Origin: a virus
Length of the DNA: 26,277 nt
Virus record (IMG/VR): IMGVR_UViG_3300012920_000225
Span: 1 to 26,277 of that record
Reading direction: 5' to 3' (one strand)
Of the stretch, positions 1-26,277 are shown piece by piece; position 1 is the first letter of the stretch; each line of letters opens with the position of its first letter. The translations under genes were made by a program, and so were the position numbers. The notes under the pieces are model-generated. The model saw nothing but the letters and a program-made list of their open reading frames with translations. It ran no database searches and had not been told where the DNA came from.

Positions 1-158
1 AACTCAATCAATATTATGCTACATCATTGCCGGGTGGTGTGTACAAGGAAACAGTTAAGTTGCCGACTACAGACTATCCAGATAATAGACGAGCGTTGAG
101 AAACTTAGCATCAGATGCTAATCACAGAACTATGGTTCGCTCACAGTATGAACAATAA
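1..158 (+). CDS. C-terminal fragment of a conserved phage protein (5' end outside window)
   Basis: An open frame runs from the window edge (first full codon at 3) to a TAA at 156-158, giving 51 residues. The visible tail contains LPGGVYKETVKLP, then PDNRRALRNLASD and ends near MVRSQYEQ. I recall similar tails in proteins of marine T4-like phages, but I cannot name a function. The next gene starts 12 bases after the stop, so the two are probably co-transcribed. The missing N-terminus prevents any domain call. Confidence 0.7.
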   Translation, partial: LNQYYATSLPGGVYKETVKLPTTDYPDNRRALRNLASDANHRTMVRSQYEQ

Positions 159-170
159 TGGAGTAAACAA

Positions 171-665
171 ATGTTCAGAACTATTTTAACCCTTGGAGCA
201 ATTGGACTTGCTACTACTAGTGCTTGGGCGACTGAGATTTCTGGTAGCGTATCGTCTAAGTGTTCCGTTTTCACAGCTACTGCTGGTGTCTATGGTAACC
301 CAACAGCAGATGAGTTGAGTACTAAATCTGCAGATGGTGGTATTGACGCGATGGTACGTTACGACGTTACTCTTGCAGATGCTTATACAGCTAAGATTGG
401 TTGGCCAACTGAGTTTACAACCTCACCCAACTTAACTGATGCTGTAAATTGGGATGGTGAAACAACATATTCATCTGGTACAGTTACAGCTATGTCAGGC
501 TATGAAGCTGCAAAAACTGAATACAATGAGTGGACAGAATTTGCACTATCACAAGCCGGAAGCACATGGTTTAAAATTGAATCAGAAGTAACATATGGTG
601 AAGGTAAACCGTTTCCAGGCGGCGAGTATAAGGCTATGGTTACAGCTACGTGTGTTGCCGATTAA
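171..665 (+). CDS. Secreted beta-rich protein with signal peptide, unknown function
   Basis: This 164-residue protein begins with a classical signal peptide: a short basic start, a hydrophobic stretch at about 5-18, and a likely cleavage after AWA at 18-20. The mature part is acidic, rich in Thr, Ser and Gly, and has one Cys near residue 31 and one near 161, placed so they could form a disulfide in the periplasm. The end (PGGEYKAMVTATC) resembles the last strand of pilin or spore-coat-U-like beta sandwiches; that is a resemblance only. A TGGAG ribosome site lies 7 bases before the ATG. It heads a run of exported proteins. Confidence 0.8.
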   Translation: MFRTILTLGAIGLATTSAWATEISGSVSSKCSVFTATAGVYGNPTADELSTKSADGGIDAMVRYDVTLADAYTAKIGWPTEFTTSPNLTDAVNWDGETTYSSGTVTAMSGYEAAKTEYNEWTEFALSQAGSTWFKIESEVTYGEGKPFPGGEYKAMVTATCVAD

Positions 666-682
666 TTTAACGGAGACGCACA

Positions 683-1054
683 ATGTGGAAATCATTTATG
701 GCTGCAGTATTATTAGCAAGTAGTACTGCAGCACATGAACTGACACCTACATATCCTAAGTTTAAACCACATATTGTTGATGGCGTTTACTATACAAAAT
801 TACATATGTGGAATAGGAGAGAGGATGTAAAATATTATGAGATATCTGTACATGATGCAGAATGGAATAAGATACCATTTCATTCTACAAAAAAAATAAT
901 GAAGTTAGATCATCTTGAGCATGCAGATTTTGAAGTAAATATTAGGAAAAGCGACCTTGAACGAATAGAATTTATTTGCACAACATCAAAGCATTTAAAG
1001 TCTGATACGACAGGTACAGGAGTTAGATCGAGGATTTGCTCTAGAATAAAGTGA
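683..1054 (+). CDS. Secreted protein with predicted beta fold, unknown function
   Basis: The 123-residue product has a signal peptide (hydrophobic 5-14, likely cleavage after TAA at 15-17 before HEL). The mature domain is about 105 residues with alternating hydrophobic strands, such as VKYYEISVHD and FEVNIRKSDLERIEFICT, and two Cys (in FICT and RICSR) near the C-terminus. I recall similar proteins from marine phage genomes. The strand pattern is reminiscent of one Ig-like domain of periplasmic pilus chaperones, but key residues cannot be confirmed by eye. GGAG lies 7 bases before the ATG and the spacing to the preceding gene is 17 bases. Confidence 0.8.
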   Translation: MWKSFMAAVLLASSTAAHELTPTYPKFKPHIVDGVYYTKLHMWNRREDVKYYEISVHDAEWNKIPFHSTKKIMKLDHLEHADFEVNIRKSDLERIEFICTTSKHLKSDTTGTGVRSRICSRIK

Positions 1055-1061
1055 GATTATA

Positions 1062-1463
1062 ATGCGATATATTATTTTGGTTATTTGTATGATGTGGAGT
1101 TATGCTTATGCAGATTCTATTAATCTACAATTACCGAGTGCGCCTGGTAGTTATCAATCTGATACATTCAAATCAGGCCAAATGAATTGTTCTAATGCTA
1201 TTGGTTCAGCTACTACGTTAGAATTTGGTGTAACCGGTTTGATAGATGGAGGTAGATATGATCCATTTAACAATTGGATAGATGACAAAGATGTAGGTAG
1301 CATTGGTGTTTATAGTAGGATTACGATACCACTTGGCGCTAAACCAAAGAAAAGAATAGATTGTAATAGATTATTTGAATTAGAATTACAAAAGAAATCG
1401 CTTGAGTTGGAACAACTAAGAAAAGAGATTGAGTCACTTAAAGCATTACAATTTGAGGAATAA
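1062..1463 (+). CDS. Secreted protein with C-terminal coiled coil, unknown function
   Basis: This 133-residue protein has a signal peptide (hydrophobic 3-14, cleavage likely after AYA at 15-17). The middle part (INLQLPSAPGSYQSD and SIGVYSRITIPLGA) looks like short beta strands and has Cys in MNCSN and IDCNR that may pair. The last 35 residues are charged and heptad-like (LELEQLRKEIESLKAL), a short coiled coil. I recall this arrangement from marine phages without a known role. It sits 7 bases after the preceding gene and 2 bases before the next, so it is part of one operon of exported proteins. The ribosome site is weak. Confidence 0.8.
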   Translation: MRYIILVICMMWSYAYADSINLQLPSAPGSYQSDTFKSGQMNCSNAIGSATTLEFGVTGLIDGGRYDPFNNWIDDKDVGSIGVYSRITIPLGAKPKKRIDCNRLFELELQKKSLELEQLRKEIESLKALQFEE

Positions 1464-1465
1464 AT

Positions 1466-2128
1466 ATGCCAGAAGTAGAATTTGGAGGAGTTAAATTTAA
1501 AGGCGGCAAAATGGTAGCCGTGCTTACAGCTCTTTCCACTTTAGGTGGCGCTATGTGGGGAGGTTTCGAATTCTATAAAGACTATATGGATATGAAAGAG
1601 ATTGTTCAGAATGTCGATGTAGATGAAATAGCAGCTGCCAACGAATTGCAACTACAGAAACTAGATGATGCCATAACATATACGACGGAGATTAGACAAG
1701 ACTTAGCCAATGATGTTGCACGGCTTGAAGGACAAATAGTAATTTTAGAAGGACAAGTGCAAAGAGCAGAAGCTACAGTACGTAAACTGCGTAATGATGT
1801 ATATGCAAAACTTGATACATTTGAAGAGAGATTTAGATTAACTCTGAAAGACAATCAAGACACAATGGCAGATCTAAGAGATAAGATTAGTACAAACCTT
1901 GAGGAATCAGAAGCACGGATTAAAGCCACACAGGCCAGTATAGGTAATACATTAGAATCTATACGAAACGATATGAATGAACAGCAAAAAGATGTTACCG
2001 CATCTATACGTGAGATAGAAGCTAGTGCAAGAATACTAGATAAAGATATAAGAAACGATATGAAGGCATTAGATAAAGAAATTTTTGAAAGATTACAAGA
2101 AGCATTAGACAATCCATTATCAAATTAG
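1466..2128 (+). CDS. Membrane-anchored long coiled-coil protein
   Basis: The product is 220 residues. A Gly-rich hydrophobic segment at about 15-35 (VAVLTALSTLGGAMWGG) should span the inner membrane; everything from about residue 45 to 215 is charged, heptad-like helix, in keeping with a long coiled-coil rod. There is no signal peptidase site, so the rod is probably tethered. GAGGAA precedes the ATG by 6 bases. Unusually long minus-strand open frames mirror this gene; they are explained by its biased codon composition. Possible roles include envelope remodelling, lysis control or exclusion of other phages, none of which the sequence proves. Confidence 0.8.
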   Translation: MPEVEFGGVKFKGGKMVAVLTALSTLGGAMWGGFEFYKDYMDMKEIVQNVDVDEIAAANELQLQKLDDAITYTTEIRQDLANDVARLEGQIVILEGQVQRAEATVRKLRNDVYAKLDTFEERFRLTLKDNQDTMADLRDKISTNLEESEARIKATQASIGNTLESIRNDMNEQQKDVTASIREIEASARILDKDIRNDMKALDKEIFERLQEALDNPLSN

Positions 2129-2137
2129 GAAATTGAA

Positions 2138-2470
2138 ATGAAACTTATTTATATTATACCATTTATTATGACAACATACGTATCAGCAGAATGCATGGCT
2201 GACTACAAACAAGAAAATTTTGATACATACAACTGGAGTAAAGCTTCAGCTTGTTTAGCAAAGGAAAGAAAAGTTAAAAGAGATTTAGAACTAGCATCGC
2301 TAAGAGAATTTTTAAAAGAAAATCCTCGTTACAGATTTCCTGGACAATCTTTAAATAAATGTTTTGGAAAAGCTAGAGAAAACCACATCACATCTGTTGA
2401 ATATAAGCCAGATTCAACTGTGTTTTATTTTAAAAAGCAAATCAATACATGCTTAGATGTGGAGAACTAA
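2138..2470 (+). CDS. Small secreted protein, unknown function
   Basis: This 110-residue protein carries an N-terminal signal peptide (hydrophobic 3-15, likely cleavage near VSA before ECM). The mature part is basic and has four Cys (ECM, SACL, KCFG, NTCL), an even number that suits disulfides in the periplasm. AGGAAA lies just ahead of the ATG. It is directly followed, without a gap, by a 47-codon membrane protein. I do not recognise the family. Confidence 0.7.
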   Translation: MKLIYIIPFIMTTYVSAECMADYKQENFDTYNWSKASACLAKERKVKRDLELASLREFLKENPRYRFPGQSLNKCFGKARENHITSVEYKPDSTVFYFKKQINTCLDVEN

Positions 2471-2614
2471 ATGATAGGAAGATGGGATATAAAGCTATCA
2501 GCAATACTTGCATTAATGTTCATGTGTTTTGTGTATTACATTTTACTGACTGATGGGTGGGAAAAGCGAATACAATTTATAAGAGACATATCAAATGTTG
2601 AGGGAGGACCATGA
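2471..2614 (+). CDS. 47-residue single-span membrane protein
   Basis: An ATG directly abuts the preceding stop codon and opens a 47-codon frame ending at a TGA that overlaps the lipase start (ATGA arrangement at 2611-2614). The peptide has a hydrophobic segment at about 9-26 (LSAILALMFMCFVYYILL) flanked by charged residues, so it should be a one-span membrane protein. The tight coupling on both sides supports translation. Function is unknown; small membrane proteins of this size in phages are often holin-like, antiholin-like or envelope-modifying. Confidence 0.6.
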   Translation: MIGRWDIKLSAILALMFMCFVYYILLTDGWEKRIQFIRDISNVEGGP

Positions 2615-3333
2615 TAGAAAAATGCAACCAAATGGCAAAGATGGCAGAGATTGCTTATCTTGACGGAGAAGAAGCTAAAGCCAGGTATAAAGACTTAGGT
2701 TACAGCTATCATAAATTTATAGAAAAGGATGGCGCTCAGTGCCATGTAGTCTGGAATAAAAATGAAATATCAGTGTGCTTTAGAGGTACAGAACCAGATG
2801 AATTTTCAGATATTAAAGCAGATTTAAACGCACTTCCAGATCGAGCGCATAACGGTCATGGATTTGTACACAACGGATTCCAAGAAGAACTTAATAAAGT
2901 ATGGGGAATCGTAGTAAATGTTTTAGATAAACACAAGACAGATAGAAAAGTTTATATTACAGGACACTCCTTAGGTGGAGCGATGGCAACTCTTGCAGCA
3001 AGTAGATGTAAACCGGATGCGTTATATACATATGGTTCACCTAGAGCTGGCACAAGAAAATTTGTAAAATCTTTTAACACACCACACTATAGGCATGTAA
3101 ATAATAATGATATAGTTCCTAAAGTACCTTTTGCTTTCTTAGGCTATAAGCACCACGGAACACTTAGATATATAAATTATTATGGAAACATTAGAAAACT
3201 TACATATTGGCAAAGACTTAAAGATCAGTGGAGAGGCAGAAAGCAAGCTTGGAAAAAGAAAGTTCCTTTTGACGGCGCCTATGATCATGGCATGGCCTAT
3301 TATGTAAAATACACGGAGAAAAATGATGGCTGA
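2611..3333 (+). CDS. Class 3 lipase / alpha-beta hydrolase
   Basis: This 240-residue protein matches the lipase class 3 fold. The nucleophile elbow GHSLGG is at 118-123 with Ser120; the Asp is likely D167 in NNNDIVPKVP, and the His likely H181 or H182 in YKHHGT. An oxyanion-type CFRGTEP lies at 56-62. The family hydrolyses acyl esters of lipids. There is no signal peptide, so it would act in the cytoplasm or on the inner leaflet unless released. It overlaps the stop of the preceding gene by 4 bases (ATGA) and has GGGAGGA as ribosome site. Such lipases recur in marine phage genomes; a role in lysis or membrane lipid remodelling is inference. Confidence 0.88.
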   Translation: MIEKCNQMAKMAEIAYLDGEEAKARYKDLGYSYHKFIEKDGAQCHVVWNKNEISVCFRGTEPDEFSDIKADLNALPDRAHNGHGFVHNGFQEELNKVWGIVVNVLDKHKTDRKVYITGHSLGGAMATLAASRCKPDALYTYGSPRAGTRKFVKSFNTPHYRHVNNNDIVPKVPFAFLGYKHHGTLRYINYYGNIRKLTYWQRLKDQWRGRKQAWKKKVPFDGAYDHGMAYYVKYTEKNDG

Positions 3334-3538
3334 TAATGATAAATTACCTAATGACATGCCTGAAGGAAAATTCGAAGTAGCTATTAGAATACTTGGAAAC
3401 GAGCTAATAGCTATGAAAATGATAGTTGATGATTTTAAAATGAAATGGGTTGTGATTGGATTGATAGCTATGGTAGCTATTTTGTGGGGAGCTTCAGAGT
3501 TTGGCCCTGCAATAGTAAATACTTTTGGAGTAGGTTAA
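3326..3538 (+). CDS. 70-residue single-span membrane protein
   Basis: Two ATGs in tandem (3323 and 3326) lie after a CGGAGA ribosome site; the second is chosen, though either works. The first 38 residues are an acidic then amphipathic helix, followed by one membrane span at about 39-58 (WVVIGLIAMVAILWGAS) and a short tail. The gene overlaps the lipase end by 8 bases and is followed directly by the next gene. No family recognised beyond a small phage membrane protein. Confidence 0.7.
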   Translation: MADNDKLPNDMPEGKFEVAIRILGNELIAMKMIVDDFKMKWVVIGLIAMVAILWGASEFGPAIVNTFGVG

Positions 3539-3832
3539 ATGGATATGTTTGCAAGAATGTTTGATGACACTTTGTGGATATACACCGCAATCGCTGGCTC
3601 AGTAGCCGGCGCAGCATTTTTGGCATACTTCAAAGAAACTAAAGCGGGCCTATGGGCTTACGCAAAATTAGATTTGACCCTTGATTATTTAATAGAAAGA
3701 TTCGGGTGGACTTGGTTAGAACAACCCGAAGATGCATGGCGAAAAAAATACCCAAAAATAACTAAAAAAATCGATGAGCTTGAAAGCAGAATCGAACAGT
3801 TAGAAAAACGTTTTCGTTTAAAAAAGAAATAA
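3539..3832 (+). CDS. Membrane protein with C-terminal coiled coil, conserved in marine phages
   Basis: This 97-residue protein has an N-terminal span at about 11-30 (LWIYTAIAGSVAGAAFLAYF), a Trp-rich middle (ERFGWTWLEQPEDAW) and a C-terminal heptad helix from about 73 to 93 (IDELESRIEQLEKRF). I recall closely similar proteins in cyanophages and other marine T4-like phages, of unknown role. The start follows the preceding stop without a gap. Topology resembles small inner-membrane proteins of lysis cassettes, but the recognisable spanins of this phage lie elsewhere in the window. Confidence 0.75.
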   Translation: MDMFARMFDDTLWIYTAIAGSVAGAAFLAYFKETKAGLWAYAKLDLTLDYLIERFGWTWLEQPEDAWRKKYPKITKKIDELESRIEQLEKRFRLKKK

Positions 3833-3845
3833 AGGAATAGGGAAA

Positions 3846-3950
3846 ATGAAAAAACTCATGACATTAGTAGTTGTATTAATACTTGCCGGAGCAGGTTGGT
3901 ATGGCTACCACAATGTTTGGCCTCATACAGCAACAGAAGCTGCTGAATGA
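3846..3950 (+). CDS. 34-residue single-span membrane peptide
   Basis: An ATG preceded by AAGGAAT and AGGGAAA opens a 34-codon frame. Residues 5-18 (MTLVVVLILAGAGW) are hydrophobic after a basic start, so the peptide is either a one-span membrane protein or a signal-like peptide. Its TGA overlaps the next small frame (ATGA at 3947-3950). Function unknown. Confidence 0.5.
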   Translation: MKKLMTLVVVLILAGAGWYGYHNVWPHTATEAAE

Positions 3951-4090
3951 TAACAACAATAGAACACTACATAGAAATACACAAGCATCACGAACAGCAC
4001 AGAATATCTACAAATCAACGAAACAAATTCTGGGAGGAATTAAAAGATGAACTGGATAAAAGACAGGTTGAAAGAGAGAACGACTCTTGA
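3947..4090 (+). CDS. Possible 47-residue charged protein
   Basis: A frame starting at an ATGA overlap with the preceding stop runs 47 codons to a TGA at 4088-4090. The peptide is rich in His, Glu, Arg and Lys and looks helical, with no membrane segment. Its last 44 bases overlap the next gene in another frame. Translational coupling favours a real product, but the overlap with a better-supported gene makes it uncertain. Confidence 0.4.
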   Translation: MITTIEHYIEIHKHHEQHRISTNQRNKFWEELKDELDKRQVERENDS

Positions 4091-4205
4091 TGGCGCCGCA
4101 CTAATGGCAATGGGAGTCATGGTTCTTTTTATGCAACCATTCGCAAAAATTGCTGCTGGGGTAGCAATAGTTTACGGAGCTTGGACACTTTATAAGAAAG
4201 GTTAA
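4047..4205 (+). CDS. 52-residue membrane protein, recurrent in marine phages
   Basis: The ATG at 4047 has a strong GGGAGGAAT ribosome site about 8 bases upstream. The 52-residue product begins with a charged helix (NWIKDRLKERTTLDG), then two short hydrophobic stretches at about 17-29 and 33-48 separated by a Pro. I recall the pattern 'DRLKERTTLDGAALMAMG' followed by a Gly/Ala-rich span in other marine phages. It begins inside the preceding frame and ends 2 bases before the next gene. Function unknown. Confidence 0.7.
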   Translation: MNWIKDRLKERTTLDGAALMAMGVMVLFMQPFAKIAAGVAIVYGAWTLYKKG

Positions 4206-4207
4206 TT

Positions 4208-4855
4208 TTGTCATTTTTAGTTAATAATTTACCCCCCGTCCATGTCTACGTTCGCAAAGAGTACTTATACGATTTAGAACGTGGGCATGGCGAATTTACG
4301 CCTGGGATTTGGATAAGCGTAAAGAGCACAATGTATAAAGCATTGTATTTCGAAACATTGCTAACTGATTACGGAGCACTTTATGATAAACTTCCTATCT
4401 CAGCATTTGTGTGGAAAACGGATCATGGTGATCTTTTACCTTTGGATGTTCTTCAGCTTTGGGATTGCTTTGATTATGATCTTACAGTTATCACAAAGCC
4501 AATTTTGTCCAGGTGTGAGTTCTTCGGTAAAGACAAAAGGATGCACGGTGGTGAATATGAATTTACAATCGACAACTGCCACCGTGATCATTCCGTCCTT
4601 GATACCAATTTCAGTGAGCACGATCCCGAACACAAGTCCTTCAACATCATCAGATTAGATAACGGTCAGTTCGCCGCTCAGCCAAATAACAGAATTATTT
4701 GGAGAGATAGCTCACTTACACCAGACAAACTCTTAAGACCAGATTTCAAAGTGTGTACACAGAACTATGCAGTTGAAACAGAACCAAAATGGTCAGTCGG
4801 TCATACTGATGAGTGGCAGTATAAAACAAAAGAAGAAGAAGCAGAAAAATTTTAA
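4208..4855 (+). CDS. Conserved marine T4-like phage protein with TTG start
   Basis: This 215-residue protein starts at a TTG; AAGAAAGG lies about 6 bases upstream and no in-frame ATG exists before residue 42, which lies inside the conserved region. Visible conserved stretches are HVYVRKEYLYDLERGHGEF, LPISAFVWK, LQLWDCFDYD, FFGKDK, EYEFTIDNCH and NGQFAAQPNNRI. I recognise these from a widespread cyanophage/marine T4-like family with no assigned function. There is no signal or membrane span, and the C-terminus is a charged tail. The high Trp, Asp and His content suggests a compact globular domain. Confidence 0.85.
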   Translation: MSFLVNNLPPVHVYVRKEYLYDLERGHGEFTPGIWISVKSTMYKALYFETLLTDYGALYDKLPISAFVWKTDHGDLLPLDVLQLWDCFDYDLTVITKPILSRCEFFGKDKRMHGGEYEFTIDNCHRDHSVLDTNFSEHDPEHKSFNIIRLDNGQFAAQPNNRIIWRDSSLTPDKLLRPDFKVCTQNYAVETEPKWSVGHTDEWQYKTKEEEAEKF

Positions 4856-4921
4856 TTGTTAGCGATAACAAAAATTGCCTTTTAACATATATAAAATATA
4901 GCAGTTAAAAGGAGGTTGTTT

Positions 4922-5131
4922 ATGTGTTCACCGTTCGTTCGTAAAGAAGCAAATAGATTGTACTGGATGGTCAAAGGTACTTTAATGAACCCCAACGCTT
5001 CAGACGAAGAGACCGAAAAAACATATGAATCATACCTAAAAAGAATGTGGGGCAATAATGAAAGAGCAGTTTACGGATTAGTCGGATTTGAAGCTGCGTG
5101 GAAAAAACGTCAAGCCGAAAAAGGCTGGTAA
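4922..5131 (+). CDS. 69-residue protein, unknown function
   Basis: An AGGAGG at 4910-4915 lies 6 bases before the ATG at 4922, a near-perfect ribosome site; an earlier in-frame TTG at 4916 is too close to it to be the start. The protein is helical and charged, with SPFVRKEANRLYWMVKG at the N-terminus, an acidic DEETEKTYESYL segment and a basic end. No known domain is recognised. A TATAAAATA box at about 4889-4897 in the 66-base gap before it could be a weak T4-like late promoter. The gene ends just before an A-rich stretch and the promoter of the DUF932 gene. Confidence 0.7.
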   Translation: MCSPFVRKEANRLYWMVKGTLMNPNASDEETEKTYESYLKRMWGNNERAVYGLVGFEAAWKKRQAEKGW

Positions 5132-5150
5132 AAAAAATGCAAAAAAAATG

Positions 5151-5175
5151 AAAAAAATGCATTTTAGGGGTTTAC
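5151..5175 (+). repeat. Intergenic repeat copy 1 (pairs with 9139-9163)
   Basis: Seven A, then TGCATTTTAGGGGTTTAC. The same 25-base block occurs at 9139-9163 with one T fewer and one G more. In both places it leads directly into the -35 box of a strong promoter, so the repeat is part of a promoter module rather than a random A-rich stretch. Confidence 0.75.
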
Positions 5176-5199
5176 TTTTAGTTTGAACTGTGGTAGTAT
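5171..5199 (+). promoter_or_regulatory. Sigma70-like extended -10 promoter for the DUF932 gene
   Basis: TTTACT at 5171-5176 and TAGTAT at 5194-5199 are separated by exactly 17 bases. The -10 is preceded by TGG, the extended -10 element. Transcription should start near 5206, leaving a leader of about 27 bases before the ATG at 5233. Four more promoters of the same design occur in this window. Confidence 0.75.
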
Positions 5200-5232
5200 A
5201 TACTTATAAAATGAATGAATGGAGATTATATT

Positions 5233-6183
5233 ATGTCACATGAAGTAGAAACAATGGCTTACGCTGGAGAGTTACCTTGGCACGGACTCGGTGAAAAAGT
5301 TAGTAATGATCTAACACCTGTACAAATGATGGAAAAAGCTAGAGTAGACTGGACAGTCGAAAAGCAAGACATCTTCACCGCTAATGGTGTAAAACTTCCA
5401 CAAAAACAAGCATTAGTACGAACATCAGATGATACAATTCTTGATGTAGTAGGTACTGATTGGAATCCTTTACAAAACGAAGATGCTTTCAATTTTTTCG
5501 CAGAGTATGTTGCTGCTGGTGATATGGAAATGCACACAGCAGGATCTCTTCAAGACGGTCGAATGGTTTGGGCTCTTGCAAAAGTAAAAGAGTCATTTGA
5601 TCTTTTTGGTGGAGACCAAGTGGACTCATACTTCTTATTTTCTAATCCTCATAAGTATGGTAAGTCAATTGATGTTCGTTTTACACCTATTCGTGTTGTA
5701 TGTAAGAATACTCTTGCAATGAGTCTTCAAGCTACAGGCGATCGTTCAGTTAAAGTTGGACACAGGTCTGAGTTTGATGCTGAACAAGTAAAAGAGGATC
5801 TGGGTCTAGCTACTGAAAAATTTGCTAAGTACAAAGAAATGGCTCAGTTCTTAGGCAGCCGACGTTTTACTGCTGAATCAATTGTTCAGTACTACAACGA
5901 AGTATTCCCTAACACTTCTCGTAAAAATACTGATAAAAAAGTATCAACTGTTGAAGATCTAAGCAGAGCTGCTAAGATGTGCTATGAAGCTTTAGAAGTT
6001 CAGCCTGGTGCTGAATATGCTCCTGGTACATGGTGGCAGGCTTTCAACTCTGTAACTTTTCACACTGATCACGTTCAAGGTCGAAGTGGTGAAACACGTT
6101 TAGCGAGTCAGTGGTTCGGTGGAAATCAGCTACGCAAAATTAAAGCAGCTGAAAAAGCGGTTGAGTATGCCGCAGCCGCTTAA
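5233..6183 (+). CDS. DUF932 / TIGR03299-type phage protein
   Basis: This 316-residue protein matches the DUF932 family of phage- and plasmid-encoded proteins: an N-terminal GELPWHGLG, LDVVGTDWNPLQN in the first third, GRMVWALAKV, and IRVVCKNTLAMSLQ in the middle, then a helical second half (KYKEMAQFLGSRRF) and a Trp-rich C-terminal part (PGTWWQAFNSVTFHTDH). The biochemical role of the family is unsettled. I choose the ATG at 5233 because GGAGA sits 7 bases upstream; an in-frame ATG at 5215 would overlap that ribosome site. It has its own promoter and a codon usage richer in strongly expressed codons than its downstream neighbour, in keeping with high early expression. Confidence 0.88.
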   Translation: MSHEVETMAYAGELPWHGLGEKVSNDLTPVQMMEKARVDWTVEKQDIFTANGVKLPQKQALVRTSDDTILDVVGTDWNPLQNEDAFNFFAEYVAAGDMEMHTAGSLQDGRMVWALAKVKESFDLFGGDQVDSYFLFSNPHKYGKSIDVRFTPIRVVCKNTLAMSLQATGDRSVKVGHRSEFDAEQVKEDLGLATEKFAKYKEMAQFLGSRRFTAESIVQYYNEVFPNTSRKNTDKKVSTVEDLSRAAKMCYEALEVQPGAEYAPGTWWQAFNSVTFHTDHVQGRSGETRLASQWFGGNQLRKIKAAEKAVEYAAAA

Positions 6184-6206
6184 TCGCATATTGTTAAGAG
6201 GTGAGT

Positions 6207-7445
6207 ATGTTTAATTTATACTCACCACTTAATAATGATGGTTGGCTTGACAAATCTCAATTTATTAGAACAGTTGTAGATCCTTATTCAGAAATAACTG
6301 GAAAACGCTATTACAATCATAAACAAATTTATGATAAAGTTGATAGCAAACAAAATAACATCATAATGCTAAGAGTTGATCCTGAATTGATGATATTCGG
6401 AGGAGACTTTAAGTATTATGATGTTGTTTCTTGGGCTAAAGATAACGACATAAAAGTTTACTTAGATTATTCTTGGGAAAGCGTGGACATTAACTCTACA
6501 GAAAACAAGTATTTGTTTCATAACAATCACAGACAATACATAGAAGATAATGACATAAAAATAATTTCACAGTGTTGGAACGGATGTAAGTATTCAGGAT
6601 ATGATTCTTCTATAGAAGATCGCATAATAAATTTTAGCACATTTGAATTTAACATAAGATTAGCTTATGAATTGCACAATAAACATTTTAATTTTATGTC
6701 ATCTCCTACTAATGAAAAGAAATATTTTGTAAACTACATACCAGGTGATATTAGAAAACATTTCTCTTCATTAGTTTTATATTTTTTATTAGAAAATTTT
6801 AAAGAAGAAGAAATTTTTTATTCTACTATAATAGGTGATTATTTTATAGAAGATAATATGAGTTGGGAAAAATCTTTTATAGACAGACTTATAAAAAATA
6901 TTTCTAGAAAAAATCAAAAAGTAGCAGATACATTTAAAAATGCAGCAGAATCAATAAGTAAGCTACATGTTCATAAGCCTTTCGAAGAAAAATACAATGT
7001 AAAATATGATGGTGTTATAAACCAAATGCAAGAGAGGGCAATTCCACCTGGAATATATGAAAGTAAGTTTAGTTTGATACAAGAAGTTGCTTGGGACAAT
7101 TATTTTTACACAGAAAAAACTTTTAAACATGTAATTGCTGAACAACCTTTTTTAATATTAAGTGGTCCTGGAGTTAATAGAGGAATGAAAGAATTAGATT
7201 ACGAAATATTTGAAGAAGTATTCAATTACACGTATGATTCTATAGTGTGGACCGATAGATCGGACTGGGGTAATAAAAGTAATTGTTTTTTAGGTGTTAT
7301 AGATAATATACAAAAGTTAAAAGAGAATAGTAACTTACTCTCTTTACCATCTGTTAAAGAAAAAACAACGTATAACAGACATAACTTGTTAAGAAGAACT
7401 AATATAGATATGTTTGAAAAAGAATTAGAAAGAATAGTATTATGA
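6207..7445 (+). CDS. Putative glycosyltransferase (GT-B-like C-terminal motif)
   Basis: The 412-residue protein begins at ATG 6207 after AGAGG; a GTG at 6201 is an alternative. The C-terminal third contains ESKFSLIQEV followed by YTEKTFKHVIAEQPFLILSGPG, the order 'S-L-I/V-x-E ... TEK-hydrophobic-K-x-h-h-A-x-x-P-F' seen in fucosyltransferase and exostosin-like glycosyltransferases, where it binds the sugar nucleotide. The N-terminal two thirds are very AT-rich and I cannot match them. Its stop overlaps the start of an NDP-sugar dehydrogenase (ATGA), so the two probably form one pathway, perhaps modifying host surface polysaccharide or the virion. The catalytic assignment is inference from a short motif. 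Confidence 0.6.
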   Translation: MFNLYSPLNNDGWLDKSQFIRTVVDPYSEITGKRYYNHKQIYDKVDSKQNNIIMLRVDPELMIFGGDFKYYDVVSWAKDNDIKVYLDYSWESVDINSTENKYLFHNNHRQYIEDNDIKIISQCWNGCKYSGYDSSIEDRIINFSTFEFNIRLAYELHNKHFNFMSSPTNEKKYFVNYIPGDIRKHFSSLVLYFLLENFKEEEIFYSTIIGDYFIEDNMSWEKSFIDRLIKNISRKNQKVADTFKNAAESISKLHVHKPFEEKYNVKYDGVINQMQERAIPPGIYESKFSLIQEVAWDNYFYTEKTFKHVIAEQPFLILSGPGVNRGMKELDYEIFEEVFNYTYDSIVWTDRSDWGNKSNCFLGVIDNIQKLKENSNLLSLPSVKEKTTYNRHNLLRRTNIDMFEKELERIVL

Positions 7446-8566
7446 ATATTGGATTTATTGGATTAGGTAAACTTGGCGCGCCTGTTGTAGAAGCAATAGA
7501 AGAAGCCGGACATAATGTACTAGGTTATGACGTAAATGGATTTGGCGTAAGTTCAATTAAAGAATGTGTAGAAGATAGAGAAATTGTTTTTATAGCTGTA
7601 CCTACACCACACGACCCATTGTATGATGGAAAATATGTTTGTAGTGACTTAGATCCAAAGAACTTTGACTACACAATAGTTCAAGAAGTTCTTAAAGAAG
7701 CAGATAAGCATATGAATCAAGAACAAATATTAGTGTTAATATCAACTGTATTGCCTGGCACAACTACCAAACATTTTGCTCCACTTGTCAATAACGCTAC
7801 GTTTGTCTATAACCCTTATCTCATAGCTATGGGAACCGTAAAGCAGGATTTTATAAAACCTGAAATGATTATGATGGGTTCTCAAGAGTCTTGGGCTATG
7901 GATAAACTAGAAAATTTTTACAAAGAAATGTGTGATTGCGATAGATACATTAGAGGTACGTGGGAAGAATGTGAATCTGTAAAAATATTTTACAACACTT
8001 TTATTACTACAAAGATAACCTTAGCTAATATGATACAAGACGTGGCAATGAAGATAGGAAACATGAACGTTGATGTTGTTACTGATGCTTTAGCTCATTC
8101 AACGCAAAGAATAATGTCACCAAAGTATATGAAAGCAGGGATGGGAGATGGCGGATCTTGTCATCCAAGAGATAACATAGCTTTAAGGTGGTTAGCTCAA
8201 GATTTAGACTTAGGATATGATATGTTTCAAACAATCATTGAAGCTAGAGAAATGCAAGCTAAAAACATGGCAAAATTTTTGACTGAACTATCTAATAAAC
8301 ATAACCTCCCCATTGTTATAGTAGGAAAAGGTTTTAAACCTGACGTTCCATATGAAGATGGCTCCCCTTCTATATTAGTAGCACAGTTCTGTGAAGCAGA
8401 GTTTGACAAATTCGATGAGCCAGCAGTCTTTCTTACTTCTCACTCGCATAATACCACTTTCGGTAAAACTAATAAAGATTATGATTTTCCTGAAGGATCG
8501 GTGATTGTAGATCCTTGGAGGGAAAGAGAAGGCGCCATACACTATGGTGACACTACTGTTTCTTAG
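7442..8566 (+). CDS. NDP-sugar dehydrogenase, UDP-glucose/GDP-mannose dehydrogenase family
   Basis: This 374-residue protein has an N-terminal Rossmann fold (GFIGLGKLG at 4-12, GLGKLG as the NAD loop), then VFIAVPTPHDP near residue 53 and STVLPGTTTK, both typical of UDP-glucose 6-dehydrogenases. The catalytic Cys is C240 in GDGGSCHPRDN. The central helical domain and a C-terminal UDP-binding-like domain (VIVGKGFKPDVPYEDGSP) follow in family order. The enzyme oxidises a sugar nucleotide to its uronic acid with two NAD+. GGSCHPRD replaces the usual GGSCFPKD, so substrate may differ. It overlaps the glycosyltransferase by 4 bases. Confidence 0.87.
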   Translation: MNIGFIGLGKLGAPVVEAIEEAGHNVLGYDVNGFGVSSIKECVEDREIVFIAVPTPHDPLYDGKYVCSDLDPKNFDYTIVQEVLKEADKHMNQEQILVLISTVLPGTTTKHFAPLVNNATFVYNPYLIAMGTVKQDFIKPEMIMMGSQESWAMDKLENFYKEMCDCDRYIRGTWEECESVKIFYNTFITTKITLANMIQDVAMKIGNMNVDVVTDALAHSTQRIMSPKYMKAGMGDGGSCHPRDNIALRWLAQDLDLGYDMFQTIIEAREMQAKNMAKFLTELSNKHNLPIVIVGKGFKPDVPYEDGSPSILVAQFCEAEFDKFDEPAVFLTSHSHNTTFGKTNKDYDFPEGSVIVDPWREREGAIHYGDTTVS

Positions 8567-8613
8567 TGTTACAAAAATGTAATTAAATTGTTACATAGTT
8601 TTTGTACAATGTA

Positions 8614-8630
8614 GCATATATACTATATGC
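8614..8630. promoter_or_regulatory. Palindrome in the leader of the Na/Pi gene, possible operator or hairpin
   Basis: GCATATA, a TAC centre and TATATGC form a perfect 7-base inverted repeat in the 89-base gap before the Na/Pi-like gene. The gap also holds TTACA-AAAA-TGTAA at 8569-8582 and a looser ATTGT/ACAAT pair at 8587-8610. A weak promoter may be present (TTGTAC at 8602-8607, TATATG at 8624-8629, 16 apart), overlapping the palindrome, which would allow repressor control. No T-run follows, so these are not obvious terminators. Confidence 0.4.
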
Positions 8631-8655
8631 CCTTTAATTTTTTAAGGATATTACT

Positions 8656-9129
8656 ATGTCTAAAACGAAACTATGGAAGAAAGTAAGTAAGATGGATCTA
8701 GGAAACCCAGTAATCACCGCCCTCGTTGGTTTGGTGATTTTTTATATTGGACTAAAGACATTTTCTGGCGGCATGAAGTCAATGGGAAATATGGATCACC
8801 TACAATTCTTTTTAGGTAATCCAATCTATATGTTCATTGGTGGTATTGTCATGACGTTACTCTGGCAATCATCATCACTTTCTACTACTGCAATCATTGC
8901 ACTTGTGGCTTCAGGTGCTTTACCTTTACCTGCCGCAGTCGCTGCTGTGTTAGGTGCTAATATAGGAACCACCGGTACCATCTGGCTGGCTGGATTCTTT
9001 GTTTCAGATGGATGGCCTAAAGGAGATACATTGCGAATAGCAATGGCACATACGGGAATGAATCTCATGATGGCAATAGCACTCTTGCCCTTTGTGGGTA
9101 GGATTGCACAATTTCTTGGAAAGTTTTAA
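8656..9129 (+). CDS. Single-repeat Na/Pi cotransporter-like membrane protein
   Basis: The 157-residue protein has about four to five hydrophobic spans (about 17-37, 55-70, 78-100, 103-117, 127-148). It carries the Na/Pi cotransporter (PF02690, NptA/PiT II-like) signatures QSSS at 71-74 with TT following, and GANIGTT at 100-106. Full transporters have two such repeats in inverted order and often a PhoU-like tail; here only one repeat is present and both ends are intact, so this is a minimal half-size form, not a broken gene. It could work as a homodimer or modify host phosphate uptake. AAGGAT lies before the ATG. Phosphate-related genes are common in marine phages. Confidence 0.82.
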   Translation: MSKTKLWKKVSKMDLGNPVITALVGLVIFYIGLKTFSGGMKSMGNMDHLQFFLGNPIYMFIGGIVMTLLWQSSSLSTTAIIALVASGALPLPAAVAAVLGANIGTTGTIWLAGFFVSDGWPKGDTLRIAMAHTGMNLMMAIALLPFVGRIAQFLGKF

Positions 9130-9138
9130 AAAAAATAA

Positions 9139-9163
9139 AAAAAAATGCATTTAGGGGGTTTAC
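9139..9163 (+). repeat. Intergenic repeat copy 2 (pairs with 5151-5175)
   Basis: Seven A, then TGCATTTAGGGGGTTTAC, differing from the copy at 5151-5175 by one T and one G. Here the extra G and the following CCCCC turn the block into the left arm of a terminator hairpin while keeping the TTTAC of the -35 box. Confidence 0.75.
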
Positions 9164-9177
9164 AACCCCCTTTTTTT
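9154..9177 (+). terminator. Intrinsic terminator of the Na/Pi gene, overlapping the next promoter
   Basis: GGGGGTT (9154-9160), a TAC loop (9161-9163) and AACCCCC (9164-9170) form a 7-pair hairpin followed by seven T. It ends transcription 25 bases after the stop of the Na/Pi-like gene. The loop and neighbouring bases double as the -35 box of the promoter for the next gene. Confidence 0.8.
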
Positions 9178-9187
9178 GTGGTAGAAT
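9159..9187 (+). promoter_or_regulatory. Sigma70-like extended -10 promoter embedded in a terminator
   Basis: TTTACA at 9159-9164 and TAGAAT at 9182-9187 are 17 bases apart, with TGG directly before the -10. The -35 lies in the loop and right arm of the terminator hairpin. Start of transcription should be near 9194, 19 bases before the likely ATG at 9213. Confidence 0.78.
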
Positions 9188-9212
9188 AGTATTATTAATG
9201 AAGGAGCAAATG

Positions 9213-9470
9213 ATGCATATTGATACTAGAGGTCGTACAGACGCTTATGTTGGAACGTTCGGATTGACAGAATCTGACCAAAACGAATTAAAACAAATTC
9301 GCAAAATGGTTACTAATCTAAATAAAGATTTGAAGCAATTTGGATATCACTATCGTTATTATGTAAAGTGTCAAGGACGTGGTCCAAGAAAAGTAGGAGA
9401 TAGAAGATATCTTCATTCTTTACCACTGAAGTACGCCAAGTATATGGATGCTTATATTTACCGTCGTTAA
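9213..9470 (+). CDS. 85-residue protein, unknown function, own promoter and terminator
   Basis: AAGGAG at 9201-9206 sits 6 bases before the ATG at 9213 (3 bases before the ATG at 9210), so the in-frame ATG at 9198, upstream of the ribosome site, is rejected. The protein is basic and Tyr-rich, with a helix (LTESDQNELKQIRKMVTNL) and a basic aromatic end (YRYYVKCQGRGPRKVGDRRY). The RGPRK-GDRR part resembles nucleic-acid-binding loops, but I recognise no family. It forms a single-gene unit: promoter directly before, strong terminator 28 bases after. Confidence 0.72.
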   Translation: MHIDTRGRTDAYVGTFGLTESDQNELKQIRKMVTNLNKDLKQFGYHYRYYVKCQGRGPRKVGDRRYLHSLPLKYAKYMDAYIYRR

Positions 9471-9497
9471 TATCTTTTTATTCTTACTTCCCCAACT

Positions 9498-9523
9498 TAG
9501 GCGCTTCGGCGCCTATTTTTTTT
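9498..9523 (+). terminator. Strong intrinsic terminator with TTCG loop
   Basis: TAGGCGC (9498-9504), the tetraloop TTCG (9505-9508) and GCGCCTA (9509-9515) make a perfect 7-pair stem, followed by eight T. It separates the early-type accessory genes from the putative virion gene cluster. Confidence 0.92.
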
Positions 9524-9525
9524 CT

Positions 9526-9533
9526 TATAAATA
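9526..9533 (+). promoter_or_regulatory. T4-type late promoter box TATAAATA
   Basis: An exact TATAAATA lies directly after the terminator in the 148-base gap before the 9619 gene. In T4-like phages this -10 box, read with the gp55 sigma factor, is sufficient for late transcription. Its place at the head of a likely virion gene cluster fits. In AT-rich DNA such boxes also arise by chance. Confidence 0.5.
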
Positions 9534-9555
9534 GTATAAAATGTTTAAAAAGTAG

Positions 9556-9584
9556 TTTACAAATCTATTTTTTTATAATAGATT
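9556..9584 (+). promoter_or_regulatory. Possible sigma70-like promoter
   Basis: TTTACA at 9556-9561 is 17 bases from TAGATT at 9579-9584, the spacing used by other promoters here, but without the TGG extension and with a weaker -10. A better TATAAT at 9574-9579 is only 12 bases away. Transcription would begin near 9591, before the AAAGGAA ribosome site of the 9619 gene. Confidence 0.35.
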
Positions 9585-9618
9585 AATATTATGAGTTAAA
9601 TTACATAAAGGAAATAAA

Positions 9619-10965
9619 ATGTTTGCTAAAATGTCTAGAGGTGAGTGGCTGAAGTACGGCAACAAAAGACCTGATGCTTTAAGATCGGCAATCAAAAATG
9701 GTGATCCTGTTCCTGATATAAATGGTAAGAGTTTGGATATACCAAACACTAAACAAAATATGGACGCCATCACAGATTTTTTAAACAACAAAGACTCAAC
9801 ATTCTTACTTACATTAAAAAATAAAAAGACTATTGTTTCTAATCAAATTGGCAAATCTCCGTTATTTGGAGGTAAAGGGAAAGGCGCTGGTGCGACTGGC
9901 GATACTGCGAAAGGTGAATCACTACAATGTTTATACTTAGCAGCTTTGTTTGGAGAAGGTAAGAACAAAGAATTTTCACACTTTACACCTGAGGTCTTGA
10001 AGAAATATTCTAAGGTTGTAGAAACAGACAAAACATTTGAAGAAATGATGAGCTCTGAAGCAGAGTGGCACATCTCAGCATATGTTTCTGGCCAGCACTT
10101 AATAAAAACTGGATACGCAAGATCTGATCATGTATTTCATAGAGGCTCAAGAGTAATGAACGCAATATACGCTATGAAAAAAATGGCTTTCAAAAATGAA
10201 GGTAAGCCAATGATGAATGATGACAAGTGGAATCCTGGTGACATTTGGGCTGTTAAAAAAGGCTTAAACGTTTCTTCAGTTTTAGATCCTACAACTATCA
10301 CCTCATTAAATGATAGTTTAAAACAAGCTTTTGAAAAAAGAACTATTGTAGGGATATCTTTAAAACAGATTAATAAGTTAACAAAAAAAGCAAAGCACAC
10401 AGAATATAATCTTATTCCTGAACCAGATAAAGCTCATAGGTATTCTAAGTCTACTTTGAAATCTGATAGAAAAGGTTCTAGTTACTGGTCCTTTAAAGGT
10501 GGATATATCTTCTATGATTCTTCTAAAAAGATGGACGTTAGAGCTCCAACCGCTCTAGGTTCAATAAACGTAGAGATTCAAGGAAAAGGCGCCAGAGGCG
10601 GTAGAGCTGGTTACGGCGCCATAATGTATGGTGCTGAGAATATCTTAAACGTTAAACTTCCGTCAAACAATGAGTTAAAAAGTATGTCTAAACTAATGAT
10701 GGCTGGAAGGAACGAAAGACTAGCAAAAAATTTACATCAAAAAGTTAGAAGGATACATCCTGATGTAGGATGGGATGATTTCTGGAAAGAGATGAAAGAA
10801 GCTCCAGCTGATAGAATACACGCAAATCTTGGAGCTACAGAAATCATATATAACTTAGATAAATCACCTTTAAAAAAGAGAGATGCCTTTGTAAGTTATC
10901 TTGTCAACTTAGCAGGATCTAAGACTGGCGACTCATCTGTCTATGTAAAAGTAGAATCATCGTAA
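9619..10965 (+). CDS. Conserved phage protein, possible PD-(D/E)XK-type nuclease
   Basis: This 448-residue protein starts after AAAGGAA. The N-terminal 40 residues (SRGEWLKYGNKRPDALRSAI) form a helix found in other phage proteins I recall. A Gly-rich segment at 84-95 leads into KGESLQCLYLAA (about 99-110). Further on are WNPGDIWAV (204-212) and GISLKQ (245-250). The order Glu100 ... Asp208 ... SLK(247-249) resembles the active-site layout of restriction-like nucleases, with Ser in place of the usual Asp/Glu; this is inference only. The rest is basic and Gly-rich. It is the first gene after the TTCG terminator and a late-type promoter box, and precedes the putative internal head proteins. Confidence 0.72.
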   Translation: MFAKMSRGEWLKYGNKRPDALRSAIKNGDPVPDINGKSLDIPNTKQNMDAITDFLNNKDSTFLLTLKNKKTIVSNQIGKSPLFGGKGKGAGATGDTAKGESLQCLYLAALFGEGKNKEFSHFTPEVLKKYSKVVETDKTFEEMMSSEAEWHISAYVSGQHLIKTGYARSDHVFHRGSRVMNAIYAMKKMAFKNEGKPMMNDDKWNPGDIWAVKKGLNVSSVLDPTTITSLNDSLKQAFEKRTIVGISLKQINKLTKKAKHTEYNLIPEPDKAHRYSKSTLKSDRKGSSYWSFKGGYIFYDSSKKMDVRAPTALGSINVEIQGKGARGGRAGYGAIMYGAENILNVKLPSNNELKSMSKLMMAGRNERLAKNLHQKVRRIHPDVGWDDFWKEMKEAPADRIHANLGATEIIYNLDKSPLKKRDAFVSYLVNLAGSKTGDSSVYVKVESS

Positions 10966-10973
10966 ATTAATGG

Positions 10974-11002
10974 TTTACAAATAGAAAGAAATGTGGTAGT
11001 AT
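10974..11002 (+). promoter_or_regulatory. Sigma70-like extended -10 promoter at the start of the 11009 gene
   Basis: TTTACA at 10974-10979 and TAGTAT at 10997-11002 are 17 bases apart, with TGG before the -10. The -10 ends only 6 bases before the ATG at 11009, so transcription is expected at or next to the start codon, giving a leaderless message. Confidence 0.75.
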
Positions 11003-11008
11003 ACTCAT

Positions 11009-12238
11009 ATGGAAAATTTTAAAACACATATTACTGAGAATAAAAATACACATATGACTCACATAGAAGATCGTGTGATTTACGGTGGAGTAAAAGGAAC
11101 TCGCGAAGCAATATTTGCTCTTCGAGATCTAAGAGACATGCTTGGAGGAGTTAAAGATGGTAATGTATCTGTTAAGTGGGATGGCGCTCCTGCTATTTTT
11201 GCTGGCACTGATCCAAGTGACGGTAAATTTTTCGTCGCTAAAAAAGGCATATTTAATAAAAACCCTAAAGTCTACAAGACTGATGCTGACGTGGATGCTG
11301 ATACTTCAGGCGATTTGGCTGTTAAGCTTAAGCTCGCACTAAAAGAATTACCTGCATTAGGGATAAAAGGTGTAATTCAAGGTGATTTTCTTTATGGACC
11401 TGGTGATGTAAAAACACAGAAAATAAAAGGAAAATCTTATGTTACCTTTCATCCAAACACTATCGTTTATGCGTTGCCAGCTGAGTCGATGGGAGCTAGA
11501 GACGTTAAGAAATCAAAAATTGGAATTGTCTGGCATACAACCTACACTGGTAACACCTTCAGTTCTATGCGAGCTTCGTACGGAGTTGATGTCTCCAAGT
11601 TTAAGTCAACCAGAAATGTGTGGAGCCAAGACGCAACGCTCAGGGATTTAACTAAAGTAACTATGAACAAACGTGATACGGAGATTGTGAATGAACATCT
11701 TTCAAAAGCTGGTCAACTATTTAACAAAATATCAGGTACAACCCTCAGAGAGCTCGAAAAAAACAAAGAGTTACAGAGCCTCATTGAAACCTACAATAAT
11801 ACCTTTGTCAGAGCAGGCACGGTTATTGGAAATACAAGAGGACACGTATCTGGGCTTATTTCATGGATCAGCAAAAGATATAAAAAAGAAATAGACAAAA
11901 GAAAAACAGACAAAGGTAAAGCGGCTCAACAAGCAAAATTAGATACAATCTTAAACTTTTTTTCAAATAATAACAAAAAAAGTTTAGAAATGATGTTTGA
12001 ATTGCAAAAAGAATTAGTTTTAGCCAAATTAAAACTTATAAATATACTTAACAAATTGAGTAATATTGATACTTTTGTAAAAACTAAGAAAGGTTTTAAA
12101 ACGACAGGTCACGAAGGTTATGTAGCAATTGATAGACTTGGTGGTGACGCGGTAAAGATTGTTGATAGATTAGAATTTTCATACAACAACTTTTCGCCGA
12201 ATATATTAAAGGGATGGGACAAGCCAACGAGGAAGTAA
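11009..12238 (+). CDS. Nucleotidyltransferase/ligase-like protein with capsid-targeting-like N-terminus (DUF6267-like)
   Basis: The 409-residue protein begins with MENFKTHITE, like the T4 internal-protein leader MKTYQEFIAE, with a possible prohead protease site after ITE. I recall this family in T4-like cyanophages as DUF6267, function unknown. It shows, in order, VKWDGAPA (Lys56, KxDG as in ligase motif I), IQGDFLYG (123-130, like motif III), HEGYVAI (368-374, like motif IV) and VKIV (382-385, like motif V). This is the order of DNA/RNA ligases and capping enzymes, where the Lys carries AMP or GMP. About 240 mostly helical residues separate motifs III and IV, more than usual. Start: ATG at 11009, though an ATG at 11054 is possible; neither has a strong ribosome site. 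Confidence 0.75.
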   Translation: MENFKTHITENKNTHMTHIEDRVIYGGVKGTREAIFALRDLRDMLGGVKDGNVSVKWDGAPAIFAGTDPSDGKFFVAKKGIFNKNPKVYKTDADVDADTSGDLAVKLKLALKELPALGIKGVIQGDFLYGPGDVKTQKIKGKSYVTFHPNTIVYALPAESMGARDVKKSKIGIVWHTTYTGNTFSSMRASYGVDVSKFKSTRNVWSQDATLRDLTKVTMNKRDTEIVNEHLSKAGQLFNKISGTTLRELEKNKELQSLIETYNNTFVRAGTVIGNTRGHVSGLISWISKRYKKEIDKRKTDKGKAAQQAKLDTILNFFSNNNKKSLEMMFELQKELVLAKLKLINILNKLSNIDTFVKTKKGFKTTGHEGYVAIDRLGGDAVKIVDRLEFSYNNFSPNILKGWDKPTRK

Positions 12239-12670
12239 ATGTTAGGTTTTAAAGATATGATGGTCGTCGACTATGCACCCGGCGAACCAGTAGAAATAAA
12301 ATATAGAAGAAAACGCCGTAAAGTGCAAGACACTGAAGAGGCGTTATCAATTCCACAAAAAATGAAACTCGCTAGACGTATGTCTAAGCTAGCTCCACGC
12401 TTAAAGATAGCGCGGAAAAGAGCTATGATGAGAATGGCATCTAAAGAAAAGCTTAGAGGAAGAGCGAGGAAAGAAGCTCGTAATTTTTTCTTTTTGAAGC
12501 TTTCTAAAGGTGTACCAAAAGATCAATTACCTTATGCTCGTCGTGCAGAGATTGAAAAAAGGCTGGATAAGCCAGCAATGAAACAGAAGATAGATAAATA
12601 TGCAATGAGAATTTTACCAAAAGTTCGTAAGCGTGACAAAGAAAAATTAAATCGCGGTGGCAGTAAGTAA
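12239..12670 (+). CDS. Very basic conserved phage protein, probably nucleic-acid-binding virion protein
   Basis: The 143-residue protein is strongly basic (clusters such as KYRRKRRK and RKEARNFFFLKLSKG) and almost entirely helical. The beginning (MLGFKDMMVVDYAPGEPVEIKYRRK) and the downstream 'YARRAEIEKRL' are, as I recall, conserved in cyanophages. The first residues MLGFKD echo the leader-like starts of neighbouring genes but lack an obvious cleavage Glu. It abuts the preceding stop directly and shares the last A of its TAA with the ATG of the next gene. The charge suggests packing against DNA inside the head; this is inference. Confidence 0.8.
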   Translation: MLGFKDMMVVDYAPGEPVEIKYRRKRRKVQDTEEALSIPQKMKLARRMSKLAPRLKIARKRAMMRMASKEKLRGRARKEARNFFFLKLSKGVPKDQLPYARRAEIEKRLDKPAMKQKIDKYAMRILPKVRKRDKEKLNRGGSK

Positions 12671-13938
12671 TGCATACATCTTTTAAACAGTTTCTAGTAG
12701 AAGAAGAGAAGACGGTTTATTTTACATTTGGTAGAATGAATCCTCCTACTATTGGTCATGGTAAAGTGCTAGAAGCACTAGCTAAAAAGTCTGCTAAGAA
12801 TCCGTATAAAGTCTTTTTGTCTCAGACAAAGGATTCTAAGAAAAATCCACTTACTTATCAAGATAAAATAAAAGCTGTAAGGAAAATGTTTCCAAGACAT
12901 GCTCGATCTATCATGCTTGATAAAAAAGTAAAAAATGCTATGGAAGCTGCCTCTTCACTATACGATGAAGGATATAAAAACCTAGTCATGGTAGTAGGTT
13001 CTGATAGAATAAATGAGTTTTCAACTCTACTAAAAAAATATAATGGCAAAGACGGTAGACATGGCTTTTACAATTTTAAAAATATAAATGTAATTTCAGC
13101 TGGAGATAGAGATCCTGATGCTGAAGGAGCTACAGGAATGTCAGCAACTAAGATGAGAGAGTTTGCTAGAGAAAACAACTTTACTTCATTTAGCCAAGGA
13201 CTACCTAAAAACGTTTCTAATCCTGATGCTAAGAAAATGTTTAACGATGTAAGAAAAGGCATGGGATTGAAAGAAGAAAATGAGTTTAAAAGACACGTAC
13301 AATTAGAAACAGTTTCCGAAACAAGAGAAGCTTTTGTAAGAGGGGAATTGTTTGAAGTAGGGCAAGATGTCATAATAGAAAAGACCGGTGAAGTTGGTAA
13401 GATTGAAATCATTGGATCTAACTACGTAATAGTAGATATAAATGGTAATAGATCAAGGCAATGGCCAGAAGCTATAGAGATAGTTGAAGAGATGAAATAT
13501 GATTATGGAAGTCCTGAATCTGTAAAGCTCATGAAGAAGATGACACCAGGCCAAAATGAGTCAGATGAGAGAAAAAAAGGATCACCTCAAGATCCTGATA
13601 TAAAAGATAGAAAAGGTACTCAGCCAAAAGCTTACCATGCAGGCCTATCAAAAGCACAAAAGATTTCAAGAGATCGCCAGTTTAAGAGACAGTCTAAGAT
13701 GGATGATGATAATCCAGCGGCATATAAACCAGCGGCTGGAGATAAGACAGCAAAGACTAAACCATCTAAACACACTAAGAGATTTAAAGATATGTTTGGT
13801 GAGGATATACCTTCTCATGAAAAAATGGCGAAGGAAAGAATAAAAAAAATAAAAACTAATAATGCTAAAAGGTTCGACAGAATGATGGACCGTGCTAGAA
13901 ATAGAGATACTAATAAAAAGAATAGAGAGACAAAATGA
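12670..13938 (+). CDS. HxGH-type adenylyl/cytidylyltransferase with basic C-terminal tail
   Basis: This 422-residue protein starts with a leader-like MHTSFKQFLVEE. The catalytic domain spans about 15-185: FGRMNPPTIGHGK at 20-32 (TIGH replaces HxGH), VVGSDR at 108-113 and GMSATKMREFA at 156-166, equal to the ISSTxxR motif. The family moves a nucleotide from ATP or CTP onto a phosphate, as in NMN or pantetheine-phosphate adenylyltransferases; the true substrate is unknown. After it come a beta-rich KOW/SH3-like segment (about 222-275, VGQDVIIEKTGEVGKIEIIG) and a basic low-complexity tail with AAYKPAAGDKTAKTKPSKHT, a stretch I recall from cyanophage proteins. It overlaps the next gene by 4 bases. 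Confidence 0.85.
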   Translation: MHTSFKQFLVEEEKTVYFTFGRMNPPTIGHGKVLEALAKKSAKNPYKVFLSQTKDSKKNPLTYQDKIKAVRKMFPRHARSIMLDKKVKNAMEAASSLYDEGYKNLVMVVGSDRINEFSTLLKKYNGKDGRHGFYNFKNINVISAGDRDPDAEGATGMSATKMREFARENNFTSFSQGLPKNVSNPDAKKMFNDVRKGMGLKEENEFKRHVQLETVSETREAFVRGELFEVGQDVIIEKTGEVGKIEIIGSNYVIVDINGNRSRQWPEAIEIVEEMKYDYGSPESVKLMKKMTPGQNESDERKKGSPQDPDIKDRKGTQPKAYHAGLSKAQKISRDRQFKRQSKMDDDNPAAYKPAAGDKTAKTKPSKHTKRFKDMFGEDIPSHEKMAKERIKKIKTNNAKRFDRMMDRARNRDTNKKNRETK

Positions 13939-14189
13939 TTACATTTAAGACTTATATAGCTGAAAAAGCTACAGCAGCTTTAAAGAAGAAAGCTGAAAAG
14001 AGTGGAATGCCTCTTGGTATTCTTAGACAAGTTTATAATCGTGGTGTAGCAGCTTGGCGTACAGGACACAGGCCTGGCACTAATCCACAGCAATGGGGTC
14101 TAGCTCGAGTAAATTCATTTACAACAAAGTCCTCAGGTACATGGGGAAAAGCTGATAAAGATCTAGCAGCAAAAGTAAGAGGTAGTTAA
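13935..14189 (+). CDS. Small phage protein with capsid-targeting-like leader (DUF5824-like)
   Basis: The 84-residue protein begins MITFKTYIAE, ten residues that line up without gaps with T4 MKTYQEFIAE and end in IAE, a gp21-type cleavage site. The remaining domain (SGMPLGILRQVYNRGVAAW, then TGHRPGTNPQQWGLARVNSF) matches a small phage family that I recall as DUF5824, function unknown. It overlaps the preceding gene by ATGA and is 1 base from the next. It is the clearest candidate here for an internal head protein. Confidence 0.85.
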   Translation: MITFKTYIAEKATAALKKKAEKSGMPLGILRQVYNRGVAAWRTGHRPGTNPQQWGLARVNSFTTKSSGTWGKADKDLAAKVRGS

Positions 14190-14190
14190 G

Positions 14191-15594
14191 ATGTCAAAAG
14201 CTAACGAAAATGTCAGAAGTGCAGATAAAAAACCTGAAATGTACACTAAGCCAGATGGAAAACGTGGCGTTAGAATGGTTGCAGTAGATAGAGAAATTGT
14301 TAAAAAGGACGCTAAGACCGAAGGCGCGATGAAGCGTATGGCAACTTCTCAATCTAGTAAACCTGACAGGATGGCTGGAAAAGGTTTAGACACCTATAAG
14401 AAAAAACCAGCAGAAATTATTCGTAGTAAAAAGCCTATATATAAATTAGTTCGTGACACTCTTCCTCGATATGATCAAGCAAGACGTCAGGAAGAAGCAT
14501 ACATTGATCATAGATCTGACAAAATAGGCCCATCAAATGTAGGTATGACACATTCCAAAGCTGAAAAAGCACACAGAGATATGGCTTCTAAACTAGCGAG
14601 TAGTCATAAAAGAACAGATTTGCATAGTGGAAGGAACTCAGTTGGTGATGTAATTAAAATGCATAAAAATGCAGCAGATCAACACGCAAAAGCATTGCGA
14701 GCTCATAACGCTGGTAAACATAGTCAGGCAAGAAACCATGCTAATAAAGCATCAAAACATGGTACTGATATATTTAATGCACATGCAAATGCAATTGGTG
14801 ACGCGAAAAAACATTCTTCAGCAGGAGTAGATGCTGTAAGTCATTCTCATGATGCTGAAAAGCGTAGTATTGCTAGTAAAGAAGCACAAAAAAATCAAAG
14901 AGAATCTACAGTTTATGAAGCATACAAAGTAGGACAAACCGTTAAGCCTACTAAAGGACCACATGCTGGTCAAGATCATGAAGTTATTCATGTTCATGGT
15001 GATGGTTCATATAATATCAAGCCGAAAAACATGCCAGCAAGCAGAATCAGATATAGACTAGGTGCTGCTAGAGCTAAGCATAATGAGTTAAAAGAAGCGT
15101 TAAAGGTATCTGATGGTATGGGTGCATGGATAGATGATTTCTCTAAATCAGACGCACCACAGTTTAAAGGCAAAAACAAAAAAGAAAAAAGAGACATGGC
15201 AATAGCTGCTTATCTTTCTGCAAAGAAAAATGAATCTAAAGAAATCGAAGAAAAGAAAATCACTCTTAGTAGAAAGCAGATGGATAGAGCTTTAGCGAAG
15301 GCAAAGGCAAAACCAGCCAGTCAAGTATCTTTAGCAAAAGCACCTTTTAAAATTCCCTCTAAAGACAGTAAATTAGATGAAGATACTCATACTGTCGATA
15401 TTGATCATATGGGCGGTCACGATTCTAACGCTAAGAAGCACAATATAACTATTAAAAAGTCTAGCGGTACTGACTATGCACATAGTGCTACAGGTAAGAA
15501 AAAAGATCTTCAAAAATATTTAGTTAAACATTATGATGATCATGAGACTGCAAAAGAAATTCACCCAGAAGTTTTTAAAGGGCATAAATCATGA
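14191..15594 (+). CDS. Multi-segment basic, His-rich phage protein, likely virion
   Basis: This 467-residue protein is a chain of separate segments. Residues 1-60 include KKPEMYTKPDGKRGVRMV, a stretch I recall in cyanophage head-region proteins. Residues about 115-235 are a His/Ala-rich helix with repeated AxxH spacing (KAEKAHRDMA, AADQHAKALRAHNAG). A KOW/SH3-like beta segment follows (VGQTVKPTKGPHAGQDHEVIH, about 248-290), then LKVSDGMGAWIDDF and SDAPQFKGKNKKEKRDMAIA, again recalled from cyanophages. The end is a small His-rich domain (TVDIDHMGGHDSN). Internal VYEA and LKEA match (L/I/V)xE-A sites for a prohead protease. It overlaps the next gene by ATGA. Confidence 0.75.
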   Translation: MSKANENVRSADKKPEMYTKPDGKRGVRMVAVDREIVKKDAKTEGAMKRMATSQSSKPDRMAGKGLDTYKKKPAEIIRSKKPIYKLVRDTLPRYDQARRQEEAYIDHRSDKIGPSNVGMTHSKAEKAHRDMASKLASSHKRTDLHSGRNSVGDVIKMHKNAADQHAKALRAHNAGKHSQARNHANKASKHGTDIFNAHANAIGDAKKHSSAGVDAVSHSHDAEKRSIASKEAQKNQRESTVYEAYKVGQTVKPTKGPHAGQDHEVIHVHGDGSYNIKPKNMPASRIRYRLGAARAKHNELKEALKVSDGMGAWIDDFSKSDAPQFKGKNKKEKRDMAIAAYLSAKKNESKEIEEKKITLSRKQMDRALAKAKAKPASQVSLAKAPFKIPSKDSKLDEDTHTVDIDHMGGHDSNAKKHNITIKKSSGTDYAHSATGKKKDLQKYLVKHYDDHETAKEIHPEVFKGHKS

Positions 15595-15944
15595 AGTTTA
15601 AAAGTTATATGGAAGAAGAAATAGATCTAACTTGTGAAAACTGTGATCTGTACGAAGATATGGAAATAACAGAAGCAGAGTATCAAGGGAAAAAGGTTAA
15701 ACTGAATGATCCTATTCGTACTTCTGAGAATCCAAATAAAAAGTTTAAAGTTTATACTATGGGCCCAAATGGAAAAGTTGTAGTTGTAAGATTTGGTGAT
15801 CCAAATATGGAAATCAAAAGAGATGATCCTGCGCGGCGTAAGAGCTTTAGAGCTCGCCACAATTGTGATAATCCTGGCCCTAAGTATAAAGCTAGATATT
15901 GGTCATGTTACCAATGGCGTGGATCATCAAAGGTAGATAACTAA
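15591..15944 (+). CDS. Conserved phage protein with leader-like N-terminus
   Basis: The 117-residue protein starts MKFKSYMEEE and then an acidic, Cys-containing segment to about residue 28, ending ITEA, which fits a gp21-type site (I-T-E before A29). The mature domain starting EYQGKKVKLNDPIRT and including FGDPNMEIKRDDP, ARHNCDNPGPKYKARYWSC is a family I recall from many tailed phages, with no clear enzymatic role. Four Cys at NC, CE, HNC and SC could bind metal. It overlaps neighbours by 4 bases upstream and 1 base downstream. Confidence 0.82.
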   Translation: MKFKSYMEEEIDLTCENCDLYEDMEITEAEYQGKKVKLNDPIRTSENPNKKFKVYTMGPNGKVVVVRFGDPNMEIKRDDPARRKSFRARHNCDNPGPKYKARYWSCYQWRGSSKVDN

Positions 15945-16171
15945 TGATTAAGTTTAGAGATTTTGTAGAAGGTTCTGAAACTTGGGAAGCAGGTTATAAG
16001 CGTAGAGTTGTAAAGACAACGAAACCTGAACACAAGAAAAAAGGACATAACTGGCGGATTAAAGGTAAAGATCGTCCTGAAATCTCTATAAAGTTATATA
16101 AAGAAAAGCCATCACAATCTGAATTTAATAAGCAAATGAAAAGAGTTGCTGGACACGAGTTCGGAGGATAG
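15944..16171 (+). CDS. Small basic phage protein with leader-like N-terminus
   Basis: The 75-residue protein begins MIKFRDFVEG, similar to the leaders of neighbouring genes, with FVE as a weaker cleavage site. The rest is basic: GHNWRIKGKDRPEISIKLY and SEFNKQMKRVAGHEF are, as I recall, conserved across phages with unknown function. Its last codons carry the GGAGG ribosome site of the next gene, so the two are coupled. Confidence 0.78.
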   Translation: MIKFRDFVEGSETWEAGYKRRVVKTTKPEHKKKGHNWRIKGKDRPEISIKLYKEKPSQSEFNKQMKRVAGHEFGG

Positions 16172-16172
16172 T

Positions 16173-16451
16173 ATGGCTGAAAGTACTGTTAAAAGATTAG
16201 ATAGAATAGAAGAAAAGCTGGACAGAATGGGTGAAGTTCTAGTTGCACTAGCTCGTTTCGAAGAAAAGATGGAAGCTTATAATGAGTATAGAGAAAACTC
16301 TTGGAATAGAATGAATAAGTTTTCAGAAAAGCTAGATGCAATCGAAAAGAAAGTTGAAGAAAACGCTCATACTGTAAAGATTATAAATAAACTAGTATAC
16401 GCAGCAGTAATTGCTGCTATTGGGACTTTTGTAGCCCAAATGTGGATGTAA
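16173..16451 (+). CDS. Coiled-coil membrane protein, XhlA-like
   Basis: The ATG at 16173 is chosen because GGAGG lies 5 bases upstream; the longer frame from 16146 starts inside the preceding gene. The 92-residue protein is a charged heptad coiled coil from about 3 to 70 (VKRLDRIEEKLDRMGEVLV) followed by one membrane span at the C-terminus (about 72-90, LVYAAVIAAIGTFVAQMW). This tail-anchored coiled-coil form resembles the XhlA family found beside phage holins, but no holin is adjacent. A lysis or membrane role is inference. Confidence 0.75.
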   Translation: MAESTVKRLDRIEEKLDRMGEVLVALARFEEKMEAYNEYRENSWNRMNKFSEKLDAIEKKVEENAHTVKIINKLVYAAVIAAIGTFVAQMWM

Positions 16452-16461
16452 GGAGAAAGAG

Positions 16462-17085
16462 ATGTCCAAAATTACTGATAATTTACGGGCCGCGTATCAA
16501 GAGGTCCAAGAAAAATTAAAAGGTGGCCAACATAAATTGGATCACGATGGCGACGGAGATATCGACGGTAAAGATTTCGCTATGCTTCGGGCTAAAAAGA
16601 AAAAGACAGAGAAAGTAGACGAAGCTGAAAAAGTTAATGAGCTAAGTCCTGATAAAATGAAACAGTACAGAAAAAAAGCTGCAGCTGACATTGTAAAGAG
16701 AGATGCTCAAAAAGATATTGCCACAGCAAGATTTAAAAGAGACCATCCGCATATAGATCTTGATACAACAGATCATGATGCAAAAACTAAAATGCGTAAA
16801 GGTTATAGAAAATTAGCTAAAGCCAAAATGATGTCTGCTGAAGCATACGAAGGTGTACCAGCTGCAACACATAAAGGTTATCAAGATCCTCAAGGTGTAG
16901 GACTATCTCCATCAGCTAAAGCTCAACTCGCAAAGAAGACACCAACTGCTGAACCAACAGATGCACCTAAGGTAAATGATAAAAATTTCAAAGACTTTAG
17001 AAAAGGTTTAAAAACTGCTCCTAAAAGGAATGGTGATAACGCCAAAGGTGATAAGACCGTTATTTCACCAGCTACAAAAGCTTAA
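16462..17085 (+). CDS. Phage protein with an EF-hand/dockerin-type calcium loop
   Basis: The 207-residue protein has AGGAG 6 bases before its ATG. Residues 1-20 are a helix (ITDNLRAAYQEVQEKL). Then DHDGDGDIDGKD at 27-38 is a complete 12-residue calcium loop: Asp at positions 1, 3, 5, 7, 9 and 12, Gly at 6 and Ile at 8, the form typical of dockerin and bacterial EF-hand repeats. The remaining 165 residues are basic, helical then disordered, rich in Lys, Ala, Thr and Pro. There is a single loop, whereas EF-hands usually pair, so it may dimerise. I recall similar N-termini in cyanophage head-region genes. Likely virion-associated. Confidence 0.78.
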   Translation: MSKITDNLRAAYQEVQEKLKGGQHKLDHDGDGDIDGKDFAMLRAKKKKTEKVDEAEKVNELSPDKMKQYRKKAAADIVKRDAQKDIATARFKRDHPHIDLDTTDHDAKTKMRKGYRKLAKAKMMSAEAYEGVPAATHKGYQDPQGVGLSPSAKAQLAKKTPTAEPTDAPKVNDKNFKDFRKGLKTAPKRNGDNAKGDKTVISPATKA

Positions 17086-17096
17086 GGAGAGAAAGA

Positions 17097-17468
17097 ATGA
17101 ATACTGGAGATAAAACACTAAATGCATTAGTTGATGCATATAAAAGTATGCAGCTCCATGAAGACATTAAAATGCATAATGCTATGGCAAGTTCTCATGA
17201 TCACCATGCTGTTAGACATGAAAGTGAAGCTACTAACAGTGATGATCATGAGCATTCATCAGATCATGACTATGCTAGTGGTGAACATACTGACGCTGAA
17301 AAAGCACATAAAGCTGCTGCTGATGCTCACAAAAAACATGGTGCAGGTTCTGAACAATATAAATCTGCTGCTGCTAAAGCAAAAGCTGCTACAGCAAACG
17401 CAAAAGATGCAGCATCAGGAGTTAAGTTTAAGCACGTGTCCAAGCCTAATCCTATGCCTAAACATTAA
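17097..17468 (+). CDS. His/Ala-rich helical protein
   Basis: AAGGAG lies 7 bases before the ATG. The 123-residue product contains about 15 His, grouped as SSHDHHAVRH and DDHEHSSDHD, then an Ala/Lys-rich helix (AEKAHKAAADAHKKHG) and a basic end. It shares the AEKAHxxxA-type repeat with the middle of the 14191 protein, so the two may be related by duplication. Such His clusters could bind metal or react to pH; this is inference. A second open frame of the same length overlaps it in another frame but has only low-complexity Leu/Met-rich sequence. Confidence 0.72.
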   Translation: MNTGDKTLNALVDAYKSMQLHEDIKMHNAMASSHDHHAVRHESEATNSDDHEHSSDHDYASGEHTDAEKAHKAAADAHKKHGAGSEQYKSAAAKAKAATANAKDAASGVKFKHVSKPNPMPKH

Positions 17469-17488
17469 AAACATACAGTGCTTTCATA

Positions 17489-17869
17489 ATGAAAATTTTT
17501 GATGAAGTAAATGATGAAAACTTCATGCTTTTTGCTGCTAGACATTATTATAACCCTAAGTGCATTGACATAGATGAGTTTTATGAAGATCTAAATAGGT
17601 TTAAATATATTAAAAGATTACTCAATCGTTATATCTCGTCTGGTGAACTAGCTGAAAGATTGATATTAAATCATGTAATAGTGATATTTAATGCTTTTGA
17701 CGTTAAACCTACGTTGAAAATGTTAGAACATAAACTAAATAAAGAACAGTGGAAAATAATAAAACCATTTTTAGTTTTTTTACGACACATAAAGAATGAT
17801 GAATATATTGACATACCTATGGATAAGCTTGTAATAGAAAAATTAAGGAAGATACAGTGGGAATCGTAA
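17489..17869 (+). CDS. Conserved T4-like phage protein (DUF7207-like)
   Basis: The 126-residue protein is all helical, with MKIFDEVNDENFMLFAARH, YYNPKCIDIDEFYEDL and RFKYIKRLLNRY near the N-terminus and LILNHVIVIFNAFDV in the middle. I recall this as a strongly conserved small protein of T4-like phages, tentatively DUF7207, encoded just upstream of the protein that follows here as well. No catalytic residues are evident. It overlaps the GTG start of the next gene by 13 bases. Confidence 0.82.
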   Translation: MKIFDEVNDENFMLFAARHYYNPKCIDIDEFYEDLNRFKYIKRLLNRYISSGELAERLILNHVIVIFNAFDVKPTLKMLEHKLNKEQWKIIKPFLVFLRHIKNDEYIDIPMDKLVIEKLRKIQWES

Positions 17870-18429
17870 AAAGAGCAGCTGATTTAGCATTTACTTTTAG
17901 ATTTTTAAGAATGCTTGTTATGGATTGGAAGAATTGGGATGCTTACAAGTTAGGCATAATAGATGAAAAAGGTAAGAGGCAGAAGAGCGTTAAGTTAGAT
18001 AACGATGAAAAGAAGTCTGCATATACACCATTTGTCAGACTAGCTGCTAATGTAAAGCGAATCGTAGGTCAAAACAAGTTAACTTCTTTAGCATCAGCGT
18101 TATTTCTGATAAAAGAAAAGCATAACGTTTCAGACAAAGAACTGATAAAGATACTTAAAGAGTGTAATTTAGAAGTAGTAGATTTTTTATCAGAAGCAAC
18201 ACAGTGGTTTTTGTTAGAAGACAAAAGAATATCACCTGGCATATACAGAATTAGATCTGAAAAAATATTAAACAATACTTTTGAGCAAATAGTGCAGGAA
18301 AAAGATCAAATAAAGATTGACAATAAAGCTTTTCCTGTAGGTGAATTATTTGGTGTAGATATTTATGAAGCTATTCACTTAAGATCTAATCAAAAAATAT
18401 ATGTCTCAGTAGGAGAATTATCTAAATGA
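17857..18429 (+). CDS. Conserved T4-like phage protein with GTG start
   Basis: The start is a GTG at 17857 with AAGGA 7 bases upstream, inside the preceding gene. The 190-residue protein contains VKRAADLAFTFRFLRMLVMDW, AYKLGIIDEKGKRQ, and SALFLIKEKHNVSD, stretches I recall from marine and enteric T4-like phages. It is helical with a beta-rich end (SPGIYRIRSEKIL, VDIYEAIHLRSNQKIYV). Function unknown; its fixed partnership with the previous gene suggests a shared role, possibly in the head. It overlaps the next start by ATGA. Confidence 0.82.
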   Translation: MGIVKRAADLAFTFRFLRMLVMDWKNWDAYKLGIIDEKGKRQKSVKLDNDEKKSAYTPFVRLAANVKRIVGQNKLTSLASALFLIKEKHNVSDKELIKILKECNLEVVDFLSEATQWFLLEDKRISPGIYRIRSEKILNNTFEQIVQEKDQIKIDNKAFPVGELFGVDIYEAIHLRSNQKIYVSVGELSK

Positions 18430-18677
18430 AGAAGAGACCAGGACTATGGGCAAATATGCGTAAGAGACGAGCTGAAGGGAAACCTAAGCTAAAGCCCGGC
18501 GATAAGAATTATCCAAAGACACTAAACATAGAAGAAGTTCCAGCTGGAGCAAACACTGCTTCTATTCCAAATCCTGCTACCACAGCTGCAGTTCCGATAA
18601 ATGTTACTGATAGGCGTAGAAGAAAAGACAAAACACCTGTTCTCTTAAAACGTTTTCGAAAGTTCATTGATGGCTAA
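18426..18677 (+). CDS. Small basic phage protein (PGLWANMRKRRAEG type)
   Basis: The 83-residue protein begins KKRPGLWANMRKRRAEGKP, a motif I recall in many T4-like phages as 'RPGLxANIxxKRxR', followed by LKPGDKNYPKTL, a flexible Ala/Thr/Pro middle and a basic end (DRRRRKDKTPVLLKRFRKFI). It probably binds nucleic acid or another acidic partner. It overlaps the preceding stop by 4 bases and the inner spanin by 8 bases. Confidence 0.78.
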   Translation: MKKRPGLWANMRKRRAEGKPKLKPGDKNYPKTLNIEEVPAGANTASIPNPATTAAVPINVTDRRRRKDKTPVLLKRFRKFIDG

Positions 18678-19119
18678 GCTTTACTTGATGATAATTGTTT
18701 TAGGAATTGTAAGCAGCGTTGGTTACGCTGCTAAGTCTTATTACGAATGGTCACAGGAAACTATAACAACTTTACGAGAAAATAATGTAAAGTTAAAAAG
18801 TGCTGCAGAAACTCTTCAAGCTACTGTTGAAAAGATGACTGCAGACGCTGAAAAGAATGAAAAATTAAATAAAGATTTAAGTAAAAGATTACAACAATCA
18901 CAAGAACACCTAGACAAATTAAGAGGTGTGTTTGCAAAAATAGATTTGACTATGGAGGCATTAACAAATGCACAAGGACTGGAAGACCGAGTTAACAATG
19001 CGGTTAACAAACTTATTTCAAGAATCGAAAACGAAACTACTCCTGCTTCTGATGAGCCTGCTCCTACTGACGGGGTGTCTGGGGAGACCGACGGAACCGG
19101 AAGTAGTAGTACAGACTGA
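18670..19119 (+). CDS. Inner-membrane spanin (Rz-like)
   Basis: I start at the ATG 18670, one codon after an in-frame TTG. The 149-residue protein has an N-terminal signal-anchor at about 3-21 (KLYLMIIVLGIVSSVGYAA) and a long heptad periplasmic domain (about 25-115), ending in a Thr/Pro/Ser/Gly-rich tail. This is the form of an i-spanin, which links to an outer-membrane lipoprotein to fuse the two membranes at lysis. The gene for that lipoprotein lies partly inside this one in another frame, which is strong support. No endolysin or holin is adjacent. Confidence 0.85.
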   Translation: MAKLYLMIIVLGIVSSVGYAAKSYYEWSQETITTLRENNVKLKSAAETLQATVEKMTADAEKNEKLNKDLSKRLQQSQEHLDKLRGVFAKIDLTMEALTNAQGLEDRVNNAVNKLISRIENETTPASDEPAPTDGVSGETDGTGSSSTD

Positions 19120-19381
19120 GTATCAAGAACAAAACATTCCAATTCAGGAACGACCTAAGGCAGTAAAGTTTCCTCCAGTAGATTGGTTTGTAATTACAGA
19201 AGAAAATTTAGAAGAAAAGTTAGCTGAGATTGAAGGCAAGACCGGCAATTTAGTAATGTTTACTATTACGCCAAAAGGCTATGAAAACTTAGCTTTAGGT
19301 ATTGCTGAACTTCGTCGTTATGTTAAAGATCAACAAGCCATCATAGCATACTATGAGGAGGCCTTAACAAAAGAGGAATGA
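18968..19381 (+). CDS. Outer-membrane spanin lipoprotein (Rz1-like), overlapping the inner spanin gene
   Basis: The frame begins inside the i-spanin gene, with GGAGG at 18954-18958, 9 bases before the ATG at 18968 (18998 is an alternative). The 137-residue protein has a Leu-rich signal (about 23-34) and a lipobox LTGC at 34-37, so Cys37 should be lipid-modified. The mature part has Pro-rich sequence (RPTEPE, IPIQERPK, FPPVDW) and a C-terminal domain with YENLALGIAELRRYVKDQQAIIAYYEE, a stretch I recall from Rz1-like proteins of marine podo- and myoviruses. It overlaps the partner by 152 bases and continues 262 bases past its stop. Confidence 0.86.
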   Translation: MHKDWKTELTMRLTNLFQESKTKLLLLLMSLLLLTGCLGRPTEPEVVVQTEYQEQNIPIQERPKAVKFPPVDWFVITEENLEEKLAEIEGKTGNLVMFTITPKGYENLALGIAELRRYVKDQQAIIAYYEEALTKEE

Positions 19382-19382
19382 C

Positions 19383-19508
19383 ATGATAGGACCAGTAAGG
19401 ACATGCAAAAACTGTGGACATAAGTGCCACTGCTATTCACCAAACTGTGAAGACTGTGTAAATGATGTATGTACAAACTGTGACTGTGAGGATAAGCATA
19501 ATGAATGA
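19383..19508 (+). CDS. 41-residue Cys-rich zinc-ribbon-like protein
   Basis: The ATG at 19383 follows the spanin stop by 1 base, with GAGGAATGAC region as ribosome site. The 41 residues contain nine Cys in CxxC-type pairs (TCKNCGHKCHCYS, NCEDC, VCTNCDC). Such a peptide must bind zinc or an iron-sulfur cluster to fold. I recall similar CKNCGHxCHC mini proteins in cyanophages. It overlaps the next start by 8 bases and lies upstream of the class II RNR gene. Confidence 0.72.
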   Translation: MIGPVRTCKNCGHKCHCYSPNCEDCVNDVCTNCDCEDKHNE

Positions 19509-19656
19509 TTTAAAATTTACTAGTTGCGGCGACTATATGAAAGATGTAGAAGAAGCAAAAAAAGAAGAAGAATTGAAAAAAGCGATTGATAATTTAAAAG
19601 GCACTCGCATGGATGATGCGTATTATTTTTTTAGACACAGAGAAAAAAATCAATAA
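19501..19656 (+). CDS. 51-residue charged protein, unknown function
   Basis: The chosen start is ATG 19501, which overlaps the end of the Cys-rich gene and has GAGGATAAG upstream; a longer frame from 19462 would read through that gene in another frame. The 51 residues are mostly a charged helix (EEAKKEEELKKAIDNLKGT) ending YYFFRHREKNQ. No family recognised. It is the last gene before the RNR promoter. Confidence 0.6.
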   Translation: MNDLKFTSCGDYMKDVEEAKKEEELKKAIDNLKGTRMDDAYYFFRHREKNQ

Positions 19657-19696
19657 ATTGTTGTATTTTTTTTGTAAAAATACTATATATGGTATA

Positions 19697-19724
19697 TTTA
19701 CAATCTCGTATTTTAATATATAAT
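19697..19724 (+). promoter_or_regulatory. Sigma70-like promoter of the RNR gene
   Basis: TTTACA at 19697-19702 and TATAAT at 19719-19724 are 16 bases apart, in a 108-base AT-rich gap before nrdJ. The -10 matches the consensus fully; the TGn extension is absent. Transcription would start near 19731, about 34 bases before the ATG. Confidence 0.65.
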
Positions 19725-19764
19725 ACTAAAAGAAAAATAATCATATAAAGAAGAGGATACGATA

Positions 19765-21981
19765 ATGGCAACAGCATCTGTTGACACTAGAAAACTTTTG
19801 TCTGAAACTAAGTTTTTCGACAGCTATTCAAGATGGAATGATGATCAGAATAGATACGAATCTTGGGATGAAGCAGTAGATCGTGTGATGAGTATGCACG
19901 AAGGATTTTATAACGATAAACTTAATCATATAAAATCTTTTATAGAAGAAGCAAGGACTGCTTATAAGGAACAAAGAGTTTTAGGTGCTCAGAGAGCGTT
20001 GCAGTTTGGCGGCGAACAAATTCTAAAGCATCAAATGAGAATGTATAACTGCACTTCATCTTACGCAGATCGTGCAGCATTCTTCGGAGAAATATTTTAT
20101 ATTCTTCTATGTGGAGCAGGCGCAGGTTTTTCAGTTCAAAGCCACCACGTTGCTAAACTTCCTAAAATTCAAGCGAGAACAAAACAGCCTAAAACTCACG
20201 TTGTAGAAGATTCTATTGAAGGTTGGGCAACAGCAGTTGATGTCTTAATGTCTTCATATTTTATGGATGGCGGTAAACATCCAGACTATGCTGGCCGAAG
20301 AGTATATTTCGACTTATCACTTATACGTCCAAAAGGAGCTAAAATTTCTGGTGGATTTAAAGCACCTGGTCCTGACGGATTACGCTTAGCTCTAGACAAA
20401 ATAGAACATCTATTACAGTCTATTGTTATGGACAATAAAGCTCCAGTTATGTTAAGACCAATTCAAGTCTATGATATTGTTATGCACACAGCAGATGCAG
20501 TATTGTCAGGAGGTGTACGTCGTTCAGCTACGATCTGTTTGTTTTCTCCTGATGATGAAGAAATGATGAAAGCCAAAACAGGCAATTGGTTCATGGATAA
20601 TCCACAAAGAGGACGATCAAATAACTCAGCTGTCATTGTAAGAGATGAAACTACACCAGAAGAATTTGGTAACATTATGAAGTCAGTTAGAGAATTTGGA
20701 GAGCCTGGTTTTGTGTTTGTAGAGTCAAAGGAACACACTACAAATCCTTGTGTTGAAATCGGCATGTACCCTCAAATAAAAGGTAAATCAGGTTGGCAAG
20801 GTTGCAACCTCACAGAAATTAACGGAGGTTTATGTAACACTAAAGAAGATTTCTTCCAAGCATGTAGAGCTGCTTCAATACTAGGAACTTTACAAGCAGG
20901 CTACACAGATTTTAAATTTCTAGGACCAGTCGCAAAAGACATATTCGATAGAGAAGCATTGATAGGGGCTTCAATAACTGGATGGATGAATAATCCGGAT
21001 ATTTTATTTGATCCTGAAATTTTAGAGCAAGGAGCACAAATAGTCAAAGATACGAATAGAGAAGTAGCAAAAGCTATTGGCATTAATCCTGCAGCCAGAA
21101 CAACATGTGTAAAGCCTTCAGGCAACGCATCTGTTCTGCTTCAAACTGGTTCAGGTATTCATGCTGAACATTCTAGTATGTATATTCGTAACGTACAAAT
21201 GAATAAAGAATCCGAAGTTACACAAGCCGTGCAAAGAATAAATCCTCATATGGTTGAAGAGTCGGTGTGGTCAGCTGGTGGTACTGATGTAGTGATATCA
21301 TTTCCAATAGTTCCAAAAGAAGGTTCTATATTTAAAGATGAATTAGTAGGTGTGGATCATTTAGAAAAAGTAAAACTTGCTCAAAAACATTGGGTAAATG
21401 CTGGAACAAATGAAGAGTTGTGTGCTGACAAAGGAGTAAGACACAATGTTTCTAACACAATTATTGTAGATGATTGGGATGAAGTAGAAAGATATGTTTT
21501 TGAAAATAGACATTCCTTTGCTGGTATTTCATTTTTATCTGCGACTGGTGATAAAGACTTTAATCAAGCACCTAATACAGCAGTAATTTCGGCAAAAGAA
21601 ATGGTTGATAAATACGATACAGCAGCAATATTTGCTTCTGGTCTTGTTGTAGATGCACTGAACGCGTTTGATAATTTGTGGACAGCATGTTCAACAGCAC
21701 ATGGTTTTGGAGATGACATAACATTAGAGAGCGCAGAAAATGCTATGAAGCGAGATTGGATAAGAAGATTTAATAACTTCGCTAATAATTATTTAGATGG
21801 AGATGTTAAGAAGGCAGAGTATTGTTTGAAAGATTCGTATCTGCTGCACAAGTGGAACAAAATAAATAAAAACTTTAATCCAATAAATTGGATTGACGAC
21901 TTAACCGAGAAGCGTTACACTGAAGTAGATACAATGGGAGCCGCTGCCTGTGCAGGCGGAGCATGTGAAATTGATTTTTAA
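19765..21981 (+). CDS. nrdJ: Class II (adenosylcobalamin-dependent) ribonucleoside-triphosphate reductase
   Basis: The 738-residue protein equals in length the monomeric Lactobacillus-type RTPR. It makes deoxynucleotides from ribonucleoside triphosphates using coenzyme B12. Seen residues: Cys96 in MYNCTSS (redox pair member), NPCVE at 327-331 with Asn327, Cys329 (thiyl radical site) and Glu331, Cys347 in QGCNLTEIN, and the C-terminal CAGGAC with Cys729 and Cys734 that reloads the active site. KPSGNASVLLQTGSGIH fits the phosphate-binding region. AGAGGAT precedes the ATG. The protein needs no small subunit or oxygen, but depends on host or environmental B12. It has its own promoter and is flanked by mini Cys-rich proteins. 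Confidence 0.95.
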   Translation: MATASVDTRKLLSETKFFDSYSRWNDDQNRYESWDEAVDRVMSMHEGFYNDKLNHIKSFIEEARTAYKEQRVLGAQRALQFGGEQILKHQMRMYNCTSSYADRAAFFGEIFYILLCGAGAGFSVQSHHVAKLPKIQARTKQPKTHVVEDSIEGWATAVDVLMSSYFMDGGKHPDYAGRRVYFDLSLIRPKGAKISGGFKAPGPDGLRLALDKIEHLLQSIVMDNKAPVMLRPIQVYDIVMHTADAVLSGGVRRSATICLFSPDDEEMMKAKTGNWFMDNPQRGRSNNSAVIVRDETTPEEFGNIMKSVREFGEPGFVFVESKEHTTNPCVEIGMYPQIKGKSGWQGCNLTEINGGLCNTKEDFFQACRAASILGTLQAGYTDFKFLGPVAKDIFDREALIGASITGWMNNPDILFDPEILEQGAQIVKDTNREVAKAIGINPAARTTCVKPSGNASVLLQTGSGIHAEHSSMYIRNVQMNKESEVTQAVQRINPHMVEESVWSAGGTDVVISFPIVPKEGSIFKDELVGVDHLEKVKLAQKHWVNAGTNEELCADKGVRHNVSNTIIVDDWDEVERYVFENRHSFAGISFLSATGDKDFNQAPNTAVISAKEMVDKYDTAAIFASGLVVDALNAFDNLWTACSTAHGFGDDITLESAENAMKRDWIRRFNNFANNYLDGDVKKAEYCLKDSYLLHKWNKINKNFNPINWIDDLTEKRYTEVDTMGAAACAGGACEIDF

Positions 21982-21992
21982 GGAGAAATATA

Positions 21993-22172
21993 TTGGCAGT
22001 ACATTTTCATATTGAGTGTGATTGGTGTGATCAGGAGTCATACGTATCTAGAGAAGGAGGACCAATGCCTGAACCTGAGCATTGTCCTATGTGTGGAGAA
22101 CCAGTAAGAGCAGTAATAGCTAGTGAAGAAGAAGACGCTGTAAGTGGTGTAGGAGAAATCATTGATATGTAA
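21993..22172 (+). CDS. 59-residue zinc-ribbon protein with TTG start
   Basis: A perfect AAGGAG at 21980-21985 lies 7 bases before a TTG at 21993; the next in-frame ATG would remove the first Cys pair, so TTG is the likely start. The peptide has two knuckles, ECDWC and HCPMC, about 22 residues apart, the pattern of a zinc ribbon, followed by an acidic tail (SEEEDAVSGVGE). It begins 11 bases after the RNR stop, so it is co-expressed. Function unknown; a redox or regulatory link to RNR is only a suggestion. Confidence 0.72.
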   Translation: MAVHFHIECDWCDQESYVSREGGPMPEPEHCPMCGEPVRAVIASEEEDAVSGVGEIIDM

Positions 22173-22174
22173 CA

Positions 22175-22182
22175 TATAAATA
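22175..22182 (+). promoter_or_regulatory. T4-type late promoter box TATAAATA
   Basis: An exact TATAAATA (followed by C) sits in the 36-base gap before the GIY-YIG gene. Transcription would start about 12 bases before the ATG region, leaving room for the AAAAAGAG site. Intergenic position supports it; chance occurrence in AT-rich DNA is possible. Confidence 0.45.
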
Positions 22183-22208
22183 CTAGTGTATTTTAAAAAG
22201 AGTTTTAT

Positions 22209-22622
22209 ATGTGGTTTTATAATGGAAAAGAATTTAATCCGGCTGAGTTTGATTCAAGTGACTTAGCCGGATTCGTTTATTTAATAACTGACCTGAATAA
22301 TGGAAAAAAGTACGTAGGAAAAAAGAACCTTTGGTCTACAAGAAGACTTCGACCATTAAAGGGACAAAAGAGAAGAAGAGTAAAAAAATTAGAATCAGAT
22401 TGGAAAGATTATTTTGGTTCTAACGAAGAAGTAAAACTTCTTGTTGAAAACGAAGGTAGAGAAAGATTTAAAAGAGAAATTCTCCGATTGTGTAAATCAA
22501 AAGGTGAGATGACATACTTTGAAATGAAAGAACAAATTGACCGAGAAGTATTGTTCCGTGATGATTATTATAATGAATTTATTGGAGGAAAAATTCATAG
22601 TAAACATTTAAAAGGAATGTAA
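22209..22622 (+). CDS. GIY-YIG nuclease-like protein
   Basis: The 137-residue protein carries the GIY-YIG signature as GFVYLIT (21-27) and KKYVGKK (33-39), followed by basic residues likely to hold the catalytic Arg (TRRLRPLKG at 44-52) and a Glu-rich second half. Close relatives occur in T4-like phages I recall, with SDWKDYFGSN and a DDYYNEFIG end. Family members cut DNA, as homing or repair nucleases. There is no DNA-binding domain after the catalytic part, and no intron here, so it need not be a homing enzyme. It ends 1 base before the next gene. Confidence 0.75.
   Translation: MWFYNGKEFNPAEFDSSDLAGFVYLITDLNNGKKYVGKKNLWSTRRLRPLKGQKRRRVKKLESDWKDYFGSNEEVKLLVENEGRERFKREILRLCKSKGEMTYFEMKEQIDREVLFRDDYYNEFIGGKIHSKHLKGM
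22236..22273. repeat. Inverted repeat inside the start of the GIY-YIG gene
   Basis: AATCCGGCT at 22236-22244 and AGCCGGATT at 22265-22273 are perfect 9-base complements with a 20-base loop. In RNA this would make a hairpin about 28 bases after the start codon. It may slow early translation or be a coincidence of coding sequence. Confidence 0.45.
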
Positions 22623-22623
22623 A

Positions 22624-23097
22624 ATGTATCAGTATAAAGCACATGTGATAAAGATAGTCGATGGAGACACCGTAGATGTTGATATAGACTTAGGCTTTGG
22701 CATATGGATGAAAGATGAAAGAGTACGTATCATGGGTATCGATACTCCAGAATCTAGAACATCAGATAAAGTAGAAAAAGTTTTTGGACTAGCGGCAAAA
22801 GAAAGACTTTCCAGTTTGCTTGGAAAAGAGTGTATCTTAAAAACCTTTGCAGCAAAAGATGGTGAAGACATGAAAGGAAAGTTTGGTCGTATACTTGGAG
22901 ATTTTTATGTAGAAGAGTGGGAAGGTGAAGAAAGACTTGTCACAGAGATCTTAATTGAAGAGGGTCATGCGGTAAAGTATCATGGTCAAAATAAAGCCGA
23001 TGTTGAAAAAGCTCACATGGCAAATCGTAATCTCCTGATGGAGAACGGAACTGTTGATCCAGCTGATGTTCAAGAGGCTGCAGAAAAAATGAAATAA
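22624..23097 (+). CDS. Staphylococcal-nuclease-like (thermonuclease family) protein
   Basis: The 157-residue protein has the SNase fold signatures: VDGDTV at 12-17, RVRIMGIDTPES at 33-44 and KFGRILGDF at 86-94. The catalytic set of the family is matched: Asp15, Arg35, Asp40, Thr41, Glu43 and Arg89. It should cut DNA or RNA with calcium. The loop after residue 20 (IDLGFGIWMKDE) is typical of phage members. There is no signal peptide, so it works inside the cell, perhaps in host DNA breakdown or replication. Translation follows the GIY-YIG gene after 1 base, and the next gene has its own promoter. Confidence 0.88.
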   Translation: MYQYKAHVIKIVDGDTVDVDIDLGFGIWMKDERVRIMGIDTPESRTSDKVEKVFGLAAKERLSSLLGKECILKTFAAKDGEDMKGKFGRILGDFYVEEWEGEERLVTEILIEEGHAVKYHGQNKADVEKAHMANRNLLMENGTVDPADVQEAAEKMK

Positions 23098-23101
23098 ATG
23101 G

Positions 23102-23130
23102 TTTACATTTGAAGTGAACTGTGGTAGAAT
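23102..23130 (+). promoter_or_regulatory. Sigma70-like extended -10 promoter of the RNase H gene
   Basis: TTTACA at 23102-23107 and TAGAAT at 23125-23130 are 17 bases apart with TGG before the -10. The sequence GAACTGTGGTAG matches the copy at 5186-5196 closely, showing a common promoter family. The start of transcription should be near 23137, leaving a short leader with TTAGGAG before the ATG at 23156. Confidence 0.78.
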
Positions 23131-23155
23131 GGTTATATTATGTTAGGAGTAAACT

Positions 23156-24013
23156 ATGATTCTAATTGATTTCAATGGTATTGCTATCGGCAATGTAGTG
23201 GTGCAAAGACTGGCTGCGGATGAAAATCTCATACGCCATATGATTCTAAATTCTATTCGTATGTATCGTCAGAAGTTTCATAAAGAATTTGGAGAAGTGG
23301 TTATTGTTGCCGATGGCGCAGGTAACTGGCGCAAAGAAGCATATCCACAGTATAAAGCTAATCGTAAAAAATCACGTGACGAGTCATCTATTGATTGGGA
23401 AAACGTCTTTCGTATTATCAATATGGTACGTGACGAAATACGTGATAATTTTCCATACAAGGTCATGCATCAATATGGTTGTGAGGCAGATGACGTCATA
23501 GCACAAATCGCTCTAGAAACTCAAGAGTTTGGCAAGCACGAACCAGTAATGATTGTTTCAGCTGACAAAGATTTTATACAGTTACAGAAATACGATAACA
23601 TAAAACAATTCTCACCTATGACTAAAAAATATGTCAAACATGACAATCCGCGTCTATATATGATGGAACACATTTTCCGCGGAGACGGTGGCGACGGAGT
23701 CCCTAATGTGCTGTCTGATGACAATGTCTTTGTTGAGGGCCGTAGACAATCTCCAGTAACAAAAAAGAAAATTGATTCTTGGATTCAATCAGAAGATTTA
23801 AAAGAAGCTATGGGTCAAGACATTTATCGTAACTTTTTACGTAACAAAAAAATGATAGATTTAACAGAAACTCCTCAAAATATAAAATCTGAGATTATAA
23901 ATAACTATGAGAATCAAGATCCATGGAAAAACAAAAGTAAGGTGTTTCCATATCTCATTGAAAAAAGATGTAAATTATTATTAGAAAATGTTCAGGAGTT
24001 TATTAATGGTTAA
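23156..24013 (+). CDS. rnh: T4-type RNase H, 5'-3' flap exonuclease
   Basis: The 285-residue protein fits T4 RNase H (305 residues), which removes RNA primers and a few DNA bases from lagging-strand fragments. The acidic metal-binding residues of the FEN/5'-nuclease family are visible: Asp5 (LIDFNG), Asp53 (VADGAGNWRK), the QYGCEADD cluster with Glu110, Asp112 and Asp113, SADKDF with Asp137 and Asp139, and RGDGGDGVPN further on. KANRKKSRDE supplies the basic helical arch. GTTAGGAG lies upstream of the ATG. It overlaps the next gene by 8 bases; both serve replication by context. Confidence 0.9.
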   Translation: MILIDFNGIAIGNVVVQRLAADENLIRHMILNSIRMYRQKFHKEFGEVVIVADGAGNWRKEAYPQYKANRKKSRDESSIDWENVFRIINMVRDEIRDNFPYKVMHQYGCEADDVIAQIALETQEFGKHEPVMIVSADKDFIQLQKYDNIKQFSPMTKKYVKHDNPRLYMMEHIFRGDGGDGVPNVLSDDNVFVEGRRQSPVTKKKIDSWIQSEDLKEAMGQDIYRNFLRNKKMIDLTETPQNIKSEIINNYENQDPWKNKSKVFPYLIEKRCKLLLENVQEFING

Positions 24014-24425
24014 AAGTGTTTATGAGGTAATTGAAGAAGCCAGAAAAAAACGATCCAAAGATGAAAAAGTAAAAGTACTAAGAGAAAATGAATCATGGGC
24101 TCTTAAAGACATACTTAAAGGAACTTTTGATGATTCTATTAAATGGAATCTTCCAGTCGGAACCCCTCCATACAAAGCAAATGAACCGCATTCTGCTCCA
24201 GGCAATTTACTGAGAGAGAACAAAAAGTTTGCGTATTTTGTGAAAGGTGGTAAAGGCGATAAGTTAATGAAAGCTAAGAGAGAGCAGATATTCATTGGAT
24301 TACTAGAAACAGTAGAACCTAAAGACGCGGAGCTAGTTGTAGGAATGATTAACAAAAAGATGCCAGTAACAGGAATTACCAAAGCAACAGTACAGGAGGC
24401 TTTTCCAGGATTAATAAAGTCGTGA
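24006..24425 (+). CDS. DUF6433-like conserved T4-like phage protein
   Basis: The ATG at 24006 is chosen because AGGAG lies 7 bases upstream; the longer frame from 23988 starts before that site. The 139-residue protein has KSVYEVIEEARKKRSKDEKV, then LRENESWALKDILKGTFDDSIKWNLP, PPYKANEPHSAPGNL and a helical end (DAELVVGMINKKMPVTGIT). This order matches a cyanophage/T4-like family I recall as DUF6433, with no proven function. It lies directly after RNase H, the usual context being replication and late-transcription genes. A terminator follows. Confidence 0.82.
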   Translation: MVKSVYEVIEEARKKRSKDEKVKVLRENESWALKDILKGTFDDSIKWNLPVGTPPYKANEPHSAPGNLLRENKKFAYFVKGGKGDKLMKAKREQIFIGLLETVEPKDAELVVGMINKKMPVTGITKATVQEAFPGLIKS

Positions 24426-24460
24426 ATACAAAACACAAAAAGAATAAAAATAATTTTGAT

Positions 24461-24490
24461 GCTGGTCCTTCGAGTAAAGACCAGCTTTTC
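24461..24490 (+). terminator. Probable intrinsic terminator after the DUF6433-like gene
   Basis: GCTGGTC (24461-24467), an 11-base loop and GACCAGC (24479-24485) form a perfect 7-pair stem followed by TTTTC. It lies 36 bases after the stop of the upstream gene. Its position argues against a start for the next gene at the GTG 24422, since that frame would be read through the hairpin. Confidence 0.6.
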
Positions 24491-24511
24491 ACTTTTAAAG
24501 GAGACTTTTCG

Positions 24512-24670
24512 ATGACTAAGTTAGAAAGATTACAAAAAGATTCAGCAGAATTAGATAACTTTGTAGAGCAACTAACGATTGAAGGTAAGACGGATTTAAT
24601 CAGAAAAATTGAAGCTAAAAAGAAATTCCTAGACGCTAAAGTGAAAAAATTATCGGAGATAGCCGCATAA
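24512..24670 (+). CDS. 52-residue coiled-coil-like protein
   Basis: AAAGGAG at 24497-24503 lies 8 bases before ATG 24512; a longer frame from a GTG at 24422 would cross a terminator hairpin and begins with low-complexity sequence. The 52 residues form a single charged helix (LERLQKDSAELDNFVEQL, then KIEAKKKFLDAKVKKLSE). Unknown function. Possible transcription: read-through or an unrecognised promoter in the short gap. Confidence 0.65.
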   Translation: MTKLERLQKDSAELDNFVEQLTIEGKTDLIRKIEAKKKFLDAKVKKLSEIAA

Positions 24671-24675
24671 AAAGG

Positions 24676-24703
24676 TTTACAAACCCGTGAAACTTGATAT
24701 AAT
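24676..24703 (+). promoter_or_regulatory. Sigma70-like extended -10 promoter of the 24739 gene
   Basis: TTTACA at 24676-24681 and a consensus TATAAT at 24698-24703 are 16 bases apart, and TGA directly precedes the -10, giving the extended TGn element. Transcription should start near 24710, about 29 bases before the ATG. Confidence 0.78.
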
Positions 24704-24738
24704 ATTAAAGTATTCTTTATTATGGTCGGAGTAAATAC

Positions 24739-25299
24739 ATGAATATTTTCATTCTTGACGAGGATCCAGTACTCGCCGCACAATTGCAGTGTGACAAACA
24801 CGTACCAAAGATGATAGTCGAATCAGCACAAATGTTGTCTACAGCTCATCGCATGTTGGATGGCTATGTAGAAAAACGTCCTTCAAAATCTGGTAAGCGT
24901 ATGGTTAACTATTGGGTTCATCCTAACAGCAATCTAGAAAATACATTGTACAAAGCAGTACACCACGCTCATCCTTGTACTATATGGACAATGGAGTCCA
25001 AGGCTAATTACGATTGGCATTACGAGCATTTCTTAGCGCTTGGCGACGAATTTGAATATCGCTATGGAAAACCACATGGCTCTATTCTAAAGCTAAAAGA
25101 AGTTCTTAAAGTTCTACCAAGTAACATGGCAGACATCCAACAAACTCCATTCAAACTAGCTATGAAATCAAATCCAGAATGCATTGCTCTTGTTGATCCA
25201 GTCAAAGCATATCAAGCTTTCTATCAGACAAAGCAGCAAAGGTTCAAGATGGTGTGGTCTAAACGTGATATACCGGAGTGGTTCAAGGTTGCAGCATGA
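24739..25299 (+). CDS. Conserved phage protein of unknown function (CDKHVxKM / KRDIPEWF type)
   Basis: The 186-residue protein has the family marks NIFILDEDPVLAAQ, CDKHVPKMIVESAQMLSTAHR, HPCTIW, ALGDEFEYRYG and a C-terminal WSKRDIPEWF, which I recall from many cyanophage and T4-like phage proteins. The conserved Cys, His and Glu at about 28-40 could be an active site or metal site, but I do not see a known enzyme motif. A GGAG ribosome site lies before the ATG, and the gene has its own strong promoter, suggesting early expression. It overlaps the next gene by ATGA. Confidence 0.8.
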   Translation: MNIFILDEDPVLAAQLQCDKHVPKMIVESAQMLSTAHRMLDGYVEKRPSKSGKRMVNYWVHPNSNLENTLYKAVHHAHPCTIWTMESKANYDWHYEHFLALGDEFEYRYGKPHGSILKLKEVLKVLPSNMADIQQTPFKLAMKSNPECIALVDPVKAYQAFYQTKQQRFKMVWSKRDIPEWFKVAA

Positions 25300-25808
25300 T
25301 TACATTCACTGGATATAAGTTATCTAACTTGCAAAAAGATATCATAGCTGAAGCTATTGGCTCGGCTCTGGACGTATTGGTTTCGAAAAGAATGAAGAAG
25401 ACATTGTTTTTTGATATAAACATTGAAAAGGACTTATACAAACAACGAAACATTTGGGGAGACATGGATATTGAAGATGATGAAGAACAGTCTCCTAAGT
25501 TATATACCATTAGACTTAATTATTCTGGTGTAGAGTCCTTTGCAAAGATGCTTGAGGTGCTTGCTCATGAGCTTGTCCACGTAGAACAGTTTGCCACAAG
25601 ACGATTACGTAACTTAGCAAAGCCATTTCATGTTTCTTTCGATAAACAGCGTTACAATACTTTACATACTAAATATTACGAAAGGCCATGGGAAATAGAA
25701 GCGCACCAATTAGAAAAAAGTGTATATAACTATATGGTAAAGAGCTCTAACAAGGTTCAAAGATATGTTTCTAATAAGTCGGATGAATCGTTTGGCGAAG
25801 GATTATAA
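25296..25808 (+). CDS. Putative zinc metallopeptidase-like protein with HExxH
   Basis: The start at ATG 25296 overlaps the preceding stop (ATGA); a longer frame from 25278 is less likely. The 170-residue protein has HELVH at 91-95 (His91, Glu92, His95) on a predicted helix (LEVLAHELVHVEQFA), and WEIEAH at 132-137, where Glu133 or Glu135 could be the third zinc ligand of a gluzincin-like site. An acidic insert (DIEDDEEQ) lies at 58-65. Single-domain proteins of this size occur in T4-like phages, often called SprT- or peptidase-like. Activity is inferred from the motif only. The last codon overlaps the next gene by 1 base. Confidence 0.72.
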   Translation: MITFTGYKLSNLQKDIIAEAIGSALDVLVSKRMKKTLFFDINIEKDLYKQRNIWGDMDIEDDEEQSPKLYTIRLNYSGVESFAKMLEVLAHELVHVEQFATRRLRNLAKPFHVSFDKQRYNTLHTKYYERPWEIEAHQLEKSVYNYMVKSSNKVQRYVSNKSDESFGEGL

Positions 25809-26032
25809 TGTTTAAAGATGTAGAATATAAAACTGTAGATGAAATTAAAATCCAAAAGAAAGGAAAACCACCAGGCACTTGGTTAAGATTAGAGGAATCA
25901 CCAAGAGGAAAAAAAGTTATAAGATCATGGTCAAGTTTCTCAAAGGCTTGGATAATCATGCATAGATATAATGTAGAAAAACAATGGAGCGATTGGAAAA
26001 CAACATGCCAACGTATACTCTCAAGGACATAA
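25808..26032 (+). CDS. 74-residue basic protein, unknown function
   Basis: The ATG shares one base with the preceding stop, and GGCGAAGGATT supplies a ribosome site. The protein is basic with several Trp (TWLRLEESPRGKKVIRSWS, KAWIIMHRY, WSDWKTT). No motif recognised. The following gene starts 28 bases before its stop in another frame, so both are coupled. Confidence 0.65.
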   Translation: MFKDVEYKTVDEIKIQKKGKPPGTWLRLEESPRGKKVIRSWSSFSKAWIIMHRYNVEKQWSDWKTTCQRILSRT

Positions 26033-26238
26033 AAACTCAAGAAGAATGGGACGTTCTTTGCACATGGAGTGAGTTACAAGAAACATTAGATGCAATGCCT
26101 GATGTTATTCAAGTCTTGTCGACGCCTAAGATTGTAGCTAACCAAGGTAGTCTTTTATCAAAGACAGATGATGGTTGGAAAGAAAATTTAAAAAGAATAA
26201 AAGCAGGCTCTGGATCGAGTAGCACTATAAAAGTATAA
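26005..26238 (+). CDS. FmdB-like small phage protein lacking the zinc knuckles
   Basis: I choose ATG 26005, giving MPTYTLKDIKTQEEWDVL, over the frame start at 25984, because MPTY is the typical beginning of this family. The 77-residue protein continues WSELQETLDAMPDVIQVLSTP and ends with KTDDGWKENLKRIKAGSGSS. FmdB-type regulators carry CxxC pairs after the MPTY start; here only one Cys remains, so zinc binding is unlikely. I recall Cys-less relatives in cyanophages. GGAAAA lies upstream. Function unknown. Confidence 0.75.
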   Translation: MPTYTLKDIKTQEEWDVLCTWSELQETLDAMPDVIQVLSTPKIVANQGSLLSKTDDGWKENLKRIKAGSGSSSTIKV

Positions 26239-26243
26239 ACACT

Positions 26244-26277
26244 ATGAAAATTTCTAACTCTTTGAAAGTCTCAGCTG
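26244..26277 (+). CDS. Start of a gene cut by the window edge
   Basis: An ATG 5 bases after the preceding stop opens 11 codons to the window end, reading MKISNSLKVSA. Too little is present to name a product. The short spacing suggests it continues the same operon. Confidence 0.5.
   Translation, partial: MKISNSLKVSA

Follow-up and report, generated by a model that had tools for sequence, protein, structure and literature searches.

Among the closest described systems is the capsid-targeting leader (CTS) of phage T4, in which positions 4 and 7 serve targeting and positions 8 and 10 serve processing (PMC9026906). A change at residue 10 stops cutting and leaves targeting unaffected. In the T4 record, ipII and ipIII start with MKTYQEFIAE, as a first-pass annotation of the DNA studied here had stated, and ipI starts with MKTFKEFTSTT. 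Among T-even phages, the leader has already served as a guide to anti-restriction proteins that are injected. For marine phages, no report of leaders of this sort, and no mention of the T4 leader string or DUF6267, was found in the literature searched, whose coverage excluded most subscription journals. The accessible parts of cyanophage virion studies (S-CREM2, S-SCSM1, and S-SM1) describe no common N-terminal signal.

We analyzed a 26,277-nt stretch of DNA of an ocean T4-like phage (the window) in which a run of otherwise unrelated genes starts with similar leaders. In our assessment, this leader is very probably a T4-type capsid targeting and processing signal on variable, partly enzymatic cargo. 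Proteins bearing it, enzymes among them, probably form an exchangeable set that is carried in the capsid and that may be injected. The capsid-targeting reading, already proposed in the first-pass annotation, is supported by the spread of the leader, its conserved positions, its likeness to the capsid processing site, the gp21 protease of relatives, and virion homologues of two proteins of the locus (those starting at 12670 and 9619; genes are named below by their first position).

Leader genes in the window and its relatives

The features of the locus are as follows:

9619..10965, +, protein of 448 aa without leader, directly upstream of the run; phrog_1462
11009..11038, +, leader MENFKTHITE (DUF6267 protein); strict pattern
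11009..12238, +, DUF6267 protein (PF19782), 409 aa, cargo candidate; Pfam E=6e-104
12239..12271, +, leader front half MLGFKDMMVVD, lacking the (L/I)xE end
12239..12670, +, strongly basic small protein, pI 11.1, cargo candidate; weak phrog_23027 match
12670..12702, +, leader MHTSFKQFLVE; strict pattern
12670..13938, +, cytidylyltransferase/NMNAT-like protein, 422 aa, cargo candidate; PF01467, phrog_3041/395
13935..13964, +, leader MITFKTYIAE; spacing equal to that of T4 MKTYQEFIAE
13935..14189, +, stand-alone DUF5824 domain protein, 84 aa; PF19141 E=2e-17
14191..15594, +, protein of 467 aa within the run, without leader
15591..15617, +, leader MKFKSYMEE; strict pattern
15591..15944, +, protein of 117 aa with weak DUF5754 match, cargo candidate
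15944..15970, +, partial leader MIKFRDFVE; aromatic pair kept, E at F+5
15944..16171, +, basic protein, 75 aa, pI 10.1, cargo candidate

We defined a strict leader pattern, M.{0,5}F..[FYWH][LIVM].E, that is, M-x(0-5)-F-x-x-[FYWH]-[LIVM]-x-E. It was present in 4 of the 47 called ORFs of the window (11009, 12670, 13935, and 15591), in each case as approximately ten residues at the extreme N-terminus, and at none of 242 internal Met positions. Five leaders had been claimed in the first-pass annotation. Four are strict matches, but 15944 reads F..FVEG, with the aromatic pair present and the (L/I)xE end absent, and thus has the front half only. The N-termini quoted for these five and for 12239 have correct coordinates and all start with ATG, and the description of the run as near-consecutive is apt, since 14191 lies within it without a leader.

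A search for more such leaders had been proposed, and they extend well beyond the window: 281 of 1,882 distinct ORFs in the window and 155 related IMG/VR loci carry one, versus 2.5 expected from internal Met. They span 21 of 490 ORF clusters (several families are merged in the largest one) and approximately 20 or more unrelated families at around 100 times the internal-Met background. Counted by position, the pattern is found at 268 of 2,269 first starts versus 10 of 8,945 internal Met. One relative, C48C1, has six leader genes, and in four genomes such genes are clustered within 12 genes (permutation p 0.0003 to 0.007). The pattern is short and degenerate, and a common N-terminal composition (M, K, F, and E) could be thought to yield such strings by chance. 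That explanation has a negligible probability and is refuted by the four matches in the window versus a mean of 0.017 in composition shuffles of its ORFs, by the counts in relatives, and by the absence of the strict pattern from all 128 ORFs of two marine podoviruses.

Both synonymous codons are used at F (TTT 236, TTC 45) and at E (GAA 232, GAG 49), so it is the amino acids that are conserved and not the DNA. For this reason, and because the spacing from M varies, we rejected a DNA or translation-start signal.

Conservation of the leader by family

Across 83 distinct homologous N-termini of DUF6267 proteins, residues 2, 3, 5, and 6 vary freely, while F4 (90%), Y/F/H7 (84%), I/L8 (98%), and E10 (98%) are conserved. 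These are the four positions that matter in the T4 CTS, which supports a capsid-targeting leader. In the 12670 family (81 distinct homologous N-termini), F (98%), Y/F (96%), L (88%), and E (93%) are likewise kept. Some cyanophage DUF6267 proteins keep the domain without the leader. A full leader is lacking in the DUF6267 protein of S-SM1 and in most HTVC008M genes. In the 14191 family, none of 22 distinct homologous N-termini has the full pattern, although one starts with MKTFDQLLEN; in the 9619 family, 11 of 30 members carry the leader.

The domain DUF5824 provides a comparison within one family. All 31 stand-alone DUF5824 proteins have a leader (24 full, 7 front half), whereas 19 of 24 fused copies are without one and 4 have an internal remnant; the domain also lies within the annotated cytidylyltransferase gene of HTVC008M. 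For the C-terminal domain of 12670, only one of five stand-alone copies has a full leader, and this modularity test is weak. Since leader genes are clustered, gene starts could plausibly have been duplicated or recombined, and the shared N-terminus could reflect common descent or ordinary family conservation with no function. We consider this very unlikely: the proteins behind the leader are unrelated, four positions are conserved among others that vary, and the DUF5824 domain has a leader when it stands alone.

Several families retain only part of the leader. In the 12239 family, F-K-x-[FM] is retained (F 93%, K 93%), usually without E, and the C48C1 orthologue starts with MLSFKQFVSE; both observations fit the earlier suggestion that 12239 has a decayed leader. 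In the 15591 family, F..[FY] is often kept and the processing half is lost. Most members of the 12239 and 15944 families lack the full pair of processing residues (I/L and E), and a 15944 homologue in a relative (G001) has the complete leader MIKFKQFISE. If most leaders only brought the protein into the head, with the (L/I)xE end incidental, families such as 12239, 15591, and 15944 that keep F..[FY] and lose E would be accounted for, and the T4 residue-10 change provides a precedent for targeting without cutting. However, E is about as conserved as F in DUF6267 and in the 12670 homologues, and we regard this alternative as unlikely.

Capsid processing sites and virion proteomes

Read by alignment to T4 E65, the N-terminal region of the major capsid protein has FLTE in T4, C48C1, and G001; FLAE in S-SCSM1 and the relative G003; FLGE in HTVC008M; FLSE in the relative G008; and LLTE in S-CREM2. 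The commonest leader ends are YLVE, FLVE, FITE, and YITE. Judged by sequence, the leader end [FY][LI]xE is similar to the site at which the major capsid protein is processed in T4 and most relatives. A gp21-type S77 prohead protease, for which a search had been proposed, is encoded by C48C1, HTVC008M, and 6 of 18 relative contigs, the three longest among them, and was found in all near-complete relatives examined. It had no match in the other 12 contigs, which are fragments, or in the window, itself a 26-kb fragment.

Published mass-spectrometry proteomes of cyanophage virions (S-SCSM1, S-CREM2, and S-SM1) contain homologues of the NMNAT-like 12670, that of S-SM1 being reported as a cytidylyltransferase. 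All three homologues start with a leader. In S-CREM2, gp6, gp13, gp14, and gp154 are leader-bearing virion proteins, and the non-structural proteins of the virion are enriched in leaders (Fisher p=0.002 to 0.003). For S-SCSM1, the leader had no predictive value for virion presence (1/47 virion proteins versus 3/233 others, p=0.52). This phage has a virion-tagged run, gp89-gp93, that includes homologues of 9619 and 12670; the 9619 homologue, gp90, is a tagged virion protein without a leader. Homologues that keep the domain and lack the leader, named in the first-pass annotation as counter-evidence, thus exist in part, as this protein and some cyanophage DUF6267 proteins. The S-CREM2 and S-SCSM1 authors caution that such proteins are possibly contaminants of CsCl preparations, and the virion proteins left as possible contaminants include NMNAT, a kinase, and a SAM hydrolase.

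Contamination would also suit a leader that docks proteins on a non-capsid phage or host partner (e.g., the replisome, RNA polymerase, or a cytoplasmic assembly) instead of acting as a head signal. The leader gene cluster adjoins the replication genes uvsX and gp41, and not head genes, in HTVC008M, S-SM1, and Melnitz. However, T4 IP genes are likewise away from head genes, the leader end resembles a capsid processing site, the four conserved positions equal those of the T4 CTS, and homologues are reported in several independent virion proteomes. We find such non-capsid docking quite unlikely.

Candidate cargo, proposed mechanism, and comparison with known systems

By its domain and motifs, 12670 is a member of the NMNAT/cytidylyltransferase superfamily: PF01467 (CTP_transf_like) matches just above the cut-off, cytidyltransferase PHROGs match at E=1e-79, and the motifs GRMNPPTIGHG and GMSATKMR compare with GxxxPPxxGH and STxxR-type motifs. 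The DUF6267 alignment has invariant K56-x-D-G and E369-G-x-V, and the KxDG, EGxV, and K hint at a covalent nucleotidyltransferase, which is suggestive only. DUF6267 had no match to T4 Rnl1, Rnl2, or gp30 (hhalign) and no ligase match in a PDB profile search or in Foldseek with a low-confidence AF2 model (pLDDT 61). With motif likeness on one side and negative profile, PDB, and fold searches on the other, we set aside its assignment as a ligase or nucleotidyltransferase. The confident model of 9619 (pLDDT 89) had no PDB match, and its BFVD matches are uncharacterized marine-phage proteins. Clusters of relatives also encode a zeta-toxin-like kinase, a HAD-like protein, and a PAP2-like protein.

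We infer a mechanism of docking, leader cutting, and injection. The leader, which probably forms a short amphipathic helix that exposes F4, Y/F7, and I/L8, would dock the new protein onto the prohead core. A gp21-type S77 protease would then cut after [FY][LI]xE, the kind of site at which such a protease releases the major capsid protein, and the mature protein would stay in the head. If they behave like T4 IPs and Alt, the proteins would exit together with the DNA and be active in the host immediately. The cargo would be a changeable set in one gene cluster, comprising in the window the NMNAT-like nucleotidylyltransferase, the DUF6267 and DUF5824 proteins, and small basic proteins.

A broader reading, on which our confidence is evenly divided, is that this N-terminal tag marks the injected repertoire of a large marine T4-like phage group. 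Each genome would have a swappable tagged cluster of head-loaded, gp21-trimmed proteins that are delivered with the DNA and act before phage gene expression. They would include enzymes with nucleotide-related, and possibly RNA-repair or NAD-related, functions (NMNAT-like, DUF6267 with its ligase-like motifs, a zeta-type kinase, and a HAD-like protein). If the signal works in marine T4-like phages, an abundant ocean virus group that is mostly not culturable, sequence alone would suffice to identify virion cargo, and the NMNAT, kinase, and SAM hydrolase would move from possible contaminants to a testable class of injected enzymes.

Compared with T4 IPI-III, the marine cluster has a 10-residue N-terminal signal with equal spacing of the aromatic, aromatic, I/L, and E residues, unrelated proteins with only the leader in common, a gp21-type protease, and a repertoire that varies between relatives. 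By gene length, the T4 IPs are small proteins of 95 to 193 residues, whereas the candidate marine cargo reaches more than 400 residues and includes enzyme families. T4 IPs inhibit GmrSD nucleases, while the marine cargo belongs to phages of other hosts and has no detected IP homology; none of the Pfam, PHROG, and NCBIfam matches linked a mature part to IPI, IPII, or IPIII. T4 Alt, an ADP-ribosyltransferase, is similar in being an enzyme that enters the head, undergoes N-terminal processing, and is injected, but it starts with MELITELFDE, unlike the F..[FY][LI]xE leader of the marine cluster, and no Alt-like domain was found in the cluster proteins searched (Pfam and PHROG). A third close system comprises two virion-associated proteins, an NMNAT/cytidylyltransferase and an APH-like kinase, described for cyanophages S-CREM2, S-SCSM1, S-CBWM1, and S-SM1; the virion homologues of 12670 are those of S-CREM2, S-SCSM1, and S-SM1.

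Leader pattern and its conserved positions

The window is a virus record of 26,277 bases. The first-pass annotation had reported that a run of window genes opens with a short N-terminal tag (the leader) resembling the capsid targeting sequence (CTS) of phage T4. Every N-terminus that it quoted was confirmed, each on an ATG start. Matches to a strict pattern, M.{0,5}F..[FYWH][LIVM].E, were found in four of these genes:
From 11009, + strand: DUF6267 protein
12670-13938, + strand: cytidylyltransferase/NMNAT-like protein
From 13935, + strand: stand-alone DUF5824 protein
From 15591, + strand: a further leader-bearing protein
The gene at 15944 (+ strand) keeps the aromatic pair but lacks the (L/I)xE end, and fails the strict pattern. 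Shuffling the residues of the window ORFs gave a mean of 0.017 strict matches, and internal Met positions of the window gave none (0/242). In the T4 record, the internal-protein genes ipII and ipIII have the N-terminus MKTYQEFIAE and ipI has MKTFKEF. Directly past the leader run lies a small His-/Ala-rich protein (17097-17468), with two homologue matches among the related loci.

The leader is conserved position by position. Among 83 distinct DUF6267 N-termini, F occupies position 4 in 90%, Y/F/H position 7 in 84%, I/L position 8 in 98% and E position 10 in 98%, while positions 2, 3, 5 and 6 are free to vary (entropy 2.4 to 2.7 bits). The equivalent columns of 81 distinct homologues of 12670 hold F (98%), Y/F (96%), L (88%) and E (93%). 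By suppressor analysis of T4 IPIII, residues 4 and 7 are the main ones for targeting, and residues 8 and 10 those for processing (PMC9026906). The families of 12239 (+ strand), 15591 and 15944 often retain the targeting half and have lost the processing half.

Spread over unrelated proteins and modularity

The DUF6267 and cytidylyltransferase genes were used to collect related genes together with flanking sequence of up to 10 kb, giving 155 IMG/VR loci. Together with the window, these hold 1,882 distinct ORFs, 281 of which open with the strict leader (2.5 expected from internal Met positions), although the DUF6267 and 12670 counts may be somewhat inflated because two of the locus-fetching query patterns were leader peptides; no other family served as a query. 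Leader ORFs are spread over 21 of 490 sequence clusters, the largest of which joins several distinct families via fused domains. Among others, the tag is found on a zeta-toxin/AAA_33-like kinase, a PAP2-like protein and a HAD-like protein that falls below the Pfam threshold. Both synonymous codons are found at the leader F and at its E, so the leader is conserved as protein, not as DNA. Leader genes are mostly confined to a single stretch of about 12 genes in the four whole genomes analysed (permutation p 0.0003 to 0.007); the two marine podoviruses searched had no leader genes.

DUF5824 is a separate gene, with its own leader, in both the window and phage C48C1; in HTVC008M the domain sits inside the annotated cytidylyltransferase gene. 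All 31 distinct stand-alone copies across the loci carry a leader (24 full, 7 front-half). Among 24 fused copies, 19 have no leader motif ahead of the domain, four have an internal one and one is partial. This is the pattern expected if every separately made cargo protein requires its own tag. The C-terminal domain of 12670 is a weak test of modularity, with a full leader in one of five stand-alone copies.

Four fused cytidylyltransferase-type proteins (L115, L122, L144 and L156) have a leader-like string right before DUF5824 (for example FTFEDYIVE, LTFEDFMVE and FTFEDYMIE). These strings look like a tagged gene fused in, and could still act as a protease site. The C-terminal part of 12670 also contains a leader-like motif (F..M[FY]xE), KHTK[KR]FKxM[FY]GE, conserved across the cytidylyltransferase family.

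Head protease and virion proteins of relatives

Ranked by the DUF6267 gene, the annotated relative closest to the window is C48C1, at 66% amino-acid identity; next come Stenotrophomonas phage DLP_6, Methylophilales phage Melnitz and Pelagibacter phage HTVC008M. Kyanoviridae is the family given for C48C1, Melnitz and HTVC008M. The annotations of C48C1 and HTVC008M include a protease of the gp21 type (the T4 S77 prohead protease), which was also found in 6 of 18 relative contigs, among them all three that measure 147 to 157 kb. Its non-detection in the other 12 is weak information because these are fragmentary, at 32 to 115 kb. The T4 major capsid protein has a propeptide of 65 residues (PMC9026906), and the N-terminal regions of the relatives' capsid proteins align with the processing site at E65. 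By alignment, the site reads FLTE in C48C1 and G001, FLAE in G003 and S-SCSM1, FLGE in HTVC008M, FLSE in G008, LLTE in S-CREM2 and QLQE in G002. The most frequent leader ends are YLVE, FLVE, FITE and YITE.

Cyanophage proteomes support the presence in virions of homologues of two window genes. In S-SCSM1, gp89 to gp93 are consecutive, virion-tagged genes; gp90 is a homologue of 9619 and gp91, with leader MKSFLQFLKE, of 12670. Leader presence did not predict virion presence in S-SCSM1 (p=0.52). Proteins in the published S-CREM2 virion proteome include SAM hydrolase gp6, gp13, APH-like kinase gp14 and cytidylyltransferase gp154 (PMC10665884), whose N-termini are MKDFDSFLEE, MKDLHSFLTE, MKRFDAFLTEEE and MKNFSSFLTE, respectively. 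An F-only strict pattern opens 3 of 25 non-structural virion ORFs vs 0 of 169 non-virion ORFs (p=0.0019). S-CREM2 gp12 (L170, 7704-10313, minus strand) has RFASFMAE about 18 residues past its annotated start. Cytidylyltransferase T4-GC190 is present in S-SM1 virions (PMC3037559), and its gene begins MKKFSAFLNE. The authors of the S-CREM2 (PMC10665884) and S-SCSM1 studies leave contamination possible.

Some observations stand beside these. Gp12 of S-CREM2 is a virion-detected protein, and its Cas9/Csn1 label is record annotation only. The S-SCSM1 RegA translational repressor (L179, 24559-24993) is virion-tagged in its record and has no leader. The 9619 protein (9619-10965, + strand; 448 aa) has a confident model with no PDB match; an invariant D208 and an invariant S247-x-K249 may hint at a nuclease-like site. 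The DUF6267 alignment has suggestive KxDG and EGxV columns; an identity as a ligase was unsupported by profile, PDB and fold searches.

Comparison with the T4 internal proteins

The best-supported reading treats the leader as a signal of the T4 type for capsid targeting and processing. The first-pass proposal that it works like the T4 CTS agrees with the features that can be tested in sequence. The leader would dock its protein on the prohead core, gp21 would cut it, the protein would be retained in the head, and the cargo would, by analogy with T4, be injected. A limited literature search found no published description of leaders of this kind in phages from the sea. The cargo repertoire varies between relatives, as it does in T4. 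Here the cargo takes in large and enzymatic families, and its proteins lie outside the IPI, IPII and IPIII families.

Follow-up and report, generated by a model that had tools for sequence, protein, structure and literature searches.

The DUF6267 protein encoded by the viral DNA analysed here is, judged from its predicted fold and its active-site residues, very probably a divergent covalent nucleotidyltransferase, and we place it in this superfamily as a new family outside the known ligase families. As the best explanation of its cellular role we propose that it acts as the phage's own polynucleotide ligase, which we consider probable, with DNA and RNA as almost equally plausible substrates and DNA slightly ahead. 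The analysed DNA, called the window in the following, is the entire stretch of 26,277 nucleotides of the IMG/VR record IMGVR_UViG_3300012920_000225.

Gene, Family, and Distribution

The gene at positions 11009–12238 of the plus strand is an open reading frame with an ATG start encoding 409 amino acids. In the Pfam search its product matches DUF6267 (PF19782) over residues 13–397 with an E-value of 6.1e-104, and its score of 348.8 bits passes the gathering cut-off of 27. The protein belongs to the PHROGs family phrog_455, and the DUF6267 genes of the phages S-PM2, P-HM2, P-SSM2, and S-SM1 are annotated as T4-GC 71. The three names denote the family of the window protein itself, to which neither Pfam nor PHROGs assigns a function. 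Using tblastn, the DUF6267 protein matches 457 of 50,697 phage records at an E-value of 1e-3, mostly Synechococcus and Prochlorococcus phages together with a few phages of Methylophilales, Pelagibacter, Stenotrophomonas, Vibrio, and Pseudoalteromonas. A limited literature library yielded no paper for the terms DUF6267, DUF6433, PF19782, or PF20025; in the accessible portion of PMC3037559 the word ligase occurs once in the main text, as a tRNA ligase, and the accessible portion of PMC4360716 contained nothing relevant to the DUF6267 question. Regarding the surroundings of the gene, the product of 9619–10965 just upstream belongs to phrog_1462 and contains a stretch GDIW...GISLK that by eye recalls the core of PD-(D/E)xK nucleases, and 8656–9129 encodes a Na+/Pi-cotransporter-like protein of 157 amino acids (PF02690, E 1e-15).

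Conserved Active-Site Motifs

Relatives were collected as six sets from viral contigs with the proteins of the window, HTVC008M, P-HM2, DLP6, Syn30, and S-WAM1 as queries. From 490 loci and the window, 205 sequences non-redundant at 90% were obtained, entries below 270 amino acids having been dropped before the count. The homologous reading frames were chosen with the pattern K.DG.P[AS], and the resulting selection bias is small because 490 of the 491 loci contain such a frame, the single exception being a frame-split record of S-PM2.

The preliminary description had assigned the motifs I, III, IV, and V of a ligase or capping-type nucleotidyltransferase to VKWDGAPA (K56), IQGDFLYG (D126), HEGYVAI (E369), and VKIV (K383), and all of these are found where it placed them. 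It had named a lack of conservation of K56 and E369 among homologues as an argument against the assignment; both residues are kept in 205 of 205 sequences. The same holds for D58, G59, K79, D126, G370, and K383, and, further along the protein, for D21, G30, P61, G66, P69, F74, F75, F82, Q124, P149, N150, Y154, H176, T177, Y179, N264, K340, V372, R387, F390, S391, N394, and F395, while N13, H15, H18, and E20 are nearly invariant. All seven residues counted as those of the preliminary description lie within the 33 invariant columns of alignment A1 (hypergeometric P 1.2e-8). The features are compiled in Table 1, in which the names Ia and IIIa were assigned by spacing and by eye.

Ligases usually carry Glu in motif III and two lysines in a K-x-K motif V. 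Compared to this pattern, the K-x-D-G of motif I is present in all 205 homologues and additionally in the phage XG4, the acidic residue of motif III is provided throughout by D126, i.e., Asp for Glu, and the E-G of motif IV and the Lys of motif V follow motif III in the expected order in all 205 sequences. The second Lys of the K-x-K of polynucleotide ligases is missing: position 385 is Val in 199 and Ile in 6 of the 205 homologues, and the invariant R387 follows four places after K383. Even the divergent DUF6267 protein of XG4 keeps KMDGAPA, QGD, PNT, PEGYV, and KLVDR. Judged by the alignment range only, the element N13–D21 corresponds in position to the element that RNA ligases have upstream of motif I.

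TABLE 1. Features of the DUF6267 gene and of associated genes in the window.
Feature	Position	Strand	Basis
12-residue leader resembling the T4 capsid-targeting sequence, before the core starting at N13	11009..11044	+	pattern
Upstream element N13-x-H15-x-x-H18-x-E20-D21	11045..11071	+	conservation
Motif I, VKWDGAPA, with K56 as predicted nucleotide-accepting Lys	11174..11197	+	sequence, conservation
Candidate motif Ia, FFVAKKGIFN (74–83), K79 invariant	11228..11257	+	conservation
Motif III, QGDFL (124–128), D126 for the usual Glu	11378..11392	+	conservation
PNTIVY (149–154), P149, N150, Y154 invariant	11453..11470	+	conservation
Candidate motif IIIa, WHTTYT (175–180), H176, T177, Y179 invariant	11531..11548	+	conservation, model
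Predicted helical insert, residues 221–348	11669..12052	+	AlphaFold model
Motif IV, HEGYVAI (368–374), E369, G370	12110..12130	+	sequence, conservation
Motif V region, VKIVDR (382–387), K383 and R387 invariant, Val for second Lys	12152..12169	+	conservation
Small, very basic protein, adjoining DUF6267 in 77 of 79 loci of the window lineage	12239..12670	+	neighbourhood
Nucleotidyltransferase of the HIGH fold (cytidylyltransferase-like), carrying a leader; conserved partner	12670..13938	+	profile, tblastn
T4 RNase H-type 5' nuclease, overlapping the next gene	23156..24013	+	–
Stand-alone DUF6433, a relative of the helical domain with which ATP-dependent DNA ligases bind DNA	23988..24425	+	profile matches

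Predicted Fold and Structural Matches

The AlphaFold2 model of the window protein (114 sequences) has a pLDDT of 90.2 and a pTM of 0.86, and that of the short form from the Syn30-type, in which most of the helical insert is absent (54 sequences), a pLDDT of 91.0 and a pTM of 0.87. In a VIA-align comparison the window model aligns best with the RNA editing ligase (1xdn, Z 7.9, 189 residues, 4.0 Å), and further with the Naegleria ligase (5cou, Z 7.8, 183 residues, 4.0 Å), T4 Rnl2 (2hvq, Z 7.1, 176 residues, 4.1 Å), T4 Rnl1 (2c5u, Z 7.0, 169 residues, 3.9 Å), and human LIG1 (7kr4, Z 6.0, 170 residues, 4.7 Å). The short form aligns best with the Naegleria RNA ligase 5cou (Z 8.6, 174 residues, 3.8 Å), and also with T4 Rnl1 2c5u (Z 8.0, 155 residues, 3.6 Å) and 1s68 (Z 7.1, 169 residues, 4.1 Å). 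These Z values are at the edge of what is meaningful, as a Z below 8 may reflect merely a common arrangement, and the Foldseek search against the PDB gives weak matches, with a best E-value of 0.16 for the window model and 0.011 for the short form. All of the best 50 VIA-align rows of the short form are ligases; for the window model there are 41 ligases and 9 rows of DnaK, which we read as probable matches of the helices alone since only 71–82 residues are aligned. Capping enzymes and NAD+-dependent ligases are absent from the best 50 rows of both models, which excludes neither class. It is therefore the uniform list of ligases, the order of the motifs and the invariance of the residues taken together, rather than the Z value alone, from which we argue for a nucleotidyltransferase fold. 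The preliminary description was right about the enzyme class, and the structure prediction it had proposed as a check supports the nucleotidyltransferase fold.

The unusually long, presumably helical segment noticed earlier between the motifs III and IV appears in the window model as the helices 221–348, forming an insert between motifs III/IIIa and IV that is reduced in the short homologues of about 300 amino acids, and after motif V only a single helix is predicted. In the VIA-align alignment of the short form the aligned chain ranges are 143–339 in 5cou and 72–252 in 2c5u; both begin 27 residues before the motif I Lys (K170 and K99, respectively, taken from the titles of the K170M and K99M mutants), compared to 34 residues in DUF6267.

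From these features a catalytic cycle can be proposed. A nucleotide donor would first be attacked at its alpha phosphate by Lys56, and the resulting adduct would most likely be Lys56-AMP, with D126, E369, and K383 placed around the nucleotide. The AMP would then be passed on to a 5'-phosphate end, and the 3'-OH would close the break. The helical insert would substitute for a C-terminal OB domain in holding the substrate.

Relation to Known Ligase Families by Sequence

In the Pfam search the window protein has no match to PF01068, PF01653, PF09414, or PF09511, and for 114 DUF6267 homologues the listed 25 of 104 families include neither PF09511 nor PF09414. Weak matches of DUF6267 members, such as those to SWI2_SNF2 and Ago_PAZ_arc, were regarded as fortuitous. 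The phmmer search and the profile of alignment A1 gave no match to a known ligase among the PDB chains, and the NCBIfam search gave no ligase family. Using hhalign, the alignments A1 and A2 did not match two viral RNA-ligase alignments, and those two also missed each other at the active site, so that this negative carries no weight. An ATP-dependent DNA ligase would combine a PF01068 match with a C-terminal OB domain, and DUF6267 has neither. Because the sequence match, the K-x-K of motif V, and the OB domain are all lacking, DUF6267 is set outside the known ligase families. The same points, together with the weak Foldseek result and the borderline Z values, count against the ligase reading, as does the presence of PF01068 in addition to DUF6267 in the phages DLP6 and XG4 and in the records G004 and G011, and of DUF6433 without DUF6267 in the phage Mosig.

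A Possible DNA Ligase in Two Parts

Which other ligases the carriers of DUF6267 encode was determined for 21 records, comprising 10 named phages and 11 IMG/VR records of 129–195 kb whose completeness is not stated. PF01068 is found in three of them (DLP6, G004, and G011), PF09511 in two (G004 and G011), PF09414 in one (G011), and PF01653 in none; 18 of the 21 contain none of these four families. The gp30 of DLP6 is also reported in PMC5349666. Beyond these records, XG4 encodes DUF6267 plus PF01068. The idea that DUF6267 replaces gp30 everywhere is rejected, as DLP6, G004, G011, and XG4 have both. Of the 10 regions from named phages that were viewed, 7 have a gene for a replicative helicase close to DUF6267, mostly accompanied by uvsX/recA; the regions of DLP6, P-SSM2, and S-N03 do not. 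The preliminary description had suggested that the enzyme could seal breaks made by host defence; the location near helicase genes would suit an ordinary replication ligase as well.

The window encodes a second protein related to ligases. The product of the DUF6433 gene matches PF20025 (E 6e-29) and, more weakly, phrog_114, a profile of phage ATP-dependent DNA ligases (4e-5), as well as PF04675 (0.0078, below the cut-off). Its sequence can be aligned to the DLP6 gp30 N terminus (pair E 3e-6) and to PSSM2_317 of P-SSM2 (AAX44695.1, E 1e-15), the latter being the stand-alone ligase DNA-binding domain named in PMC7824862. According to that study, most jumbo phages of the P-SSM2 type have no known DNA ligase and yet keep the ligase DNA-binding domain, and a recruitment of the host ligase was proposed (PMC7824862). 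DUF6433 was detected in 20 of the 21 DUF6267 records, G008 being the exception, and by tblastn in 449 phage records compared to 457 for DUF6267, with nearly the same organism names. Although DUF6433 is present in 20 of the 21 records, PF04675 gives nothing above the cut-off in any of them; DUF6433 is too divergent for this model. The DUF6433 gene follows the RNase H gene in the Sinorhizobium phage phiM7 as well. In the tblastn tallies, phiM7 and the Caulobacter phage Cr30 (the latter by name only) have DUF6433 without DUF6267, and their ATP-dependent ligases of about 370 amino acids have N termini unlike a DUF6433-type domain. The Pelagibacter phage Mosig contains DUF6433 and lacks DUF6267, PF01068, and PF01653. 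Two annotations stand out: the DUF6433 gene 2938–3504 of S-SCSM2R is annotated as DNA ligase and seems to encode the DNA-binding part only, and gp196 of phiM7 (7383–7877), annotated as RNA ligase, matches the anti-CBASS protein Acb1 and is likely misannotated.

These observations fit a role of DUF6433 together with whichever ligase core a phage has, DUF6267 included, without proving it; shared phage ancestry may be an alternative cause of the co-occurrence. As a narrower form of the ligase reading we tentatively put forward, as one possibility, that DUF6267 is the catalytic and DUF6433 the DNA-binding part of a DNA ligase acting in trans, which would process Okazaki fragments jointly with the RNase H-type nuclease and would be the DNA ligase these phages seemed to lack. 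The near-constant pairing of both domains, the profile matches of DUF6433, its position at the RNase H gene, its association in phiM7 and Cr30 with ligases showing no such domain, the vicinity of DUF6267 to replicative helicase genes, and the jumbo phages that carry the domain while lacking a known DNA ligase argue for it. On the other side, DUF6267 and DUF6433 are encoded at distant places of the genome, four phages have a conventional ligase besides DUF6267, Mosig carries the DUF6433 domain alone, the closest folds are RNA ligases, and the host DNA ligase could serve instead. Within the preferred reading, it is the neighbourhood of replication genes in 7 of 10 phages, the lack of other ligases and the pairing with DUF6433 that slightly favour DNA as the substrate, while the nearest folds and a kinase found in one lineage favour RNA repair.

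The HIGH-Fold Partner

A conserved neighbour of DUF6267 is the HIGH-fold gene, which by tblastn follows it in 366 of 388 loci with room for it (by group 73/73, 59/61, 57/57, 44/64, 63/63, and 70/70). Of 352 aligned copies of the partner, 349–352 keep G-R-x-N-P-P, G-H, G-x-D-R, and S-x4-R; G-R-x-N-P-P was itself part of the pattern by which these copies had been selected. In the later S-PM2 record LN828717 the two proteins are fused in one ORF of 591 amino acids, a fusion also found in BFVD; the reference record NC_006820 of the same phage splits DUF6267 over two frames. The nearest named relatives of the partner, by weak matches, are NMN/NaMN adenylyltransferases (TIGR00482, E 6e-5; phrog_3462, E 2e-4), and a phmmer search of it against the PDB gave weak matches to unrelated proteins only. 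A link to NAD+ is a lead only, because these named relatives are weak matches.

In another reading, DUF6267 is a covalent nucleotidyltransferase that does not join ends. It might instead cap RNA or modify a protein or small molecule with an NMP, acting in one pathway with the HIGH-fold partner. The constant partner gene, its fusion in S-PM2, its distant relation to the NMN/NaMN adenylyltransferases, and a motif V without the second Lys are in agreement with such an enzyme, which we nevertheless regard as doubtful, as the nearest folds are ligases; that no capping enzyme is found among the best 50 VIA-align rows speaks in the same direction and excludes nothing.

Capsid-Targeting-Like Leader and Possible Delivery With the Phage Head

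According to PMC9026906, the first 10 residues of the T4 internal protein IPIII are enough to direct it to the capsid; residues 4 and 7 serve targeting, and 8 and 10 processing. The corresponding residues in the leader of the window DUF6267 protein are F4, H7, I8, and E10. The leader-like start mentioned in the preliminary description was borne out as a pattern: 4 of the 42 window genes carry it (starting at 11009, 12670, 13935, and 15591), compared to 0.026 expected from shuffles (mean of 500). By this pattern, the window protein and three neighbours begin like T4-type capsid-targeted proteins, with a leader some 10 residues long whose end is prohead-protease-like. The small genes 13935–14189 and 15591–15944 encode candidate head-packaged proteins.

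Among non-redundant DUF6267 sequences the leader occurs in 35 of 49 found with the window query, 48 of 56 with the DLP6 query, 1 of 15 with the HTVC008M query, and 3 of 9 from named phages, and in none of the P-HM2 (0/22), Syn30 (0/25), and S-WAM1 (0/28) groups. On the HIGH-fold partner, a slightly looser pattern finds it in 73 of 73 Syn30-type, 52 of 80 S-WAM1-type, and 0 of 78 P-HM2-type copies, counts which are not independent as the loci inside a group are close relatives. This distribution makes head packaging of DUF6267 and its partner plausible in several lineages and not universal; a leader general to DUF6267 is rejected, and since the P-HM2-type has it on neither gene, head delivery is not generally needed for function. 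Of the earlier proposal that the enzyme is delivered inside the head, the leader pattern in the window lineage thus stands, while a general need for delivery does not.

A second narrower form of the ligase reading would be an RNA repair ligase that rejoins tRNA or other RNA after cleavage by host defence and that is delivered with the head in some lineages. It draws on the RNA ligases as best structural rows, on the leaders, and on a P-loop kinase that 44 of 58 loci of the HTVC008M lineage encode downstream of DUF6267; in HTVC008M itself this kinase (6730–7392) lies between DUF6267 and the HIGH gene, and it is weakly similar to phage polynucleotide kinase (phrog_505, E 8.5e-8). We consider it unlikely, as the kinase is rare at the DUF6267 locus of the other groups (1/70, 0/54, 5/63, 0/59, and 0/69) and G004 and G011 keep DUF6267 alongside a known RNA ligase. 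PF13671 was useless as a marker of polynucleotide kinase, as 24 of 26 records match it and just 11 of these above the cut-off.

NAD+-dependent ligases release NMN, and all the components can be combined, very speculatively and with little likelihood, into a nick-sealing module fuelled by NAD+: an RNA-ligase-like core formed by DUF6267, the HIGH-fold partner turning NMN back to NAD+, and DUF6433 acting in trans would replace the DNA ligase that T4-like marine phages are missing and, in some lineages, would reach the host together with the phage DNA. A last reading, an inactive fold retained for a structural or binding role, could cite the leader on some copies; it is scarcely credible, given that the active-site residues stay invariant even in homologues of about 30% identity.

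Comparison With Known Ligases

T4-like cyanophages are widespread ocean viruses, and with DUF6267 present in most of the tested DUF6433 carriers, the way in which those phages seal DNA becomes directly testable. With T4 Rnl1 (gp63, PF09511), DUF6267 shares the motif order I, III, IV, and V and a conserved element upstream of motif I, which reads N-x-H-x-x-H-x-E-D in DUF6267 and K-F-F-N-x-x-E in Rnl1; moreover, its P-N-x-I-x-Y after motif III resembles by eye the P-x-N-x-I-V...Y of the Rnl1 alignment A4. It differs from Rnl1 in having no PF09511 match, no Rnl1 C-terminal domain, one Lys in motif V, and Asp in motif III. The Rnl2/Rnl5-like enzymes (PF09414), i.e., the Naegleria RNA ligase, T4 Rnl2, and the RNA editing ligase, are the best structural matches of the DUF6267 models, from which DUF6267 is distinguished by the lack of a PF09414 match and of an OB domain and by its large helical insert. 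With the ATP-dependent DNA ligases of the T4 gp30 type it shares the nucleotidyltransferase core and neither the PF01068 match nor the OB domain; it co-occurs with a stand-alone ligase DNA-binding domain, which in the T4 gp30 type is not a separate gene. For a ligase, it would be uncommon to be stably paired with a HIGH-fold enzyme and to carry a capsid leader.
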